Shown piece after piece: positions 1 to 64,000 of a stretch of DNA of 64,000 bases. The notes beneath the pieces are model-generated. The model was not told where the DNA came from and ran no database searches. It was given only the letters and a program-made list of their open reading frames with translations. The first letter of the stretch is position 1. Every line of letters begins with the position of its first letter. Origin of the DNA: Vulcanimicrobiota bacterium (GTDB lineage Bacteria; Vulcanimicrobiota; Vulcanimicrobiia; Vulcanimicrobiales; Vulcanimicrobiaceae); the NCBI GenBank assembly GCA_003168375.1, contig PMSI01000001.1:124001-188000 (forward strand), written 5' to 3'. The translations under genes were made by a program, and so were the position numbers.

Positions 1-762
<762 letters not shown>

Positions 763-765
763 CGG

Positions 766-1536
766 GTGGATCCCCGTATTGCCCTGGCGGGGTTCATCGT
801 CGGGACGATCACCGGAATCTCCGGGATCGGCGGCAGCTCGCTGCTCGCGCCGGTGCTGATCCTGCTCTTGAGCGTGAAACCGACGATGGCGGTCGGCACC
901 GACCTGATGTACAGCGTCCCGACGAAGATCCTCGCCGCGTTCGTCCACGCGCGCCAGCAGACGGTCGACCGCCGTCTGACGACGGCGCTGGCGCTCGGCG
1001 GAATCCCCGGCGCGCTCGCCGGGCTCGGCGTGTTCGCGCTGCTGCGCGCGCACGTCGCGACCGCGTTGCTGCAGCAGATCGTCCGCCACGCGATCGGCGC
1101 CGCGATCCTGTGCGCGTGCGTCGCGATGGTCGCGATGTACGTGCTGCGCGCACGCATCGCAACGCGGCGCGCCGTCTCGGTACGCGGCGCGCGCTCGCGT
1201 ACGGTCGCGATCGGGTTCGTGGTCGGCGGGCTGGTCGCCGTCACATCGATCGGCTCGGGGTCGGTGACGCTGCCGCTGCTCTTGCTGGCGCTGCCCGCCG
1301 TCGCGGTGCGCCGCCTGATCGGCTCGGAGATCGCGTTCGCCGCGATCGTCGTCCCGGTCGCGGCGCTCGGCCACACGAGCTTCGGCGACGTCGACTGGCG
1401 GATCACGGGGAGCCTGCTCGCCGGGTCGCTCCCCGGCGTCTACCTCGGCAGCCGGCTCTGCATGAAGATCGACGAACGCCCGCTGCGCGCCGTCATCATG
1501 GTGATCCTCGCCTACGCGGCGTACCGGCTGCTCTGA
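766..1536 (+). CDS. TauE/SafE-family (DUF81) sulfite exporter-like permease
   Basis: 256-residue integral membrane protein. It has two homologous halves of hydrophobic helices, each beginning with a Gly-rich GxxxGISGIGG or TSIGSGSVTLPLLL segment, the usual signature of the TauE/SafE (DUF81) family. These permeases move small anions such as sulfite, sulfoacetate or other organic acids, but the substrate cannot be read from sequence. It starts with GTG three bases after the lpdA stop, so it is probably co-transcribed with it. The length matches the family (about 250 residues). Confidence 0.85.
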   Translation: MDPRIALAGFIVGTITGISGIGGSSLLAPVLILLLSVKPTMAVGTDLMYSVPTKILAAFVHARQQTVDRRLTTALALGGIPGALAGLGVFALLRAHVATALLQQIVRHAIGAAILCACVAMVAMYVLRARIATRRAVSVRGARSRTVAIGFVVGGLVAVTSIGSGSVTLPLLLLALPAVAVRRLIGSEIAFAAIVVPVAALGHTSFGDVDWRITGSLLAGSLPGVYLGSRLCMKIDERPLRAVIMVILAYAAYRLL

Positions 1537-1579
1537 CGGCCGGGAACCTGCGCTCCTCGTGCCGGGTCATGGACTCGGG

Positions 1580-2287
1580 ATGGCAAACCGGGCGCGGCTG
1601 ATCGACCTCGGGCGCCGGCGCTACGGGCCGGTGCTGGAACTGCAGCGCGCCCTCCACGCCGCCGTGGCGGAGGGACACTCGCCCGACACGTGGCTGGTGG
1701 TGGAGCACGAGCCGGTGATCACGCTGGGGCGCAACGCCAACGAAGCGCACGTGCTGCTGCCGCGCGCGCTGCTCGCGGCACGCGGCGTCGACGTCGTCGA
1801 GGTCGAACGTGGCGGCGACGTGACCTATCACGGCCCCGGTCAGGTCGTCGTCTATCCGATCCGCCGGCTGGAGCGCTTCCGTGAGGTCGTGCCGCTGGTC
1901 GCCTCACTGGAGACCGCGGTCACCGGCGCGCTCTACCGCTTCGGGATCGAGGCGCAGCCGCGCAGCGAGCACCGCGGCGTGTACGTCGGCGACGACGCGA
2001 TCTGCGCGATCGGCATCGCGGTCAAGCGCATGACGTCGCTGCACGGGCTGGCGCTCAACGCCTGCACCGTACTCGACTACGACCGCTTGATCACGCCGTG
2101 CGGCACCCCGCAGTTCGGGATCACCTCGATCTCGGCGCAGACCGGGCGCGAGGTCTCGTGGGCCGAAGCGCGCGATGCGCTGCTCGACTCGCTCGAAGGC
2201 GCGTTCGGGATCGAGTTCGAGCGCGAAGAGATCGCGCCGGGGGCGCCGCTTCCGTTCGCGTCGAATCCCGTTCAGGAATCTGCATGA
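1580..2287 (+). CDS. lipB: Octanoyl-[ACP]:protein N-octanoyltransferase
   Basis: LipB moves octanoate from acyl carrier protein to lipoyl domains; LipA then inserts the two sulfurs. The protein shows the substrate-tunnel motif RGGDVTYHGPGQVVVYPI, the internal block GIAVKRMTSLHGLALN with the conserved lysine, and ITPCG with the catalytic cysteine (C of the Cys/Lys pair). I place the start at ATG 1580 (MANRARLIDLG), which matches family N-termini; a GTG at 1559 would add seven residues, and neither start has a clear ribosome site. It overlaps lipA by ATGA, so the two are translationally coupled. Confidence 0.93.
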   Translation: MANRARLIDLGRRRYGPVLELQRALHAAVAEGHSPDTWLVVEHEPVITLGRNANEAHVLLPRALLAARGVDVVEVERGGDVTYHGPGQVVVYPIRRLERFREVVPLVASLETAVTGALYRFGIEAQPRSEHRGVYVGDDAICAIGIAVKRMTSLHGLALNACTVLDYDRLITPCGTPQFGITSISAQTGREVSWAEARDALLDSLEGAFGIEFEREEIAPGAPLPFASNPVQESA

Positions 2288-3183
2288 CGTCCATCGATCT
2301 GATATCCGGTCACCCTGAGCCTGTCGCAGGGCCGAAACGCAAACCCGACTGGCTGAAGGTGCGGCTGCCGTCCGGACCGTCGTACGAGCACGTCCTCGGC
2401 GAGGTGAAGCGGCTCGACCTGCACACCGTGTGCCAAGAAGCGATGTGCCCGAACCTCGGCGAGTGCTGGGGCGCCGGCACCGCGACGATCATGATCCTCG
2501 GCGACACGTGCACACGCGGCTGCCACTTCTGCAACGTGAAGACCGGATCACCGAAGGGCGAAGTCGACTGGATGGAGCCCCAGCGGGTCGCGCAAGCCGT
2601 AGCGGAGCTGGGCTGGAAGTACCTCGTGCTCACCGCCGTCGATCGCGACGATCTCGCCGACGGCGGCGCGGCGATCTTCGCGAACACCGTGCGCATGATC
2701 CACAAGGCGGTACCGGACGCAAAGGTCGAGTGTCTGACCGGCGATTTCGCCGGCGACCTGGCCGCGCTCGACATCGTGCTCGACGCCGAGCCCGAAGTGC
2801 TCGCGCACAATCTCGAGACCGTCGCGCGCCTGCAGGCGAGGGTACGCGATCGCCGCGCGAACTACGCGCAGTCGCTCAGCATCCTCGAACACGCGAAGAA
2901 GTCCGGCAAGGTGACCTACACGAAGACCTCGCTGATGCTGGGGCTCGGCGAAACGGAGGACGAGATCGCGCAGGCGATGGACGATGCCCGCGCAATCGGG
3001 GTCGACATCTTCACGATGGGCCAGTACCTGCAGCCGACGAAGCGCCACCTGACGGTCGAGGAGTTCGTGACGCCCGAAAAGTTCGCGCGTCTCGAGGCGG
3101 TCGGCGACGCGAAGGGCTTCGTCCAGGTCGTCGCCAGCCCGCTCTCACGCAGCTCCTATCACGCCGAACAAGCCTTCGCATGA
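2284..3183 (+). CDS. lipA: Lipoyl synthase (radical SAM)
   Basis: Inserts two sulfur atoms into protein-bound octanoyl chains. Both 4Fe-4S sites are visible: the auxiliary cluster CQEAMCPNLGECW (CX4CX5C) and the radical-SAM cluster CTRGCHFC. The C-terminal SPLSRSSYHA supplies the serine ligand of the auxiliary cluster. The length of 299 residues is normal. The start ATG 2284 overlaps the lipB stop. The first ~20 codons contain a copy of a dispersed repeat (2309-2331) that supplies the poorly conserved HPEPVAGPKRK segment just before the conserved KPDWLKVRLP block. Confidence 0.95.
   Translation: MTSIDLISGHPEPVAGPKRKPDWLKVRLPSGPSYEHVLGEVKRLDLHTVCQEAMCPNLGECWGAGTATIMILGDTCTRGCHFCNVKTGSPKGEVDWMEPQRVAQAVAELGWKYLVLTAVDRDDLADGGAAIFANTVRMIHKAVPDAKVECLTGDFAGDLAALDIVLDAEPEVLAHNLETVARLQARVRDRRANYAQSLSILEHAKKSGKVTYTKTSLMLGLGETEDEIAQAMDDARAIGVDIFTMGQYLQPTKRHLTVEEFVTPEKFARLEAVGDAKGFVQVVASPLSRSSYHAEQAFA
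2309..2331 (+). repeat. Dispersed repeat copy A, inside lipA 5' end
   Basis: 23-base copy of the element found intact at 13740-13762, differing at three positions. It is read in frame as part of the variable N-terminus of LipA, ahead of the conserved catalytic core, so the insertion looks tolerated. Confidence 0.55.
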
Positions 3184-3208
3184 CGGCCACAGCACGGTAA
3201 CATCGATC

Positions 3209-3460
3209 GTGTCCACTCAGAGCGTGACGGACGAGATCATCCTCGAGGGCTTTCGCAGCCTGGCGGAGGCGATGGCGAACGGTTTCGACCGGGTCGACCG
3301 CCGGTTCGACGAGATGCAGCGGGAAATGAACGAGCGGTTCGCGCAGGTCGACCGGCGATTCGTGGAGCTCGAAACTCGCATGATGCGGCGTTTCGACGAG
3401 CGCGACGTGCGCCTCGACGGCCACGAGCGGCGCATCACCGCGCTCGAAACCCAGGGCTGA
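3209..3460 (+). CDS. Small coiled-coil protein, unknown function
   Basis: 83 residues, GTG start. After a short N-terminal segment (EIILEGFRSLAEAMANGFD) the chain is one long charged amphipathic helix with three imperfect repeats of an 11-14 residue unit: RVDRRFDEMQ, QVDRRFVELE and ERDVRLDGHE. Such small proteins of the F.RVDRRF type are common next to unrelated genes and probably oligomerise; no enzyme domain is present. It lies between lipA and a transporter gene. The transporter frame may begin at a CTG overlapping this stop codon (CTGA at 3457-3460). Confidence 0.7.
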   Translation: MSTQSVTDEIILEGFRSLAEAMANGFDRVDRRFDEMQREMNERFAQVDRRFVELETRMMRRFDERDVRLDGHERRITALETQG

Positions 3461-3507
3461 CGCCGACGGACGAACACTCCGACGGGCTGCCGCTCCCGCG
3501 GCGGCGG

Positions 3508-4875
3508 GTGGCGTATCTCGCGCTGGCGCTTGCGGTCGCGATGTCGAGCCTCGACGGCTCGATCGCGAACATCGCGCTGCCCACGCTCGCGCGCGAGCTC
3601 GGCACCTCTCCGGCCGAATCGATCTGGGTCGTCAACGGCTTCCAGCTGGCCGTCACCGCATCGCTGCTCGCGTTCGCCGCGCTGGGCCAGCTGCGCGGCC
3701 CGTCACGGGTCTACCGCGCCGGCGTCATCGTGTTCGTCGTCGGCTCGCTGGCGTGCGCGCTCGCGCGGACGCTGCCGCTGCTCATCGCCGCGCGCGTGCT
3801 ACAGGGGCTCGGTGCATCCGCGATCATGGCGATCTCCCCCGCGATCCTGCGTGACATCTTCCCGCGCGCGCAGCTCGGCCGCGCGCTCGGACTCAACGGC
3901 GTCGTCGTGGCGACCAGCGCGGCGGCCGGGCCGACGCTGGGCGGGCTGATTCTCGCGGTGCTGCCGTGGCCGTGGCTGTTTGCGATCAACGTCCCGCTCG
4001 GTATCGCGAACATCGCGCTCAACCGGGCGCTGCCGCGGAGCGAGCGCAATCGCGGCTGGCTCGACATGCCGAGCGTCGCAACGAGCGCGCTCGGCTTCGC
4101 GCTGACGATCTGGGGGCTCGACGGCTTCGCGCGCGCGGAACCTGCGTGGACGATCGCGCTGCGCCTGGTCGTCGGGATCGCGGCGGCGAGCTGGTTCGTG
4201 CGGCGCCAATTCACCCTGGCGCGCCCGATGATCGCGCTCGACCTGTTCCGCATTCCGGCGTTCTCGTTCGCCGGCGCGACATCGTTCGCGACGTATACGG
4301 CGCAAGGTCTGGCGTACGTCGCGCTGCCGTTCTCGTTCCAGGTTGCGCTCGGCCGCACGCCGCTCGAATCCGGATTGCTGCTCACGTCGTGGCCGCTCGC
4401 GGTCGCGCTGGTCGCGCCGGTTGCAGGCCGCCTCTCGGACCGCGTTCCGGCGGGCATCCTCGCGACGATCGGACTCGCGGCACTCGCGCTCGGCCTGGGG
4501 TTGTACGCGACGCTTCCCGCGGATCCGACCGGGGCCGAGATCCTGCTTCGCGGCGCCGTCTGTGGGCTCGGGTTCGGATTCTTTCAGTCCCCGAACAATC
4601 GCGAGCTCATCGGCAGTGCGCCGCGCGAGAAGAGCGCGAGCGCGGCGGGCCTGCTCGCCACCGTTCGCGTCAGCGGGCAGACCGTCGGCACGGCACTGGT
4701 GGCGATCGTCTTCGGCGTGTTCGGCGCGTCGGTCGCCGGCGCAGCGGCGCCGCACGACGCTGTCGCGCGCGCTGCGCCGGCAGTACTGTGGCTGGCGTGC
4801 GGATTCGCCGGCGTCGCGACGATCGCCAGCGCGCTGCGCCTCCGGAAGAGTTCGGTTCCTTCGCGAGCCGGGTAG
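3508..4875 (+). CDS. MFS transporter, DHA2 (EmrB/QacA-like) family
   Basis: Drug:proton antiporter-type permease of about 455 residues with roughly 14 hydrophobic segments. The N-terminal helix ends in the DHA2 signature SSLDGSIANIALPTLARELG, and the antiporter motif-C-like stretch SAAAGPTLGGLI follows near residue 130. GTG 3508 is used here, but the same frame is open upstream: in-frame CTG 3457 would give LTPTDEHSDGLPLPRRR before the first helix, a more usual cytoplasmic N-terminus, and would overlap the previous stop. Substrate unknown. A Cys-less rhodanese gene follows 11 bases downstream. Confidence 0.88.
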   Translation: MAYLALALAVAMSSLDGSIANIALPTLARELGTSPAESIWVVNGFQLAVTASLLAFAALGQLRGPSRVYRAGVIVFVVGSLACALARTLPLLIAARVLQGLGASAIMAISPAILRDIFPRAQLGRALGLNGVVVATSAAAGPTLGGLILAVLPWPWLFAINVPLGIANIALNRALPRSERNRGWLDMPSVATSALGFALTIWGLDGFARAEPAWTIALRLVVGIAAASWFVRRQFTLARPMIALDLFRIPAFSFAGATSFATYTAQGLAYVALPFSFQVALGRTPLESGLLLTSWPLAVALVAPVAGRLSDRVPAGILATIGLAALALGLGLYATLPADPTGAEILLRGAVCGLGFGFFQSPNNRELIGSAPREKSASAAGLLATVRVSGQTVGTALVAIVFGVFGASVAGAAAPHDAVARAAPAVLWLACGFAGVATIASALRLRKSSVPSRAG

Positions 4876-4886
4876 ACTACAGTGCG

Positions 4887-5264
4887 ATGGAAACAACGGT
4901 CGACGAGCTGCGCGCGCTCGAGAACACGGGCGCGACGATCCTGAACGTGGGCAAGCACACGGGACACCGCGAGATCCGCGGCGCGGTGCGCTACCGCCCG
5001 CACGACCTGCTCACCCCCGACCGTCTGGCGATCCCGATCGCGCCGGACAAGCCGCTCGTGCTCTACGACGAAAAAGGCGACGGCGACCTGACCGGGCAGA
5101 TCGCCGAGAAGCTCCGTGAGAACGGGTTCGAAGACGTCCGTATCCTGCAGGGCGGCTTCGCCGCCTGGGAGGCGGCCGGCGGCGAGACGCAAGAGCCCTC
5201 GCTGGAGCAAATCGTCCCGCCGATGCACGCCTCCGAGGTCCAGCAACTGGACCGCCGGATTTAG
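4887..5264 (+). CDS. Rhodanese-like domain protein lacking the catalytic cysteine
   Basis: 125 residues with a single rhodanese fold: an N-terminal helix, the VRYRPHDL strand-loop, then LVLYDEKGDGDLTGQIAEKLRENGF and the family landmark LQGGFAAWEAAGG. In active sulfurtransferases the loop after LVLY is CxxGxRS; here it is DEKGDG, and the whole protein has no cysteine. It therefore cannot carry a persulfide and is more likely a binding or regulatory domain. The start is ATG 4887, since the much longer upstream frame is the shadow of the transporter gene. It ends convergently with doxX, overlapping by 4 bases. Confidence 0.8.
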   Translation: METTVDELRALENTGATILNVGKHTGHREIRGAVRYRPHDLLTPDRLAIPIAPDKPLVLYDEKGDGDLTGQIAEKLRENGFEDVRILQGGFAAWEAAGGETQEPSLEQIVPPMHASEVQQLDRRI

Positions 5265-5791
5265 GGCAGACTCGAGCCCTCGGCGGCGGCTCCGTTCGCG
5301 GCCGGCCTACGGCGCGCGGCCAGGTTCAGCAGTGCGCCGACGATCCCGAGCCCGACGAACAGCCACTCGAGGGCCGGCGTCCAGACGGCGGTCCATCCCA
5401 GCGCTGCGTCGAGGCTGTACGCCCCGAAGCTGACGAAGGCGAACGTGAAGCCGATCGCCGCGTAGGCCAGCGGCAGCTCGATGCCGTTCGGGGCGAAGAA
5501 GCCACCGCCGAGATGAACCGCAAGGATCGCGACGAGCATCACGGAGATGATCAGCATCGAGCCGATCGGGCCGCCGAGTCCGAGTGCGAGCAGCAGGCCG
5601 CCCAGCAGCTCCACGACACCGGCCGCGCCGGCGAACAGCTTGCCGGGTTTGAAGCCGGCTGATTCGAAGAAGCCACCGGTCCCGGCGAGGCCGTACCCCC
5701 CGAACCAGCCAAAGAGTTTTTGGGCCCCGTGGGCGGCGAAGCCGAGGCCGATGACGAGGCGAACGATGAGGAGCGGAAGCGCGATGTCCAT
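5261..5791 (-). CDS. DoxX-family membrane protein
   Basis: 176 residues with four hydrophobic segments. The N-terminal signature RLVIGLGFAAHGAQKLFGWFGGYG and the GxxELLGGLLLALGL block are diagnostic for DoxX/DUF1622-like quinol-associated membrane proteins. Some members are thiosulfate:quinone or redox-stress proteins; the role here is unknown. It is divergent from an HxlR-type regulator, and the two share a 96-base promoter region with an inverted repeat. DoxX genes are often regulated by an adjacent HxlR or MarR protein sensing quinones or electrophiles, so regulation by the neighbour is likely. Confidence 0.88.
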   Translation of the reverse strand: MDIALPLLIVRLVIGLGFAAHGAQKLFGWFGGYGLAGTGGFFESAGFKPGKLFAGAAGVVELLGGLLLALGLGGPIGSMLIISVMLVAILAVHLGGGFFAPNGIELPLAYAAIGFTFAFVSFGAYSLDAALGWTAVWTPALEWLFVGLGIVGALLNLAARRRPAANGAAAEGSSLP

Positions 5792-5819
5792 GAATCTTGT
5801 CTTTCGTGCGTTACTTACG

Positions 5820-5860
5820 AAGTGTAGGTGTAGACCGATCCTACCACCTGTGCTACACTT
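5820..5860. promoter_or_regulatory. Divergent doxX/hxlR promoter with inverted repeat
   Basis: An 8-bp perfect inverted repeat, AAGTGTAG (5820-5827) and CTACACTT (5853-5860), sits in the middle of the divergent intergenic region. Each arm contains TACACT, a plausible -10 hexamer, pointing towards its own gene (5854-5859 for hxlR; 5826-5821 for doxX). A dimeric HxlR protein bound here would cover both promoters. The -35 boxes are weak, so the promoter assignment is inference; the palindrome itself is read directly. Confidence 0.6.
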
Positions 5861-5887
5861 ACGTCAAGTAGCCTAACGAGAAAGAAT

Positions 5888-6259
5888 ATGCACCTCCGCG
5901 AGACCCCGGTCCAGCCTGTCCGGCCAGCCGACCACAGCGATCAACCCAGCGCCTTCTGCCCCCGCTTCCAGTACGCGATCGAGCTTATCGGCCGCCGCTG
6001 GGTCGGCGCGGTTCTACGCGTCCTGGTCGCCGGCCCGGCCCGCTTCAACGAGCTCCTCGCCGCCGTCCCCAACCTCTCCGACCGCCTCCTGACCGAGCGC
6101 CTCCGCGAGCTCGAGCGCGAAGGCCTCGTCACGCGCACGGTCTCCCCCGACCGCCCGATCCGCGTGACCTACGAGCTCACCGACTGCGGCCGCAGCCTGA
6201 GCGAGATCATCTGCACGATCGGCACTTGGTCCGAACGCTGGGTCGACGTCAAGACCTGA
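5888..6259 (+). CDS. HxlR-family winged-helix transcriptional regulator
   Basis: 123 residues. The HxlR core is clear: CPRFQYAIELIGRRWVGAVLRVLVAGPARFNEL, then the recognition helix region LSDRLLTERLRELEREGLV and the wing VTYELTDCGRSL. The cysteine in FCP near residue 24 occupies the position used for redox or electrophile sensing in YodB-type members. It is divergent from doxX and probably represses both itself and doxX through the palindrome at 5820-5860. Confidence 0.9.
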   Translation: MHLRETPVQPVRPADHSDQPSAFCPRFQYAIELIGRRWVGAVLRVLVAGPARFNELLAAVPNLSDRLLTERLRELEREGLVTRTVSPDRPIRVTYELTDCGRSLSEIICTIGTWSERWVDVKT

Positions 6260-6287
6260 CCCGCAGCTCGCGCCCCGAGCGTGCGCC

Positions 6288-7565
6288 CTACGCGTACACC
6301 CCGCGCAACTTGAGCGACTTGACCACCCGATCGATCGCCACCATGTACGCCGCGGTGCGATACGAGATTCCGCGCGACTGCGCGATCTCGCGCAACACCG
6401 CGAAGTTGTCGAGCAGCACTTCCTCGAGCCGCGCGTTGACCTCGGCCTCTTTCCAGAAGTAGCCCTGACGGTCCTGAACCCACTCGAAGTACGAGACGGT
6501 CACGCCGCCCGCGTTCGCCATGATATCAGGGATCACGATGATCCCGTTCTTCGCGAAGATGTGGTCGGCCTCAGGCGTCGTCGGCCCGTTCGCGCCCTCG
6601 ACGATCAACTTGGTCTTGATCCGCGCCGCGTTGTCGATGTTCAGCACTTTCTCGAGCGCCGCCGGGACCAGCACGTCGCATTCGACCTCGATCATCGCCT
6701 GGTTCGACATCTTGTCGCCGCCGCGATATCCGTCGAGCGAATGATGCTCCTGTGCGTACGCCACCGCGCCGGCTGCGTCGATCCCGTTGGTGTTGACGTA
6801 TGCGCCGGTGACGTCCGAGATCCCGATCACCTTGCAGCCGGCGTCCTGGAACATCTTCGCGGCGACGCCGCCGACGTTGCCGAATCCCTGTACGATGACG
6901 CGCGCGCTCTTGGGATCGATCCCAAGCCGCGCCATCTCGTCGAGTGCCACGATCGAGACGCCGCGGCCGGTCGCCTCGACCCGCCCGCGCGAACCGCCGA
7001 TCTCGAGCGGCTTGCCGGTGACGACGCCCGGCGTGTTCTGCCGCACGTGCATCGAGAAGGTGTCCATGATCCACGCCATGTGCTGCGGCGTCGTGTTGAC
7101 GTCGGGGGCCGGCACGTCTTTGTCGGGCCCTATGACCTCGACCAGTTCGGCGGCATAGCGGCGCGTGATCCGTTCGATCTCCGACATCGAGAGCGTCGAC
7201 GGATCGCAGGTGACCCCGCCCTTGCCCCCGCCGAACGGCAGGTCGACGACCGCGCACTTCCAGGTCATCCAGAAGGCGAGCGCCGTCACCTCGTCGAGCG
7301 TGACGCCCGGGTGGAACCGGATCCCGCCCTTCGCCGGGCCGCGCGCGAAATTGTACTGGACGCGGTAACCGGTGTAGACCTCGATCCCGCCGTTGTCGCG
7401 CTGGAACGGGATCGAGAAGATGATCTGCCGGGAGGGGTGGGTGAGGATCGCCTTGATCCCGGGGTCGAGGTTGAGCAGGGCCGCCGCCTCGTTGAAGTAC
7501 GCGATCGCATCACCGAAGACGCTGACCTCGCGAACCGCGGTCGTACCCGGAACGGCTGTGGACAT
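6288..7565 (-). CDS. gdhA: Glutamate dehydrogenase (Glu/Leu/Phe/Val family)
   Basis: 425-residue hexameric-type glutamate dehydrogenase that interconverts glutamate and 2-oxoglutarate plus ammonia. The substrate domain shows GPAKGGIRFHPGV and KCAVVDLPFGGGKGGV with the catalytic lysines, then DVNTTPQHMAWIMD. The nucleotide domain contains VQGFGNVGGVAA, and the C-terminal region has VEGANGPTTPEAD and NAGGVTVSYFEWVQD. The sequence GFGNVG followed by an uncharged residue does not decide between NAD and NADP. An AGGAGG ribosome site lies 11 bases upstream of the start, rather far. Monocistronic by context. Confidence 0.95.
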   Translation of the reverse strand: MSTAVPGTTAVREVSVFGDAIAYFNEAAALLNLDPGIKAILTHPSRQIIFSIPFQRDNGGIEVYTGYRVQYNFARGPAKGGIRFHPGVTLDEVTALAFWMTWKCAVVDLPFGGGKGGVTCDPSTLSMSEIERITRRYAAELVEVIGPDKDVPAPDVNTTPQHMAWIMDTFSMHVRQNTPGVVTGKPLEIGGSRGRVEATGRGVSIVALDEMARLGIDPKSARVIVQGFGNVGGVAAKMFQDAGCKVIGISDVTGAYVNTNGIDAAGAVAYAQEHHSLDGYRGGDKMSNQAMIEVECDVLVPAALEKVLNIDNAARIKTKLIVEGANGPTTPEADHIFAKNGIIVIPDIMANAGGVTVSYFEWVQDRQGYFWKEAEVNARLEEVLLDNFAVLREIAQSRGISYRTAAYMVAIDRVVKSLKLRGVYA

Positions 7566-7695
7566 CGAGAAAATGGCCTCCTGAGCCGTACGGCCCCTTT
7601 AGGACATTGGGAGAACTTCCCTGGCGTGTGGCTCGCCATTTGGCGAATCGCCGGCCGAAACGGACCGCTCGCTCGGTGAGGCGAAGTCGCCTGTT

Positions 7696-8046
7696 ATGAT
7701 CGAACTCCTCGCCCAGTCCTCCTCCTCCGACCCGAGCGGCGCAGCGACGGCTGCGATCGCCGCCTTCGGGCTCGTCTACGCGATCTTCGTCCTGGTCATG
7801 ATCGCGTTCTACGTGTTCATCGCCTACATGATCGTGAAGCGCGCCGGCTACAACCCGTGGCTCTCGCTGCTGATCCTGGTCCCGTTGGCCAACTTCATCA
7901 TGCTGCTGATCTTCGCGTTCAGCGATTGGCCCGTGCAACGCGAGAACGCCGCGCTGCGCGCCCAGTTGTCGGGCGCGGGCGGAGCCCCCTATCCGGGAAC
8001 CACGTACGCGCCGCCGCCGAGCGGGCCGCCGATGACGACGAGCTGA
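7696..8046 (+). CDS. Small two-helix membrane protein, unknown
   Basis: 116 residues with two hydrophobic helices (about 23-47 and 54-74), the motif AGYNPWLSLLILVPLANFIMLLIFAFSDWP spread across the second, and a Pro/Gly/Thr-rich cytoplasmic tail. The pattern (Gly-Tyr, Trp, Pro-Leu-Asn, FSxWP) recurs in many small bacterial membrane proteins of unknown role. It stands alone between two genes of the opposite strand. Confidence 0.65.
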   Translation: MIELLAQSSSSDPSGAATAAIAAFGLVYAIFVLVMIAFYVFIAYMIVKRAGYNPWLSLLILVPLANFIMLLIFAFSDWPVQRENAALRAQLSGAGGAPYPGTTYAPPPSGPPMTTS

Positions 8047-8160
8047 TCGCTAGGAGCCCGTCGCCTCTCGGGTGATTTCGACGGTGTACTACGGCGGCTG
8101 TCCCGAACCCACCAACCCGGCCATCGCCGCGCGCGGCGCCGTGGCCAGCGCCGCCGCGGG

Positions 8161-9255
8161 TCAAACGTTGAAGCGGAACTCGACGACGTCGCCTTCCTGC
8201 ATCACGTACTCCTTGCCCTCGGAGCGCAGCTTGCCGGCGGCGCGGATCGCGTCCATCGTCTCGTACGTCACGTAGTCGGCGTACGAGACGATCTCGGCGC
8301 GGATGAAGCCGCGCTCGATGTCGGTGTGGATCTTGCCGGCCGCCTGCGGCGCCTTCGTCCCTTTCTCGATCGTCCAGGCGCGCGTCTCTTGCTCGCCGGT
8401 CGTGAGGAACGTCATCAGTCCGAGCAGGTCGTACGCCTCGACGATCAGCCGGTCGAGGCCGCCGCTCGTAATACCGTAGTCGCTGCGGAACATCTCGACG
8501 TCCTCGTCGCTCATCCCGGCGAACTCGGACTCGATCTTGCCGTTGAACGAGATCGCGCGGCTGTTCTCGCGCTTCGCGTGCTCGAACACCGCACGCGCCA
8601 TCGGGCCGGGATGTTCGATCTGCGCCTCGTCGACGTTCGCGACGTAGAGCATCGGCTTGGCCGAGAGCAGGAACGACTCACGGGAGATCTCCGCCTCCGG
8701 CGAGCCGGGCGGGAACGCCCGGGCCGGCTTGCCGGATTCGAGCGCGGCGATCAGGCGGTCGAGCGCTTCGAGCCGCGGCGCTTCCTTCGGGTTCGCCCGA
8801 ACCTCGCGCTGCAGCTTGTCACGCCGCTTCTGGAGCGACGCGAGATCGGCCAGCGACATTTCGATGTCGATGATCTCGATGTCGCGCAGCGGATCGGGAT
8901 CGCCCTCGACGTGCGTGACGTTTCCGTCCTCGAAGCACCGGACGACCATCGCGATCGCATCGGTCTCGCGGATGTGCGAGAGGAACGCGTTTCCGAGCCC
9001 CTGACCGCTCGACGCCCCGCGGACGAGCCCCGCGATGTCGACGAAGCGCATCGTCGCAGGGACGATCTTCTCCGAACTGCTGAGCCGGGCGAGCACGCCC
9101 AGCCGCGGGTCCGGGACCGGAACCTCGCCGATGTTCGGCTCGATCGTGGCGAACGGATAGTTCGCCGCCAGCGCCTGCGCCGAGCGCGTGAGCGCGTTGA
9201 AAATGGTCGACTTCCCCACGTTGGGAAGCCCGACGATACCACACGACAATGCCAC
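8161..9255 (-). CDS. ychF: YchF/Ola1-type ribosome-binding ATPase
   Basis: 364-residue Obg-related P-loop ATPase. It shows the G1 motif [15 protein letters not shown], switch region [11 protein letters not shown], the G3 motif [10 protein letters not shown] followed by [16 protein letters not shown], and the C-terminal TGS-like domain ending [14 protein letters not shown]. The G4 position reads NVDE rather than NKxD, which is typical for the ATP-preferring YchF group. It acts on ribosomes and in stress responses. It is divergent from the bifunctional-nuclease gene. Confidence 0.95.
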
Positions 9256-9316
9256 GGAGCGGCATGGTACGCGGTACCGGAGGATTCAGCCTCCGGCCCC
9301 CCGGAGTAACGTCCCG

Positions 9317-9790
9317 ATGCGGCAGATGAAGGTCGACAAACTGGGAATCGATCTCCTCACGCACGACCCGGTGGTCATCTTGAAGGATCTCGAGGGCAAG
9401 CGCTACCTTCCGATCCTGATCGGACCGTTCGAGGCCACGGCGATCGCTTTGGCACTCGAAGGGACCGCCGTGCCGCGGCCGCTCTCGCACGACCTGATGC
9501 GCACGCTCCTCGAGTCGCTCTCCGCCAAGCTCGAGCAGATCGTCATCCACGACATCAAGGACTCGACCTTTTTCGCCAAGCTGATCGTCCGCACGAACGG
9601 CGAGGTTCAGGAGATCGATGCCCGGCCATCCGACGGGATCGCGCTCGCGTTGCGCATGAACGCACCGATCTTCGTCAGCGACAAGATCGCCCTCGAAGAG
9701 ACGGTCGCCGACAAGAACGCCGAACCTGAGGACCCGCAGAAGTTCAAGAAGTTCATCGAGGAGCTCAAACCGTCTGACTTTCTGGATTAA
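9317..9790 (+). CDS. Bifunctional nuclease family (DUF151) protein
   Basis: 157 residues. The DUF151 core is complete: LPILIGPFEATAIALALEG near the N-terminus, then RPLSHDLMRTLLESL and the signature VQEIDARPSDGIALALRMNAPIFV. Characterised relatives have DNase/RNase activity or act in oxidative stress. The acidic C-terminal tail (KNAEPEDPQKFKKFIEELKP) is usual. ATG 9317 (or 9326, MKVDKL) is the start; the longer upstream frame runs antisense into ychF and is discarded. Confidence 0.88.
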   Translation: MRQMKVDKLGIDLLTHDPVVILKDLEGKRYLPILIGPFEATAIALALEGTAVPRPLSHDLMRTLLESLSAKLEQIVIHDIKDSTFFAKLIVRTNGEVQEIDARPSDGIALALRMNAPIFVSDKIALEETVADKNAEPEDPQKFKKFIEELKPSDFLD

Positions 9791-9837
9791 GGTGCCGCGA
9801 GGGAGATTTCTCGCTGGGCGTCCTACTTAGGCGCGCA

Positions 9838-10647
9838 ATGTACACGACGGATGAACGTGCCGAGGTCGGCGTCTACGGCGGGTCGGGGTTCTACTCGCTC
9901 ATCGAGAACCCGCGCGAGATCTGGGTCGAGACCCCGTACGGTCTCCCATCCGACAAGATCGCGCTGGGCGAGATCGCGGGCAAGAAGGTCGCGTTCCTGC
10001 CGCGCCACGGGAAGGACCATCGCTATCCGCCGCAGTCGATCAACTACCGCGCCAACGCGTTTGCGATGAAGGCGCTCGGCGTCACGCGGATCATCGGTCC
10101 GACCGCCTGCGGCTCGCTGCAGGCTCACGTGAAGCCGGGCTCGATGGTCGTCGCCGACCAGATCGTCGACCGTACCTCGGGACGCAAGGACACCTTCTAC
10201 GACGGCCCGGTGACGACGCACGTCTCGTTCGCCGATCCGTACTGTTCGCAGATGCGCCCGATCGCGGTCGACGCGCTGCGCGGACTCGACATCGACACCC
10301 ACGACAAGGGCACGATCGTCATCATCCAGGGTCCGCGCTTCTCGACGCGCGCCGAGTCGAAGTGGTTCAGCTCGCTGGGTTGGGAAGTCATCAACATGAC
10401 GAACTATCCCGAGTCGTATCTCGCACGCGAGCTCGAGATGTGCTACGTGAACATCTCGCTGATCACCGACTACGACGTCGGGCTCGAAGGCGTCTCCGGC
10501 GTGCAGCCGGTCTCGCACCACGAAGTGATGCAGGTCTTCGCGAGCAACAACGAGCGGGTCCGCAACGCGATCTTCAAGATCATCGAAACGCTGCCGGCCG
10601 AGCGCACCTGCTCCTGCGGCAGCGCGCTCGCCGGCGCACGAGCGTAG
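9838..10647 (+). CDS. mtnP: S-methyl-5'-thioadenosine phosphorylase
   Basis: 269-residue purine nucleoside phosphorylase of the MTAP subfamily, which cleaves methylthioadenosine to adenine and methylthioribose-1-phosphate for methionine salvage. Visible are the phosphate-binding VGVYGGSGFYSL, RHGKDHRYPP, the INYRANAFAM block, the specificity region GPTACGSL, and MTNYPESYLARELEMCY. A C-terminal CSCG pair is seen in thermostable MTAPs as a disulfide. S-methyl-5'-thioinosine phosphorylase is the alternative; a single residue in the purine pocket decides and I cannot settle it by eye. Confidence 0.9.
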   Translation: MYTTDERAEVGVYGGSGFYSLIENPREIWVETPYGLPSDKIALGEIAGKKVAFLPRHGKDHRYPPQSINYRANAFAMKALGVTRIIGPTACGSLQAHVKPGSMVVADQIVDRTSGRKDTFYDGPVTTHVSFADPYCSQMRPIAVDALRGLDIDTHDKGTIVIIQGPRFSTRAESKWFSSLGWEVINMTNYPESYLARELEMCYVNISLITDYDVGLEGVSGVQPVSHHEVMQVFASNNERVRNAIFKIIETLPAERTCSCGSALAGARA

Positions 10648-10651
10648 CACC

Positions 10652-11392
10652 ATGCGGCGTCCGCCGGTCGCGGGGCTCGACCTCGGCGTCTACGCCGCGG
10701 CGGTCCCGCTGCTGTTGCGCAACCCGTCGATCATCGTCGTCCCGCTGCTGATGGCGGTGATCGGCGTGCTGGTCAGGATGGCCGTTGCGCCGTCCGGCGG
10801 CGGAATCGCCGGCAACCTGACCGCCGGTCTCGGCGGCTTCCTCGTGATCCTGCTGGAGCTGTTCGGGCTCGGCGCCGCCTGCATCATCGCGGACGACGCG
10901 TGGCGTCACGGCCGAGCGTCGTTCGACAAGGGCTGGAGCGAAGCGCGCCGGCGCGGCGGCGAGATCCTCTTCGCCGCGCTCGGCATGACGTTGCTGTTTT
11001 GGGTCGCTCAGTATGCGGGCGCGCTCATCGGCGGCGTCATCCCCTATCTCGATCTGGTGCTGATGGCCGCCGCGGCGCTGTTCCTGATCTGGGCGATCCC
11101 GGCGGCTGCGGTCGGCGGGGTCCCGGGCGGCGCCGCGATCCAGATCTCGATCGACCGCGTTCGCGCGAACCCCGCGGCGGCCGTGCTCGCGACGGTCGTC
11201 GTCATCGCGCTGTTCGTTTTCGCAGTACCGATTGCGTCGTCCCGGCTCTCGATTCTGCTGCTCCCGTACTCCGGCGGCTTCACGATGCTCGGCGCGCTGA
11301 TCGGCGCGCTGCTGCAGGCGATTGCGCTCGGCTACGTCGCGCTCGTGATCACGAAGACATACGCCGACGCCGCGTTCACGCGACGCTGGTGA
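10652..11392 (+). CDS. Polytopic membrane protein, unknown
   Basis: 246 residues with about six hydrophobic segments. It begins directly after mtnP (4-base gap) and has the look of the glycerophosphoryl/DUF6159-like membrane domain: an N-terminal GLDLGVYAAAVPLLLRNPSIIVVPLL, a central charged loop RHGRASFDKGWSEARRRGGEI and a second half of four helices ending TKTYADAAFTRRW. The arrangement 'RNP..I..PL' plus 'W..a.rR.g.i' is common in proteins that pack along the inner membrane without assigned function. Confidence 0.65.
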   Translation: MRRPPVAGLDLGVYAAAVPLLLRNPSIIVVPLLMAVIGVLVRMAVAPSGGGIAGNLTAGLGGFLVILLELFGLGAACIIADDAWRHGRASFDKGWSEARRRGGEILFAALGMTLLFWVAQYAGALIGGVIPYLDLVLMAAAALFLIWAIPAAAVGGVPGGAAIQISIDRVRANPAAAVLATVVVIALFVFAVPIASSRLSILLLPYSGGFTMLGALIGALLQAIALGYVALVITKTYADAAFTRRW

Positions 11393-11411
11393 TCCGAGGT
11401 GACGGTCAACC

Positions 11412-12410
11412 TCAGCGTGACGACGGGGCAAGCGCCATGCGGACGAGGTCGGCGACGAGCGGCGGGCTGACGTTGGTGCGCGCGATGCGCTCGGCATCAC
11501 CGATCGCGCTCAGCATCCGCACAAACGCCGCCGGCTCGCGGGCCGGAAGCTCTTCCAGCCGCGCGCGCTGATCGCGCGCCAGCAGCGGTACGCTCCCGCC
11601 GAGCCCGAGCGCGATCCAGTCGCGCGCGAGCGTCTTGACCGTCTCGAGCCCCGCCTCGAGGGTCGGACGGGTCGCCCACCCGCTCGCGTCGGCTTCGCCA
11701 CCTTGCGCGGCGGCGAAGAACCACTCGACCGCGGCGTCGCGCGTCGCGCCCTCACCTTCGATCAGGTATGCGAGCGCCCGCGTCGCGCTGCCGTTCGCGA
11801 TGCTCGCCGCGCGCAGCGCGTCGTCGCCGGCGATCCCGTGCCGTCCGAGGATCCTGACGATCTCGTCTTCCGAGAGCAGCGGGAACGTCACCTCGACCAG
11901 CCGCGAACGGATCGTCGGCAGGACACGGCCGAGCGCGTTGGTCGTCACGATCAGCACGACGGCGGCCGGCGGCTCTTCGAAGAACTTCAGCAGCGCATTG
12001 GCCGCTTCGCGCGTGAAGTCGGCGTCCCCGAGCACGAACACGCGCTTGCCGCCCGCGTACGAATGCAGTGAGAGCTGCCGCACCAGGTCGCGCGCGGTCG
12101 TCTCTTCGGTCTCGTGAAATCCGCCGCCGTCGCGGTCGCCGATCTTGAGCTGCCCCTCCGCGAAGTAGAAGTCGGGATGCGTGCCGGCTTCGATGCGCGT
12201 GCAGCCGCTGCAGGTGCCGCACCAGCCGAGCAGCGTCCGTTTCGGCGTCACGCACAGCAGCGAGCGGCCGAGCGCGCGCGCGAACGTCTTCTTGCCGGAC
12301 CCTTGCGGCCCGGTGAAGAGGTAGCCGTGCGAGAGCGTCGCCGTGGTCAGGTGCTCGAAGAACGTGCGCGGCCCCGCCGCGCCGACGACGTCGAAGATTC
12401 CGTCGATCAC
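11412..12410 (-). CDS. holB: DNA polymerase III delta' subunit
   Basis: 332-residue AAA+ clamp-loader subunit. It has the P-loop GPQGSGKKT, the zinc module WCGTCSGCTRIEAGTHPDF, and the delta' core ALLKFFEEPPAAVVLIVTTNALGRVLPTIRSR with the SRC-like arginine turn. A true P-loop in delta' is a frequent feature outside enterics. It overlaps tmk by ATGA (12407-12410), the classic tmk-holB order. Confidence 0.92.
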   Translation of the reverse strand: MIDGIFDVVGAAGPRTFFEHLTTATLSHGYLFTGPQGSGKKTFARALGRSLLCVTPKRTLLGWCGTCSGCTRIEAGTHPDFYFAEGQLKIGDRDGGGFHETEETTARDLVRQLSLHSYAGGKRVFVLGDADFTREAANALLKFFEEPPAAVVLIVTTNALGRVLPTIRSRLVEVTFPLLSEDEIVRILGRHGIAGDDALRAASIANGSATRALAYLIEGEGATRDAAVEWFFAAAQGGEADASGWATRPTLEAGLETVKTLARDWIALGLGGSVPLLARDQRARLEELPAREPAAFVRMLSAIGDAERIARTNVSPPLVADLVRMALAPSSR

Positions 12411-13027
12411 GGGATCGCCGCGTTTCGTCTGCGCTCGTATGTCTCGAACGCCGCGGCGGCGAGCACGTCGGGGCTCGCGGTCCCGTCGAGGATTACGAAG
12501 CGGTTCTCGAAGCGCTGCGCGAGCTCGTGATACCCGAGCCGCACGCGCGTGTGGAAATCGGCGTCCTCACGCTCGAGCCGGTCGGCGCCGCCGCGCGCCT
12601 GCAGGCGAGCCCGCGAGACCTCGACCGGGATGTCGACCAAAAAGGTCAGGTCCGGCGCGATTCGATGCGTCGCCGTCAGGCAGATCTCGAGCAGCGACTC
12701 GACGTCGAGCCCGCGCCCGAAGCCCTGGTACGCCACGGTCGCATCGAAGAACCGGTCGCACAGGACGACCGCCCGGTCCTTGAGCGCCGGCGCGATGACG
12801 TCGGCGACCAGCTGGGCCCGGGAGGCGTTCAGCAGCATTACCTCGGCGATCGGGTCGATTCGAAGCGCCGGGTCGAGGAACAGGTCGCGTAAAGAATCAC
12901 CAAGGGAGGTACCCCCAGGCTCCCTGGTGACCAGGACGACGTCGCCGCGGTTCCTAAGCGTAGCAGCCAGCGCTGCGATCAGCGTCGATTTTCCGGCGGC
13001 TTCGATCCCTTCGAAGGTGACGAGCAC
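12407..13027 (-). CDS. tmk: Thymidylate kinase
   Basis: Phosphorylates dTMP to dTDP. The P-loop FEGIEAAGKST, the dTMP-binding DRFFDATVAYQGFGRGLD and the lid with RGGADRLERED are all present. GTG 13027 gives 206 residues, the usual size (VLVTFEGIE...). ATG 13075 in the same frame would add 16 mostly Arg residues and would collide with the start of the divergent PilZ-like gene; neither start has a strong ribosome site. It is the first gene of a tmk-holB pair. Confidence 0.92.
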   Translation of the reverse strand: MLVTFEGIEAAGKSTLIAALAATLRNRGDVVLVTREPGGTSLGDSLRDLFLDPALRIDPIAEVMLLNASRAQLVADVIAPALKDRAVVLCDRFFDATVAYQGFGRGLDVESLLEICLTATHRIAPDLTFLVDIPVEVSRARLQARGGADRLEREDADFHTRVRLGYHELAQRFENRFVILDGTASPDVLAAAAFETYERRRNAAIP

Positions 13028-13073
13028 CCGGCGCTCTTCGCGCTCGCGGCGCCGCGGCCATCGCGGAGGGACC

Positions 13074-13724
13074 ATGCTGAACGAGTTGGTCAAGCGACTC
13101 GGTTCGACCAAGTCGGATCGCCGGACCGCCAACCGGATCCGCAAGCGCTACCAGATGTCGTGGATCAAGGACGGCACGCCGGTCGCCGGCACGGGCCTGG
13201 AGATCAGCGAGAAAGGCCTTCTCTTCGCGTCGCGCGAGACGCCGATCGGTTCCGAGGTCGACGTCGACCTCGAACTGCGCGGGCGGCACGTGCGCGCGCG
13301 GCTGAAGGTGGTGCGGCACGGCACGGTGGCGCGGGACGGGGTCGAGTGGGCGATGATCGCCGCCGTCTTCGCAGGGATCGCGGCGGACGATTGGGACGCC
13401 GTCGTCCGCTTTTGCAAGAACCGCTCCGATCCCGCGAACAAGGCCTCGGCGGAGCTCGCCGCGCGCACCGGGGACGACGACGCGTACCGGCTGCTGCCGT
13501 TGCGAATCCAGGAACGGGTGGTCGCGCTCCTCGTCGAGGCCGGCCGGCTCGCACCCGGAAGCGAAGCCAAGAACCCGCTCTTGCGTATCTCGTATTCCGG
13601 CACGACGCCGACCGGCGCGCATCGGCTCGCCGTGCACAGCCGGCGCGTGGCCGATGACGAAGTGTTGCAGTTCGACTCGATGCTGACCGTCGACGACTCA
13701 GGGAAGGTCGCGCTCGATCGCTGA
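13074..13724 (+). CDS. PilZ-like domain protein
   Basis: 216 residues. The N-terminal half has the PilZ layout: basic RTANRIRKRYQMSW (RxxxR-like), then GTGLEISEKGLLFAS in place of the usual D/NxSxxG. This suggests cyclic di-GMP binding, but the second motif is degenerate. The C-terminal half (about 110-216) is unassigned. The start ATG 13074 has a strong GGAGGGACC ribosome site, so the long upstream frame over tmk is false. It is divergent from tmk, and its end faces the R3H ATPase across a hairpin. Confidence 0.68.
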   Translation: MLNELVKRLGSTKSDRRTANRIRKRYQMSWIKDGTPVAGTGLEISEKGLLFASRETPIGSEVDVDLELRGRHVRARLKVVRHGTVARDGVEWAMIAAVFAGIAADDWDAVVRFCKNRSDPANKASAELAARTGDDDAYRLLPLRIQERVVALLVEAGRLAPGSEAKNPLLRISYSGTTPTGAHRLAVHSRRVADDEVLQFDSMLTVDDSGKVALDR

Positions 13725-13738
13725 CGCGCCGTCGCCGG

Positions 13739-13773
13739 TGTCATCCTGAGCTTGTCGAAGGGTCAGGATGACA
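13739..13773. terminator. Convergent hairpin formed by dispersed repeat copy B
   Basis: Two 11-bp perfectly complementary arms, TGTCATCCTGA (13739-13749) and TCAGGATGACA (13763-13773), enclose a 13-base loop. It lies between converging genes and includes the stop codon of the R3H ATPase, so it could end transcription from both sides, though no T-tract follows. The loop plus left arm is the intact copy of the dispersed repeat. Confidence 0.5.
13740..13762 (+). repeat. Dispersed repeat copy B (reference copy)
   Basis: Core CCTGAGCTTGTCGAAGGG. Related copies lie at 2309-2331 (same strand, three differences) and 33793-33815 (opposite strand, 18 bases identical). Here it is intergenic and part of a larger hairpin. 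Confidence 0.65.
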
Positions 13774-15352
13774 GTTCGGGTCCTTTGAAAATCCGCACGC
13801 GGCGATTCGGCTCGAGCCCGGTGGACCGAGACTGCACCCGGTAGCGCTCGGCGAGCTGATGCTGCATCCGCCGGATGTACGAGGTCTGGGGCGTCAGCTC
13901 GATCGCGCGTGAGTCGAGGAGCACCTGGTAGACGGCCTCCTCGGCCTCGCGCATCGCGATCTCCTCGACGTCGAGCGAGGGCAGGTTGAAGACATCTTTG
14001 AGCGCGTTCTGGATCTGCGTCGTCGTGTTCGTCTTGATCGAGTAGATCGGGACGTTCTCCGCCGCGATCTGCTTGAGCCGGTCCGACTCCTTGCGTTCGA
14101 GCGTCTTGAGCGTCAGGACCACGTCGGCGTCGTCCCACTTGCGTGCGATCGAGGCGTGGACGCGCAGGTTGTGGACCGCGCGCTCGATCTTGTTGCGCGA
14201 GACGCCGTACGGGAAGATCATCAGCGGCTTCGCGTCGTCGGGGACCGCTTCGCCGGCCGCGCCGAACATCGTCGAGTCGTCGTCGCGCGGCTGCGTGCGC
14301 AGCTCGCGGACCTTCTCCAGCGACATCGCCTCGGGGTTGGCGTGCTGGACGATGTCGATCGCGCCGCCCACGGTGCGCTGGCGCACCTCGGGCTGCGGCT
14401 GGTACCCGCGCAGCAGCGCATCGACGACTTCGCCGACGTTCTGGTGGATCGCCAGCCGGTCGCGGTCCTGGATCTCGACCAGCACGTCGAACGTCGGTGG
14501 CTGTTTGCGCTCGAGGACGGTCTTGCGCGTCCCGCGCCGCCGCGCTTCCTCGTCGGAAAGCGTGACCGCGCTGATCCCGCCGAGCAGGTCCGAGAGCGTC
14601 GGGTTCATCAGCAGGTTTTCGAGGGTTTGGCCGTGCGCCGTAGCGATCAGCTGCACGCCGCGCTCCGCGATCGTGCGCGCGGCGAGCGCTTCCGCTTCCG
14701 TTCCCATCTCGTCGATGACGATGACCTGCGGCATGTGGTTCTCCACCGCCTCGATCATCACGTTGTGCTGGAGGTGCGGATCGGTGACCGGCATGCGGCG
14801 CGAGTGCCCGATCCCTGAGTGCGGAACGTCGCCGTCGCCCGCGATCTCGTTCGACGTGTCGACGATGACGACGCGCTTGCGATCTTCCGCCAGCACGCGC
14901 GCGCACTCGCGCAGCATCGTCGTCTTGCCGACGCCGGGGCGCCCGAGCAGACAGATGGACTTTCCGCTGCGGATCACGTCGAGCACGATGTCGATCGTAC
15001 CGTACACCGCGCGCCCGACACGACACGTGAGCCCGACGATGCGCCCGGTGCGATTGCGGATCGCGCTGATGCGGTGCAGCGTTTGCTCGATACCGGCACG
15101 GTTGTCGCCGCCGAAAGGCGAGAGCCGCGCGGTGACGTGCGCAATGTCTTCCGACGTGACCGCCGTTTCGCTGAGAAACACGAAGTCGTCGTCGAAGCGT
15201 GCCTCGGGTGGACGGCCGAGGTCCAGCACCACTTCGATGACGCGGTCCAGATGTGGAAGACGGACGAGCGTTTGGCGGATGGGGAGGGGGAAGATGTCCA
15301 GGAGCTGCGTCAGCTCCCAATTCGGTACGAAAGACTCGGCGTTAACGGCCAA
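13763..15352 (-). CDS. R3H-domain AAA ATPase (Ycf45 / SpoIIIAA-like)
   Basis: 529 residues. Central ATPase: P-loop LLGRPGVGKTTMLRECARVL, Walker B MPQVIVIDEMGTEAEALAA, and HGQTLENLL. The preceding SAIRNRTGRIVGLTCRVGRAV block is shared with the SpoIIIAA/Ycf45 ATPase group. The C-terminus carries an R3H nucleic-acid-binding motif (YIRRMQHQLAERYRVQS, then EPNRRVRIF). The start is TTG 15352, backed by a GAGGAGA ribosome site 8 bases upstream. These proteins occur in cyanobacteria, Firmicutes and other non-model phyla; the function is unknown outside sporulation. No other sporulation gene is seen here. Confidence 0.88.
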   Translation of the reverse strand: MAVNAESFVPNWELTQLLDIFPLPIRQTLVRLPHLDRVIEVVLDLGRPPEARFDDDFVFLSETAVTSEDIAHVTARLSPFGGDNRAGIEQTLHRISAIRNRTGRIVGLTCRVGRAVYGTIDIVLDVIRSGKSICLLGRPGVGKTTMLRECARVLAEDRKRVVIVDTSNEIAGDGDVPHSGIGHSRRMPVTDPHLQHNVMIEAVENHMPQVIVIDEMGTEAEALAARTIAERGVQLIATAHGQTLENLLMNPTLSDLLGGISAVTLSDEEARRRGTRKTVLERKQPPTFDVLVEIQDRDRLAIHQNVGEVVDALLRGYQPQPEVRQRTVGGAIDIVQHANPEAMSLEKVRELRTQPRDDDSTMFGAAGEAVPDDAKPLMIFPYGVSRNKIERAVHNLRVHASIARKWDDADVVLTLKTLERKESDRLKQIAAENVPIYSIKTNTTTQIQNALKDVFNLPSLDVEEIAMREAEEAVYQVLLDSRAIELTPQTSYIRRMQHQLAERYRVQSRSTGLEPNRRVRIFKGPELSS

Positions 15353-15599
15353 CCTGTCTCCTCGTCGACGTCTGTCGATTGTCGATCGTCGCCGCCTCCG
15401 CCGCCGGAGACCCGCGACGGGGCAACGGTTTCCCGCCCGCCTGCCCGATTACCTGGAACATCGTACTCCCGAGATACCCCGTTCGCTGATTTTCGTTTCG
15501 CCTGCTCAGGGGCTAAAGAACGTCGAGCCTCAGGCCGATAATGCCGCGCGGGGCGGGCCGCGCGCGGGACGTCCGGCCGAGCGCGACGTAACGCGTCGC
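15353..15599. other. 247-base divergent intergenic region
   Basis: Holds the AGGAGA ribosome site of the R3H ATPase and short direct repeats of GTCGAT around 15373-15390. I see no convincing -35/-10 pair, RNA gene or known riboswitch. Confidence 0.4.
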
Positions 15600-16055
15600 A
15601 TGCCCCGCTTTCTCGAGGACTACCCCGTCGGAGGCACCGCCGAGCTCGGCAGCGTGCGCGTGACCGAAGAAGAGATCCGTGCGTTCGCGACGCGCTACGA
15701 TCCGCAACCGTTCCACACCGACCCCGAACGCGCCAAGTCGTGGCCGTACGGTGGGTTGATCGCGAGCGGTTGGCACACCGCTGCGATGATGATGCGACTG
15801 ATCGTCGATCACTTCATCGACGGCGACTCGAGTCTCGGATCACCCGGACTCGGACCGATTCGCTGGAAGCTCCCGGTACGCCCGGGCGACGAGCTGCGCG
15901 TGCGAGCGCGCGTCATCGACAGCCGGCGCTCCACCAGCAAGCCCGACCGCGGCACGCTGACGTTCGAAGTCGACGTCGTCAATCAGAACGACGAGACGGT
16001 GATGACGGTCGAGAACTGGATCGCGCTCATGCGGGCACGCCCCTCCCCGCCGTAA
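15600..16055 (+). CDS. MaoC-like (R)-specific enoyl-CoA hydratase
   Basis: 151-residue single hot-dog domain. The active-site block is AFATRYDPQPFHTDPERAK (Asp/His pair), followed by GLIASGWHTAAMMMRL and RPGDELRVRARVID, as in MaoC dehydratases. It probably hydrates enoyl-CoA or enoyl-ACP. The start is ATG 15600; the very long upstream frame is antisense to the R3H ATPase. It runs 29 bases into the convergent nitronate monooxygenase gene. Confidence 0.88.
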   Translation: MPRFLEDYPVGGTAELGSVRVTEEEIRAFATRYDPQPFHTDPERAKSWPYGGLIASGWHTAAMMMRLIVDHFIDGDSSLGSPGLGPIRWKLPVRPGDELRVRARVIDSRRSTSKPDRGTLTFEVDVVNQNDETVMTVENWIALMRARPSPP

Positions 16056-16989
16056 GCGCGCGCAGCGCGTCGTCGTATTCGCGCGCGAGCCGTTCGACCA
16101 GCTCGGCGGCGGTCGGGATGTGCGCGACCGCGCCGATCCCCTGGCCTGAACCCCAGATGTCGCGCCACGCTTTCGTTTTCTCCGAGGCGAAGCTCATCTT
16201 GGAAGGATCGCTCTCGGGAAGGTTCTCGGGGTCGAGTCCGGCGCGTTCGATCGAGGCGCGCAGATAGTTGCCGTGCACGCCGGTGAAGAGGTTGGTGTAG
16301 ACGATGTCGTGCGCGGTTGACGCCACGATCGACGCTTTGTACTCGTCGCTCGCGTGCGCTTCGCGCGTCGCGATGAACGCCGACCCGACATAGCCGAAAT
16401 CGGCACCTAATGCCCGCGCGGCAAGCACCGAGCGTCCGTTCGCGATCGCGCCCGAAAGCGCGAGCGGTCCATCGAACCACGCGCGTATCTCCTGCACCAG
16501 CGCGAACGGCGACCAGGTTCCGGCGTGGCCGCCGGCGCCGGCGGCGACCGCGATCAGCCCGTCGGCTCCTTTCTCGATCGCCTTCCGCGCGAACGCGACG
16601 TTGATGACGTCGTGCAGCACCACGCCGCCGTAGGAGTGAACGGCCTGGTTGATGTCGGGCCGCGCGCCGAGCGAGGTGATGACGATCTTCACCTTGTGCT
16701 TCACGCAGACGTCGAGGTCGTGCAACAGCCGCGGGTTCGTCTTGTGGACGATCAGGTTGACTCCGAACGGCGCCGACGGCCGCTCGGGATGGGCCGCGTC
16801 GTGCGCGGCGAGCTCGCTCTCGATGCGATCGAGCCATTCGTCGAGGACGTGCTCGGGACGCGCGTTGAGCGAGGGAAACGCGCCGATCACGCCGGCCTTG
16901 CACTGCGCGATCACCAGCTCCGGCTGCGAGATGATGAACATCGGCGCGCCGATGACCGGGACGGCGAGTCCGTGTGAAGAGAGCGTCAC
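16027..16989 (-). CDS. Nitronate monooxygenase / 2-nitropropane dioxygenase family
   Basis: 320-residue FMN-dependent TIM barrel. It shows the flavin-binding start PVIGAPMFIISQPELV, the catalytic histidine motif IAVAAGAGGHAGT, and the phosphate-binding SGAIANGRSVLAARALGADFGYVGSAFI. It oxidises nitronates, or in some relatives acts as an enoyl reductase. Stand-alone on the minus strand, overlapping maoC at the 3' end. Confidence 0.9.
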   Translation of the reverse strand: MTLSSHGLAVPVIGAPMFIISQPELVIAQCKAGVIGAFPSLNARPEHVLDEWLDRIESELAAHDAAHPERPSAPFGVNLIVHKTNPRLLHDLDVCVKHKVKIVITSLGARPDINQAVHSYGGVVLHDVINVAFARKAIEKGADGLIAVAAGAGGHAGTWSPFALVQEIRAWFDGPLALSGAIANGRSVLAARALGADFGYVGSAFIATREAHASDEYKASIVASTAHDIVYTNLFTGVHGNYLRASIERAGLDPENLPESDPSKMSFASEKTKAWRDIWGSGQGIGAVAHIPTAAELVERLAREYDDALRALTAGRGVPA

Positions 16990-17033
16990 GCGCGCATCCT
17001 CCGCACCCGAACCGCGGATATCCTTTGCCGGCG

Positions 17034-17615
17034 CTAGAGCATCACCAGGCCGAGCCGCACCCCGAGCGTGACGGCTTCCGTGCGCGTCGCCGCCCCGAGC
17101 TTCGCCAGGATCGTAGCGACGTGCGCTTTGACCGTGTTCTCGCTGATCGCGAGCCGCTCGGCGATGCGACGGTTCGATAAACCGCCGGCGAGCATCCCGA
17201 GCACTTGGTGCTCGCGCGCGGTCAGCGCTTCGGCGCGCGCGGTACCGGGCAACGCCGTCGCCGCGGGCGCGAGCGAGTCGCGCAACGAGCCGTCGAGCAC
17301 GACGAGTCCGGCGGCGATCGCGTCCAGCGCTGCGAGCAGTTCGCGCGCTTCGCTCTGGCGCGCCAGCACCGCCGCCGCGCCGGCACGCAGGGCGGCGAGC
17401 GAGATCTCGGCGTGCGGATCGTCGACCAGCAGGATCGTCGGAACGGTGAAACCTTGGGCGACCGCTGCCAGCGCCTCGCGGGCGCCGACGGCGTCACGCA
17501 CGACCGCGTCGGCGGCCTCGAGCGGAACCAGCTCGACGCGATCGCCGAGCAGGCGCGCGAGCCGCTCGCGCGCCGCGTCGCCGGCGTCGATCGCGACCCG
17601 CGCGCGGTCAGGCAG
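17034..17615 (-). CDS. LuxR/NarL-type response regulator
   Basis: The C-terminal half is a clear LuxR helix-turn-helix (LTAREHQVLGMLAGGLSNRRIAERL, then SENTVKAHVATILAKLGA). The N-terminal half is receiver-like. GTG 17501 would remove its first 38 residues; the frame is open upstream to CTG 17615 and encodes RVAIDAGDAARERLARLLGD, an alpha/beta start of a receiver. A GGGGA ribosome site lies 6 bases before that CTG, which overlaps the protease stop, so I use it with reservation. The aspartate of VVRDAVG could be the phosphoacceptor. No kinase gene is adjacent. Confidence 0.8.
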   Translation of the reverse strand: MPDRARVAIDAGDAARERLARLLGDRVELVPLEAADAVVRDAVGAREALAAVAQGFTVPTILLVDDPHAEISLAALRAGAAAVLARQSEARELLAALDAIAAGLVVLDGSLRDSLAPAATALPGTARAEALTAREHQVLGMLAGGLSNRRIAERLAISENTVKAHVATILAKLGAATRTEAVTLGVRLGLVML

Positions 17616-18405
17616 CGCGCGTCCCCGCGATTTCCGGCGGGACCGGCACGGCGATCCGAACGCCGCCGCGCAGGACGTCGAGCACGGTCGCGAAGCGCAG
17701 CCGCCCCGCGTCGCGAGCCAGCACGACGTCGCCGACGATCAGTCCGGCGCGTTCGCCGCGCCCGCCGCGTTCGAGCTCGACGACGGCGAGCGCAACGCGC
17801 CCGTCGCGTAGCCGGGCGGGCACCAGCCGGATGCCGAGCAGCGACGGTTCGCGCTGCGCACCGGTAAAACGCTGGACGTCATCGCTGGGGACGGCGAGCG
17901 CGAGCCCGCCGACGACCATGCTGTTGATCCCGACGACCCGGCCGCTCGCGTCGGCGAGCGGACCGCCGGAGTTCCCCGGTGCGAGCAGCAGGTCGGCCTG
18001 GACGAACCGGCGGCCGGCGTCGCCGACGGTCGCGTGCGCAATCCCCATCGTCACGGCATTCGGGATTCCCAGCGGATGTCCGACCGCGACCAGCACCTCG
18101 CCGACACGGAGCCCGGCGGGATCGCGGACCGCTGCGGCCGGCAGGTCGCCGGCGTCGATGCGGAGCAGCGCGAGGTCGCGCTGCACGTCGCGGCGCTCTA
18201 CCCGTCCGGTGAAGCGCCGTCCGTCGCTCAGCACGATCTCGGCCTGCGGGCGGCTCGCGACGTGCGCGTTCGTCACGATCGTGCCGTCGCTCGACCAGAT
18301 CACGCCCGAGCCCGCGCCGTCGCGCCCGAGCCGCACGGCGACGGTACTCGCGCGCAAGCGCTCCGTCAGCGCTTCGAGATCGTTCTCGATCGCGTTTATC
18401 GGCAT
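17608..18405 (-). CDS. Trypsin-like (HtrA/DegP-type) serine protease, cytoplasmic
   Basis: 265 residues. The full triad is visible: His in SDGTIVTNAHVASR, Asp in QRDLALLRIDAG, Ser in LAPGNSGGPLADASG. A degenerate PDZ-like C-terminal part (ERGGRGERAGLIVGDVVLA) follows. There is no signal peptide or membrane segment, so it should stay in the cytoplasm, unlike classical HtrA. It lies between a second HtrA-like gene (3-base gap) and a LuxR regulator with which it overlaps if that gene starts at CTG. Confidence 0.88.
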   Translation of the reverse strand: MPINAIENDLEALTERLRASTVAVRLGRDGAGSGVIWSSDGTIVTNAHVASRPQAEIVLSDGRRFTGRVERRDVQRDLALLRIDAGDLPAAAVRDPAGLRVGEVLVAVGHPLGIPNAVTMGIAHATVGDAGRRFVQADLLLAPGNSGGPLADASGRVVGINSMVVGGLALAVPSDDVQRFTGAQREPSLLGIRLVPARLRDGRVALAVVELERGGRGERAGLIVGDVVLARDAGRLRFATVLDVLRGGVRIAVPVPPEIAGTRAA

Positions 18406-18408
18406 GCC

Positions 18409-19284
18409 CTAGTCGTCCGCGGGACGGTCGCCGACCGTCACGCGCAGCGATTTCGGCGAACCGCCGCGCAACACGTCGACGGCGAGTTCCGTCCCGACCG
18501 TTCCCGATCCGAGCCGCGCGTGCACGTCGTCGGCGTCCTCGACGCGCGCGCCGCCGATCGCGACGATGATATCGCCGACGATCAGCCCGCCGTGGTCGGC
18601 GGGACTGCCGGGCTCGACGCCCAGCACGATCGCACCGCCCGCAACTGCTTGCAGCGCGACGCCGAGGTAACCGCGCGGGATCCGTCCGCCGCGCGTCAGG
18701 AGCGCATCGACGACGCGCTCGATCGTCGTCGCCGGGACGGTCACGACTTGGCGGCGCGAGAGGCCGCCAGTGTTCAGGCCGAAGACGCGGCCGCCGACGT
18801 CGACGAGCGGGCTCCCCGAGAAGCGCGGATACAGCGAGAGGTCGGGGCGAACGAAGCGGTCGACGTCGCCGCCCTGCCAGGTGCGCCACGCGCCGCCGAC
18901 GGCGCTGATCACGCCCATCGACGCCGCGAGATCGCCGTCGTCGTCGCGCGCCACCGCGAGCGCGATCGCGCCGACGCGCAGCGCCTCGGGGGCGGCGAAC
19001 TCGAGCGGCGTCCCGGGACTCGTCACGCGGAGCAGCGCAAGGTCGGTCGACGGATCGCGCCCGACGATCGTCGCCGGTTCGGCGGTCCCGCCGGCGCGAA
19101 CGATCTCGACCTCGTCGCTCTCGAGCGCATGGTCGGCGGTCAGGATGAGGTCGGGCCGGATGAAAAACCCGCTTGACCCGATCCGCGAGCGTGCTTCGAC
19201 CGCGACGACCCCCGCGGCGACGCGCTCGACGGTCGCGGCAAGATCGTTTGAAAGCGCGACGAGCGCGCCGGTTTCGGTAGCCAT
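18409..19284 (-). CDS. Second HtrA-like protease with PDZ domain
   Basis: 291 residues, paralogous to its downstream neighbour. The triad is His in LILTADHALES, Asp in STDLALLRVTS and Ser in YPRFSGSPLVD, where the usual GNSGGP has become FSGSP, so the oxyanion loop differs. A good PDZ domain follows (RGYLGVALQAV, PGSPADHGGLIVGDIIVAIGG). No signal peptide. Probably the first of three genes (protease, protease, response regulator). A perfect 16-base palindrome lies 35 bases upstream. Confidence 0.86.
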   Translation of the reverse strand: MATETGALVALSNDLAATVERVAAGVVAVEARSRIGSSGFFIRPDLILTADHALESDEVEIVRAGGTAEPATIVGRDPSTDLALLRVTSPGTPLEFAAPEALRVGAIALAVARDDDGDLAASMGVISAVGGAWRTWQGGDVDRFVRPDLSLYPRFSGSPLVDVGGRVFGLNTGGLSRRQVVTVPATTIERVVDALLTRGGRIPRGYLGVALQAVAGGAIVLGVEPGSPADHGGLIVGDIIVAIGGARVEDADDVHARLGSGTVGTELAVDVLRGGSPKSLRVTVGDRPADD

Positions 19285-19318
19285 GCCGCGATCGTACGCC
19301 GCGCGGCGCGCACCCGCA

Positions 19319-19334
19319 TCACCCGTTCGGGTGA
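19319..19334. promoter_or_regulatory. Perfect 16-bp palindrome upstream of the protease pair
   Basis: TCACCCGTTCGGGTGA: two 7-bp arms around TT, in the 60-base gap between the unknown gene and the protease pair. The size and symmetry suit a dimeric regulator, but a rho-type or hairpin pause is also possible; no T-tract follows. Confidence 0.4.
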
Positions 19335-19344
19335 GCGGCGACCG

Positions 19345-20331
19345 TCACGAGACCAGGTGGGCCGTCAAGACCTCGGCGATACCCGCAGCGAACCGCCCGA
19401 CGCTGTTCGCCGTCTCAAGCGGCGGTACGCCCTGCACGAACGATCGCGCGACCAACAGAGCAAACAGCACGCCGGCAGACACGCCGAGGATCGCGATCTC
19501 GCTCGGAACGCTGCGCTTCGCTTCCGCGATGCGCGCCAGCGACGCCGCCGCGGCTTCATCGCGGAGCTCGATGAGAAAGACCATGATCCCGCGCGCGGCT
19601 TCGAGGTCGCCCGCAATGTCTGCGCGGAGGTCGGCGCGGATCGTCGCGCCCGCACGCGTGGCCGCCAACGCCCGCCCGAGCTCCGCCCTGTCGATCCCCT
19701 GAAGCCACACGGGTGGAAGCAATGACCCGAGGCTCACGTCACTCACGCGATATCGTTCGTCGGCGCCGATGACGTCGGCGATTCCCAGCGCAATACGATC
19801 GAGCTCGACGGTCGGGTCGTACGGATCGGAGCCCTGTTCGACGAAGCCGGGACCAGCGTCAGTTTGCACGACCGCGTAACACCAGGTGCGAAGGCCCCGT
19901 ACCGGCAGGGCACTGAAGTCGCGCAGCAATTCCGCCATCTCCGGAGCGGCATCGTGCGCGGCGCGTTCGAAGAGTCGCGCGGCATCGAGTCCCCGCGAGA
20001 CGGCCGCGTACTGGAGCAGCGGCATCGGCCGGTTCCGATCGCGCGGATCGACGCGTGGCGCATGGATCATCGCGACGGCGGTCAAGCCATCGATGATGTA
20101 CGGCTCGGCGTCGGCCGCGCGAAGCGCGAAGACAGCGTTGCGCCGTGCGAACGCCCAAAGGGTCCAGTACTCGTCGGCGATGTCGATGCGCCAACGGGCC
20201 TGCCGAGCCGGGTCCGCGCCGGCGTAGCGACGGCAGACCGAGCGCACTGCTGCGTCGACGCGGTTTTCGATCGGGTTCGTCAGCTCGAAATCGCCGGCGG
20301 ATCGGGAATATCGTACACCGAGAACCATCAT
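19345..20331 (-). CDS. Protein of unknown function, downstream of decarboxylase
   Basis: 328 residues, no recognised domain. Largely helical, acidic and Ala-rich. It contains YWTLWAFARRNAVFALRAADA (45-75), LRTWCYAVVQTDAGPGFVEQG (about 150) and one hydrophobic stretch SEIAILGVSAGVLFALLVARSF near residue 285. The start ATG overlaps the decarboxylase stop by ATGA, so the two are translationally coupled. The upstream bases match the ORF's codon bias, so it is very likely a real gene. Confidence 0.65.
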   Translation of the reverse strand: MMVLGVRYSRSAGDFELTNPIENRVDAAVRSVCRRYAGADPARQARWRIDIADEYWTLWAFARRNAVFALRAADAEPYIIDGLTAVAMIHAPRVDPRDRNRPMPLLQYAAVSRGLDAARLFERAAHDAAPEMAELLRDFSALPVRGLRTWCYAVVQTDAGPGFVEQGSDPYDPTVELDRIALGIADVIGADERYRVSDVSLGSLLPPVWLQGIDRAELGRALAATRAGATIRADLRADIAGDLEAARGIMVFLIELRDEAAAASLARIAEAKRSVPSEIAILGVSAGVLFALLVARSFVQGVPPLETANSVGRFAAGIAEVLTAHLVS

Positions 20332-21839
20332 CGAACGACGCGGATGAACTTCAGCTCGTCGTCGTAGGGGCCTTGCATCTTGACGCCGGCCTTCTTCTCC
20401 AGCGTCAGGTAGTCGATGATCTCCGGCGTGATCTCTTCGCCGGGCGAGAGCACCGGGATACCGGGCGGATACGGCGTGATCACCTCGGCGCAGATGCGCC
20501 CGGCGGAGAGCTTGAACGGGACGAACTCGGTCGCGGCGAGGAATGCGTCGCGCGGGACGAGCCGGATCGGCGGGATCGACGGCAGCTTGTAGGTGCCGGT
20601 GTTCATGCGCCGCTCGAGCACGCCCGACGGTGAGAAGATGTCGACCGGCCGGTCTTCGCGCGCGAGCTCGCGCACGCCGTGCACGAGCGCGTCCGATGCC
20701 TCGGTCGTCGTGCCGATCGTGTAGAGCGCGACGACGTTGAAGAGGTCGGCCAGCTCGAGTTGCACGTTGTAACGGCGGCGCAAGATCTCTTCGGCCTCGT
20801 AGCCGGTGTAGCCGAGATTCTTCACCGTGATCGTGATCTTGGTCGGATCGAGATCGAAGACGCCGGGACGGCCTTCCTGCTCTTCACCGAAGCAGTAGAC
20901 GCGGGTGATCTCGTTGAGCTGGCGGCGCGCCTCGTTCGCGATCTCGATCGTGCGCGAGAGGAGCGCCGGACCGTCGAGCGCCATCTGCCGGCGCGCGACG
21001 TCGAGCGAGGCGACGAGCACGAGGTTCGGCGAGGTCGAGAGGAACAGCTTGTAGACCGCTTTCAAACGGTCGAGCTTGATGCGGTTCCCCTGCACGTGCA
21101 GCATCGCGGTCTGCGACATCGAGCCGAGCATCTTGTGGGTCGAGTTGATGCAGATGTCGGCGCCGGCTTGCATCGCGGAGAGCGGGAGCGCTGGGTGGAA
21201 GTGAAAGTGCGGACCCCACGCCTCGTCGACCAGCACCGGGATGTCGTGCTCGTGAGCGATCGCGACGATCGCCTCGAGGTCCGCCGCGACGCCGTAGTAC
21301 GTCGGCGAGACGACGTAGATCGCCTTGACGTCGGGATCGCGCCGCAGCGTGGCGCGCACGGTCTCCGGCGTCACCGTGTGGTCCATGTGCAGCGCCTCGT
21401 CGACCTCGGGCTGCATCCAGACCGGCGTCGCGCCCGACATGATGAGGCCGCCCATCGCGCTCTTGTGCGAGTTGCGCGGGATCGCGAGCTTGTCGCCCGG
21501 GTTGAGCGCGGCCATCATCATGCACTGGTTGCCGCTGGTCGACCCGTTGATCAGGAAGAACGACTGCTGCGCGCCGAAGCACTCCGCCGCCAGCTCCTGC
21601 GCCTCGACGAGCGCTTCTTCGGGTTGCAGCAGATCGTCCAACCCGCGGATCTGCGTGAGGTCGATCGCCAGGACGTTGTCGCCGACGAAGTCGCGGAACG
21701 CCCGCTCCATCCCGATCCCCTGCTTGTGGCCGGGTGTGTGGAACGGGATCACGCCCGCATCGACGTAGTCGAGCAGGGCCGCAAAGTACGGCGCGCGCGT
21801 CTGGTCCAAGGCCGCGGCCCTGGGCTCCGGGGGCTTCAC
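20328..21839 (-). CDS. Orn/Lys/Arg decarboxylase family, PLP enzyme (probably arginine decarboxylase)
   Basis: 503-residue fold-type I PLP enzyme. It has the family start IPFHTPGHKQGIG, the glycine loop INGSTSGNQCMMMAALNPGDK, PRNSHKSAMGGL, the aspartate VLVDEAWGPHFHFHP, and the Schiff-base lysine in INSTHKMLGSMSQTAMLH. The C-terminal part ends in YPPGIPVLSPGEEI. The length (about 500) matches the short SpeA type of Gram-positives and cyanobacteria, which makes agmatine for polyamines; lysine or ornithine are possible alternatives. GTG 21839 is used, only about 4 bases from the predicted transcription start; TTG at 21809 would give a longer leader. Confidence 0.88.
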   Translation of the reverse strand: MKPPEPRAAALDQTRAPYFAALLDYVDAGVIPFHTPGHKQGIGMERAFRDFVGDNVLAIDLTQIRGLDDLLQPEEALVEAQELAAECFGAQQSFFLINGSTSGNQCMMMAALNPGDKLAIPRNSHKSAMGGLIMSGATPVWMQPEVDEALHMDHTVTPETVRATLRRDPDVKAIYVVSPTYYGVAADLEAIVAIAHEHDIPVLVDEAWGPHFHFHPALPLSAMQAGADICINSTHKMLGSMSQTAMLHVQGNRIKLDRLKAVYKLFLSTSPNLVLVASLDVARRQMALDGPALLSRTIEIANEARRQLNEITRVYCFGEEQEGRPGVFDLDPTKITITVKNLGYTGYEAEEILRRRYNVQLELADLFNVVALYTIGTTTEASDALVHGVRELAREDRPVDIFSPSGVLERRMNTGTYKLPSIPPIRLVPRDAFLAATEFVPFKLSAGRICAEVITPYPPGIPVLSPGEEITPEIIDYLTLEKKAGVKMQGPYDDELKFIRVVR

Positions 21840-21849
21840 AACGCGAGCG

Positions 21850-21858
21850 AGTATAGCA
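21850..21858 (-). promoter_or_regulatory. Extended -10 promoter element for the decarboxylase gene
   Basis: Minus-strand TGCTATACT (extended TGn plus TATACT), ending 11 bases before GTG 21839. No good -35 is seen, as expected for extended -10 promoters. It implies transcription starts about 21843 and an almost leaderless message if GTG 21839 is the start. Confidence 0.5.
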
Positions 21859-21893
21859 CGCCGGGCGCCGAAGCGGTACGGACCCGGGCTAGG

Positions 21894-22424
21894 TTAGACT
21901 TCTACCCGCTCTTCGATCGAGACGTTGTAGAGGAACAAGAACTGGTGCCACTCGCCCGGGAGCGTGTTGCGTTTGACGCGGATCCAGGGGATGTACTTCG
22001 GCGCTTTGGGTTTGCGCTTGAGCCGCATGTTGGCGTGCTCGGGCGTACGGTTGTTCTTGCGGTTGTTGCAGCGCATGCACGCGCAGACGAGATTCTCCCA
22101 GGTCGACGGCCCGCCTTTGCTCTTCGGCAGGACGTGGTCGACCGTCATCATCCGCTCGCCTTTGATCGCGCAGTACTGGCACGTGTAGTCGTCGCGCAGC
22201 AGCACGTTCTTCTTGGTGAGAGCGACCTTCTGCATCGGGCGCTTGATGTAGTACAGCATCCGGATGATCGACGGCAGCCGCATCTCGTAGCTCGTCGACT
22301 TGATCACGTCGTCGCGCCGGTGCACCATCTCCGCCTTGCCGGAGAACAGCAGCTTCACGGCCCGCTGGAACGAGGTGATATTCAGCGCCTCGTAGGTGAA
22401 GTTCAGGACGAGGACGTCGTTCAC
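21894..22424 (-). CDS. HNH endonuclease family protein
   Basis: 176 residues. It begins MNDVLVLNFTYEALNITS, the usual lead of stand-alone HNH proteins, with RAVKLLFSGKAEMV. The nuclease core is DDYTCQYCAIK, MTVDHVLPKSKGG (catalytic DH), TWENLVCACMRCNNRK: four zinc cysteines and the HNH metal site. GTG 22424 is chosen for its GGGAGAG ribosome site; the frame extends to TTG 22460. These proteins are near-universal housekeeping-like singletons with no settled role; no restriction partner is present here. Confidence 0.86.
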   Translation of the reverse strand: MNDVLVLNFTYEALNITSFQRAVKLLFSGKAEMVHRRDDVIKSTSYEMRLPSIIRMLYYIKRPMQKVALTKKNVLLRDDYTCQYCAIKGERMMTVDHVLPKSKGGPSTWENLVCACMRCNNRKNNRTPEHANMRLKRKPKAPKYIPWIRVKRNTLPGEWHQFLFLYNVSIEERVEV

Positions 22425-22662
22425 GATCTCTCCCGGGGCGAGCGCGGGCCGGGGTCGCAATCGGCGGCGGAATGCAAGAAGCGAGTCACAGGACGTGGCT
22501 CGCTTCGGATGGAGGACGGGGACGCGAGGGGGTGGGGAACCAACTGCAAGAGTCGTTCCACTCAGATGGCCTGGATCTCGGTGCGAGCGTGCCGCGCGTC
22601 ATGACGGTCCCTCACGCTTCGCTTCGCCGCTCGGTGTTTACCTCGTCGCCGGACCCGGGCGC
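22425..22662. other. 238-base intergenic stretch, no assigned content
   Basis: Lies between the HNH gene and the unknown gene on the same strand. Short frames exist on the plus strand but lack family resemblance or ribosome sites. No RNA gene or clear promoter was seen. Confidence 0.4.
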
Positions 22663-23193
22663 CTACCCGCCGGGGAGATTCGGCCTCGGTTGACCCGCGG
22701 CGGCCAGCACGAGCCATATCTCGTTGTTCGCCCCGCCGCTCCAGCCGCGAAACGCGGCGACCGGGTTGCCCGGATTGTACGGTCCGTCCCCGAGAACGTT
22801 GAGGTTACGGTCGTAATCGAACGTCGGCCGGAACGCATATGCCGTGGAGGCTCCTGCCAGCAGGCTGCGGTCGATCGAGTCGATCGTCGCGAACCCGGGC
22901 GTGAGCAGATCCTGGAGGGCGTCGAAGGTCAGCCCGCTGTCGACGACGGCGATGTTCCAATGCGGCACCTGCTCGTTGGCGTAGGCGAGGCTCAGGTTGC
23001 CGTCACCGTCGCTCACCAGCGAGCCCTCCTCTCCCACGGCGAGGATGATCCAGTCGCCGCCGGATTGGACGAACTGCCAGCGTTGCCCCGTGGCGTTGCG
23101 GTCCATGTACGCGGTCGTGAGGCCGGCGAAACCGGCGCGCGTGAGCACCAAGCCGCACAAAGCGACGATGAGGTACCCGTCATCTGCTGTCAT
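22663..23193 (-). CDS. Unknown protein with Gln-Trp beta-rich pattern
   Basis: 176 residues from ATG 23193; the longer upstream part of this frame runs through pdxT and is discarded. The N-terminal 25 residues (ADDGYLIVALCGLVLTRAGFAG) are hydrophobic. The middle has TGQRWQFVQSGGDWIILAVGEEGSLVSDGDGNL, spaced like one lobe of a beta-trefoil (Q-x-W, then G-x-x-L), but the rest does not repeat this. It sits 17 bases after pdxT on the same strand. Confidence 0.5.
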   Translation of the reverse strand: MTADDGYLIVALCGLVLTRAGFAGLTTAYMDRNATGQRWQFVQSGGDWIILAVGEEGSLVSDGDGNLSLAYANEQVPHWNIAVVDSGLTFDALQDLLTPGFATIDSIDRSLLAGASTAYAFRPTFDYDRNLNVLGDGPYNPGNPVAAFRGWSGGANNEIWLVLAAAGQPRPNLPGG

Positions 23194-23210
23194 GGAGCGC
23201 TTGCTTCGAG

Positions 23211-23792
23211 TTAGGCGTCCGCCATCATGCTCAGGAAGTACGCGTGCACCCGGTCGTCGCCCGTCAGTTCGGGGTGGAATGAGGTGCCCAGGACGTTGCC
23301 TTGCCGGACCATCACGCCGTGACCGTCGCGTTCGGCCAGCGTCTCGACCGCCGGGCCGGTCCGCTCGATCCACGGCGCGCGGATGAACACCGCCGGGAAC
23401 GGCGCGTCGCCGAGCGCGGGAATGGCGAGCGGCACCTCCGCCGAGTCGACCTGACGGCCGAACGCGTTGCGGCGCACGGTCACGTCGATCAAGTCGAGGG
23501 TGTCCTGTTCGAGATCGGCGACGTCGTGGGCCGCGACGATCATCCCCATGCAGGTTCCCCAGAACGGCATCCCGCCGCGCACGCGCTCGACGATCGGCTG
23601 AGTGAGGCCGAACCGACCGAGCAGACGGATCACCGTCGTCGATTCGCCGCCCGGGACGACCAGCGCATCGACGCGCTCGAGGTCCGCGGGCGTGCGCACT
23701 TCGATGACATCGGCACCCGCTCGCTCGAGTGCGTGCACGTGCTCGACGACATCACCCTGCAGCGCCAGAACGCCGACGTGCGGCGTTCGCAC
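23211..23792 (-). CDS. pdxT: Pyridoxal 5'-phosphate synthase glutaminase subunit
   Basis: 193-residue class I glutaminase that delivers ammonia to PdxS. Visible are VGVLALQGDVVEHVHAL, the VVPGGESTT motif, the nucleophile in PFWGTCMGMI and the His/Glu pair in TSFHPELTGD. One base separates it from pdxS upstream, so they form one operon. Confidence 0.95.
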   Translation of the reverse strand: MRTPHVGVLALQGDVVEHVHALERAGADVIEVRTPADLERVDALVVPGGESTTVIRLLGRFGLTQPIVERVRGGMPFWGTCMGMIVAAHDVADLEQDTLDLIDVTVRRNAFGRQVDSAEVPLAIPALGDAPFPAVFIRAPWIERTGPAVETLAERDGHGVMVRQGNVLGTSFHPELTGDDRVHAYFLSMMADA

Positions 23793-23793
23793 G

Positions 23794-24693
23794 TTAATTG
23801 CCGCGCGACGCCATCAACTGGTGTTCGGCGAGCTGGCGAATGTCGAGTCCGTCCATCGCTTTGGCCGCTTCCGGGATCGACGTGTGCGCCTTGAGCACGA
23901 CGTCCGCGTCCTGCCAGTGCGTCGTCGCATCGACGATCGCGCGCGCGAACGCGGCCGGGTCCGTCGACTTGAAGATCCCGCTGCCGACGAAGATCCCTTC
24001 GGCGCCGAGCTCCATCATCAGCGCGGCGTCGGCGGGCGTCGACACGCCGCCAGCGCAGAACAGCACGACCGGCAGCTTCTTGTTGGCCGCGACCTCGCGA
24101 ACCAGCTCGAGCGGAGCGCCCAGATCGCGCGAGCGCGCGACCAGCTCTTCGCGCGGTGCGACGCTCAGCTCGACGATGCCGTCGCGGATCGCGCGCATGT
24201 GGCGCACCGCTTCCACGATGTTGCCCGAACCCGCCTCGCCCTTGCTGCGGATCATCGCCGCGCCTTCGGCGATCCGCCGCAGCGCCTCGCCGAGATTCCG
24301 CGCGCCGCAGACGAACGGCACGGTGTAACCGGCTTTGTCGAGATGGTACAGGTCGTCGGCCGGCGTCAGCACCTCTGATTCGTCGATGTAGTCGACGCCG
24401 AGCGCTTGAAGCTGCCGCGCCTCGCCGATGTGGCCGATCCGCACTTTCGCCATCACCGGGATCGTGACGGCCTTCATGATGCGCTCGATCAGCGCCGGGT
24501 GGCTCATCCGCGCCACGCCGCCGTCGGCCCGGATGTCGGCCGGGATCCGTTCGAGCGCCATCACCGCGACGGCGCCGGCCTCTTCGGCGACCTTCGCCTG
24601 CTCCGGCGTGACGACGTCCATGATGACGCCGCCCTTCAGCATCTGCGCGAGCCCGCGCTTGACGGTCTCGGTCCCCGTCGCCTGTCCGTTCAT
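23794..24693 (-). CDS. pdxS: Pyridoxal 5'-phosphate synthase lyase subunit
   Basis: 299-residue TIM barrel that makes PLP from ribose-5-phosphate, glyceraldehyde-3-phosphate and ammonia. The chain is highly conserved: [51 protein letters not shown]-type [12 protein letters not shown], and [18 protein letters not shown]. Catalytic lysines lie in VMAKVRIGH and [15 protein letters not shown] ribosome site lies 5 bases from ATG 24693. Confidence 0.97.
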
Positions 24694-24774
24694 ATCCGCT
24701 CCATTGTCCTGCTCGCATCGCCCGCCATCAATGCGGACAATGATGACAATTCGAGATTGTGGCCCGGAGGGCCG

Positions 24775-25212
24775 CTACGGGGTTTGCGGCGGGACCTCGG
24801 GCGGGGGCGTCGACAGCTCCGGCTCGGTCACGCCCGGCTCATGGGAGACGATCGGGATCGGGAGCGGCGGCGAGGTATAGATCCCGCGCGCCCGAGGCGG
24901 GGGCGTGGGCGTCGGGCGCGGCGTCATCGGAGGCGGCGGCGGCGCCGGCGGACGGGTGACGCGCGGATCCGGAAACGCCGGGTCGGTCGCGACCGAGACG
25001 ACCTGGAGGCGCTTCCAGTTCTTCAGCTCACCGTGGTTCCCCGAATCGGCTTCGGGGACGGCGGTCACCTGGGAACCGACGGTCATCGTGCGGCGCTCGG
25101 TCTGCAGCAAGACCCGGTCGCCCAGCTTCTGGCCGATCACGATCGAGACGAGGAGCACGACGGCACCCGCGACCAGCAGCGCGGACAGCCCGGGGCGGCG
25201 GCTAGGCGGCAC
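24775..25212 (-). CDS. Membrane-anchored proline-rich protein, unknown
   Basis: 145 residues. One N-terminal membrane segment (about 10-27, LSALLVAGAVVLLVSIVIG), then a short globular part with LKNWKRLQVVSVATDPAFPDPRV, and a long Pro/Thr tail (APPPPPMTPRPTPTPPP). It looks like a bitopic protein with an extracytoplasmic, disordered spacer. It follows the glycosidase gene by 14 bases and is probably co-transcribed with it. Confidence 0.6.
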   Translation of the reverse strand: MPPSRRPGLSALLVAGAVVLLVSIVIGQKLGDRVLLQTERRTMTVGSQVTAVPEADSGNHGELKNWKRLQVVSVATDPAFPDPRVTRPPAPPPPPMTPRPTPTPPPRARGIYTSPPLPIPIVSHEPGVTEPELSTPPPEVPPQTP

Positions 25213-25226
25213 GGACGGCGGGTTCG

Positions 25227-27659
25227 TCAGACCGGGGCCGCCGCCTCTCGGCCGCCGTGGATCGGCATCGCATCGACCAGCACCGGCTCGCCGATCCGGA
25301 TCTCCAGCATCCGGCCGGCCTCGACGCGGCGCCGGTGTGAGTGGCCGCGGAACTCGACCGTCACGTCGCGGGCGCGCTCGCGATCGTTGCAGAGATAGAT
25401 CAGGACGGCTCCGCGCTCGTCCTCGAACGCGACCGCGCCGACCTCAACCGGCGAGGTGCGGATCTCGTCCGAGACGTCGTGGCCCGCGAAGTACACGCGG
25501 TACGGCTCGTCGGCGGAGGCGAAGTCCATGTCGCCGACGATGATCTTGCGCTCGGCGTCCACCACATAGCTGTGGCGCCGCCCGCCCCAGTGGACACGCA
25601 CGGCGGCGGTCCACGTCCAATCGGGCGGGAGCAGCGGCGCGATGTGCGGCCGGCCGCTGGTGCGGTAACCGTCGAGCCCGCAGACCGTCTCGGCGACCGC
25701 CCAAAGGTATTTTGCACCGGTCCAGGGCGAGAGGTACATGCCGCGATTCGTCAGCGAACCACCGTCGAACCACTCGGCGAACTGCCCGGGGACGGTATTC
25801 CGCGGCGCGCCGGCCTCCATCGTCTGATAGACCGCTTCGAGCCAGTGCGCCGCCTCGGCGTGCGCCCCGTTGCGCGCCAGCGCGACGGCGAACCAGAGCG
25901 TGAGGTCGGGCCAGACCCCTCCGAGCAGGCCGAAGCCGTGCGACGGAAAGTACCACGCGTCGGCGGTCGAGATCGTGCGCAGCCCGACCGGCGTCGTGAA
26001 ATCAGGTTCGGCCAGCCGTTTGAGGATCGCGCGGCGCGCGGGCGGCTCGGCGACCTCGAAGAGCACCGGGAATACCTCATCCGCGGTGAAGTTGTCCTGA
26101 AAGTTGTCGTCCTTGTCGTAGTTCAGCACGAACGCGGACGTGTCGGCGTTGAACAGCTTCGCGAGCATCGCTTGGCGGAGCGCGCTGGCCTCACGCGAGA
26201 ACCGTTCCCATGCCTCCCCGTCGTCGACGACGGCGGCGAGACGCGCGCTCGCCTCGAGCGCAAAATACGCTTCCGCGTTGATCTCGGTCACCGCGCCGTC
26301 GAGCGTATAGTACGGGATGATGTTGCGCCACGACGTGATCCCGAACATGTCGACGCCGCCGGCCTTGCAGAAGACCAAGCCGTTGGCGTCGCGCTGCGTC
26401 AGCATGTAGTCCGCGATCTTCACGACCAGCGGGAAGACGCCGCGCAGCCACTCGTCGTCGAGCGTCGCGTTGTAGTGATGCAGGATCGCGATGATGTGCA
26501 GCGGCGTATCGTCGTTGATGTTGAGATCGTACGCGGTTTTGTATCCGTTGACGCCGCGCACGTACTCGACCACCTGGCCGCTCGGTTCGAGGAACCGGTT
26601 GAACAGCTCGATCGCGTCGCGCGAGAACTGCGGCATGAAATAGTCGTAGCCGTGGACGAACCACGAGGTGTCGCGCGAGACCAGGATGTCGGACGGCGGC
26701 GAGTTGGTCGATCCCCAGCCCTGCGGATATTCCTTCACCACCCGCAGCATGTTCGTCTTCGCCCACACCACGCCGCGGTTGATCACCGGCGAGGGCGTGA
26801 ACAGGCGCGCGTCGGCGAGCTTCTCCGCGTAGTACCGTTCGGTCGCCGAAAGCGCGTCCGGATCGTGCAGCAGCTGCTCGAGCACCGGCTTCGAACGGTC
26901 GTCGCCGTCCTTGTGAAAGACGACGGCGAGCCGCAGCGACTCGCGTTCGCCCGCTGCGATCTCGAGGCGGTACTCGAACGCTCCGAAGATGCGGCTCGAC
27001 GCGAACTCGGCAAGGTTCGGCGTGATCTCGCCCAGGTGATCGCCGGCGTCGAGCGTCCCGTTCTTCATCCCTTTGAGCAAGGATTGCTCGCGCAGCCCGA
27101 CGACGACCGCGCTCGGCGTGCGCGAGCCGCCCCACCAACGGACCCAGCCCGACTCTTCGCCGTAGGAGCGGATGAAGCGCTCGCCGGCGCTGGCGCGAAC
27201 CTGCTTCTCGGGTTCCCCGTAGAAGCGCTGCCCGATCAGCAGCGCCCAGGGGAAGATCCGGACGCTCGCCGCCGTCGAGGCCGCGTTGTGCACGGTGATC
27301 TCGACGACGAACGACACCAGCCGGTCGTGCCGCGGTCCGTGCGGGACGTAGAACGCCTCGGTGACGTGCAGATCGCGCGCGATCGCGAACTCGGCGATCT
27401 GCGCGTAGGGCAAGAAGGTGAACTCGCGGACGATCTGCTGCGGGAACAGCGTCTCGCCGCCGCCGGCACGATAGGCGACTTGATGCGCGCCGAAGATGAT
27501 CTGATCGGTGTCGGCGTCCCACAGGCCGCGGATACCGCCCTTGGGCGTCGAGGTCGCGAACGTCTTGAAGTTGCCGAGCGTCAGCCCGAACGGTGTCTCC
27601 TCCTCGCGGAGGACGTACGCGCTGAACTCGTTGCGCTGCGCATCAAAGGTGGGTCCCAC
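25227..27659 (-). CDS. Six-hairpin glycosidase (amylo-1,6-glucosidase / GH63-like)
   Basis: 810 residues. The N-terminal third is beta-rich (LRTGNF, SFVVEITVHNAASTAASVRI), like the beta-sandwich of inverting (alpha/alpha)6 glycosidases. The catalytic barrel shows SRDTSWFVHGYDYFMPQFSRD, EYVRGVNGYKTAYDLNINDDTPLHII, and GGVWPDLTLWFAVALARNG. A late TVPGQFAEWFDGGS has the usual second acid. This layout fits glycogen-debranching, GH63 or trehalase-type enzymes; the substrate is unknown. No signal peptide. No glycogen genes are adjacent. Confidence 0.75.
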   Translation of the reverse strand: MGPTFDAQRNEFSAYVLREEETPFGLTLGNFKTFATSTPKGGIRGLWDADTDQIIFGAHQVAYRAGGGETLFPQQIVREFTFLPYAQIAEFAIARDLHVTEAFYVPHGPRHDRLVSFVVEITVHNAASTAASVRIFPWALLIGQRFYGEPEKQVRASAGERFIRSYGEESGWVRWWGGSRTPSAVVVGLREQSLLKGMKNGTLDAGDHLGEITPNLAEFASSRIFGAFEYRLEIAAGERESLRLAVVFHKDGDDRSKPVLEQLLHDPDALSATERYYAEKLADARLFTPSPVINRGVVWAKTNMLRVVKEYPQGWGSTNSPPSDILVSRDTSWFVHGYDYFMPQFSRDAIELFNRFLEPSGQVVEYVRGVNGYKTAYDLNINDDTPLHIIAILHHYNATLDDEWLRGVFPLVVKIADYMLTQRDANGLVFCKAGGVDMFGITSWRNIIPYYTLDGAVTEINAEAYFALEASARLAAVVDDGEAWERFSREASALRQAMLAKLFNADTSAFVLNYDKDDNFQDNFTADEVFPVLFEVAEPPARRAILKRLAEPDFTTPVGLRTISTADAWYFPSHGFGLLGGVWPDLTLWFAVALARNGAHAEAAHWLEAVYQTMEAGAPRNTVPGQFAEWFDGGSLTNRGMYLSPWTGAKYLWAVAETVCGLDGYRTSGRPHIAPLLPPDWTWTAAVRVHWGGRRHSYVVDAERKIIVGDMDFASADEPYRVYFAGHDVSDEIRTSPVEVGAVAFEDERGAVLIYLCNDRERARDVTVEFRGHSHRRRVEAGRMLEIRIGEPVLVDAMPIHGGREAAAPV

Positions 27660-27737
27660 GGCGTGACCCCGTTACACGAGGGCGGCACGCGCCGCCTTCT
27701 GCGGCTCCGGGGAAGAGTGGGCGAGCGACGAACCCCG

Positions 27738-28664
27738 GTGCGCGTGAGAGCCCCCGCAAAGATCAACCTCACGCTGGAGATCCTAGCGCGGCGCGAGGAC
27801 GGGTTCCACGCGCTGCGCAGCGTGATGGTGCCGATCGGGCTCGCCGACGAGCTGGAGTTCGCACCGGGCGAGCGGTTCACGTTCGCGTGCGATCCGCCGT
27901 CGCTCGCCGCGGACAACCTCGTCATCCGCGCGCTCGCCCGGCTCGGACAGGCTGCCGCGCCGCTCGCGGTCACGCTGCGCAAGCGCGTCCCGGCCGGTGC
28001 CGGGCTGGGCGGCGGTTCGAGCGATGCCGCGGCGGTGCTGCGCGCGGCGATGGACGGCACCTTCGGCGACGCCGGCGAACGCGATTGGATCGCCGACGCG
28101 CGGGCGCTCGGTTCCGACGTGCCGTTCTTCCTGGTCGACGGGCCGGCGCTGGTCGAAGGGACCGGCGAACGGGTGACCGCGCTCGGCGCGGCACCGCCCT
28201 GGTGGATCGTGCTCCTCGTCCCGGGCGCGCACGTCGCGACCAGGCGCGCGTACGAGGCGTTGGCGGCGGTGCGCGCCGCCGCTCCCGTACCGGCGCGGCC
28301 GCGCAGCGGGTCGGCGACGCTGGCCTGCGGTGAGGCGCTGCAGCGCGGCGACTTCGCGACCGTCCTGGCGACGATGACGAACGACTTCGAGCCGGTCGTC
28401 CGAGCCGCATATCAGCCGGTCGACGCGGCGCTCGTCGCGCTCGAGGCGGCCGGCGCGCCCGGCCGCGCGATGCTCTCGGGGTCGGGCGGCGCGTGCTTCG
28501 CGCTCTTCGAGTTCGAGGGCGATGCGCGCGCGTTCGCCGATCGGCTGCGCGCTCCGGCCGGGACGTCCGTGCAGGTCGTCCCGTTCGCGACGAGCGGCAA
28601 ATGGGTGGATTCGCCAAAGGCGAATCCTTCGCGGTCCTCGCTGCGCGGCGGTCCGCCGGCGTGA
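27738..28664 (+). CDS. ispE: 4-diphosphocytidyl-2-C-methyl-D-erythritol kinase
   Basis: GHMP kinase of the MEP isoprenoid pathway. It begins VRVRAPAKINLTLEILARREDGFH (AKINL is the family N-terminus), has the ATP loop VPAGAGLGGGSSDAAAVL and the C-terminal SGSGGACFALFE. GTG 27738 is used; GTG 27744 is possible. The last ~20 residues (KWVDSPKANPS...) lie past the normal end and are encoded by a hairpin sequence at 28607-28627. GTGA overlap with the next gene. Confidence 0.93.
   Translation: MRVRAPAKINLTLEILARREDGFHALRSVMVPIGLADELEFAPGERFTFACDPPSLAADNLVIRALARLGQAAAPLAVTLRKRVPAGAGLGGGSSDAAAVLRAAMDGTFGDAGERDWIADARALGSDVPFFLVDGPALVEGTGERVTALGAAPPWWIVLLVPGAHVATRRAYEALAAVRAAAPVPARPRSGSATLACGEALQRGDFATVLATMTNDFEPVVRAAYQPVDAALVALEAAGAPGRAMLSGSGGACFALFEFEGDARAFADRLRAPAGTSVQVVPFATSGKWVDSPKANPSRSSLRGGPPA
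28607..28627. repeat. Inverted repeat at the 3' end of ispE
   Basis: Perfect 9-bp arms GGATTCGCC and GGCGAATCC with an AAA loop, inside the reading frame. It encodes VDSPKANPS in an extension absent from usual IspE. It looks like a small mobile palindrome captured by the gene end. Confidence 0.55.
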
Positions 28665-29434
28665 GCGCCGTCGACGCGATCGTGCTCGCAGGCGGTGGGC
28701 CCGACGCCGTCGCGGCGCTCGAGCCAGGTGCCCCGAACAAGGCGTTCGTGCGCGTCGGCGGGGTCCCGCTGGTGCAGCGCACGATCGACGGCCTGCGCGC
28801 CTCCTCGCGCATCGACCGGATCGTCGCCGTCGCGCCGCCCGCGGCGGCCGCGCATCCGGCGCTGGCCGGCGCGAGCGAGGTCCGCGGCGACGGCGCGAAG
28901 ATGCTGGAGAGCTTGCGCTCTGGGATGCTCGGCTTCACCGAGGACGCGATCGTCGTCGTCGCGGCCTCCGATCTCCCGGCGCTCGACGCGCCGGCCGTCG
29001 ACGAGTTCGTCGACGCGGTGATCGCCCGCAATCTCGACGTTGCCTACGCTTGCCTGGAGCGGCGCTACCACGAGCCGGTCTACCCCGAGTTCCCGCACAC
29101 GTGGGCGCGGATGCGCGACGGGCAATACTGCGGCGGCGGCCTCGTCGCGCTGCGCCCTCGCGTCCTGCCGCGCTTGAGCACCTTCCTCGAGGCGCTGGGC
29201 CGGGCGCGCAAGTCGCCGCTGCGCTTGGCCGGGCTGTTCGGTTGGGACACGATGGCGCGCTTCGCGATCGGCCGGCTCGCGATCGAACACGCCGAGCGCC
29301 GCGCGTCGAAGCTGCTCGCCGCCCACGTCGGCGCGGTGCGCTGCACGCATCCGCAGGTCGCGCTCAACGTCGATCGTGTCGAGGACGTCGCGCGGGCAAA
29401 CGCACTCTTCGCCGGCGAACGTCGACTCGCGTGA
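28661..29434 (+). CDS. MobA-like / NTP transferase-family nucleotidyltransferase
   Basis: 257 residues. The Rossmann start SAVDAIVLAGGGPDA with GAPNKAFVRVGGVPLVQRTID is the nucleotide-binding loop of the MobA/IspD/GlmU nucleotidyltransferase superfamily. VVAASDLPALD supplies the metal-binding aspartate, and the end has LNVDRVEDVARANALF, as in MobA (NINTPEDL-like). The activated molecule is unknown. GTG start overlaps the ispE stop, and the following gene starts at the ATG overlapping this stop. Confidence 0.8.
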   Translation: MSAVDAIVLAGGGPDAVAALEPGAPNKAFVRVGGVPLVQRTIDGLRASSRIDRIVAVAPPAAAAHPALAGASEVRGDGAKMLESLRSGMLGFTEDAIVVVAASDLPALDAPAVDEFVDAVIARNLDVAYACLERRYHEPVYPEFPHTWARMRDGQYCGGGLVALRPRVLPRLSTFLEALGRARKSPLRLAGLFGWDTMARFAIGRLAIEHAERRASKLLAAHVGAVRCTHPQVALNVDRVEDVARANALFAGERRLA

Positions 29435-30060
29435 TGCGCATCGCGAGTCTCGCGATCGCCGTCCTCGTCGTCGCCCTGGGCGCACCGCCGGCTTACGCGC
29501 AGACCGCGACGCCGGCTGCCGCCTGCGAACGCCGGGAGGCGACCCTCGGCGGGATCGGTCGGGCGAGCGTGTTCGCGTTCACCGGCCCCGTCTTCGGCGG
29601 GCGCGTCTGCGCGACGGTCGCGAACCTGTCGATCGACGGGTTCACGGCCCGGCTCGCCGACGCGACGTCGAGCGATGCGCTGGTGGCGGCCGCTGTGACC
29701 GCCGGCGGCGACGTGACGCTTCCACTCGAGGGCGCGACGGTGACCGGCATCGGACCGTACGTCGTCGCCCCCGGCGGCGTCTTCCCGTCGTTCGGCGGCG
29801 ACACGTCGGAAGTGCCGCGGGTCGTGCTCGCGTACGCGGGCCAGCGCGTGCTCGTCATCGGAACGACCGCCGTCGCCTTGGTCGATCTCGCACGCATCCT
29901 TCGCACCGAGCCCGATCTCTTCGGCGCGGATGCGGTGGAGCGCGCCGTCGTCCTCGCCAGCGGGCCCCAAGCCGCGCTCTCGTTGCGGACCGGCAGCGGG
30001 ATCTACGGAGCGGCCGCGATCGCGTCGCCGCGCGTGCTTCTGCTGATTAAGCGCGGCTGA
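29434..30060 (+). CDS. Secreted protein, possibly phosphodiester-glycosidase-like
   Basis: 208 residues with a clear signal peptide (MRIASLAIAVLVVALGAPPAYAQ). The mature part is Ala/Val-rich with two cysteines (ACERRE and GRVCATV). The C-terminal half (ALVDLARILRTEPDLFGADAVERAVVLASGPQAALSLRTGSGIYG) is spaced like the 'LA..L...G...A..LDGG.SaaL' region of NAGPA/DUF2233 phosphodiester glycosidases, but the LDGG motif is absent. A terminator hairpin begins in its stop codon. Confidence 0.55.
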   Translation: MRIASLAIAVLVVALGAPPAYAQTATPAAACERREATLGGIGRASVFAFTGPVFGGRVCATVANLSIDGFTARLADATSSDALVAAAVTAGGDVTLPLEGATVTGIGPYVVAPGGVFPSFGGDTSEVPRVVLAYAGQRVLVIGTTAVALVDLARILRTEPDLFGADAVERAVVLASGPQAALSLRTGSGIYGAAAIASPRVLLLIKRG

Positions 30061-30085
30061 GGAAACCGCCACCTCTCAGCCTTTT
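30055..30085 (+). terminator. Intrinsic terminator after the ispE operon
   Basis: Arms GGCTGAG (30055-30061) and CTCAGCC (30075-30081) with a 13-base loop, followed by TTTT. It closes the ispE-nucleotidyltransferase-secreted protein operon. Confidence 0.7.
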
Positions 30086-30113
30086 CACAGACTACACGGG
30101 TACGAAGGTCCTA

Positions 30114-31295
30114 ATGAGCGCCGTGACCGTGCTCTGCGATCGGGCTGCTGACGTAGGGGGCGCTGAGCGGTACTGGGAGACCGTGCTGCCGGCACTCGGT
30201 GCGCGCGGCGTACACGTTCGTCTCCTCGCCCGCGAGGTCGAAAACACGTCGCAGTTCGGCGCGAGCGCGCGCGAGATCCGTTGGGCCGACGAAGACGGTG
30301 CGCCCTCGGCGGATGCCGCGCGCGCGGTGGCCGAGGAGTTGCGGCGTAATCCGCCCGACGTCGTGGTCACCGCGAGCGTCTTCGACACCGCGGTGCTCGA
30401 TGCGGTCCGCGCGCACGCGGAACGCTGGTTCGTCCGGATCCACGACCATCGCGCGTTCTGCCCGACCGGCGACCGCGTCTACCCGCAGTTCGAGGGACCC
30501 TGCTCCGCGGCGATGGGCGCCGCATGCCGCGGCGCCGTGTTGGTCCGCGGCTGCGTCAACGGCCCGCGTCCGTCGTCGTTTCGCCGGATCGCCGCACGTG
30601 AGGCCGTGCGCGACCGCATCGCCCGGGCCGACGGTCTGCTCGTCTCGAGCACGCACATGCGTGCGACCTGCGAGGTGAACGGGGTCGACGCGTCTCGCGT
30701 CGCGGTCACGCCGCCGCCGCTCCCGGATGCCGCGTTCGCGCCCGCAACCGCGCCGCGTCCCAGCGCGCGCACCCTGCTGTTCGCGTCGCGGCTGACCCCG
30801 CGCAAGGGTCTGCGGTCGCTCCTGGGCGCGCTGGCGAAGCTGTCGCCCGGCGAACGGCCGCGCCTCGTCGTCGCCGGGGAGGGCGAGGCGGAAGAGCGCG
30901 AGGCCCGGGCGCAGGCGGCCCGGGACGGGATCGCTGTCGAGTGGCGCGGCAAGCTCTCGGCGGACGAGCTGCGCGCGGCGATCGACGGTGCCGACGCGGT
31001 CGCGGTGCCGTCGCTGTGGCCGGAACCGTTCGGTCTGGTCGGCATCGAGGCGCAGGCGCGCGGACGCCCTGCGGTCGCGTACGGGGTCGGTGGGATCGCC
31101 GATTGGATCGACGGCGCCGGGATCGCCGTGCGCCGCGGCGACGAGGTCGCCCTTGCCGGCGCGATCCGCGCGATCTTGGACGAGGCGACCTGGTCCAGCT
31201 TCTCTTCGGCCGCCCGAGCGCGTGCGGAGGATCACCGGCTCGGTGCGCACGTCGAGCGACTCTGCCGCATCTTCCAATTGAATGAGGAAAACTGA
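30114..31295 (+). CDS. Family GT4 glycosyltransferase
   Basis: 393 residues, GT-B fold. The N-terminal domain has the DVGGAERYWETVLPAL donor loop entry and VRIHDHRAFCP; the C-terminal donor domain has LLFASRLTPRKGLRSLLGAL, VVAGEGEAEE, and the Glu motif SLWPEPFGLVGIEAQARGRPAV. It is directly followed by an SQD1-like UDP-sulfoquinovose synthase (4-base gap), so it could be the sulfoquinovosyl transferase (SqdX-like role). The sequence alone only says GT4. Confidence 0.85.
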   Translation: MSAVTVLCDRAADVGGAERYWETVLPALGARGVHVRLLAREVENTSQFGASAREIRWADEDGAPSADAARAVAEELRRNPPDVVVTASVFDTAVLDAVRAHAERWFVRIHDHRAFCPTGDRVYPQFEGPCSAAMGAACRGAVLVRGCVNGPRPSSFRRIAAREAVRDRIARADGLLVSSTHMRATCEVNGVDASRVAVTPPPLPDAAFAPATAPRPSARTLLFASRLTPRKGLRSLLGALAKLSPGERPRLVVAGEGEAEEREARAQAARDGIAVEWRGKLSADELRAAIDGADAVAVPSLWPEPFGLVGIEAQARGRPAVAYGVGGIADWIDGAGIAVRRGDEVALAGAIRAILDEATWSSFSSAARARAEDHRLGAHVERLCRIFQLNEEN

Positions 31296-31299
31296 AACG

Positions 31300-32484
31300 A
31301 TGAAGGTGCTGGTGATCGGCGGCGACGGCTACTGCGGATGGGCGACGTCGCTGTACCTGTCCAGCCGCGGCCACGACGTGACGATCGTCGACAGCCTGGC
31401 GCGACGCGCGTGGGACCGCGAACTCGGTCTCGACTCGCTCGTGCCGATCGCGTCGACGCGGCGTCGCATCGACGAATGGTCACGCGTCACCGGGCGCACG
31501 ATTCGTTTCGAGGAGCTCGACGTCACCGACTACGCGCCGCTCTGCCGCGTCGTGCGCGAGAACGCTCCGGACGCGGTCGTGCACTTCGGCCAGCAGCGCA
31601 GCGCGCCGTTCTCGATGATCGATCGCGACCACTCGGTGCGCACGCACATCAACAACACGGTCGGGAACATGAACGTGCTGTGGGCGCTGCACGAGAACGC
31701 GCCCAGCGCGCACTTGGTCAAGCTCGGCACGATGGGAGAGTACGGGACGCCGAACATCGACGTCGAGGAAGGCTTCATCACGATCGAGCACAACGGCCGC
31801 AGCGACACGCTGCCGTATCCCAAACAACCCGGCTCGTTCTACCATCTCACGAAGGTCAGCGACAGCGACCAGATCTTCTTCGCCTGCCGCGTCTGGGGCT
31901 TGAGCGCCACCGACCTCAATCAGGGTGTCGTCTACGGCACGTCGACCGAGCAGACGGCGCTCTCGCCGGCACTGGTCAACCGCTTCGACTACGACCACGT
32001 CTTCGGCACGGTGCTCAACCGGTTCTGCGTCCAGGCCGCACTCAGCCATCCGTTGACCGTCTACGGCCGCGGTGGTCAGACGCGCTCCTTCCTCGACATC
32101 CGCGACACGGTGCGTTGCATCGAGATCGCGCTCGAGCACCCGGCGAAGCGCGGCGAGTACCGCGTCTTCAACCAGTTCACCGAGATGTTCGCGGTCAAAG
32201 AGCTCGCCGAGCGCGTGACGCGGGTCGCGCGCGAGCACGGACTGGCATGCGGGATCGCGCATCTTGCCAACCCGCGCGTCGAGCGCGAAGAGCACTACTA
32301 CAACTGCGTCAACACGAACTTGCGCTCGCTCGGACTCGAGCCGACCCCGCTCTCCGATGCGACAATCGCCGGACTGATCGGGCTGGCGCGCGAGCACATC
32401 GACCGCGTCGACGCCCGCTTGATCCCGCCGCGCGTCACCTGGCGCGCCGAGGAGACGCCGCCGGACGCCTCGGCCGTCGCGTAG
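31300..32484 (+). CDS. UDP-sulfoquinovose synthase-like NAD-dependent epimerase (SQD1/Agl3)
   Basis: Extended SDR of about 394 residues. The start MKVLVIGGDGYCGWATSLYLS is characteristic of SQD1/Agl3, as are VHFGQQRSAPFSMID, LGTMGEYGTPN, and the catalytic SFYHLTK(V)SD with Tyr-xxx-Lys. These enzymes make UDP-6-sulfo-6-deoxyglucose from UDP-glucose and sulfite. ATG 31300 is chosen over ATG 31282 because it begins the conserved Rossmann strand and has GAGGA upstream. Next to a GT4 gene, this predicts sulfoquinovose-containing glycolipid or glycan. Confidence 0.88.
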   Translation: MKVLVIGGDGYCGWATSLYLSSRGHDVTIVDSLARRAWDRELGLDSLVPIASTRRRIDEWSRVTGRTIRFEELDVTDYAPLCRVVRENAPDAVVHFGQQRSAPFSMIDRDHSVRTHINNTVGNMNVLWALHENAPSAHLVKLGTMGEYGTPNIDVEEGFITIEHNGRSDTLPYPKQPGSFYHLTKVSDSDQIFFACRVWGLSATDLNQGVVYGTSTEQTALSPALVNRFDYDHVFGTVLNRFCVQAALSHPLTVYGRGGQTRSFLDIRDTVRCIEIALEHPAKRGEYRVFNQFTEMFAVKELAERVTRVAREHGLACGIAHLANPRVEREEHYYNCVNTNLRSLGLEPTPLSDATIAGLIGLAREHIDRVDARLIPPRVTWRAEETPPDASAVA

Positions 32485-32485
32485 G

Positions 32486-32986
32486 TTGCGCGCCGCCGTC
32501 GTTCTCGCCGCCTCGACCCTCACGCTTGCCGCGACCACGAACGCGGCGCAGCCGGCGACCCACGCGACCACCGAGCCGGTGCGGGTCGTGCGCGCAATGA
32601 TCGTCTCCGGCGACGGACAGAGCGCGCACGCCTACGTCGCGAACGGAAAGCGGCTCTACGAAGCGGGGTTCCCGGCAGCGCTCGTCGTGCGAATCCCTTC
32701 CCAGCCCCAGCGCAAGGAATTCTTCCACGTGATCTTCACCTGCGTGAGCCAGGGCTGCACCTTCGTGGCGACCGACCAGCCCGACGGCGGCGAGTTCCTC
32801 GATCGGGTGAAGCACGGCGACGTCGAGTCCGACAATGCGTACGACGTGAAGATCCACAACGGCGTCGCCGCCCTGCGCGTGACCATCGACTCGCCGACGT
32901 TGCGCACCGTCGTCGTTCGCGCCGACCCGGTGGTGCAGAACGGCGAGCGCGCGGTCCCCACGTCGTTCTCGCTGAGGGTGCGCTGA
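32486..32986 (+). CDS. Secreted protein, unknown
   Basis: 166 residues, TTG start at 32486 one base after the previous stop. A signal peptide (RAAVVLAASTLTLAATTNAAQ) precedes a beta-rich mature domain with two cysteines (FTCVSQGCTFVATD) and an end RAVPTSFSLRVR. The pattern is like a small secreted Ig-like or lipocalin-type domain, but I cannot assign it. It probably shares the transcript with the glycan genes. Confidence 0.55.
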   Translation: MRAAVVLAASTLTLAATTNAAQPATHATTEPVRVVRAMIVSGDGQSAHAYVANGKRLYEAGFPAALVVRIPSQPQRKEFFHVIFTCVSQGCTFVATDQPDGGEFLDRVKHGDVESDNAYDVKIHNGVAALRVTIDSPTLRTVVVRADPVVQNGERAVPTSFSLRVR

Positions 32987-33028
32987 CGAAGGGGGCACCG
33001 CCGGGGGCGCAACCGAATATCTCCTAGC

Positions 33029-34882
33029 GTGCCCAGCGTCGTCGACGAACGCAGCCTGCCCAGCGCGCACGGTGAAGCGCCGGCCGCGTTTCTGGCGCGG
33101 TTGGTCCGGCGGCGCGTCCTGCGCGAAGGCGAACGGCGGGCGATCGTACGGCGCATCGCGGCGACGCGTGAAGACGTCGTTTTGCCGCCGCACGTCCGCG
33201 CCAGCGCCTCGTTCGCAGCGCGCGTGCTCGACGCCGTCGACGACGGCGCGATACCGGCCGCGTTCGAAACGCTTGCGCAGCACGTGCGCACGCTGGTCGC
33301 ATTCGCCGATGCGATCGACGTGCGCAGCGCGCTCCGGCAGGCGGTCGCTGCACGGCCCGCGCTGGAGGGCGAGACGCTGGCCGTCGACGCCGGCCTGCTC
33401 GCGAACCCGGACGATGCGTTCGCCTGGCGGCGCCTCGCCGTCGAAGCCGGCCTTGCGTTCGAAGTCGCCGAACCGTCGCCGCCGCCCGCGATCGATCTCG
33501 CCGCCGTCGACGGGGTGACGGCGCTGCTGCGCTATGCCGCGTCGCAAAGCGACGCGGACGCACGGCGCGCGCTGGTGACGCCGCAGAGCGGCGTGCGCGC
33601 GGACGACGCTCGAACGCTGCTCGCGGCCGCCGGCGAGCGCGAGAACGTGCTCGACGTGATCGCGCGCGGCGGCACCGCCGACGCGACCCGCTTCGCGCAC
33701 GCGCTCGGCACCGTCACCGCCGCCTACAAGACGCCGGACGCCTCGGCCCGGAGCCTGCTCGCCGCGATCGCCGCCGCCTTCCCGTTCGACGACCCTTCGA
33801 CAAGCTCAGGGCAGGCTGCGAACGCGGCGCTCGAACGGATCGCCGGCGACTTCGACGCTGCGCGCGCCTTCGCCGAGCCGTGGGAGGCGCGCGACTTCAT
33901 CGCCGAGATCGACGCCGAACTCGCCGGCGCGTCGCGGCGCGCACCTGCGCTCGACGGCGTCGAGCCCGCCGCGGCGGTCGAGGACGAGCCGCCCGCGCCG
34001 GTCGTGACGCGCAAGCTCTCGTTCAGCGCGTCGTCGCTCAACGCGTACGCCGAGTGCGCGCGCAAATGGTGGTTTCGCTACGCCTGCGCCGCCGTCGAGG
34101 ACCGCGGTTCTTCGGCCTCGTTCTACGGCATCGCATTCCACGCGGCGCTCGAGGACTTTCACGCCGTGCACGCACGCTTCGACGGTGTCGACGTCGGCGC
34201 GCTCGCGTCGTTCTTGGACTACTGCGTCGTCACCGCGTTCGACCGTCACCGCACGCGTTTCGACGCACCGGTCGAATTCGAGCTGCAGAAGCGCAGAGCG
34301 CGGCGTACGGCGAAGAAGTACCTCGCATGGCTGCTCGAGCGCGCGCGCCGCGCGCCGTTCGAGGTGATCGGCCGCGAAACGCAAGCCGACGTCGAGCTTG
34401 GTGGCCACCGCTTCATCGGCTACATCGACCGGCTCGATCGCGACGATCGCACGGGCACCGTGACCGTCGTCGACTACAAGACCGGCTCGATCGCGACGAG
34501 CGCCGAAGAGTACTTGGCCGAAGTGCGCGCGTTCCGCGAGTTCCAGCTGCCGTTCTACTACTGGGCGCGAACCGCGGCGGGCGACGTCGTCACGCGCTTG
34601 GCGCTCGTGCCGCTGAAGGATGCGCTGCTCGACGTCGCGCCGGTGGAGCTCGAAGTGGTGACGACATCACGGGCGCCGCGCAGCCGCGGTCCGGTCGGCG
34701 AGATCGCCGTCGGCGAACTCGAGCGCGCGCGCGAGCGCATGATCGCGCTCGCCGGCGAGCTGGCGAGCGGGACGCTCGCCGCGTTTCCCGCAACCGACGA
34801 TCCTGATGCGTGCCGCTACTGCGCGTACGCCGATGCGTGCCGCGAACGCCCGCTCGCGCTCGAGGAGCGCTTCGGCCGATGA
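33029..34882 (+). CDS. PD-(D/E)XK nuclease with Fe-S motif (AddB-like)
   Basis: 617 residues. The N-terminal 320 are Ala/Asp-rich and unrecognised. The C-terminal 300 are a RecB-family nuclease: SFSASSLNAYAECARKWWFRYAC, IAFHAALEDFHA, GRETQADVELGGHRFIGYIDRLDRD, VVDYKTGS (catalytic D, DYK) and a terminal CRYCAYADACRE that with the early cysteine makes an AddB/Cas4-type 4Fe-4S site. ATGA overlap with a helicase gene suggests one heterodimeric double-strand-break enzyme. A repeat copy lies in frame at 33793-33815. Confidence 0.82.
   Translation: MPSVVDERSLPSAHGEAPAAFLARLVRRRVLREGERRAIVRRIAATREDVVLPPHVRASASFAARVLDAVDDGAIPAAFETLAQHVRTLVAFADAIDVRSALRQAVAARPALEGETLAVDAGLLANPDDAFAWRRLAVEAGLAFEVAEPSPPPAIDLAAVDGVTALLRYAASQSDADARRALVTPQSGVRADDARTLLAAAGERENVLDVIARGGTADATRFAHALGTVTAAYKTPDASARSLLAAIAAAFPFDDPSTSSGQAANAALERIAGDFDAARAFAEPWEARDFIAEIDAELAGASRRAPALDGVEPAAAVEDEPPAPVVTRKLSFSASSLNAYAECARKWWFRYACAAVEDRGSSASFYGIAFHAALEDFHAVHARFDGVDVGALASFLDYCVVTAFDRHRTRFDAPVEFELQKRRARRTAKKYLAWLLERARRAPFEVIGRETQADVELGGHRFIGYIDRLDRDDRTGTVTVVDYKTGSIATSAEEYLAEVRAFREFQLPFYYWARTAAGDVVTRLALVPLKDALLDVAPVELEVVTTSRAPRSRGPVGEIAVGELERARERMIALAGELASGTLAAFPATDDPDACRYCAYADACRERPLALEERFGR
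33793..33815 (-). repeat. Dispersed repeat copy C, inside the nuclease gene
   Basis: Reverse-orientation copy; 18 bases match the intergenic copy B exactly. It is read as DPSTSSGQA in the variable linker of the nuclease, so the frame is kept. Confidence 0.65.
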
Positions 34883-37125
34883 CGCCGGGAACCGGGTCCG
34901 CGGTCGCGCTGCTGGCGCTCGAGCGCGCACTGGCGCTGCCCGCCGAACACGGCCTGATCGCGTTCACCGGGCCACCCGCGAGCGGCAAGACGGAGGCGCT
35001 TGCCAGGCGCTTCGCCGCGCTGACCGCGGGAGATCCGGCGCTGGCCGCCGCGGCGATCGTCACGGCGGCACGCGACGACGGCTCACACGCGCTCGCCGCG
35101 CGGATCGCCGCGGCGAGCGGGATCGCGGTGCGCGGTGCGACGCTCGACGCGCTCGCATTCGAGCTGCTCCGCGCGCACCCGCTGGAGACCGGGCTCGCGC
35201 TCGACCTGGAGGCCGTCGGCGAGCTCGACGCCGCGGAGATCTTCGAGCGCGCGGCCGCACCGCTGTTCTCCGCCGAATGGAGCGACTGGCTCGGCACCGA
35301 CGTCGACCCGGAGATCGCCGGTCTGCGGACGCCGGCGCGGTTCGCCGACGCCGCGCTGCGGCTGATCCGCAAGCTGCGCGACGCCGGGATCGACGATCAG
35401 GCCTTTCTCGCGGTCGCGCTGCGCGGTGCGACGACGTTCTACGCGAACCCGCCGAACCTCGCGTCCCCGGCCCTGCTCTCGGCGACGAAAGACGAGCACC
35501 GTGCGTCGCTCGCCGTCGACGCCTCCGAGCTCGACCGCCAGCGCCGGCGCGAGCTCGACCTGGCGAAGATCCTGGCGCGCCTGTACCGCGCCTACGTCGA
35601 TGAGCTCGTGAGACGCGGCTGTCTCACCGCCTGCGACGCCCTGGCAGAGGCGACGCGACTGCTCGAAAACCGGCCCGCGATCGCGCGGGCGCTCCGCCGC
35701 CGCCTGCGCGTCGCGTTCGTCGACGACGCGCACGATCTCTCGCCCGCGGCACTGCGTTTCTTGCGCGCGCTGTTCGGCGATGCGCTCGACGGCGTCGCGG
35801 TCGCCGGAGATCCCGACGCGGCGACGCAGACGTTCGCCGGCGCGCGTCCCGAACGCATCTTCGGCCGTGCAGCGACGACCGTCGTACTCGCGCCCAGCGT
35901 GGTCCCGGCGCAGATCCTCGCGGTCGCCCGCGGTGTGATCGACGCAGACCCGGCGCGTCCGGTGCCGCCGGGCGAGAGCGTTCGCGTGCTGCGCACCTCC
36001 GACCGGATCGCGGAAGCGAGCGAGGTCGCCGACCGCATCGCGGCGATGGTGCGCGACGGTACACCGCCCGGGCGCGTCGCGGTCGTCCACCGCACGCTGC
36101 GCACGATGGCAACCTACGAAGACGCGCTCGTCGCGCGCGACCTGCCGGTCGCGCTGGCCGGCGATCCGGCGCTGTTCGCGCGCGCCGACGTCCTCGATGC
36201 GCTGGCGCTGCTGTGGACCGCGGTCGATCCGTTCCGGCACGTTTGGGTTCTGCGCGCGCTGCAGACGCCGATGATGCGCCTCTCCGACGCCTCGATCGCG
36301 GTGCTCTGCGGCGAGCCGGCCAGCCCACAGCCCGCGCTGTTCACCCTGCCGGAGAGCCCGAGCGACGGCGAGCGCCGCTGGGACCGCAAACGCGATCTGC
36401 GGCTCGGGTCGAACCTCTTGCGAGGCGAGCGCGACGCCGATCTCTCGCCGATCGCGCGGGAACGCATCACGGCGTTTCGCGCGCGCCGCGCACGCTGGAC
36501 CGAGTGGCTGCGGCGCACCGACGTCGCGACCGCGGCCCGGGCGATCGTCGAAGACGGCGGTCTGCTGCTGTCGCGCGGCGGCGAGACGCCCGCACGCGAA
36601 CAGTTGCGCGCGGCGCTGATCGCGCGCCTGATGGCGCTGATCGCGTCATATGCCGCGCGCCATCCGTTCGATGACCTGGGCGGCGCGCTCGCGTACTGCG
36701 AACGGCTGGCCGCGGCCGACCGCGGACCGGAACTCGTCGACGAACGCACCGACGCGGTCGTCGTCGCGTCCGTCGACCGCCTGCTCGCGCGGCGCTTCGA
36801 CCACGTCTTCATCGTCGACGCGCGCGCCGGCGCGTTCCCGCCGTACTACGTCCCCGACGCGTTCCTGTTCAGCACGACGTACGGAATGATCCCGAAGGAC
36901 TGCGCCGGCGACGCGGTCGCGGCGCGCACCGCCAAGTTCACGTGGTACGAGCACCATGCCAAGCCGCGCGCGGCGTACGTCCGCGAGCAGCGGCGGCTGT
37001 TCGCCGCGGCGCTCGGCCGGGCAGACCGCTCGGTGACCGTCTCCGCAAGCGGCAGGCCGACGCGCGGCATCGCGGCGCCCGAGCTTGCGGCCGAGGTCGC
37101 CGCGTTGCTGACGAACGCGCGCTGA
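34879..37125 (+). CDS. UvrD/AddA-like SF1 helicase, divergent
   Basis: 748 residues. Walker A is FTGPPASGKTEALARRF, Walker B RVAFVDDAHDLSPAALRFL (DDAH in place of DExQ), then a motif III-like AGDPDAATQTFAGA and a late VVVASVDRLLARRFDHVFIVDARAGAFPP resembling UvrD motif V/VI regions. No nuclease domain is fused. The start ATG 34879 overlaps the nuclease stop. Together they look like an AddAB-type recombination helicase-nuclease, with the usual gene order reversed and both partners strongly diverged. Confidence 0.78.
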   Translation: MTPGTGSAVALLALERALALPAEHGLIAFTGPPASGKTEALARRFAALTAGDPALAAAAIVTAARDDGSHALAARIAAASGIAVRGATLDALAFELLRAHPLETGLALDLEAVGELDAAEIFERAAAPLFSAEWSDWLGTDVDPEIAGLRTPARFADAALRLIRKLRDAGIDDQAFLAVALRGATTFYANPPNLASPALLSATKDEHRASLAVDASELDRQRRRELDLAKILARLYRAYVDELVRRGCLTACDALAEATRLLENRPAIARALRRRLRVAFVDDAHDLSPAALRFLRALFGDALDGVAVAGDPDAATQTFAGARPERIFGRAATTVVLAPSVVPAQILAVARGVIDADPARPVPPGESVRVLRTSDRIAEASEVADRIAAMVRDGTPPGRVAVVHRTLRTMATYEDALVARDLPVALAGDPALFARADVLDALALLWTAVDPFRHVWVLRALQTPMMRLSDASIAVLCGEPASPQPALFTLPESPSDGERRWDRKRDLRLGSNLLRGERDADLSPIARERITAFRARRARWTEWLRRTDVATAARAIVEDGGLLLSRGGETPAREQLRAALIARLMALIASYAARHPFDDLGGALAYCERLAAADRGPELVDERTDAVVVASVDRLLARRFDHVFIVDARAGAFPPYYVPDAFLFSTTYGMIPKDCAGDAVAARTAKFTWYEHHAKPRAAYVREQRRLFAAALGRADRSVTVSASGRPTRGIAAPELAAEVAALLTNAR

Positions 37126-37144
37126 GCGACGTTTCGAGACCATC

Positions 37145-38596
37145 GTGCTGCCACCCAAGCTCGACACCTCGACCGATCCGCAGGTCGGCTTTCGCCCGCC
37201 GGGGACGCTCGATGCGGCGAGCGCCCTGCAGCCCTACGCCGGCCCGTTCGGGCCGCGCCAGGGCGGCCATCTGCTGCGGCGCGCCGGCTTCGGCGGCTCG
37301 GAGGCGGACGTCACGCGCACGGTCTCGCTCGGGGTCGGCGGAGCGGTCGATTCGCTGCTCCATCCAACCGCGCCGGAGCCGGCCTTCCCCGAGTTCCCCG
37401 ACGTCGCGCTCCTCTACGACCGGGCGAAAGCGCGCGTCTCGACGCAGTTGTGGTGGCTCGACCGCATGCTGCGCACGAACCGGCCGCTCCACGAGAAGAT
37501 GACGCTGTTCTGGCACGGGCACTTCGCCACGGCGGTTCAAAAGGTGCAGCCGCCGGCAATGGCCGGTCAGATCAACCTGTTCCGAGCGTTCGCGCTGGGA
37601 CGTTTCCCTGCGCTGCTCTCGGCGGTGACCCGCGATCCGGCGATGCTGATCTGGCTCGACAACCGCGCGAACGCGAAGGCACACCCCAACGAGAACTACG
37701 CGCGCGAGGTGATGGAACTGTTCGCGCTCGGACTCGGCAACTACACCGAGGACGACGTCAAGGAAGCTGCGCGCGCGTTCACCGGCTGGACGATCGACAA
37801 GGACCAGCGCGCCGCGTTCGTGCCGGCGCGTCACGACGACGGCATCAAGACGGTACTCGGCAAGAGCGGACGCCTCGACGCCGACGACGTCGTCGCCATC
37901 GTCGTCTCGCAACCGGTCCATCAGCGCTTCATCGCGCGCAAGCTGCTCGAGTTCTTCGTCTACAGCGATCCCGAACCGGAGCTGACCGAATCGGTCGCGC
38001 AGGTGTACGCGCTCTCCGGGTTCGACCTCGCGAAGACCGTCGGCACGATCCTGCGCTCGAAAATGTTCTTCTCCTCGCGCGCGTACCGCGCGATTCCGAA
38101 ATCGCCGATCGAGTTCGCGATCGGGACGCTGCGTTACGTCGGCGCCGAGACCGTTCCGCCGAATCTCGTGTACCAGCTCGCCCGGATGGGTCAGGAACCG
38201 CTGAACCCGCCCAGCGTCAAGGGCTGGGACGGCGGACCGGCCTGGATCAACACCTCAACGCTGCTGGCGCGCTTCAACTTCGTCAACGGGCTGATCGCGC
38301 AGACGGCACCGGGCAAGAACGGTCAGGCCGCCGTCCCGGCGCCGAATGCCGCGCCCGACGACCTCGTCCGGCGCAGCGGGATGGATGCGGGCCGCGTCGC
38401 CGCCGCGATCGTGCGCGGCGTCGTGCAGGACGACGTCACCTCCGACGTGCGCGCGACGCTGACCGCGTATCTGAACTCCCAGACGCCGAGCGCTGCGACG
38501 CAGAACCCGCAGCCGTTCGGCCCGGAGAACTACCAAGACAAGATTCGCGGCGCGCTCGCGCTGACGCTCAACCTCCCCGTCAACCAGCTGGATTGA
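37145..38596 (+). CDS. DUF1800 family protein
   Basis: 483 residues. The family block is seen at HLLRRAGFGGSEADV, LWWLDRMLRTNRPLHEKMTLFWHGHFAT, ENYAREVMELFALGLGNYTEDDVKEAARAFTGW, and KGWDGGPAWINTSTLLARFNF. DUF1800 and DUF1501 proteins are almost always adjacent and probably act together; the function is not established. No signal peptide at this start. GTG at 37145 is used. Confidence 0.9.
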   Translation: MLPPKLDTSTDPQVGFRPPGTLDAASALQPYAGPFGPRQGGHLLRRAGFGGSEADVTRTVSLGVGGAVDSLLHPTAPEPAFPEFPDVALLYDRAKARVSTQLWWLDRMLRTNRPLHEKMTLFWHGHFATAVQKVQPPAMAGQINLFRAFALGRFPALLSAVTRDPAMLIWLDNRANAKAHPNENYAREVMELFALGLGNYTEDDVKEAARAFTGWTIDKDQRAAFVPARHDDGIKTVLGKSGRLDADDVVAIVVSQPVHQRFIARKLLEFFVYSDPEPELTESVAQVYALSGFDLAKTVGTILRSKMFFSSRAYRAIPKSPIEFAIGTLRYVGAETVPPNLVYQLARMGQEPLNPPSVKGWDGGPAWINTSTLLARFNFVNGLIAQTAPGKNGQAAVPAPNAAPDDLVRRSGMDAGRVAAAIVRGVVQDDVTSDVRATLTAYLNSQTPSAATQNPQPFGPENYQDKIRGALALTLNLPVNQLD

Positions 38597-38604
38597 AGGC
38601 CGCA

Positions 38605-39837
38605 ATGAAGCGCACCACCTTCGTCTCCTCGGCGCTCTCGGTCGCGTTTCTCGGCGGGAACGCCTCGCGCGCGCTGGCGCAAGTCGCCGCCGGCGCACCA
38701 TCGCTGCCCTCGTTCGCCGCCGGGGTCGATCCCGACAACGTCCTGGTCGTCATTCAGATGGGCGGCGGCAACGACGGGCTGAACACGATCGTGCCGTGGA
38801 GCGACGACGGATACCATCGCGCTCGTCCTGCGATCCACTTCGCCGAGAACCAGGTTCTCAAGCTCAACGACCGCATCGGCTTCAATCCGGCGTTGAAAGG
38901 GTTGAACGAACTCTACCAGCGCGGGCGCGTCGCGCTCGTGCAAGGCGTCGGGTATCCCAGCCCCAATCGCTCGCACTTCGAGGCGACCCAGATCTGGGAG
39001 ACTGCGTCGCCGGACCGGCCGCAGCAGTACGGCTGGCTGGGGCGCTATCTCGACCGTCGTTTCTCCGCCGGTGCGAAGCCGGCGTCACTGTTCGAGGCGG
39101 TCTCGCTCGGTGACGCACTGCCCGCCGCGCTGGTCGCCTCGCACGTCGAAGTCCCGGCGATCGGTGCGCTCAGCGCGTTCGGGTACAACACGGGCCGCGA
39201 CCTCGCGTCCAAGCAAAGCGCGGGCGTGCTGTACGACGGCGCGAAGCCGGGCCAGTCGCCGTATCTCACGCTCGTCGCGCAGACCGCGCGCGACGCCTAT
39301 CACGGCGGCGACGTGCTGCGCAAACAGACCGCCGAGTTCACCAACAAGGTGACCTATCCGCCGAACGGCTTCGCGCAGCAGCTTGCGCTCGCGGCGAAGC
39401 TGATCGGCTCGAGCGCCGGTTCGAAGATCGTCTTCGCCTCGCTCGGTTCGTTCGACACGCACGCCGGCCAGCGCGCGCAGCAGGACCGTCTCCTCGGCTA
39501 TCTCGGCGACGGCCTCCTCGCATTCTACCAGGACCTCGCCGCGCACGGTCTCGACGAAAAGGTCTTGACGCTGACGTTTAGCGAGTTCGGCCGCCGGGTC
39601 GCGCAGAACGCGTCGAACGGGACCGATCACGGAACGGCGATGCCGCTGTTCGTTGTCGGGGGCCGCGTCAAGGGCGGCATCTACGGCGAGCATCCCTCGC
39701 TGACCGATCTCGACCACGGCGATCTGAAGTTTTCGACAGATTTCCGCGCGGTCTACGCGACGGTCATCGAAAAATGGCTCGGCCGCGATCCGCGCGACGT
39801 CATCGGCGGAGCGTACCCCTCGCTCGCGTTCGTTTAA
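38605..39837 (+). CDS. DUF1501 family exported protein
   Basis: 410 residues. The signal region MKRTTFVSSALSVAFLGGNASRALAQ precedes the family start VLVVIQMGGGNDGLNTIVPW. Other signatures are GVGYPSPNRSHFEATQIWET, FASLGSFDTHAGQ and TFSEFGRRVAQNASNGTDHGTA, which recall the metal site of alkaline phosphatase/sulfatase-fold enzymes. It follows DUF1800 by 8 bases. The partner arrangement suggests an exported complex, role unknown. Confidence 0.9.
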   Translation: MKRTTFVSSALSVAFLGGNASRALAQVAAGAPSLPSFAAGVDPDNVLVVIQMGGGNDGLNTIVPWSDDGYHRARPAIHFAENQVLKLNDRIGFNPALKGLNELYQRGRVALVQGVGYPSPNRSHFEATQIWETASPDRPQQYGWLGRYLDRRFSAGAKPASLFEAVSLGDALPAALVASHVEVPAIGALSAFGYNTGRDLASKQSAGVLYDGAKPGQSPYLTLVAQTARDAYHGGDVLRKQTAEFTNKVTYPPNGFAQQLALAAKLIGSSAGSKIVFASLGSFDTHAGQRAQQDRLLGYLGDGLLAFYQDLAAHGLDEKVLTLTFSEFGRRVAQNASNGTDHGTAMPLFVVGGRVKGGIYGEHPSLTDLDHGDLKFSTDFRAVYATVIEKWLGRDPRDVIGGAYPSLAFV

Positions 39838-39841
39838 AGAT

Positions 39842-39856
39842 CCGCGCTCAGCGCGG
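39842..39856. terminator. Short GC hairpin between convergent genes
   Basis: CCGCGC, TCA loop, GCGCGG. It covers the end of blaR (stop at 39848-39850) and lies 5 bases past the DUF1501 stop. No T-tract, so a terminator role is tentative. Confidence 0.4.
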
Positions 39857-41203
39857 CCGCCCCATCACGACGGGTTTCTTCATCCACTCGCTCTGAACGG
39901 TCCAGCGCGACCAACGCGTCTTGCCGTCGGGCCGAACCGCGCCGCTCTCACGCGACATGCGGTACGTTCCCGGCAACGGCGCATTGCAATGCGGCGGTAT
40001 GGTCTTGCCGATGGCGACGAGCACCTGGCGCGCACCGGACCCCACCAGGCGATCGAACGCGGGGTCGCCGCTCGACTTTTCGATCGTGGGACTTCCGACC
40101 GTTCCGTCGGACGAGACGCGCACCGCGACGTCACTGCGCAAACCTTCGGGCACCGAACGCGGTAGCAGCGCCTCACCCGGCACGAGTTTCGGACACGGGT
40201 CCGACCCGACGACGGCGGCGACGGGAGTTCCGGTCGCAAGCGCGATCGACGGGGCGAACATTTGGATGCTGAACGCGAGCGCGAGAACCACGATGACAAA
40301 ACCTCCAAGGACGGAGCGAGCGAAGGTGACGGCGCCGTTTCGATGCTCGTCTTCGAGCCGGCGAAGCCTGGCGATGGTGCCACGGCCGAACGCCGTCACG
40401 CCGCACGCCACCAAGGTGCGATATTCCGCACGGCGCAGCGCGAATGACGCCAGGCTTCGGACATATGCGTCGACGTCGCGCGATTGGACCACGGCCCAAT
40501 CGTCGCACGCGGCTTCTCGCTCGAACGTGATCGCGCGCAGCACGAGCACGACCGCGGGATTGCAGAACAGCACCGCCTGCACGAGACGTTCGAACGCATT
40601 TCCCCACGTGTCGTGGCGACGCACGTGCGCCAGCTCGTGGAGCAGGACGCATTCGAAGTCTTCGCCGCCCGCCGCGGCGAGCTCGGCGGGAACGATGACC
40701 GACGGCGCGACGAGGCCGAACGCCAGCGGCGTGGAGAGATCGGGCGACGCGAACACACGCACGCGGCCGCGATCGGCCAACCGCGTGCTGTACCGCACGA
40801 GGCGTACGAGCTGCAACGCGCCGGCCGCGATGCGCAGCGTGAAGACGACGACGCCCGCCAGCCAGGCAGCCGCGAGGGCGAGCACGATGCCGTCGCTGGA
40901 CGGCACCCGAATGGGCCGAGGCGCCACGACCGCGGGAGCGCTCGGCACCGCGGCCGGTGCGGTGTGCAGCGTGACCGCGTCGCTGACGACGCGCGCGTCG
41001 TGCGAGCGGGCACTCGAAAACGTCGTCGTCAGCGGCACCGCCACCAAGGCGCACAGAACGCCTTGCAAGACGAGGCATCGCGTCGTCGCGCTGAGGCGAC
41101 GGCCGGCGACGAAGAGGATGCCGCCGACGACGATCGCGATGCACGCGTCTTGCCACAACGCGGCAAGCAGGAACTCCAGCACGCCGCGCGCGACGTCGAT
41201 CAT
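39848..41203 (-). CDS. BlaR1/MecR1-type M56 peptidase with TonB-like C-terminus
   Basis: 451 residues. Several N-terminal membrane helices, then the zinc peptidase motif LLHELAHVRRHDTW and the third ligand region FEREAACDDWAV, another helix (about 295-315), and an extracytoplasmic domain. That domain has GLRSDVAVRVSSDGTVGSPTIEKSSGDPAFDRL, the TonB C-terminal fold, rather than a beta-lactam-binding one. It presumably relays an envelope signal to the BlaI-type repressor encoded just upstream (ATGA overlap). The ligand is unknown. Confidence 0.85.
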   Translation of the reverse strand: MIDVARGVLEFLLAALWQDACIAIVVGGILFVAGRRLSATTRCLVLQGVLCALVAVPLTTTFSSARSHDARVVSDAVTLHTAPAAVPSAPAVVAPRPIRVPSSDGIVLALAAAWLAGVVVFTLRIAAGALQLVRLVRYSTRLADRGRVRVFASPDLSTPLAFGLVAPSVIVPAELAAAGGEDFECVLLHELAHVRRHDTWGNAFERLVQAVLFCNPAVVLVLRAITFEREAACDDWAVVQSRDVDAYVRSLASFALRRAEYRTLVACGVTAFGRGTIARLRRLEDEHRNGAVTFARSVLGGFVIVVLALAFSIQMFAPSIALATGTPVAAVVGSDPCPKLVPGEALLPRSVPEGLRSDVAVRVSSDGTVGSPTIEKSSGDPAFDRLVGSGARQVLVAIGKTIPPHCNAPLPGTYRMSRESGAVRPDGKTRWSRWTVQSEWMKKPVVMGRPR

Positions 41204-41589
41204 GACGATTTCTCCTTGCGCGCGATCACGCGTTTCACGTTCGCCATGTCTTCATCCGAAAGGCGGTCGTCTTCCAGCAAGCTGAGCGCGAGAACGCCCG
41301 GCGAGCTTCCGAAGAACCGCTCGAGCAGCGTGTCCAGCAGCGACGTCGCGGCCTCGGAACGGTCGATCAGCGGCCGGTACACGAATGCGCGGCCGGCCTT
41401 GGCGTGCGTGACGTATCCCTTGTCCTCCAGCGTGCCGAGCGTGGTCATGACCGTTGTGTACGCGAGCGGCGGCGGCGCCAGCGCGCCGACGATGTCGGCG
41501 ACCGTCGCGGTCTCTCGCTCCCACAGGACGTTCATCAGGCGCAGCTCGTGGTTGGTCAGCGTGACGGCGCGCTTGCGCGGCATCGGCAA
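41200..41589 (-). CDS. BlaI/MecI/CopY-family repressor (module 1)
   Basis: Up to 129 residues (MPMPRKRAV or MPRKRAV start). The winged helix is LTNHELRLMNVLWERETATVADIVGAL, then LAYTTVMTTLGTLEDKGYV, with C-terminal dimer helices (LLDTLLERFFGSSPGVLALSLL). The BlaI cleavage-site region is not evident. It is paired with BlaR1 downstream and preceded by its own promoter and a 26-base operator, so it is probably autoregulated. Confidence 0.9.
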   Translation of the reverse strand: MPMPRKRAVTLTNHELRLMNVLWERETATVADIVGALAPPPLAYTTVMTTLGTLEDKGYVTHAKAGRAFVYRPLIDRSEAATSLLDTLLERFFGSSPGVLALSLLEDDRLSDEDMANVKRVIARKEKSS

Positions 41590-41600
41590 AGCTCCGAAGT

Positions 41601-41626
41601 CGAAATACTAGTATGGTAGTATTTCG
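41601..41626. promoter_or_regulatory. BlaI operator palindrome
   Basis: Perfect 10-bp arms CGAAATACTA (41601-41610) and TAGTATTTCG (41617-41626) around GTATGG. TACTA/TAGTA cores fit BlaI/MecI half-sites. It covers the predicted transcription start of blaI. Confidence 0.8.
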
Positions 41627-41628
41627 GG

Positions 41629-41657
41629 ATGCTACGCTTTCCGCGGCACGATGTCAA
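41629..41657 (-). promoter_or_regulatory. Sigma-70-type promoter of blaI-blaR module 1
   Basis: Minus strand: TTGACA (41657-41652), 17-base spacer, TAGCAT (41634-41629). The expected start, about 41622, falls inside the operator, so bound repressor would block initiation. This is the best promoter in the window. Confidence 0.75.
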
Positions 41658-41731
41658 GCGTGCGGCCCGCATCATGGCACGGGGATGCGTGACAAAGGGC
41701 TGGGTCTGCTCGTCGTCGGACGACCGTCGGC

Positions 41732-42718
41732 ATGACCGGCGGACGATCGGTGCACGCGATCCAGCTCGACGTCGTCGCGCCGGACGACTACGTGCGTGAC
41801 GTGCTGCCGCATTCGAGCGCGCTGTGGGCCGGCGCGCGCTCGTTCGACGAATACGCCGCGGAGTTTCTCGCGACCGCGAACAGCGGCTGGGGGAAGCGCC
41901 GCTTCCGCACGCTCGGGCTGCGCGTCGGCGGCGAGCTCGTGGCGTCGTGCAAGCGCTACGAGCGCGTGCTGCGCTGCGGCGCGCGGACGTACCGGGCCGC
42001 CGGGATCGGCGCCGTGTTCACGCCGGACGCGCTCCGCGGCCGCGGCTATGCGACGGCGCTACTCGGCGCCATCCTCGATGCCGAACGGAACGGCGGCACC
42101 GATCTCGCGTACCTGTTCAGCGACATCCATCCGGCGTTCTACGAACGGCTCGGCTTCGTGTCGCTCCCGTCGCGATCGATCGCGCTGCGCGCCGACCTGC
42201 TCAATGCCGGCCGCGTGGAAGTCGCCGTGCTCGGCGACCGCGACCAGCCGGCGATGCGCCGCGTTTTCGCGGCGCTCGACGCGCGGCGGGCGTTCGCGTT
42301 CGTGCGGACGCCCCTCGACTGGGAGTGGCAGCGGCTGCGGGCCGCGTCGCGCGAGCACTCCGGCGGCACCGTGCGGCTCGGCGTGCGCCGTGGGCGGAGC
42401 CTGGCAGCGTACGTCTCCGGGCGCCGGATCCCGGCGTCCGACGCGGTGGTCGTCGATGAGTTCGCGTTCGCGCGCGACGAGGACCGGCCGCTGATCGCGT
42501 CGCTGCTCCGCGCGGCGGCCGGCGATCTGCGGACGGTGCGCGGGTGGCTCCCGCCCGCGGTCGCCCGCGACGGCATCCCGCGCGGCGCGGTTCGGCCGCG
42601 CACGGACGCGATCGCGATGGCGATCCCGCTGAGCGCAGCGTTCCGGGCCGCGTTGCACGACCGCGGCACCCCCGAACGCGAGCGCGCCGACCCGTGCTGG
42701 AGTTCCGACCACATCTGA
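41732..42718 (+). CDS. GNAT-family acetyltransferase (Eis-like size)
   Basis: 328 residues. The acetyl-CoA loop is IGAVFTPDALRGRGYATALLGAILDAE (RGRGYA), followed by LAYLFSDIHPAFYERLGF, the typical GNAT beta-5 region. The C-terminal 180 residues form a second domain without clear motifs (a second GNAT-like or SCP-like lobe). Substrate unknown. It stands alone on the plus strand between minus-strand blocks. Confidence 0.78.
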   Translation: MTGGRSVHAIQLDVVAPDDYVRDVLPHSSALWAGARSFDEYAAEFLATANSGWGKRRFRTLGLRVGGELVASCKRYERVLRCGARTYRAAGIGAVFTPDALRGRGYATALLGAILDAERNGGTDLAYLFSDIHPAFYERLGFVSLPSRSIALRADLLNAGRVEVAVLGDRDQPAMRRVFAALDARRAFAFVRTPLDWEWQRLRAASREHSGGTVRLGVRRGRSLAAYVSGRRIPASDAVVVDEFAFARDEDRPLIASLLRAAAGDLRTVRGWLPPAVARDGIPRGAVRPRTDAIAMAIPLSAAFRAALHDRGTPERERADPCWSSDHI

Positions 42719-42758
42719 CGCCGAAAGGGGCGCTCCTCGCACCGGTGGAGGTTCGACG

Positions 42759-43796
42759 TCAGAACAGCTTGAGCTCGCGCGCTTTCTCCTCGGTGAGCGA
42801 GGCGACGCGCGTCCCGAGCAGGCGAATCGGGAGACCTTGCATCCCCGCGCGTTCCCAGCACCAGACCGCGGCGTCGTGGATCGCGTCGGCGTCGTCGGTC
42901 GCGACCGCGAGCGAGGTCTGTCGCCCGGTGACTGTGTGGTCCGCCTTCTTGATCTTCACGCCGACTGTCGAACCGCGCAGTTGCTGCTTCTGCAGATCGC
43001 GCGCGAGCTCGTCGGCTTGCACGCGCAGCAGCGCCAGGATGCGGCGTTCGTCGCGTTCATCGTACTCGAACGTCTCCTCGGTGGAGATCGACTTGCGCTC
43101 GCGGGTCGGGTCGACCTCGCGATCGTCGATCCCGCGCGCGAGATCGCGGTAGAACGTTCCGGCCCGTCCGAACAGCTCGTAGAGCCGCGCTTCACCGAGT
43201 GTCGCGACGTCGCCGATCGTGCGCACGCCGGCGGCTTCCAGCCGCGGTTGCGTCTTCGGGCCGATTCCCCACAGGCGCCCGACCGGCATCGGCGCGAGAT
43301 ACGCCGCCTCCGTCCCGGGCGGGACGATCGTGAGACCGTCGGGTTTGTTCGCGTCGCTCGCGATCTTCGCGACCATCTTCACCGCGGCGACGCCTGCGCT
43401 CACGGTCAGTCCCACCTCGTCGCGCACGCGCGCGCGAACGCGCTCGGCGAACGCGATCGCGTCGTCGAGCTGTTCTCCGGCTGCGACGAACGCTTCGTCG
43501 AGCGAGAGCCCCTCGACCGCGCGGCCGTTCTCGCCGAAGATCGCGAAGACGCGCAGCGAGGTCTCGCGGTACGCCGTGAAGTTCGGCGGCACGACGAGGA
43601 GCTGCGGGCAGAGCTCGAGCGCGCGGTAGAGCGGCATCGCGGAGCGCACGCCGAACGGCCGCGCCTCGTACGAGGCGGTGAGGACGACGGCGCGGCGCGA
43701 GCGGCCCGAGACCGCGAGCGGCGCACCGCGCAGCGCCGGCTCGTCGCGCTGCGCGACCGACGCGTAGAACGCATCCAGGTCGAAGTGAACGATCAT
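42759..43796 (-). CDS. dinB: DNA polymerase IV (Y family)
   Basis: 345-residue translesion polymerase. The catalytic metal motifs are HFDLDAFYASV and VEGLSLDEAFVA; the steric-gate region and GVRSAMPLYRALELCP are normal. KIASDANKPDGLT and LWGIGPKTQPRLEAAG (helix-hairpin-helix) follow. It ends in the clamp-binding peptide ELKLF at the very C-terminus. The little-finger domain is complete. Confidence 0.95.
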   Translation of the reverse strand: MIVHFDLDAFYASVAQRDEPALRGAPLAVSGRSRRAVVLTASYEARPFGVRSAMPLYRALELCPQLLVVPPNFTAYRETSLRVFAIFGENGRAVEGLSLDEAFVAAGEQLDDAIAFAERVRARVRDEVGLTVSAGVAAVKMVAKIASDANKPDGLTIVPPGTEAAYLAPMPVGRLWGIGPKTQPRLEAAGVRTIGDVATLGEARLYELFGRAGTFYRDLARGIDDREVDPTRERKSISTEETFEYDERDERRILALLRVQADELARDLQKQQLRGSTVGVKIKKADHTVTGRQTSLAVATDDADAIHDAAVWCWERAGMQGLPIRLLGTRVASLTEEKARELKLF

Positions 43797-43831
43797 AAAG
43801 CGATGATCATCGGCGGCGGATGATCGGGCGG

Positions 43832-44158
43832 CTAGTCCGCCGGCGGCTGCTGCTCCGACTGCGCCTCGACGATCGCGACGAGATGCGCGCCATCGTTCTC
43901 GGTGACCGAGACGGCGATGCGGCCTTCGTCCGTCGAACGCACGACCTCGCCGACGAGCTCGCGCTCGCGTCCGTCCGGACCGGTCACCGCGACGCGCAGC
44001 CGCGTCCCGGTGGGCAGCGCCTGGGCGACCAGCAGCATCCCGCGGCCCGAGACGTTCTCGGTCGTACCGTGCTTCACGGTACCGTCGGGTCCGCGGTACA
44101 CCACGGGCAGCCGGATCACGATCCGCTTGGCGTGCCGGCGTTCGGGCGTTTCGCTCAC
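43832..44158 (-). CDS. PilZ domain protein
   Basis: 108 residues, essentially one PilZ domain: ERRHAKRIVIRLPVVY provides the RxxxR motif and GTTENVSGRGMLLVA the N/DxSxxG motif, so cyclic di-GMP binding is plausible. It sits between nfo and dinB in a minus-strand repair-gene run. Confidence 0.82.
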   Translation of the reverse strand: MSETPERRHAKRIVIRLPVVYRGPDGTVKHGTTENVSGRGMLLVAQALPTGTRLRVAVTGPDGRERELVGEVVRSTDEGRIAVSVTENDGAHLVAIVEAQSEQQPPAD

Positions 44159-44174
44159 GGTGAATCCTCCAGTC

Positions 44175-45020
44175 TCATACGGCGACGTGCTCCAGGACCG
44201 TTCGCAATGTCGCGATGTTCCGAGCGTCGTCGTCCTCTTCGCCCGGGGTCTCCAGAATCGCGACCTTTCCCCGTACTCCCGGGTGCGCGACGATTGCGCG
44301 GAACCCTTCGATCCCGATCCGGCCCTCCCCGATGTGCCAGTGCCGGTCGCGGTGGGCGCCGAGCTCGATCTGCGTGTCGTTGAAGTGGAACATCACCACG
44401 CGGTCGAGCCCGAGCTCGCGTTCGACCAGCTCGAAGAACCGCTCAACCCCCTCGTGACTGTCGATCGCGTAGCCGGCCGCCCAGGTATGGGCGGTGTCGA
44501 GGCAGACGCGCAGGTTCGGGTGTCCGATCGCCCGGACGAACGCGCCCAGCTCTTCGATCGTCCCGCCGCACAGCTGGCCGGCTCCGGCGCTGTTCTCCAT
44601 CACGAGCGCGACGTTCGGGTCGATCCCCTCGAGCGCGTCCTCGAGCGCCGCGACAACCGCTGCGAACCCGTGCGCGCGGTCGCGCGCCCCGTACGAGCCG
44701 AGGTGGGTGTTGACGTACGCGATCTCGCCGGCCGCCGCGACCTCGAGATCGTTCTTCAGCAGTTTCAGCGACCCGGCGACGATCTTCGGATCGTCACTGG
44801 CGAGATTGATCAGATACGACGTGTGGATCGCGGCGAGCGCGATCCCGGCGGCGGCGCGCGCCGCCGCGAAACGCTGCAGCGCCGGAGCGTCGATCGCACC
44901 GACGCGATACGTCTTCGGGTTGCCCGCGAAGAACTGCAGCGCACTACAGCCGAGCTTCGCCGCGTACTCGACCGCCGCATCGTACCCGCCGGAGACGCGG
45001 ATGTGCGAACCGATCAGCAC
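44175..45020 (-). CDS. nfo: Endonuclease IV (AP endonuclease)
   Basis: 281-residue TIM-barrel nuclease that cuts 5' of abasic sites. The trinuclear zinc ligands are seen in IGSHIRVSGG, NTHLGSYG, MENSAGAG, CLDTAHTWAAGY, FHFNDTQIELGAHRDRHWHIGEG and LETPGEED. GTG 45020 (VLIGSHIR) is the start; the longer upstream frame is the shadow of the methyltransferase gene. Five bases separate them. Confidence 0.94.
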   Translation of the reverse strand: MLIGSHIRVSGGYDAAVEYAAKLGCSALQFFAGNPKTYRVGAIDAPALQRFAAARAAAGIALAAIHTSYLINLASDDPKIVAGSLKLLKNDLEVAAAGEIAYVNTHLGSYGARDRAHGFAAVVAALEDALEGIDPNVALVMENSAGAGQLCGGTIEELGAFVRAIGHPNLRVCLDTAHTWAAGYAIDSHEGVERFFELVERELGLDRVVMFHFNDTQIELGAHRDRHWHIGEGRIGIEGFRAIVAHPGVRGKVAILETPGEEDDDARNIATLRTVLEHVAV

Positions 45021-45025
45021 GACAC

Positions 45026-45775
45026 TTAGGTCCGGCCTAGATAGAGGTACTGCAACGTGCGCACGTCCAGCGGCGCGTCGTGCGCGCCGTACGCGCCCAC
45101 CAGCCGCGACTCGAGTGCGTCGAACCAACGTCCCGCCTGGTCACCGTGCGCGGCGCGCACCTCGGCGCGCGCGCGCTCCAGGCCCATCCAGTCGTCGACG
45201 GTCGTGCGAATGAGCGCGGGGATCGCACGCACGGTGCGATCGGTGAAGCCGTCGCCGCCGTAGAACGCGCGGAAACCGCCCGCCAGCGGTTCGGGGACCG
45301 GATCGAGCCCGGTGTCGTGCGTCGCGCCGGCGCGGTGCCCGAGGATGTCGGATTCTGTCGAGAGCGTCTGCCACCACACCGCGACGAGACCGCCTTTGCG
45401 AACCACCCGCACGAGTTCGCCGATCGCGGCCGGCCCATCGAGCAGGTGGAACACGTCGGCGGCGACCGCGGCGTCGAAGGACGCCGCCGAGAACGGCAGC
45501 GCTTCGGCGCGGCCCTGGACGAGCTGCGCGCGTGGCAACCGCACCTTGGCATAGCGCAGCATCGCGCCGGCCGGGTCGATCCCGGTGATCAGCGCGCCCT
45601 CACGCGCGAGGGGTTCGCTCGCGAGCCCCGTCCCGACGCCGACGTCCAGCACGCGCGCGTCGGGGGCGAGCCCGACCTCCCGCAGGGTGGCGTAGAGCTC
45701 GGGCGACGCAGACGCCCCATACCGCTCGTAGCCTGCGGCGAGGTCGTCGTACGTGCTCGCGATCGAGGACGCCAT
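45026..45775 (-). CDS. Class I SAM-dependent methyltransferase
   Basis: 249 residues. Motif I is VLDVGVGTGLASEPLA, followed by ITGIDPAGAMLRYAK, FDAAVAADVFHLL and VVRKGGLVAVWW. This is the UbiE/COQ5-like small-molecule methyltransferase layout. Substrate unknown. It lies directly upstream of nfo on the same strand. Confidence 0.85.
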   Translation of the reverse strand: MASSIASTYDDLAAGYERYGASASPELYATLREVGLAPDARVLDVGVGTGLASEPLAREGALITGIDPAGAMLRYAKVRLPRAQLVQGRAEALPFSAASFDAAVAADVFHLLDGPAAIGELVRVVRKGGLVAVWWQTLSTESDILGHRAGATHDTGLDPVPEPLAGGFRAFYGGDGFTDRTVRAIPALIRTTVDDWMGLERARAEVRAAHGDQAGRWFDALESRLVGAYGAHDAPLDVRTLQYLYLGRT

Positions 45776-45787
45776 CCCGTCCGGAGG

Positions 45788-47008
45788 TTAGCGGCGGTGG
45801 CCGAAGTTGAACTGGCGCGCGCGCATCCCGGTCGGCATGAAGCTCTTGGCCCGCGGTGAGGCCATCGCGCGCGAAGGGTTCTTCTCGAACGTCGTCCCGG
45901 TGAGCAGCACGGCGTCGGACGGGCGCTCGCGCCGGCCGACCCGGCCGATGAGCTGTTCGACCTCGGATTCGCCGAAGGCATCGGAATCGGTGATGACGAT
46001 CAAGTCGGCGGCCGGGATGTCGATCCCGCTGCCGATCAAGTTCGTCGCGGCCAGCACCGCCGGCGACTTGCCCCGGAAGCTGTTCATCATCTCGATGCGC
46101 GTGCCGACCTCGTTGACCTTCACGCCTTTGCGCCGGTAGCGTTTGCTTTGTTCGCTGGTATCGGCCATGTCGCCGCGCAATTGCTCGACGTCGATCCCGT
46201 AGCTCTGCTCGAGCCGCTGCGCGAGCCGCGGAACGTCGCCGCGCGTGCGACCGATGACGAAGATCCGCGAGCCGCGCGTGAGATGTTCCTTGATCAGCGC
46301 GTCGGCGCGCGAGAGCTGCTCGGCCGGCGGTTCGCCCCACACGCCCTCGACCTTGTGAATCTTGGTCGGGAGGACGTCGAACGGCATCTTCTTCATCGAA
46401 ACGACGTTCTTGAGCGCGCCGATGCGGTCGAGGAAACGCCGCAGCTCGTCGGGCGTTGCCGACGCGAACAGCATCGGGCAGTCGAGTTTCTCGAGCAGCC
46501 GCAAGTGTTCGCGCTCGTCGAACGCGTTGACGTCGTCGACGAAGAGCAGATCGCTCTTGTCGATGATCTCCCAGTGCCGGTCGATCGTCAGCATCATCGC
46601 CGAGCCGACGACGACGTGGATCGAGCCGTTCTCGATCCCGGCTTCGACCGCGCGGCGTTCGCCGGGCGCGGCGCCGCCGTGGATCTGTCCGACGCCGATC
46701 CCCGTCCCTTCGAGGCGTTCGGTGAAGTAGGTGATGTGCTGGCGGATCAGGTCGCGCGTCGGTGCGAGGATCACGACGTAGCCGTCGGTCTTGAGGATCG
46801 TGTCGACGGCGACGCGCAGCATGACTTCGGTCTTGCCCGAACCCGTCGGGGCCTTGAGCAAGTACTCGAAGGTACCATCGTCGAGGCCGGTGGTGATGGA
46901 GTCGACCGCTTTGCGCTGGTCGTCGGTGAGCCGGAAGCTCTCGCCCGGCTGGATCAGTTCGTGGATCAGCGCGACGCGCTGACAATTCTCGTCGATCGTC
47001 GCCCACAC
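45788..47008 (-). CDS. Superfamily 2 DEAD/DEAH-like helicase, stand-alone
   Basis: 406 residues. The Q-like LTDDQRKAVDSI, Walker A KAPTGSGKTEVML, motif II LLFVDDVNAF (DDVN instead of DExH), motif III FASATPDEL, and motif VI EQLIGRVGRRE are all present in order. The C-terminal helicase lobe has FVIGRTRGDV and NLIGSGIDIPAADLIVITD. It carries no nuclease or accessory domain. It is the second gene after scpAB and its exact substrate is unknown. Confidence 0.85.
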   Translation of the reverse strand: MWATIDENCQRVALIHELIQPGESFRLTDDQRKAVDSITTGLDDGTFEYLLKAPTGSGKTEVMLRVAVDTILKTDGYVVILAPTRDLIRQHITYFTERLEGTGIGVGQIHGGAAPGERRAVEAGIENGSIHVVVGSAMMLTIDRHWEIIDKSDLLFVDDVNAFDEREHLRLLEKLDCPMLFASATPDELRRFLDRIGALKNVVSMKKMPFDVLPTKIHKVEGVWGEPPAEQLSRADALIKEHLTRGSRIFVIGRTRGDVPRLAQRLEQSYGIDVEQLRGDMADTSEQSKRYRRKGVKVNEVGTRIEMMNSFRGKSPAVLAATNLIGSGIDIPAADLIVITDSDAFGESEVEQLIGRVGRRERPSDAVLLTGTTFEKNPSRAMASPRAKSFMPTGMRARQFNFGHRR

Positions 47009-47037
47009 GTCGGCGGGGACGAGACTCTTCGATGCGG

Positions 47038-47769
47038 TTAGACCGCTGATGGCGTAGGCTCCGTTTCTGGTTTTGCGGCGGTCGTCTCGACCGGCGCCCT
47101 GCTGTTTGTTTCGTCCGTCTCGGACTCTGTCGTCTCGCCCCCATGGACCACATCGGCGGCGTCAGAAGTTGCCTCGGCCCAGCGGGCGGGCGCCTCGTCG
47201 TGCGCCACGAGCAGCGTGGCGATCGGCAGCGCGAGCTCGACGGGGGTCGCCGCGTCGACGTCGACCGGCGGCAGCTCCTCGAGCGAGCGCAAGCCGAACG
47301 CCTCGAGGAACTCGGGGGTCGTCTTGTAGAGGATCGGCCGGCCCGGGACGTCCTTTCGCCCCGACTCGGTCAGAAACCGGCGGTCGACGAGGGTCGCGAT
47401 CACGGAGTCGGCCGAGACGCCGCGGATGTTCTCGATCTCGCCCTTCGTGACCGGCTGCATGTACGCGACGATCGCGAGCGACTCGAGCGCGGCCGGCGAG
47501 AGGTTGCTCTTGGGCGGGAGCAGGTACGCCTCGACCGCCTCGCGCGCCGCCGCGGCACTGGCGAAGCGGTAGCCGCCCGCGATCTCGCGCAGCACGATTC
47601 CGCGGTGCGCGAACTCCTCGTCGATCCGCTGCAACGCGACGGTCACCTCGCTCTGCTCGGCGCCGGTGAGCTTCGCGAGCTCCTTGATCGAGAGCGCTTC
47701 GGACGCGACGAAGAGCAGCGCCTCGAGCTTGCGCTGGAGATGGCCGGTTTCGAGGAGTTCAGGCTGCAC
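47038..47769 (-). CDS. scpB: Segregation and condensation protein B
   Basis: 243 residues. Two winged-helix domains are seen: LQRKLEALLFVASEALSIKELAKLTG, and LSPAALESLAIVAYMQPVTKGEIENIRGVSADSVIATLVDRRFL with GRPILYKTTPEFLEAFGL. The C-terminal 60 residues are an acidic disordered tail. GTG 47769 is the start; the frame upstream is a shadow of scpA. scpA overlaps by 11 bases, and both bind SMC. Confidence 0.93.
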   Translation of the reverse strand: MQPELLETGHLQRKLEALLFVASEALSIKELAKLTGAEQSEVTVALQRIDEEFAHRGIVLREIAGGYRFASAAAAREAVEAYLLPPKSNLSPAALESLAIVAYMQPVTKGEIENIRGVSADSVIATLVDRRFLTESGRKDVPGRPILYKTTPEFLEAFGLRSLEELPPVDVDAATPVELALPIATLLVAHDEAPARWAEATSDAADVVHGGETTESETDETNSRAPVETTAAKPETEPTPSAV

Positions 47770-48499
47770 GGTCTGCTTGCGGGACGGCGAGGAGCTCGAT
47801 ATCCCCGAAGGCCTCGTCCTGCGCGACGCGGATGCGCTCGCGCCGGACCAGCTCGAGGACGGCGAGGAAGGTGACGATGATCGCCAGACGATCGAGCCCG
47901 GCGCACAGACCGAAGAACGAGGCTTTGCCCACCCGCCGCACGGCCCGCACGACCAGGTCCATCTGCTCGACCAGCGAGACGCGCTCGCGGACGATGCTGC
48001 GCTTCTCGGGCTTTGCCGCCCGCAACGCCGCGGCGAGCGCACCCGCCAGCTTCGCCGCGTCGATCTTGTAGCGCTGAACGAAGTCCGCGGTCGCATCGCC
48101 GCCGTCGGCCCGCAGGTAGTACGCCGACGCCTCGGCGGCCCGCGCCTTCAGCTCCTGGCCGGCGTCGCGATACTTCGAGTACGCCAGCAGCCGCTCGCGC
48201 AGCCGCGCCTCGACCGCCTCAGCCGACTCCTCGGGATCGCCGGCGAACTCGATCGGGATCGGCGGCAGCAGCGCCTTCGACTTCAAGAATACGAGCGTCG
48301 CCGCGACGACGAGGTAGTCGGCGGCGAGCTCGACGTCGAGCTCCTCCATCGCGTGGATGTACGCGAGGTACTGATCGGCGACGGCGGCCAGCGGGACCGT
48401 CGCGATGTCGAGCTGGCGCTCTTTGACCAAGTTCAGCAGCAGATCGAGGGGACCGTCGAACACGTCGACCGAGACGCGCAGAGCGAGCGGAGCCGTCAA
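47759..48499 (-). CDS. scpA: Segregation and condensation protein A (kleisin)
   Basis: 246 residues. The N-terminal SMC-binding part is VFDGPLDLLLNLVKERQLDIATVPLAAVADQYL, and ADYLVVAATLVFLKSKALLP is a classic kleisin stretch. The C-terminal winged helix ends IVTFLAVLELVRRERIRVAQDEAFGDIEL. It overlaps scpB and follows the NUDIX gene closely (1 base), forming an operon. Confidence 0.94.
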   Translation of the reverse strand: MTAPLALRVSVDVFDGPLDLLLNLVKERQLDIATVPLAAVADQYLAYIHAMEELDVELAADYLVVAATLVFLKSKALLPPIPIEFAGDPEESAEAVEARLRERLLAYSKYRDAGQELKARAAEASAYYLRADGGDATADFVQRYKIDAAKLAGALAAALRAAKPEKRSIVRERVSLVEQMDLVVRAVRRVGKASFFGLCAGLDRLAIIVTFLAVLELVRRERIRVAQDEAFGDIELLAVPQADRAA

Positions 48500-48500
48500 A

Positions 48501-48986
48501 TCAGGCGCTCGAGTCCCTCACGGCTTGACCCGCGGTGACGGTCTCAGGCTCGAAGATCCCGCTGCCTTCCTGCTCGAGCCATTCGAGTGCGAGATCGACC
48601 AGCCGCTTCTCGTTGACGTATTTTAGCGATTTTTTGGCGACTTTGATCTCGAACCACCGCGCCTCGTCGACCTCGTGGTCGTGGTTTGCGGTATCGCCCG
48701 ACAGGTAGCGCATCAGGTAGAAGTGGACCGCCTTCTTGTGCTTCGTGCGGTTCAGGAAGAACCAGTAGGAGATGTCCGAGAGCTTCGAGAGGACCTCGGC
48801 CCAGCAGCCGGTCTCCTCACGGACCTCACGCAGGGCGGCCTGCTCGTGCGTCTCCCTTGCCTCGACGTGGCCCTTCGGCAGGGACCAAACGCGCGGCTCG
48901 CCTCGCCCGATGAGCAAGGCTTCCAAACCGTTGCCGTTCCGCCGCAGCACCAAGCCGCCCGCGGAAACTTCGTACTTGATCCGCAT
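48501..48986 (-). CDS. NUDIX hydrolase
   Basis: 161 residues. The Nudix box is GHVEARETHEQAALREVREETG (GX5EX7REUXEEXGU is complete). N-terminal EVSAGGLVLRR and WSLPKGHVE are usual for the diadenosine polyphosphate/MutT group, but the substrate is unknown. ATG 48986 is the start; the longer frame is a shadow of blaR. It leads the scpAB operon and is likely driven by the promoter at 49038-49043. Confidence 0.9.
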   Translation of the reverse strand: MRIKYEVSAGGLVLRRNGNGLEALLIGRGEPRVWSLPKGHVEARETHEQAALREVREETGCWAEVLSKLSDISYWFFLNRTKHKKAVHFYLMRYLSGDTANHDHEVDEARWFEIKVAKKSLKYVNEKRLVDLALEWLEQEGSGIFEPETVTAGQAVRDSSA

Positions 48987-49007
48987 CGTCGTTTCCCGGA
49001 GACAGAT

Positions 49008-49028
49008 CCAGCCCGATGATCGGGCTGG
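49008..49028. promoter_or_regulatory. Perfect 10-bp stem-loop at the NUDIX-scpAB leader
   Basis: CCAGCCCGAT, a single G, ATCGGGCTGG. On the minus strand it would sit at the very 5' end of the message from the TATACT box. On the plus strand it is followed by GTTTTCT and could act as a terminator for antisense transcription. Confidence 0.5.
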
Positions 49029-49037
49029 GTTTTCTCT

Positions 49038-49043
49038 AGTATA
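49038..49043 (-). promoter_or_regulatory. Candidate -10 element (TATACT) upstream of NUDIX-scpAB
   Basis: Minus-strand TATACT. The -35 at 17 bases (CGGTTC) is weak. Transcription would start near 49031, just before the 5' stem-loop at 49028-49008. Confidence 0.4.
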
Positions 49044-49095
49044 TCGCGAGGTCCCAAGAAGAACCGAAGCCCGGGAACCCCCCGGCGGGCCGCCC

Positions 49096-50511
49096 CTACG
49101 GGGTCGGCAGCGCGCGGAGCGGGATACGGAACCAGATCGTCCGCGATCCCAGCGAGACCGGGCCGGAGGTCGGATCCTCGGCCACGATCGCCGCGGCCGC
49201 ACCGCTCGGGAGGCCGGGCGGCGGGGTGAACGCCGGGGGCTGCGCCTCAACGGCGTCGTCCGGCGAGCGCAGCGGGCCGAAGCACGTCCGGCAGCGCAGA
49301 TGCGGCGCGACGAGCGCGATCGTCTCCGCCTGCGCGGCGCCGGTGGGGATCGCCGGAGCGCGGCGCGGCTCCGGCCGGCGGACCGGCTGGACGGCCTGCC
49401 GCGGCGCGACCGCGACGGCGCGCGCGACGGCTGTCGCCGGGCGCTCGACCCGCTCTGCGACGGGGATGGAGATCGCCGGCGTCGGGGCCAGCGCGAGCGT
49501 CGACGCGGAGCGGTGGGCCGGGGCCGGGCGGTGGACACGAGCGGCGATGCGGGCCGCCGAGCGCCGCGGTGCGTGGTGTCCGAGCGCGATCTGCGCGCGC
49601 TGCGGGACCATCGCGGCGACGCGCACGGCGGTTCCGGGGAGGGCCACCAGCGCGGCCGCAACGACGGCAAAGGAGGCTGCGGTGAGGCAGCCGAGTGCAA
49701 TAGCCCGGCGGAGCGGGCCACCGTCGGCGGCCGGCCGCAGGAGGCGCTCGACGCGGATCGCGACGTGCGAGCGGCGGCCGGCGAAGGTCGGAGCGAGGGC
49801 GCCGCCGCTGCGGTCGGTCGCAAGCCGCAGCAGGCACGCCGCGTAGCGCCGCGCGCCGGTCTCGGAGGCCGCTCGCTCGTCGCTCGCGAGTTCGCGCTCG
49901 AGGTCGAGCGCTCGCCCCAAGATCCACAGCCCCGGCACCCACCACGCCGCACGCGAGACCGCGCTCTGCACCGCCTTGGCCCAGTCGTCGCGGCGCGCGA
50001 GGTGCGCGCACTCGTGGGCGACGACGGCCTCCCACTCGCGATCGTCGACCCGGGCGCGGAACCCTTCAGGCAAGACGACGGCGGGATGGACGTAGCCGAT
50101 CGCGGTCGGGGTCGAGACGGTTCGCGAGGTGCCGATTCGCGCGCGGCGCACGGCAACCGTTCCGAGCGGAACGGCCCGCCGCTTGACCCGGCGCAGCTTC
50201 ACCACCTCGAACGCCAGCTCGATGAGCAGCGCCACGCCGGTCGCCGCGGCGAGCACGAGCGCGGGGAACGCGAGCAGCACGACGACGGCAGGGGCGCCCG
50301 GCGCGCCGCCCGCCGCTGGCGCAGGTCGCAGCGACGCGGCCGCCAGCGCCAGCGGACCGACCGCAGCGGTCAGCGCGAAAGCGGCGGCGTGGATGCGGTA
50401 GCGCACCGCGGCCCGCGCGAACGGGCGCGCGGCAAGCAGCGCTCCCGCCGCGAGCGGAAGGCTGGCCAGGATCGCGGTGAGCGCGGCGAGCGCAAGGACC
50501 GCGGGGTTCAG
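49096..50511 (-). CDS. BlaR1-type M56 peptidase, module 2
   Basis: About 471 residues. N-terminal membrane helices (AVLALAALTAILASLPLAAGALL), the zinc motif VVAHECAHLARRDDW, the third ligand region LERELASDERAASE, then a further helix (REIALGCLTAASFAVVAAALVALP-like), and a long Arg/Ala/Pro-rich region ending with VAPHLRCRTCFGP. No sensor domain is recognised. The probable start is CTG 50511 with GAGGA six bases upstream, overlapping the repressor stop by CTGA; no ATG, GTG or TTG exists before the first helix. Confidence 0.8.
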   Translation of the reverse strand: MNPAVLALAALTAILASLPLAAGALLAARPFARAAVRYRIHAAAFALTAAVGPLALAAASLRPAPAAGGAPGAPAVVVLLAFPALVLAAATGVALLIELAFEVVKLRRVKRRAVPLGTVAVRRARIGTSRTVSTPTAIGYVHPAVVLPEGFRARVDDREWEAVVAHECAHLARRDDWAKAVQSAVSRAAWWVPGLWILGRALDLERELASDERAASETGARRYAACLLRLATDRSGGALAPTFAGRRSHVAIRVERLLRPAADGGPLRRAIALGCLTAASFAVVAAALVALPGTAVRVAAMVPQRAQIALGHHAPRRSAARIAARVHRPAPAHRSASTLALAPTPAISIPVAERVERPATAVARAVAVAPRQAVQPVRRPEPRRAPAIPTGAAQAETIALVAPHLRCRTCFGPLRSPDDAVEAQPPAFTPPPGLPSGAAAAIVAEDPTSGPVSLGSRTIWFRIPLRALPTP

Positions 50512-50882
50512 CCTCGGTCCTCGAGGAGCGTCCGCAAGCGGCGCTCCTCTTCGGCGCTCAGCCGCTCGCTGTCGAGGAGGTTGAGCATCAGCGCACGCGG
50601 CGATCCGTCGAAGAACGTCGCCAGGACGTTCTCGACGACGGTGCGCCGGGCCGCGTCGCGTTCGACGCGGGGCTTGTAGACGTTGGCCTTGCCGCGGGTC
50701 GTGTGACGGACGTAGCCCTTGCGCTCCAGGATCGTCAGCGTCGAGAGCACCGTCGTGTACGCGATCGGGCGGTCTTCGAGGCGGGCGTGAACGTCCGCGA
50801 CCGTCGCGCTGCCGAGATCCCACAGGATGTCCATGAGGCGGTACTCCGCCTCGGTGAGGGTGGGCGTCGGGCGCCTAGCCAT
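50508..50882 (-). CDS. BlaI/MecI-family repressor (module 2)
   Basis: 124 residues. Winged helix LTEAEYRLMDILWDLGSATVADVHARL, then IAYTTVLSTLTILERKGYVRH, and dimerising VENVLATFFDGSPRALMLNLL. It is a close relative of the module 1 repressor. No TACTA/TAGTA palindrome is present in the 45 bases before it, so it is either driven from the DUF885 gene or regulated elsewhere. Confidence 0.9.
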   Translation of the reverse strand: MARRPTPTLTEAEYRLMDILWDLGSATVADVHARLEDRPIAYTTVLSTLTILERKGYVRHTTRGKANVYKPRVERDAARRTVVENVLATFFDGSPRALMLNLLDSERLSAEEERRLRTLLEDRG

Positions 50883-50927
50883 CCCCCCTCATACGACGCC
50901 GACTCCGGATTCTCCGCGAGGTTTCGA

Positions 50928-52718
50928 TCAAGGATTGCTGCCGATCCAGGCGGCGACACGCCGCTCCAGCACGTCGAGCGGAAGCGCCCCCTGCCCGAGC
51001 ACGACTTCGTGGAAGGACCGCAGGTCGAAGCGGACGCCGAGCCGTGACTCGGCGCGCGCGCGCAGCTCGCGGATCTTGAGCTGACCGATCTTGTACGCGA
51101 GCGCCTGGCCGGGATTCGTGATGTAGCGATCGACTTCGTTGGTGACGTCGAGCGGCGTCTTCGCGGCGTTCTCCAAGAAATAGTCGATCGCGCGCTGTCG
51201 CGACCAGCCTTGCACGTGCATCCCGGTGTCGACGACGAGCCGTACCGCACGCCACATCTCGTACGTCAGGGCGCCGAAGCGCGACTTCGGATCGTCGTAC
51301 AGACCCATCTCGGCGCCGAGCGATTCGGCGTACAAGCCCCAGCCCTCGACGAACGCAGTGTACGCAAGCGACGCGCGGCGGAACTCCGGGAGTCCGTGCA
51401 GCTCCTGCGCGAGCGCGATCTGCAAGTGGTGCCCCGGGACGGACTCGTGCAGCGAGAGCACCATCATCTCGTAGATCGGTCGCTGCTCGGGCTTGTAGAG
51501 GTTCACGTAGTAGGAGCCGGCGCGCGAGCCGTCGAGCGCACCGGGCCAGTAGTACGCGGTGGTGGTGTCGGGCGCGAGCGCCGCCGGGATCGGAACGACA
51601 CCGTACGGAAGCCGCGGCAGCGTCTTGAACACCGTGACGAGTTCGGGATCGATGCGCTTCGCGGTCGCGCGGTATGCCGCCAGCAGCTCCTGCGGCGTCT
51701 TGTAATAGTTCGCCGGGTCGTCGCGCAGTTGCACGATCACGTCGTGCAGCGAGCCGCGATACCCCGTCTGCGGCGCCAGATCTTCCATCGCCGAGCGCAC
51801 GCGCGCAACCTCACGCAGGCCGAGCTCGTGAATCGCCGCGGGCGTCATGTCGGTCGTCGTGTAGGTGCGGGCGAAGTACGCGTAGAGTTCGTCCCCGCCG
51901 GGGACGTGGACGAGCCCGACCGCCTCCGGCGCGGCCGGCAGGTAATGGTCGACGACGAACGCGCGCAGCTCGCGCAGCGCCGGGTTGACGGCGTTCGCGA
52001 CCGCCGTGCGCGCGCGCTCCCGCAAGCGCGCCGCGTCGGCGGCGGAGATCGACGCGGGGATCCGCGTCAGCGGCGCGTAGAACGCCGACGCCTCGGGATC
52101 GGCGATCAGCCGGTCGAGTTGCGCGGGGACTCGCTGCATCGACGGCCGCGGCCACAGCATCCGCCGCGCGAGCGCCTCGCGCAGCAGCGCGATCGACTCG
52201 GCGACGGCGCGCGGGTACGCATCGAGCCGCTGCAGCCAGTGCTCGTAGTCGGACACGTTCGCGAAGCGCAGCTGGTCGATGTACAGCGAGTAGGTCTGCA
52301 CGCCGTCGCGCGGGCTGATCGCGAAGAGCTGCGTGCCGAGCGCGTAGCCGCGCAGCGCGTCGCGCAGCTGCCCGGCGTAGAGGTCGTAGTTCAGCCGCGC
52401 GCCCTCGCCCAGCCGCTCGCGGCCGATCCGCTCCATCCGGGCCAGCACGTCGCGCTGGTGCGCGGCCTCATCGGCGAGCGCCGCCTCCGACTGCGCGTCC
52501 CAGCGGTCGTCGCCCGACCGGTCGCCGGCGAGCGAGGCCGCGATCGGGTGTCGGCGGTGGTAGTCGGCCCAGTCCGCGGCCAAGAGCGCGTCGAGTGCGG
52601 TGTCGGCGGCGTCGGCGGCGTCGGCGGCGGCCTCGGTCGGCGTAGCGACAGCTCCCTCGGTTAGCGCCAGGGTCCCGCACGCGATCGAGGCTCCGCGAAG
52701 CAGGTCGGCGCGGTTCAT
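50928..52718 (-). CDS. DUF885 family (exported metallopeptidase-like) protein
   Basis: About 596 residues. The zinc motif HESVPGHHLQIALAQEL, with a glutamate-rich FVEGWGLYAESLG downstream, and the end YKIGQLKIRELRARAE are the DUF885 signatures; relatives resemble thermolysin-like metallopeptidases. The start MNRADLLRGASIACGTLAL gives a signal-like N-terminus with Asn-Arg; ATG 52718 is preferred over the GTG/ATG further up (52757). An N-terminal linker is encoded by a 9-base tandem repeat. Confidence 0.85.
   Translation of the reverse strand: MNRADLLRGASIACGTLALTEGAVATPTEAAADAADAADTALDALLAADWADYHRRHPIAASLAGDRSGDDRWDAQSEAALADEAAHQRDVLARMERIGRERLGEGARLNYDLYAGQLRDALRGYALGTQLFAISPRDGVQTYSLYIDQLRFANVSDYEHWLQRLDAYPRAVAESIALLREALARRMLWPRPSMQRVPAQLDRLIADPEASAFYAPLTRIPASISAADAARLRERARTAVANAVNPALRELRAFVVDHYLPAAPEAVGLVHVPGGDELYAYFARTYTTTDMTPAAIHELGLREVARVRSAMEDLAPQTGYRGSLHDVIVQLRDDPANYYKTPQELLAAYRATAKRIDPELVTVFKTLPRLPYGVVPIPAALAPDTTTAYYWPGALDGSRAGSYYVNLYKPEQRPIYEMMVLSLHESVPGHHLQIALAQELHGLPEFRRASLAYTAFVEGWGLYAESLGAEMGLYDDPKSRFGALTYEMWRAVRLVVDTGMHVQGWSRQRAIDYFLENAAKTPLDVTNEVDRYITNPGQALAYKIGQLKIRELRARAESRLGVRFDLRSFHEVVLGQGALPLDVLERRVAAWIGSNP
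52602..52628. repeat. Three tandem 9-base repeats inside the DUF885 gene
   Basis: GTCGGCGGC repeated three times without change. On the minus strand it encodes Ala-Asp-Ala units just after the signal region, so copy number could vary without frameshift. Confidence 0.7.
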
Positions 52719-52798
52719 CGCCGCGGTCTTCCCGAGGGCCCATTCGCCGCCTGCCATGGCAGGTCGCGGCGGCAGGCCGGGGAGTATGATCGTATACG

Positions 52799-53599
52799 AT
52801 GCTCAAGGTCGTCGCCTCAGCCCTCGCCGCCGCCGCAGTCGCGATCTCCGCGGCCGGCGCGGTCGCGCAGCCGGCGCCGCAATCGACGGCCACCCCGTTC
52901 GCGATCGGAACGTTCCAGCCGCTCGGCAATCCTGATGCGCCGTTCGCGTCGCCGTTGCCCAACATCGGGCGCACGCGCGCGGTCAACCGGGCGTGCGCGG
53001 CGATGCGCGACTTGATCGTGCCCTCGTTCGAGGCGGCGCTGCGCGCGGACAAGCGGTTCGTGGAGACCCGCAGGAGCCTGCCGAACTACGCCGATATCGC
53101 CAACGACCCGATCCACCGCGACGACGGATTTCAGCAGATGCTGCTCTCGAAGCTCGACCGCGACGCCAGCGCCCTGCTGCAGGAGTCGCTCGTCCTCAAC
53201 AAGGCGCTGGGCGATCCGCGCATCGCCGCCAACGTCGACGATCCGCAGGTGATCGCCGAGCGGCGGGCGCTGCAGCTACTGTACGAAGCGCAGCAGACGC
53301 GCGCCAACCTGCTGAACGAGTTCGTGATGCGCGAACACGTCGCAACCGCAAAGCAAGGGATCGACGACGGCGGTGCCTTCCGCAGCAAGGCGTCGACCAA
53401 CTACTCCGGTGGCGTCTCGCCGCCGCCCGCTCCGAACCCGTCGCTGACCGCACCGCCCGGGATGCCCCTCCGCAGCATCAACCCGCTGGCCGACCGGAAC
53501 AGCTTGCAGGATTGGGGGACGGTCCTCTCCGCCTACGTCCGCACGAACGAGAACCAAGCCGCGAAGACGTTCTTCACCATCGCAAGAACCTGCAAATGA
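52799..53599 (+). CDS. Tandem paralogue 1, exported protein of unknown family
   Basis: 266 residues. Signal peptide MLKVVASALAAAAVAISAAGAVAQ, then a linker, and the family core RACAAMRDLIVPSFEAALRADKRFVETRRSLPNYAD. It is mostly helical, with a Pro-rich segment (about 205-225) and a terminal TFFTIARTCK. Conserved features with its two neighbours are the internal cysteine before AMRDL, NKALGDPR followed by ADSKDPDV-like NVDDPQVIAERRALQ, and the last cysteine. A disulfide between the two cysteines is likely. Not recognised as a known family. Confidence 0.75.
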   Translation: MLKVVASALAAAAVAISAAGAVAQPAPQSTATPFAIGTFQPLGNPDAPFASPLPNIGRTRAVNRACAAMRDLIVPSFEAALRADKRFVETRRSLPNYADIANDPIHRDDGFQQMLLSKLDRDASALLQESLVLNKALGDPRIAANVDDPQVIAERRALQLLYEAQQTRANLLNEFVMREHVATAKQGIDDGGAFRSKASTNYSGGVSPPPAPNPSLTAPPGMPLRSINPLADRNSLQDWGTVLSAYVRTNENQAAKTFFTIARTCK

Positions 53600-54348
53600 T
53601 CGCGGCGGGCGCGATCGCTGTAATGGTTTTGGCGCTGACGACCCCGGGCATGGGCGCGAGCTCGCCGGAGCCGGCGCCGTCGGACTTGCCCGAGATCGGC
53701 CATACGAAATCCACGACGCCCGCCTGCGCCGTGATGCGCGACTTGGTGATCCCGTCGTTCGCCGCGGCGAGGCGCGCCGATGCCCGCTTCGCGGTGACGC
53801 AAACACGGTTGCCGCGCTACGCCGAGGCACGCGCCGACGTGAAGAACGACCGCAACACCGCCGGCACGGATAACCAAATCGTGGAGGGGTTGCAGGAGTC
53901 GTTGCTCTCGCAAATCGATCAGGACGCTGCGAACATGCTCGGGTATGCGGCGTTCATCGGCAAGGCGCTCGGAGACCCGCGGCTCGCGGCGGACTCGAAG
54001 GACCCCGACGTGCAGGAAGAGCGCGCGCAGCTGCAGGCGCTCTACGCCGTTCAGCAGTCCCGTGCGGCGGCGCTGGCCGAGCTCGCGGCGCGCGATCGCG
54101 TGAAGCTGACGACCAGTCAGATGGGTGCGGCGAGGATCAAAGGGAAGATGGCCGAGGCGACGGTGAGCGACGCAGCCTCGCCCCAGCCGTTCGAGACCGC
54201 GGCACCCGCGATGCCCAACTTCAGCGGCAACTCGTTTGCCGACAAGCAGCGGATGAGCGCGTGGACGCGCGACATGGCCAAAGCGGTCGCCGACGCCGAA
54301 AACCGCGCCGCGAAGTCGTTCTTGCCGCTCGCGCAGCGGTGTCGCTGA
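53596..54348 (+). CDS. Tandem paralogue 2, exported protein of unknown family
   Basis: 250 residues, ATG overlapping the previous stop. Signal segment MIAAGAIAVMVLALTTPGMGAS, family core PACAVMRDLVIPSFAAARRADARF, then DNQIVEGLQESLLSQIDQDAANML, KALGDPRLAADSKDPDVQEERAQLQALYA, and SFLPLAQRCR at the end. About two-thirds identical to paralogue 3. The longer upstream frame is the shadow of paralogue 1. Confidence 0.78.
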   Translation: MIAAGAIAVMVLALTTPGMGASSPEPAPSDLPEIGHTKSTTPACAVMRDLVIPSFAAARRADARFAVTQTRLPRYAEARADVKNDRNTAGTDNQIVEGLQESLLSQIDQDAANMLGYAAFIGKALGDPRLAADSKDPDVQEERAQLQALYAVQQSRAAALAELAARDRVKLTTSQMGAARIKGKMAEATVSDAASPQPFETAAPAMPNFSGNSFADKQRMSAWTRDMAKAVADAENRAAKSFLPLAQRCR

Positions 54349-54349
54349 C

Positions 54350-55102
54350 GTGACGACCACCGGAACGATCGCGGTCCTCATGCTCGCGCTGGCCGGCGCC
54401 GGCTCGGTCACGCCGGCGCCGGATGCTACGCCGGCGGATTTGCCGGAGATCGGCCGCACGAAGGCCACGACGCCGGCATGCGCCGCGATGCGCGATTTGG
54501 TGATCCCGTCGTTCGAGGCCGCGAGGCGCGCCGACGCACGGTTCGTCGACGCGCAGAAACGCTTGCTGCGCTACGCCGAGGCCCGGGCAGACGTGAAGAA
54601 CGACCGCAATCAGACGGGCACCGACAACCAGATCCAGGAAGTGTCGCAGGAGGCGCGGCTCTCACAGCTCGATCAGGACGCCGCGAACCTGCTCGCACAT
54701 GCGGCGGTCATCAACAAGGCGCTCGGCGATCCGCGGTTGCCCGCGGACTCGAAGGACCCCGACGTGCGGGAAGAGCGCGCGCAGCTGCAGGCGCTCTATG
54801 CAGCGCAGCAGGCCCGTGCCTCGATGCTGGCCGAGCTCGGGTCGCGCGACCGGGTCACGCTGACGCAGAGGCAAATGGCCGAATTGGACATGACCGGGAA
54901 GAACGCGAAGGCGGCCGTCCACGAGGGGCCGCCGCCCCAGCCGTTCCGGACCCCGCCCCCGGGGATGCCCCTCCTCAGCCGCAACGGCTTCGCCGATAAG
55001 CAGAGCCTCGGCGTGTGGACGGGCACCATGGTGAAAACGGTCACCGACGCCGAAAACCGCGCCGCGAAATCGTTCTTGCCGATCGCCCAGCGCTGTGGCT
55101 GA
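54350..55102 (+). CDS. Tandem paralogue 3, exported protein of unknown family
   Basis: 250 residues, GTG start one base after paralogue 2. Hydrophobic TGTIAVLMLALAGAGSVTPA, core PACAAMRDLVIPSFEAARRADARFVDAQKRL, DNQIQEVSQEARLSQLDQDAANLL, KALGDPRLPADSKDPDVREERAQLQALYA and terminal SFLPIAQRCG. It ends convergently 3 bases from gcvPB. The three genes form one unit with stepwise divergence, paralogue 1 being most distant. Confidence 0.78.
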   Translation: MTTTGTIAVLMLALAGAGSVTPAPDATPADLPEIGRTKATTPACAAMRDLVIPSFEAARRADARFVDAQKRLLRYAEARADVKNDRNQTGTDNQIQEVSQEARLSQLDQDAANLLAHAAVINKALGDPRLPADSKDPDVREERAQLQALYAAQQARASMLAELGSRDRVTLTQRQMAELDMTGKNAKAAVHEGPPPQPFRTPPPGMPLLSRNGFADKQSLGVWTGTMVKTVTDAENRAAKSFLPIAQRCG

Positions 55103-55105
55103 CGG

Positions 55106-56611
55106 CTAGGTCGGCGGCCGCCAGCGCAGGTCGGGCTGGCGCGCGGCGCGCGTCTCGTCGATGCGGCCGACGGCCGTGTTCACCGGCGCGGCAAGGATCT
55201 GCTCGGGATCCGACTTGGCCGTCGCGACGATCTCGCGCAGGGCGGCGATGAACCCATCGAGCGTCTCCTTCGACTCGGTCTCGGTCGGCTCGATCATCAT
55301 GCACTCCGGCACGATCAGCGGGAAGTACACCGTCGGCGCGTGGTAGCCGCGGTCGAGCAGCGCCTTTGCGATGTCGAGCGCGCGCACGCCGGTCTCGCGT
55401 TTGAGCGACTGCGCGGAAGCGACGAACTCGTGCCGGTTGATCTCGTCGTACGGCACGTCGACGACGTCTCGGATCGAGGCGCGGATGTAGTTGGCGTTCA
55501 GCACGGCCAGTTGCGAGACGGTCGTCAGGCCGTCGGCGCCGTTCGCGTAGGTGTAGGCGAGCGCGCGAACCATGTGCGCGAAGTTCGACCAGAACGAGCG
55601 CATCGTGCCGATCGCCTGCGGTCGATCGAACTCGAGCGCGAACGTCAGATCGGTGCTGTCGCGCCAGCCGCTCGCGTCGACGGCGCTTCCGCCGGCGTCG
55701 AACGCACGCACGACCGGCGTCGGCAGGAACGGGACCAGGTGCGCGGCGACGCCGACCGGGCCGGCACCGGCACCGCCGCCGCCGTGCGGGATCGTGAACG
55801 TCTTGTGCAGGTTGAGGTGCATGAGGTCGAAGCCCATGTCGCCGGGGCGTGTGTTGCCCATCAGCGCGTTGGCGTTCGCGCCGTCGTAGTACATCAAGCC
55901 GCCGGCGTCGTGAACGATATCCGACACCTCGTGGATGCGCGGCTCGAACAAACCGAGCGTGTTGGGGTTGGTCATCATGCAGACCGCGGTGTCGGGCCCG
56001 GCGACCTTGCGCATCTCCTCGGGATCGACGCGGCCGTGCGCGTCGGACTTGAGCGAGAGCACCTTGAATCCGACCATCGCGGCCGAGGCGGGGTTCGTGC
56101 CGTGCGCGGTGTCGGGCACGATCACGACGTTGCGCTGCGGCTCCCCCTTGCGCTTGAAGTACGCCTTCGCGATCAGCAGCGCCGCCAGCTCGGCGTGCGC
56201 GCCGGCCGCCGGGTTCAGTGAGAACGCCGCCATCCCGAACAGCGAGCCCAGCGCGCGCTCGAGCTCCCACATGACCGCCAGCGCACCCTGCGCCGCGTGA
56301 TCGGGTGCGAACGGGTGTACGTCGCGCAGCGCCGGGAGGTTCGCCATCGCGTCGTTGATGCGCGGGTTGTACTTCATCGTGCACGACCCGAGCGGATAGA
56401 ACGCGGTGTCGATCCCGAACGTCTTTTGCGAGAGCCGGGTGAAATGCCGCACCACGTCGAGCTCGCTGTTGTCAGGCAGCGGCAGGTCATCGCGCAGCGC
56501 CTCGCGCGGAAGGAGCGTCTCGAGCGCAGGGCCCTCCGGCAAATAGCAATTCGCGCGGCCCTCCTGGCCGGTCTCGAAGATCAGCGGGGTATCAAACGCG
56601 GGCAGCGGCAC
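55106..56611 (-). CDS. gcvPB: Glycine decarboxylase P-protein subunit 2
   Basis: 501 residues, the PLP-carrying subunit of the two-gene P-protein. It shows FYPLGSCTMKYNPRIN, the cofactor lysine in HLNLHKTFTIPHGGGGAGAGPVG, and the C-terminal PTETESKETLDGFI. With GcvPA it decarboxylates glycine and loads the aminomethyl group on GcvH. It overlaps gcvPA by 20 bases. Confidence 0.95.
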   Translation of the reverse strand: MPLPAFDTPLIFETGQEGRANCYLPEGPALETLLPREALRDDLPLPDNSELDVVRHFTRLSQKTFGIDTAFYPLGSCTMKYNPRINDAMANLPALRDVHPFAPDHAAQGALAVMWELERALGSLFGMAAFSLNPAAGAHAELAALLIAKAYFKRKGEPQRNVVIVPDTAHGTNPASAAMVGFKVLSLKSDAHGRVDPEEMRKVAGPDTAVCMMTNPNTLGLFEPRIHEVSDIVHDAGGLMYYDGANANALMGNTRPGDMGFDLMHLNLHKTFTIPHGGGGAGAGPVGVAAHLVPFLPTPVVRAFDAGGSAVDASGWRDSTDLTFALEFDRPQAIGTMRSFWSNFAHMVRALAYTYANGADGLTTVSQLAVLNANYIRASIRDVVDVPYDEINRHEFVASAQSLKRETGVRALDIAKALLDRGYHAPTVYFPLIVPECMMIEPTETESKETLDGFIAALREIVATAKSDPEQILAAPVNTAVGRIDETRAARQPDLRWRPPT

Positions 56612-57956
56612 GAACCGGAATCTCCGAGAGGGCGGTGACGAGGCGGTCGACGTCGGCGCTCGAGGTGAGCTCCGTCGCCGTCATCAGGATGCAGTCGTCG
56701 AGTTCGGGATACCAGCGCCCGAGCGCGATCCCGCCGAGGATCTGCTTGCGTTCGAGTGCGGACAGCACGTCGGCCGCCCGGCCCGGAACGCGGATCGCGA
56801 CCTCGTTGAACGTCGGCGCGCCGAAGCGCACGGAGAAGCCGTCGAGCTTGGCGACCTTCGTCTTGAGCTCGTTCGTGCGTGCGACGTTCAGCGCCGCGCA
56901 GCCGCGCAAACCGGTCTTGCCGAGCGCCGCCAGGTAGACCGTCGCGCACAGCGCGCAGTGGGCCTGGTTGGTGCAGATGTTGGAGGTCGCTTTCTCACGC
57001 CGGATGTGCTGCTCGCGCGCCTGCAGCGTGAGCACGTACGCGGTCTTGCCGTTGACGTCGACCGTCCTGCCGACGAGCCGGCCGGGGATGCGGCGCAGAT
57101 GCTCGTTCGTCGCCGCGATGAACCCCACGTGCGGTCCGCCGTACGCGATCGCGTTGCCGAACGACTGCGCTTCGCCGGCGCAGATCTCGGCGCCCCACGT
57201 CGCGGGAGCGGCGAGCGCCGCGAGCGACATCGCTTCCGCGACGACCCCGATTACGACCGTCTTCGTCGATTTGACACGCTCCGCGACGCCGGCCGGCAGT
57301 GCGTCGATCGCACCGAAGAAGTTCGGCGACTGCACGACGACGGCGGCGTACCGCTGGTCGGCGAGCGCCGCGTCCAGCGCCCGGAGATCGGTACGGCCGT
57401 CGGCGCCGTACGGCAGCTCGTCGACCGTGAGCTCCAACCCTTCGGCGTACGTGCGAAGGACCGCACGGTAGTTCGGGTGGACGGCCTGCGAGACCAGGAC
57501 CGCTTTGCGGCCGGTCGCGTTGACCGCCATGATCGCGCCTTCGGCGAGCGCCGTCGCGCCGTCGTACACCGACGCGTTCGCGACGTCGAGCCCGGTGAGC
57601 AGCGCGATGTAGGTCTGCCACTCGTAGATCGCTTGCAGGTACCCCTGCGATACCTCGGCCTGGTAGGGCGTGTACGAGGTGAGGAACTCGCCGCGCATCG
57701 CGATCGCACCGACCACCGGCGGGATGTAATGCCGGTACGCTCCGGCTCCGAGGAACGAGGTATAGCCGCCGGCGGTGGTGCGTTCGGCGAAGCGGCCGAA
57801 GCGCTCCGCGATCTCGATCTCGCTCAGGCGCGGCGTGACCTCGACGGGGGCGCGCAACGCAACAGCATCGGGCACGCGGACGAGGTCGTCCAGCGTGTCG
57901 ACGCCGATCACGCGCAGCATCGCCTCGATGTCCTGAGCGGTATGCGGCGTGTACAC
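56592..57956 (-). CDS. gcvPA: Glycine decarboxylase P-protein subunit 1
   Basis: 454 residues, the non-PLP-lysine subunit. Visible are FLGAGAYRHYIPPVVGAIAMR, TSYTPYQAEVSQGYLQAIYEWQT, AYGGPHVGFIAA and NICTNQAHCALCATVYLAALG, all typical. GTG 57956 is the start, 4 bases after the gcvH stop. Confidence 0.95.
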   Translation of the reverse strand: MYTPHTAQDIEAMLRVIGVDTLDDLVRVPDAVALRAPVEVTPRLSEIEIAERFGRFAERTTAGGYTSFLGAGAYRHYIPPVVGAIAMRGEFLTSYTPYQAEVSQGYLQAIYEWQTYIALLTGLDVANASVYDGATALAEGAIMAVNATGRKAVLVSQAVHPNYRAVLRTYAEGLELTVDELPYGADGRTDLRALDAALADQRYAAVVVQSPNFFGAIDALPAGVAERVKSTKTVVIGVVAEAMSLAALAAPATWGAEICAGEAQSFGNAIAYGGPHVGFIAATNEHLRRIPGRLVGRTVDVNGKTAYVLTLQAREQHIRREKATSNICTNQAHCALCATVYLAALGKTGLRGCAALNVARTNELKTKVAKLDGFSVRFGAPTFNEVAIRVPGRAADVLSALERKQILGGIALGRWYPELDDCILMTATELTSSADVDRLVTALSEIPVRAAARV

Positions 57957-57960
57957 GGCC

Positions 57961-58362
57961 CTACGACTCGGCGATCAGTTGCTCGTACTGCTCGGGTGTC
58001 AGGAGGTTGGCGGTCTGGCTCATGTCGTTCAGCTTGACCTTGTAGAACCAGCCCTGGCCGTACGGGTCGCTGTTCACCGAGGCCGGATCGCTGTCGAGCT
58101 CTCCGTTCGTCCCGACGATCTCACCGCCGACCGGTGTGAAGATGTCGGAGACGGCTTTGACCGACTCGACGACGCCGATGCTGTCGAATTGGGTGATCGT
58201 CGCGCCCATCCGCGGCATCTCGACGTAGACGATGTCGCCGAGCGACGACTGCGCGTAGTCGGTGATCCCGACCGTCGCCACGTCACCGTCGAGTTTCACC
58301 CATTCGTGCTCTTTGCTGTAGAGCAGACCTGCCGGTACTCCGTTCGCCATCTCGGTCATCAT
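57961..58362 (-). CDS. gcvH: Glycine cleavage H protein (lipoyl carrier)
   Basis: 133 residues. Lipoyl domain with the modified lysine in VVESVKAVSDIFTPVGGEIV, preceded by EHEWVKLDGDVATVGITDYAQ and followed by NSDPYGQGWFYKVKL. Two adjacent ATGs (58362, 58359) and ATG 58350 are possible starts. The lipoyl cofactor would come from lipB/lipA in this window, and E3 from lpdA. Confidence 0.95.
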   Translation of the reverse strand: MMTEMANGVPAGLLYSKEHEWVKLDGDVATVGITDYAQSSLGDIVYVEMPRMGATITQFDSIGVVESVKAVSDIFTPVGGEIVGTNGELDSDPASVNSDPYGQGWFYKVKLNDMSQTANLLTPEQYEQLIAES

Positions 58363-58397
58363 GGTAGTGTCTCGGACGGCGCGAGTCCTCCGGGCTT

Positions 58398-59516
58398 CTA
58401 GGGCTTGGGGCGTTTGTAGAACGGCATCAGCACCACGGTGGCGCGGTGACGAACGCCGCGTACCTCGACCTCCAGGCTTGCTCCCTCGGCTGCCGCGGCC
58501 GGCTCGACCAATGCGGTCCCGATGTTCTTGTCGACCGAGGGCCCCCAGGATCCGCTGCGGATCTCCCCGGCGCGCGCACCGTTCGCGAACACCGGATAGC
58601 CGCTGCGGGCGGGGACGCGGCCCTCCATGACGAGGCCGGCGATGCGGGCGTAGTCGCCCGCGTCGCGCTGCGCGAGCAGCGCCTCCTTGCCGCGGAAAGC
58701 CGGCTTGTCGAATTTGATCGCCCACGCAAGTCCCGCCTGGAGCGGCGTGATCTCCTCGGTCATCTCGTGCCCGTACAGCGGCATCCCGGCTTCGAGCCGC
58801 AGCACGTCGCGCGCCCCCAGGCCGCACGGTTCGAGCCCGTGCCGGCGATTCTCCGCGAGCAGCAGGTCCCACACACCGGTCGCTTCGTCCGAAGGCAGGA
58901 ACAGCTCGAAACCGTCCTCGCCGGTGTAGCCGGTACGCGCGATGACGATCGGCTCGCGCGTCCCTTTGACGCGCGTCTCGGCGCACGCGTAGTATTTGAG
59001 CGCGGCGAGGTCGGCCTCGACGTACGGCTGCAGCCACTCGACCGAGCGCGGCCCCTGGATCGCGATCAGCGCGCGCTCGCCGTGCAGGTTCACCAACTCG
59101 ACGCCGCTCGCCGGCTCGGCGGTAACGACGTTCCACATCTTGTCGGCGTTGGACGCGTTCACGACCAGCAGCCAGCGGTTCTCGTCGAGCCGGTAGAAGA
59201 TCACGTCGTCGTGCGCGCCGCCGCGATCGTTGGTGAAGATGTTGTAGCGCGCCTGACCGGGCTTCATGTTCGCGACCTTGTTGACGGTCAGCGCTTCCGC
59301 CCACGTGCCGACGCCGGCGCCGGTCAGCACGAACTGGCCCATATGCGAGAGGTCGAACAATCCCGCCCGCTTGCGCACCGCCTCGTGCTCTTTGAGGATG
59401 CTCGTGTACTGCACGGGCATCTCGAACCCGCCGAACGGCACCATCCTCGCGCCGAGCGCTAGGTGGGCGTCGTGCAGGGCGGTGCGGCGAAGTGCGCCTG
59501 AAGCATCGGTCGTCAT
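58398..59516 (-). CDS. gcvT: Glycine cleavage T protein (aminomethyltransferase)
   Basis: 372 residues, folate-binding. It begins LHDAHLALGARMVPFGGFEMPVQY and has LFDLSHMGQFVLTG, GGAHDDVIFYRL, RTGYTGEDGFELF and AGMPLYGHEM. It heads the operon gcvT-gcvH-gcvPA-gcvPB; a 10-bp leader hairpin lies 15 bases before its ATG. Confidence 0.95.
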   Translation of the reverse strand: MTTDASGALRRTALHDAHLALGARMVPFGGFEMPVQYTSILKEHEAVRKRAGLFDLSHMGQFVLTGAGVGTWAEALTVNKVANMKPGQARYNIFTNDRGGAHDDVIFYRLDENRWLLVVNASNADKMWNVVTAEPASGVELVNLHGERALIAIQGPRSVEWLQPYVEADLAALKYYACAETRVKGTREPIVIARTGYTGEDGFELFLPSDEATGVWDLLLAENRRHGLEPCGLGARDVLRLEAGMPLYGHEMTEEITPLQAGLAWAIKFDKPAFRGKEALLAQRDAGDYARIAGLVMEGRVPARSGYPVFANGARAGEIRSGSWGPSVDKNIGTALVEPAAAAEGASLEVEVRGVRHRATVVLMPFYKRPKP

Positions 59517-59530
59517 GGCGGTTTCGATTT

Positions 59531-59571
59531 GCGCCGCTCAGCCGTCTGCAGCCTTCCGCCTTGAGCGGCGC
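59531..59571 (-). promoter_or_regulatory. Leader hairpin upstream of gcvT
   Basis: Perfect 10-bp arms (59531-59540 GCGCCGCTCA, 59562-59571 TGAGCGGCGC) around a 21-base loop. It ends 15 bases before the gcvT start. It lacks the paired GGAAGG-type aptamer sequence of glycine riboswitches, so its role is open. Confidence 0.45.
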
Positions 59572-59605
59572 GTCGCGCTGCGCTGCGCCCGCGAAATCTT
59601 GCTCG

Positions 59606-60115
59606 CTACGGCGCCGAGATCCCCTCGAGCGTGTCGAAATCACTGTTCCAGATCGCGTAATATCCCTTTGAATTTGGAACGATGAGGTGGAAGGTCCCGT
59701 GAGTCGTCGGGAAGTCGCACCGGCGCAGTGTGGGGGTAGCGTCCGACGGGTCGCCCCAGCCGTTGTTCGCGGGATTGGTATACGGATTAAAACCAATCAA
59801 GCGTGAGAAGGAACGCACCGTCCTAAGCCACGCCGCGCGAAAGATGTTGGCGAAGTCATGCGCGTTAAACGACAGCGTGTTGGGGTTCGGGACGACTTGC
59901 GCGATGAGCTTTCCGTACGCGACGGTCTGGTCGCCGCCGTCTCGAAAATAGCACTTCACGAGTTTATGGAATGCCCGTGCGAATTCGGGCTTGACGGCAA
60001 GATACTCCGCGAGAGTTATGCCAGCACTGAGGCAATCATCACGGGACCAAGTCGGCGCGAGTGGGCTTCCGGTCGGATCGTTCGCAGGAACATACGTTGA
60101 AGGCCATGCGCTCAT
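59606..60115 (-). CDS. Small unknown protein A (paralogue of B)
   Basis: 169 residues. Core: FARAFHKLVKCYF, then LSFNAHDFANIFRAAWLRTVRSF, homologous to FNAHDLANVHHSAWLHLLRAL in protein B. The C-terminal 60 (DPSDATPTLRR... TFHLIVPNSKGYYAIWNSD) is beta-rich. No signal peptide, membrane helix or known domain. ATG 60115 has AGGAGG 9 bases upstream, the strongest ribosome site here, so strong expression is likely. AT-rich codons relative to neighbours. Confidence 0.7.
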   Translation of the reverse strand: MSAWPSTYVPANDPTGSPLAPTWSRDDCLSAGITLAEYLAVKPEFARAFHKLVKCYFRDGGDQTVAYGKLIAQVVPNPNTLSFNAHDFANIFRAAWLRTVRSFSRLIGFNPYTNPANNGWGDPSDATPTLRRCDFPTTHGTFHLIVPNSKGYYAIWNSDFDTLEGISAP

Positions 60116-60139
60116 TGTTTGTTACCTCCTGTCGTTGCG

Positions 60140-60646
60140 CTAGACGCCGGGATTTGCGGAAGAGACGTCCTGCGTCGTCAGTGCGTAGCTGCCCGTGCCG
60201 TTTGGAATGTTGTGGAACCATTCGGCGTGCTCGCCGCCGAAAATCCTCTCCGGATCGCGATGCGTCGTGCCGTTCGGCGGAGGATCACCGTTGTCGCCGT
60301 GGATGTTCTGGTTCGTCAGGCTCACGAGGGCTCGAAGTAAGTGGAGCCATGCGCTGTGATGGACGTTCGCAAGATCGTGCGCATTGAATTCCTCCATCGA
60401 CGTCCCGGACAATTGCCCGATCACGGTGGAGTACCTCACTATATAATCGGCCGGTTGAGCGTTGTACGCCGCGACGACGTTGTAGTACAGCCGGGCGAAG
60501 GACGGGTCAGCGAGAAGCCTTGTCGCCATATCGGCACCGGTGTTGACGGCCGTTTTTCTTTGCCAGCCGGGAGTTAGTGGTGTCGAGCTATGCGGATCCG
60601 GGGCCAACTCGTACGGGTTGGGCCACTCCTGCCATGGAGCCATCAT
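60140..60646 (-). CDS. Small unknown protein B (paralogue of A)
   Basis: 168 residues from ATG 60646, with AAGGGG five bases upstream. MMAPWQEWPNPYEL, then PSFARLYYNVVAAYN and EFNAHDLANVHHSAWLHLLRAL, shared in form with protein A 24 bases downstream. The C-terminal part is GEHAEWFHNIPNGTGSYALTTQD. Unknown function. It is divergent from the SARP-type gene, which makes it and protein A the likely regulatory targets. Confidence 0.68.
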   Translation of the reverse strand: MMAPWQEWPNPYELAPDPHSSTPLTPGWQRKTAVNTGADMATRLLADPSFARLYYNVVAAYNAQPADYIVRYSTVIGQLSGTSMEEFNAHDLANVHHSAWLHLLRALVSLTNQNIHGDNGDPPPNGTTHRDPERIFGGEHAEWFHNIPNGTGSYALTTQDVSSANPGV

Positions 60647-60716
60647 CGTCACCCCTTCGGAGAAAGTCGCGAGACTAGGAATACCGCGCGTCGGTTACAC
60701 CCGCATTACAGAGATG

Positions 60717-60736
60717 TTGCTTGTCCATCTAAGCAA
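60717..60736. promoter_or_regulatory. Inverted repeat between protein B and SARP gene
   Basis: TTGCTT, 8-base spacer, AAGCAA, in the 161-base divergent region (60647-60807). It may be an operator; no clear -35/-10 pair was identified, and SARP proteins usually bind direct repeats. Confidence 0.3.
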
Positions 60737-60807
60737 GAATACCCTCGCAGCGGCCTACGGGATTTCCACGATTTTCGGCAGTCAACGGTCGCGCTACGGT
60801 TCACCCC

Positions 60808-61647
60808 ATGATCGAGCGGACTGAGCGCATCGCCCAACTTCTTCAGGACGCGATCCTGCTCGCCGAGACCTCGCGGCAGCACGGATTACTCCGGCATCTC
60901 CGGGGCGCTCGCCTATCACTTCACGAGTCCGCAGGCCGAGGGGTGCTTATCCGAGTCGATCTGCTGTCCGGGCGCGTCTTCTGTGGCGGCCTGCCGGTAC
61001 CACTGACTCCCGCCGAGCTTGCGGTCGTCATGCTCCTGTCGATACGGGCCCGGCCCGTTCCGCGCGATGTTCTGGCGGTTGACCTCTATCCAGACGTCGA
61101 CAACGCCAGTGCCGCGAACTCAGTCAGGGTAAACGTACATCGCGTTCGACGACGCATCGGCATCGCCGATGCGATCCGATGTGATAGCGGGCGATACTTC
61201 CTCGGCGATTCGGTCGATGTCGAGTTCCGGCGTCTAGAGGGGGCGACGCGTCGTCTTCAGTTCGCTGAAAGCTTGAGTAGCGAAGAGTGCGATCGACTCG
61301 AGCAATTGCGCCAACGAGTCCTCGATGGACGGCCCGCATTCATGCTGGAATGGCCGTGGTTCGACGAAACGGAGCAGCATTTACGCCAGCTTGGGCATGA
61401 CGTCACCGTACTGCTGGCACGCGACGCACTGCGCAGAGATCATTACGAGCGGACGATCGAGTTGGCTTCGGAGATCGCGCGAGAGGACCCAATGGACGAA
61501 GCGGCGGCCGAGATCGCCATCAAGGCTTTCCTGCTCGCGGGAAACCGAACCGCCGCCGTTTTAGAGTATCGCCGATACGCATCGGTACTGCGCCGCGAAA
61601 TCGACTGCAGACCCTCGGACGACTTGCGCGCGCTGGTCAATGAATGA
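60808..61647 (+). CDS. SARP/AfsR-type transcriptional activator
   Basis: 279 residues. An N-terminal winged helix of the OmpR type: PLTPAELAVVMLLSIRARPVPRDVL with NSVRVNVHRVRRRIGI as recognition helix, then a BTAD-like helical half (LRQLGHDVTVLLARDALRRDHYERTIEL, DPMDEAAAEIAIKAF, RYASVLRREIDCRPSDDLRALV). Such SARPs usually activate adjacent secondary-metabolite or exported-product genes. Divergent from proteins B and A; converges with the solute-binding gene (8-base gap). Confidence 0.82.
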   Translation: MIERTERIAQLLQDAILLAETSRQHGLLRHLRGARLSLHESAGRGVLIRVDLLSGRVFCGGLPVPLTPAELAVVMLLSIRARPVPRDVLAVDLYPDVDNASAANSVRVNVHRVRRRIGIADAIRCDSGRYFLGDSVDVEFRRLEGATRRLQFAESLSSEECDRLEQLRQRVLDGRPAFMLEWPWFDETEQHLRQLGHDVTVLLARDALRRDHYERTIELASEIAREDPMDEAAAEIAIKAFLLAGNRTAAVLEYRRYASVLRREIDCRPSDDLRALVNE

Positions 61648-61655
61648 AGCTGGCA

Positions 61656-63068
61656 TCATTGGGCCACCCACCGATTGCACCCGTACGTCGCGGGCGTAAG
61701 CGGCGCAGGCGCATCGAGTCCTTCGATGCGCGAGACGCCGATGTCTTCGCGCGCACGTGTCAGGGGGATGCACGGAAGCTCGTCGTACAGACGTCGCAGC
61801 GCAGCCGCCATATCGTTGCGGGCGACGGCCGATTCGAAACCGGCGTCGCACCAGCGCGCGAAATTTCCTGGAACCGGCTTACCGCCGGCGCAGCTCCAAT
61901 CGGCTGCCAGATCCGGTTGGTCATCATATATCAGTCCGCTGATGGCAAGGTCGAATCTCCCGGTGCGAAGCGGCCCCTGCTCCGACATATAGGCGAGCGT
62001 CGTCGTCCCGTTCATTTGCCATGCGACGCCGGGTAGATTCTGCCTAAGAATGAGCTGGGTTTGCTCGTGATGCTTGTTTCCTCGAATGAACGAAAAGACT
62101 GGCTCACGTCCTTGAAGCCTTGATTGCAACGACGTGGCTGCTCCTGAATCGAAGGCCAGCATCCGTTTGAGCGCGGGATCGTCGTCCCCGGTCATCAGCA
62201 GCGAAGCGACGAGATTCTCCTTCGCCGGGTCATATGCGCGTTGGAGGAGCGGCATGTTGGCACCCCCCGCAAAGGCGCGGCGGATGGCGGAGTCGCCAAA
62301 GATTCCCGTCGTGTTGAAGACGAGCACCGCCGTCGAGGTGAGGCGATGAACGCGGCGGAAACGCCCGGCTCCAACCGCATCCGCCGGAATCGGGAGGAGG
62401 ATGTCGGGCTCATTGGAGATAGCCTTCGCATCCCCCGGGACCAGCCGCAGTTCGATGGCATCGAGTCGGGGCTTTCCGCGGGGCGATCTGTCGAAGCGCT
62501 CAAGGCGCCATCGCTCTGGTTCCGGGTGCGCGCGGACGGCGAATGGACCAGTTCCAATCGGCGTCCTTCCATCGGGTGCAAGTCGAATCAGCGGCAATGC
62601 GGGAGTGCCATATGGGCCGAAAAACGACCGGACAAAGCGAGGGCGTGGCGAATCGAGTAGAACGTCAAACTCGTAGTCATTTCGAATGATGATATCTCCA
62701 CGTATCCACCTATATGGCTCATAGGAGCCCCAGCGCGTTTCGCGCAAGGCGGCTAGGGCTACCGCGACGTCCTGAGCGACGAATGGTCGTCCGTCATGCC
62801 AAATTGCCCGCCTGAGCACATAGCGCAGGCGGCGGCCGCCGTCCCTAACATCTGGAAGCTGTGCGGCCAACAGGGGAACCACACCATTGTTCCATCCAAC
62901 GAGGCCGTCGGCATACAGCCAGGATATTTCGTCGACACCGATTTCCGCATCGCGATACGGATGTATGTCATGCGCGAGCGGAAACGCGTGCAGCCACACT
63001 GGGCGCCGGCTCTGACTCGACGCGGCCGCGCTGGCCACAACGCCGGCAAGAAAGTCCGATCGGCGCAT
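61656..63068 (-). CDS. Extracellular solute-binding protein, family 5 (peptide/nickel type)
   Basis: 470 residues from ATG 63068 (MRRSDFLAGVVASAAASSQS, a twin-Arg-like signal region). It has IGVDEISWLYADGLVGW, RYVLRRAIWHDGRPFVAQDVA, GTGPFAVRAHPEPERWRLERF, and LDYDDQPDLAADW-like IYDDQPDLAADWSC. Permease and ATPase genes for an ABC importer are not in the window. The C-terminus is shorter than typical (DppA about 500-535). Confidence 0.82.
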   Translation of the reverse strand: MRRSDFLAGVVASAAASSQSRRPVWLHAFPLAHDIHPYRDAEIGVDEISWLYADGLVGWNNGVVPLLAAQLPDVRDGGRRLRYVLRRAIWHDGRPFVAQDVAVALAALRETRWGSYEPYRWIRGDIIIRNDYEFDVLLDSPRPRFVRSFFGPYGTPALPLIRLAPDGRTPIGTGPFAVRAHPEPERWRLERFDRSPRGKPRLDAIELRLVPGDAKAISNEPDILLPIPADAVGAGRFRRVHRLTSTAVLVFNTTGIFGDSAIRRAFAGGANMPLLQRAYDPAKENLVASLLMTGDDDPALKRMLAFDSGAATSLQSRLQGREPVFSFIRGNKHHEQTQLILRQNLPGVAWQMNGTTTLAYMSEQGPLRTGRFDLAISGLIYDDQPDLAADWSCAGGKPVPGNFARWCDAGFESAVARNDMAAALRRLYDELPCIPLTRAREDIGVSRIEGLDAPAPLTPATYGCNRWVAQ

Positions 63069-63091
63069 GCACGCCACTTGGGCATCATACG

Positions 63092-64000
63092 GTGAGCCCC
63101 TTTTCTGAGGACACTCGCGCACTCTATGAGCGCGATCGCCCGCTCCGCGAATTGCGCTCGTTGATCGAAGAGGCGCGTGCACGCTCGGAGCCCGCAATCG
63201 TGAGGGTGAGCGGACCCGCCGGTATCGGAAAGACTGCATTTCTGAGACATTTCGCCGGGAACTGCGCTCCTAGCGCCCTCTTCGCAACCGCGGAGCCCGG
63301 TGACGATGCACGTCCCGCGCGCGCCGTGCGGAGCCTCCTTGCGGACAGAACGCGGCCCGATGCCGACGAAGATAGGTTACGATCCGAGCTCTGCGCGGCG
63401 GCAGACGCGGGATTCCTGCTCGTCGTTGATGACCTCCAGTGGCTCGACGAGATGAGCTTGCGAATCATCGGTGCTGCCGCCCACGAACGTCCGCAACGAT
63501 TTACACTCATCGCGGGGGATCGGCGCGAATCGGGGCCGGAGGCACTGCCGCACCGCTCGATATACCTTTCACCGCTGCGCGTGAGCGCCGCGACGGAACT
63601 CGTCCGCACCATCTACCCGCGGGCGCCAGCAGCAGTCGCGGGGGAGATCGTCGCGGCGTCGTCGGGCCTTCCCTTTAGTTTGGTCTTCCTCGCCGCGGAT
63701 GCCGCCCGGATTGGGGCTCGCTCGCCGGACGAAATCGAACCGTCCTTCGAGGTCGCGATCGAACGCCGCCTCGCGCGTTGCACTGCCGATGCTCGCGACG
63801 CCCTGCGCCTCGCCGCTTTTCTCGAACCATCGATCGAAATCGGCACGATTGCGCGCGCGATGGATCGCGATGTCGCCGCAGTCTCATCTGGATTGACGCA
63901 GGCCGGCGATCTCGTAACCATTGCCGACTTCCGCCTCACGTTCCGGCACCGTGCAATAGCTGATGCAATGCGTGCCACTACCCCCGACGCGATCCCGTAT
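63092..64000 (+). CDS. AAA-ATPase regulator (LuxR/LAL type), N-terminal part, cut by window end
   Basis: Open frame from GTG 63092 to the window edge with no stop, at least 303 residues. It shows Walker A VSGPAGIGKTAFLRHF and Walker B FLLVVDDLQWLDEMS, then a helical bundle (LRLAAFLEPSIEIGTIARAMD) typical of MalT/LAL-family STAND ATPases; a LuxR helix-turn-helix would lie beyond the window. Only 23 bases separate it from the divergent solute-binding gene. It was not expected from stop-bounded frames because no stop follows. Confidence 0.8.
   Translation, partial: MSPFSEDTRALYERDRPLRELRSLIEEARARSEPAIVRVSGPAGIGKTAFLRHFAGNCAPSALFATAEPGDDARPARAVRSLLADRTRPDADEDRLRSELCAAADAGFLLVVDDLQWLDEMSLRIIGAAAHERPQRFTLIAGDRRESGPEALPHRSIYLSPLRVSAATELVRTIYPRAPAAVAGEIVAASSGLPFSLVFLAADAARIGARSPDEIEPSFEVAIERRLARCTADARDALRLAAFLEPSIEIGTIARAMDRDVAAVSSGLTQAGDLVTIADFRLTFRHRAIADAMRATTPDAIPY

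Follow-up and report, generated by a model that had tools for sequence, protein, structure and literature searches.

Signal-less HtrA-type proteins share a conserved operon with a LuxR/NarL-type regulator of decayed receiver in Eremiobacterota and several other bacterial lineages

Within the window (the 64,000-nt stretch of contig PMSI01000001.1 analysed here, from the Eremiobacterota genome G000), three adjacent genes, which we call A, B, and L, encode two HtrA-type proteins and a NarL/LiaR-type regulator; they are listed in Table 1 with the promoter elements upstream of A, and the coordinates and strand given for them in the first-pass annotation were correct. The ATG of B lies 3 nt past the stop codon of A. 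The same annotation had the LuxR gene overlapping B, which is not the case if only ATG, GTG, and TTG starts are considered, because the reading frame then spans 17034-17501 with no earlier such start. The homologous L frame, however, extends to the end of B, where the CTG at 17613-17615 is probably the translation start and would give an overlap of 8 nt. The L start overlaps the B stop as ATGA, GTGA, or TTGA in 14 of the 22 junctions compared; the remaining eight are seven same-genus loci, including the window (CTGCCTGA), and L052.

Table 1 Features of the A-B-L locus in the window
Feature	Position	Strand
A: signal-less HtrA-type protein (Trypsin_2 and PDZ), 291 aa, loop PRFSGSP	18409..19284	-
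B: signal-less HtrA-type protease, 265 aa, GNSGGP intact, C-terminal PDZ degenerate	17608..18405	-
L: NarL/LiaR-type regulator, decayed receiver and LuxR HTH	17034..17615 (predicted CTG start)	-
16-bp palindrome TCACCCGAACGGGTGA, -50 to -35 of the A start, proposed L operator	19319..19334	-
-10-like hexamer TACGAT, 6 nt before the A start	19291..19296	-

Pfam identified Trypsin_2 (9.5e-24) and PDZ_2 (1.8e-15) in A and Trypsin_2 (2.8e-31) in B, where the PDZ match was weak, partial, and below cut-off. The PDZ has been lost in several B orthologues; in L054, L056, L065, L067, and L068, B is a bare protease domain of ~190 aa that nevertheless keeps its place in the operon. When compared with solved structures, the A profile matched DegP-like chains (7e-66) and DegS (~1e-43), and every NCBIfam HtrA model scored A far under its cut-off (for the Do family, 134.1 bits against 416.2 for TIGR02037, and 79.6 bits against 422.95 for TIGR02038). 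An AF2 model of A computed from five sequences had a mean pLDDT of 47.2 and was not used.

The catalytic triad is present in both window proteins (H52/D81/S156 in A). The standard oxyanion loop GNSGGP is found in B (PGNSGGP), as in nearly all of its orthologues, and is absent from A (PRFSGSP), so that the replacement of GNSGGP by FSGSP reported earlier for one of the proteases belongs to A, in which the catalytic Ser is retained. Directly ahead of this Ser, the 30 Eremiobacterota rows and Paraburkholderia carry Phe or Tyr and Deinococcus carries Val; Asn occurs there in no row. One position earlier, where HtrA has Gly, the window and the seven nearest rows have Arg; in S1 proteases, G193 contributes to the oxyanion hole. 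Read by profile, His-Asp-Ser is kept in 32 of 36 LuxR-linked A sequences and in all 30 aligned Eremiobacterota A; the four exceptions have E-D-E (two Microvirga), E-D-Q (Bradyrhizobium), and P-G-G (Rubrobacter) at these positions. The A alignment, A1, omits L077 (frameshifted A) as well as L009 and L042 (contig ends); L118 (frameshifted A) was excluded from the triad count and the tree, and L046, L048, and L082, which duplicate L007, L008, and L009, were left out of the alignments.

Conservation of the three-gene order, which had been proposed as a check, was examined in 32 Eremiobacterota loci (31 stretches around A-clade matches plus the window), 30 of which could be tested, L061 and L082 being cut by contig ends. 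L directly follows A or A-B in 30 of 30, with L of L064 read through in the B frame across an ambiguous base. B is missing from six of these loci (L066, L070-L074), which consist of A-L only. As a comparison, L was absent within the stretch at six other signal-less HtrA loci (L075, L076, L078, L083-L085) and at three other trypsin-type loci of the window's genome (L079-L081), that is, present at 0 of 9. Outside Eremiobacterota, A is followed by L in seven of seven loci: two from Microvirga and one from Rubrobacter indicoceani, in which a second, catalytically intact HtrA lies downstream of L, and four with A-L from Bradyrhizobium sp. Ash2021, Paraburkholderia sprentiae, P. phymatum, and Deinococcus sp. 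KNUC1210. Seven other relatives (L012-L015, L121-L123) have no L directly downstream. In P. phymatum (L118, pBPHY01), A is split over two frames, and this copy is probably decaying. A phylum-wide search with a single HtrA query, which found matches in 147 of 148 genomes, was rejected as a count of the module because it mixes the LuxR-linked clade with ordinary HtrAs. The arrangement had been called unusual; it is indeed not annotated as a system, but it is widespread across several bacterial phyla.

In a tree of 56 proteins, built by a quick method and with the Rubrobacter and Deinococcus rows (L119, L120) on long branches, the LuxR-linked A proteins (27 rows) lie on one side of a single branch with an SH-aLRT of 95, B (14 rows) is grouped with an SH-aLRT of 99, and the two clades are sisters (SH-aLRT 94), as expected of the paralogues that they had been taken for; own_L004 was excluded for doubtful ORF choice. 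The second HtrA of Microvirga and Rubrobacter clusters in another signal-less clade, apart from B. That clade is common in Eremiobacterota (L075, L076, L078, L083-L085; also L010:7633-8583 and L119:5624-6631), has GNSGGP intact in the members read and an N-terminus resembling DxYSxAVTxVVERVxPAVVxIE, has close relatives on Rhizobium megaplasmids, and mostly lacks a LuxR partner, its pairing with A-L being seen in Microvirga and Rubrobacter.

Around the operon, the flanking genes OKR, HNH, NMO, and R3H are common to the genus only; across distant lineages, the only recurring neighbours besides A, B, and L are generic ABC ATPases, whose positions are unrelated. The top neighbour clusters include no recurrent histidine kinase family, and PADLOC returned weak matches only, to generic trypsin or HTH domains. 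Directly upstream of A, at 19345-20331 (-), the window encodes a 328-aa protein without a Pfam or NCBIfam match, for which a 42% relative occupies the same place only in L007/L046. The protein encoded at 13763-15352 (-) is a fusion of a SpoIIIAA-like AAA ATPase with an R3H domain and also matches PF25516 'PTPase'.

The palindrome upstream of A is centred at -42.5 from the A start. When eight same-genus sequences were anchored at this start, at least seven of them agreed in 18 of the 19 columns between -48 and -30 and also from -15 to -11, compared with 0 of 92 columns from -140 to -49 and 0 of 14 from -29 to -16. The conserved -10-like box in the genus, TACGAT or TAGCAT, ends 6 nt ahead of the A start codon, from which a leaderless transcript is predicted; the spacing between palindrome and -10 box in L007 and L008 is the same as in the other six sequences. 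Class II lux-type activators bind a dyad centred near -42.5, adjoining the -10 element, and the dyad ahead of A occupies this position relative to a start site that is predicted rather than mapped.

In other lineages, variants of the element (CTAGCCGAATCGGTGA, CTAGCCTTTTTACCGG, and similar) stand ahead of CATACT-like boxes. Both CTA[AG]C and a -10-like box after it were present in 15 of 39 upstream regions (mean of 0.19 and maximum of 3 in 1000 shuffles), and the two parts are 38-40 nt apart in 13 of the 15 loci with both, while in those 13 the distance to the assumed start ranges from 13 to 96 nt. With a spacing of 38 nt and a -10 box starting at -12, the 16-bp element again falls at -50 to -35. 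L116-L119 lack CTA[AG]C upstream of A. In L116 (Bradyrhizobium), the inverted repeat TTCGGG-N5-CCCGAA lies ~50-65 nt upstream of A (position 3995) and is possibly the version of the operator in that lineage.

Allowing at most one mismatch, ACCCGWWCGGGTGA occurs at 38 places in five same-genus genomes and the reversed control pattern at 2, which means that sites outside the operon exist. The perfect palindrome is found only at the A promoter in the window's own genome (G000) and in G008, G102, and G134; in G091, the A promoter carries one mismatch and the perfect match lies elsewhere (C26). Among the 30 of 38 places examined, no second site was shared at orthologous promoters of the five genomes, and the flanks of the non-operon sites are not common between genomes, save for one pair (L105/L112) that looks coding. 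As far as these 30 places go, the palindrome thus appears dedicated to the A-B-L operon. Its neighbourhood, its class II position, and this uniqueness argue strongly, at the level of sequence, that L binds the palindrome and autoregulates, although the element could serve a regulator other than L.

A single promoter ahead of A is consistent with plain regulated quality control, in which L activates A and B, both degrade damaged cytoplasmic proteins, and A has no action on L. The intact triad of all 30 aligned Eremiobacterota A proteins and the GNSGGP loop of nearly all B fit this as well. We regard it as possible but rather unlikely, as A persists beside L after losing catalytic residues in Microvirga, Bradyrhizobium, and Rubrobacter, and six Eremiobacterota loci have A-L and no B, which indicates that the link with L is stricter for A than for proteolytic capacity. 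Since A in those three genera has lost its catalytic residues, the constant part of the arrangement is a protease fold with a PDZ domain and a LuxR-type protein, and not proteolysis by A. The locus had been described as a cytoplasmic, regulated proteolysis module; the cytoplasmic location and the linked, dedicated regulator are borne out, and proteolysis is so in part, given the catalytic residues lost from A in the same genera.

L contains the GerE/LuxR HTH (Pfam, 2.1e-19) typical of NarL/LiaR regulators, and a profile of 29 L sequences (alignment A3; L007 and L061 are among those not included) matched the structures of full-length LiaR/VraR (3.5e-35), NarL, and ChrA. In the model of the window L, which is weak (mean pLDDT 64.8), strands alternate with helices ahead of the HTH helices, and the top ranks of a Foldseek search with it were full-length response regulators, at a TM-score of ~0.25 and an rmsd >13 that speak to fold class only. 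Although the fold matches, L does not have the full receiver set of acidic pair, Asp, and Lys. The Lys is missing in 31 of 31 L sequences with a residue at that position; the acceptor is Asp in 16 of 32 and replaced in the other 16, nine of which have Glu. In the same alignment, the acidic pair is not retained in Eremiobacterota L, and an IDD motif in Microvirga and Bradyrhizobium L may be this pair shifted by one residue. Bradyrhizobium L is without most of the receiver, which is therefore dispensable. The locus in question, in Bradyrhizobium sp. Ash2021 (L116:4879-5253), lies on a conjugative plasmid and combines an L that is little beyond an HTH with a catalytically dead A.

The receiver fold, the full-length match to LiaR/VraR/NarL, and the Asp kept in half of the L sequences could point to an ordinary two-component response regulator that is served by a distant kinase and counts A and B among many targets. 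This we hold to be distinctly improbable in view of the absent Lys, the frequent replacement of the acceptor, the lack of a recurring histidine kinase family in the top neighbour clusters, and the lack of a common second promoter site. The decayed phosphorylation site and the lack of a recurrent kinase suggest that the activity of L is probably set by other means.

Both proteases had been described as lacking a signal peptide or anchor, and hydropathy, used here in place of a trained predictor, agrees: within the first 60 residues, the best 17-residue mean is 1.35 for A, which has no N-terminal hydrophobic stretch, and 0.61 for B, whereas two further trypsin-type proteins encoded in this genome reach 2.31 and 2.30 near their N-termini. 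The A start of five orthologues from the genus (L007, L008, L047, L049, and L050) is preceded by an in-frame stop at a distance of 3 codons, which leaves no space for a hidden signal. By hydropathy, and for A also by the upstream frame of those orthologues, neither A nor B has a signal peptide or N-terminal anchor of the kind seen in the Do family, and a cytoplasmic location of both is supported. Most characterised bacterial HtrA proteins are extracytoplasmic and the closest solved relatives of A are DegP/DegS types, but export of A and B by a non-classical route, to act outside the cytoplasm like the usual HtrA, is very improbable given the absent hydrophobic segment, for which there is often no room, and the predicted leaderless start that would fix the N-terminus of A.

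The reading that we favour, to which we give an even chance, is that A-B-L is a self-contained cytoplasmic stress-response operon in which L activates its own transcription, A restrains L, and B cuts. L, an orphan regulator, would bind the predicted operator at -42.5, activate the single promoter ahead of A, and thereby control mainly A, B, and itself. With its HtrA fold and PDZ domain, A would act as a cytoplasmic sensor of unfolded protein or exposed C-termini and determine how active or how stable L is, by binding and, in some lineages, by cutting; B, or another HtrA, would be the executing protease. Because A is never separated from L in our sample and can be catalytically dead, we propose that it restrains or releases L. 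The gene order and overlaps, the missing export signals, the decayed receiver, the promoter element with its fixed spacing, and the single A clade can all be read from the sequences themselves. That A acts on L is a guess, and the division into A as sensor and B as executor is put forward tentatively. A broader version, which we consider unlikely, is a widespread, so far undescribed one-operon signalling system in which an HtrA/PDZ protein came to reside in the cytoplasm and turned into the sensor and co-regulator of a LuxR/NarL-type activator with a receiver that is no longer phosphorylated; protein damage, detected by the PDZ protease fold, would then replace the input of a histidine kinase. 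The sensor of Microvirga, Bradyrhizobium, and Rubrobacter would be nothing but a pseudoprotease, and cutting would fall to the second, active HtrA that Microvirga and Rubrobacter possess.

A shares the protease fold and PDZ domain, and in most cases the triad, with DegS, DegP, and DegQ (S1C, HtrA). A and B differ from these in being without signal or anchor and in having a PDZ that is single or degenerate, and A differs further in having Phe or Tyr in place of Asn ahead of the catalytic Ser; a LuxR-type gene is also linked. DegS is membrane-anchored and works through an anti-sigma factor in the DegS-RseA-sigmaE envelope stress circuit. The circuit proposed here would resemble it in coupling a PDZ protease to a transcription factor in a stress loop, but A-B-L is wholly cytoplasmic by prediction, and its regulator is of LuxR/NarL type and encoded in the same operon. 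Like the NarL/LiaR/VraR regulators, including atypical orphans, L comprises a receiver and a LuxR HTH over its full length; in contrast to them, its phosphorylation site is decayed, no recurrent kinase is nearby, and it shares an operon with HtrA-type genes. Intracellular trypsin-like peptidases also occur in the conserved operons of vWA-MoxR and NucA conflict systems (PMC7159879), whereas the constant partner of A is a LuxR-type regulator; no MoxR, vWA, Trypco, or NucA partner was recognised in the operon of the window. A full-text search, with most subscription journals beyond its reach, found no publication in which a signal-less HtrA is associated with a LuxR-type regulator. The operon is real, conserved, and made of known domains, and a description of it in the literature is apparently lacking.

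If the proposed circuit is true, HtrA biology would gain a cytoplasmic branch, and there would be a possible explanation of how some orphan response regulators with a decayed receiver are driven. The repeated loss of catalytic residues in A represents a natural series from protease to pseudoprotease beside the same regulator.

Follow-up and report, generated by a model that had tools for sequence, protein, structure and literature searches.

What three consecutive genes for small, apparently exported proteins of no recognised family do, and with what they work, is the question raised by this locus of a member of Candidatus Eremiobacterota, a phylum now named Vulcanimicrobiota. The window is the whole stretch of 64,000 nucleotides that was analysed, and a sequence-only reading of it had described the genes as exported-type paralogues without a known family or partner. 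Open reading frames and their translations defined the following unit.

52799..53599, + strand: gene 1, 266 aa, with a signal segment, a long proline-rich linker, a TonB-box-like motif and a predicted four-helix bundle
53596..54348, + strand: gene 2, 250 aa, with a 4-bp ATGA overlap with gene 1
54350..55102, + strand: gene 3, 250 aa, with a GTG start 1 bp past the gene 2 stop

The three products are indeed paralogues, sharing 42 to 67% identity: genes 2 and 3 are 66 to 67% identical to each other, and gene 1 is 42 to 45% identical to either. Gene 2 groups with gene 3 in the tree, and gene 1 groups with one copy from genome G007, where a relative 63% identical to it was found. The dN/dS ratio was about 0.4 for gene 1 against its relative in the other species (G007) and about 0.43 for gene 2 against gene 3; the three are therefore maintained coding genes whose protein sequence is under constraint. 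As had been described, the core CAxMRDLxxPSFxAAxRADxRF was found in all three proteins. The second shared stretch, KALGDPRxxAD, is present in the products of genes 2 and 3, whereas that of gene 1 ends in AAN, and the stop-start overlaps held for genes 1 and 2 only: the gene 2 stop codon occupies 54346-54348 and the GTG of gene 3 begins at 54350, one base apart and without overlap. The C-terminal cysteine, which had been placed at the last position, is in fact penultimate (CK, CR, CG). All three proteins start with a hydrophobic segment, which in genes 2 and 3 carries no basic residue in its n-region; from these signal-like N-termini we infer Sec export.

The unit is flanked by a DUF885 gene (50928-52757, - strand) and by a glycine cleavage cluster running from gcvPB to gcvT (55106-59516, - strand). 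A perfect 12-bp palindrome, ATCGTATACGAT, at 52789-52800 overlaps the gene 1 start codon, where little space separates gene 1 from the divergent DUF885 gene, and is possibly an operator.

The family remained unrecognised upon wider comparison. Pfam, NCBIfam, PHROGs and PADLOC gave chance-level matches only, the best PDB match by sequence was to a designed coiled coil (E 0.1), and Foldseek with the gene 3 model returned nothing significant among solved or viral structures (best E 0.22); a clear match to a characterised family was thus found in none of the databases searched. AlphaFold2 (AF2) models were computed for the window proteins and for sequences of named relatives, which are Candidatus Eremiobacterota metagenome-assembled genomes, from alignments of only seven sequences. 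They predicted a four-helix bundle, its long helices mostly exceeding a pLDDT of 90, behind a disordered N-terminal stretch of 37 to 58 residues. The gene 3 model (mean pLDDT 77) has helices at residues 42-84, 91-125, 137-182 and 213-249; that of gene 1 has helices at 64-101, 111-137, 149-189 and 229-264, with residues 1-58 disordered. Against these models we placed the cysteines of each chain.

52994..52996, + strand: codon of gene 1 Cys66, invariant in the 23-member alignment, at the start of predicted helix 1
53591..53593, + strand: codon of gene 1 Cys265, invariant in the 23-member alignment, at the end of predicted helix 4
53725..53727, + strand: codon of gene 2 Cys44, located by the 23-member alignment
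54340..54342, + strand: codon of gene 2 Cys249, located by the 23-member alignment
54479..54481, + strand: codon of gene 3 Cys44, at the start of helix 1 (alignment and AF2)
55094..55096, + strand: codon of gene 3 Cys249, at the end of helix 4 (alignment and AF2)

Each chain contains exactly two cysteines, as had been noted, and these are the sole cysteines conserved across the wider family, in which 58 of the 70 deduplicated reading frames examined likewise have exactly two. Since the two ends meet in an up-down-up-down bundle, the cysteine that opens helix 1 and the one that ends helix 4 probably form a closing disulfide, a deduction from the helix order that agrees with the single bond previously suggested. 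The host genome encodes a DsbA-like thioredoxin, and no VKOR was found in it.

The main feature of these proteins had been overlooked. After the signal segment and proline-rich linker, the disordered tail carries a 10-residue LPEIGR[VT]-like motif, located in the three proteins as follows.

52955..52984, + strand: gene 1 motif LPNIGRTRAV, 13 residues before Cys66, the best site of the receptor-only model, at the end of the AF2-disordered tail
53686..53715, + strand: gene 2 motif LPEIGHTKST, score 18.6 with the receptor-trained model
54440..54469, + strand: gene 3 motif LPEIGRTKAT, score 14.3 with the receptor-trained model

Only three columns are invariant in the 23-member alignment, namely the two cysteines and the isoleucine of the motif, which shortly precedes the first of them. 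One of the host's TonB-dependent receptors was matched by the family profile too, at E 6.8e-7, in an N-terminal segment (SPLPEIGRVQTSDRRDEPL) immediately preceding the plug. Receptors were gathered with the Plug model (PF07715), and a motif was derived by expectation-maximisation from 45 receptor N-termini of the host's GTDB family, with the helical proteins unseen. The result was [LP][PR][ET]I[AG][RH]Vx[TS][SA]D, located where a TonB box is expected, just before the plug; several receptors of more distant members of the class have a canonical LDTVVVTAQR-type box at the same place. In several CarboxypepD_reg-like receptors (among L166-L182) the motif (LRTIASVRS) lies between that N-terminal domain and the plug, a placement that favours a TonB box over a signal of the mature N-terminus.

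Applied to 68 helical family proteins, the receptor model placed its best site 12 to 13 residues before the first cysteine in 67, so that a TonB box, as a sequence motif, stands near the mature N-terminus of these proteins. The median best score was 12.3, whereas shuffled sequences averaged -4.2 and had their 99.9th percentile at 11.8; the second-best site in the family proteins averaged -5.3. The motif isoleucine was present in 67 of 67 family proteins, which are kin and hence do not amount to 67 independent events; when the family was clustered at 35% identity, the motif occurred in each of the six clusters. As a control for specificity, 1.26 Mb of the host genome were scanned (1001 gene calls, 373 of them with a signal-like N-terminus by a crude home-made rule). 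A post-signal score of at least 10 was reached among the 373 by two receptors, gene 3 and one permease, whose match in a membrane helix is a coincidence; since gene 1 (6.5) and the host's C3 member (7.2) fall below it, the threshold is conservative and some members have a weaker motif. A scan of 1188 reading frames from many genomes agreed with this control. Two resemblances were set aside: LREVARVRSA in the neighbouring DUF885 protein was judged a chance match at an internal position, and LPEIG, although it resembles a sortase signal, was discounted on the grounds that the motif is N-terminal and its invariant residue is the isoleucine.

The family is confined to one lineage in the data at hand. 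A single-protein search recovered close relatives in the same genus only, whereas a profile built from 23 divergent members recovered family proteins in 93 of 149 genomes from the phylum. Every one of these genomes belongs to the host's GTDB family (about 99 genomes), and none is among the roughly 50 genomes of the phylum's other GTDB families. Being present in nearly every genome of the one and in none of the others, the protein family is no local oddity. Beyond the phylum, one pattern scan of contigs with close relatives covered the other phyla and matched Eremiobacterota alone, so distant members elsewhere may exist; tblastn against plasmids found no match. Several copies per genome are usual, and tandem arrays recur in other genera. 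Besides the tandem trio, the profile detects in the host genome two distant members that are clear and one that is weak, and it matches one receptor N-terminus. Within the genus, the unit lies between the DUF885 gene and gcvPB in several species, with similar flanks in G001, G007 and G008 and with one copy in G001 and in G008, two in G007 and three in the host. Around distant members the neighbours are quite different, and an enzyme partner from gene neighbours was therefore rejected. The earlier statement that no partner could be named thus holds for neighbouring enzymes, while the tail motif, being that of the lineage's own TonB-dependent receptors, points to the Ton system, of which the host genome encodes eight TonB_C proteins.

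How might a soluble bundle use such a motif? The function that we infer for the family is that of Sec-exported, soluble TonB clients whose tag would bind the C-terminal domain of TonB in the periplasm, a proposal to which we give even weight. Upon signal removal, the flexible proline-rich tail would present the TonB-box-like peptide ahead of the disulfide-closed bundle; the tag would then engage one of the cell's TonB proteins at its C-terminal domain, as this motif presumably does in receptors, and the bundle would thereby become a client of the proton-motive-force-driven Ton motor. TonB might release or pull the bundle while an outer-membrane partner holds it, for instance one of the lineage's Oar-type CarboxypepD_reg/Plug receptors, or else the family protein might compete with receptors for TonB. 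Each specific outcome, be it export, import or competition for TonB, commands less confidence than the client role itself, and docking to an Oar-type partner with its consequences is speculative. Several observations temper the proposal. The motif is short; in the family, T, I or L often takes the place of V at its seventh position; the Asp and Arg that follow the box in many receptors are missing; and the window proteins score 6.5 to 18.6, lower than most receptors. Furthermore, TonB has nothing to work against in a soluble protein that is not docked elsewhere. Family members do not, as a rule, adjoin receptors: a receptor was found within 5 kb at 5 of 50 family loci (12 genomes) against 2.2 expected (simulated p about 0.07), an adjacency that is suggestive only, since overall it does not significantly exceed the chance level.

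Comparison with the receptors themselves bears on how the motif should be read. Family and TonB-dependent receptors (Plug PF07715, including the Oar type with CarboxypepD_reg) occur in the same genomes and share a signal segment, a proline-rich linker and the same motif at the box position; the family differs in lacking a plug (no Pfam match) and a beta-barrel, AF2 predicting helices only, in a soluble four-helix bundle. This layout also suits an explanation in which the motif directs the sorting or processing of certain envelope proteins and is read by some chaperone or protease, and the bundles are structural or housekeeping proteins of the periplasm: the motif directly follows the signal and linker in receptors and family alike, and a TonB box has no obvious use on a soluble bundle. 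We regard this explanation as unlikely, because the CarboxypepD_reg receptors have the motif a long way from the mature N-terminus, after that domain and before the plug, and other exported proteins of the host genome are without it. Spy/CpxP (LTxxQ) periplasmic chaperones are small, exported and all-helical, as the family is predicted to be. Small all-helical exported proteins are common, and genes 2 and 3 do contain an LTxxQ-like stretch, so that one might picture ordinary periplasmic stress or metal-handling proteins in which the motif is a relic left when shuffling brought in the 5' end of a receptor gene. That origin appears quite improbable: the family has no Pfam match to those chaperones, the LTxxQ-like stretch is not common to its members, the predicted bundle bears a terminal cysteine pair and a TonB-box-like tail, and a relic would decay, whereas the motif isoleucine is the most conserved residue other than the cysteines.

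Bacteriocins, including pyocin S2, KlebC, KlebE and colicin M, offer examples of soluble proteins whose N-terminal TonB box precedes a folded, often helical domain (PMC12927319, PMC10906532). The disordered N-terminal tail with a box that marks this group is indicated in the family by the sequence motif together with the predicted low-pLDDT tail. A bundle might accordingly be released, bind a receptor on a sibling cell and be pulled in by the target's TonB, as are pyocins and klebicins; KlebC and KlebE show the same disordered TonB-box N-terminus, followed in KlebC by a helical domain (PMC12927319, PMC10906532), and the family is multicopy, tandemly duplicated and fairly fast-evolving. The chance of such a role seems slim, however, since the family has signal-like segments, whereas colicins usually lack signal peptides (PMC10906532), no cytotoxic domain was recognised with Pfam or NCBIfam, no separate or shared immunity gene was seen in the neighbourhoods, and near-universality in one lineage is unlike the patchy spread of bacteriocins. 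That a cell's own protein can undergo a TonB-dependent step at the outer membrane is known from Myxococcus xanthus, where the protease PopC is secreted through the receptor Oar (PMC6434023). Receptors of the lineage share with Oar the CarboxypepD_reg and Plug layout; the TonB box studied in that work is Oar's (PMC6434023), whereas the family proteins would carry the box themselves.

To return to the TonB-client proposal, the presence of the lineage's TonB-box motif makes these proteins more interesting than had been stated. In textbooks, the Ton system powers outer-membrane importers and is hijacked by bacteriocins. That a lineage-wide set of endogenous, soluble, Sec-exported proteins has its own TonB box, and that the Ton motor acts directly on periplasmic or secreted proteins, is put forward only tentatively; such proteins could form an energised protein export route or regulate TonB allocation. 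If true, the cell's own exported proteins would widen the range of Ton motor targets, and an orphan family, multicopy and from a phylum of which little has been cultured, would gain its first testable function. Vulcanimicrobium alpinum, which is in culture, has an outer membrane (PMC9758169). The receptor analysis moreover yields a likely TonB box for Vulcanimicrobiota receptors (L-x-E/T-I-A/G-R/H-V); it is unlike the textbook form and can aid receptor annotation there.

Some further observations concern individual loci. Receptors of the lineage (L163, L155, L149, L134 and others) display the non-textbook box as L-x-[ET]-I-[AG]-[RH]-V-x-[TS]-[SA]. In one genus (g25), family members adjoin Oar-type CarboxypepD_reg/Plug receptors (L102, L103, L105), with a member, a short gene and a receptor on one strand at L105, and toxin-antitoxin-like genes are interspersed at these loci. 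A more distant subfamily (L089, at G000:C4:505556-506023, L023 and L094) has the same tail motif and cysteine (LTEIGRVRALPAC, LKEIGRVRAVTAFC) on a different helical body.
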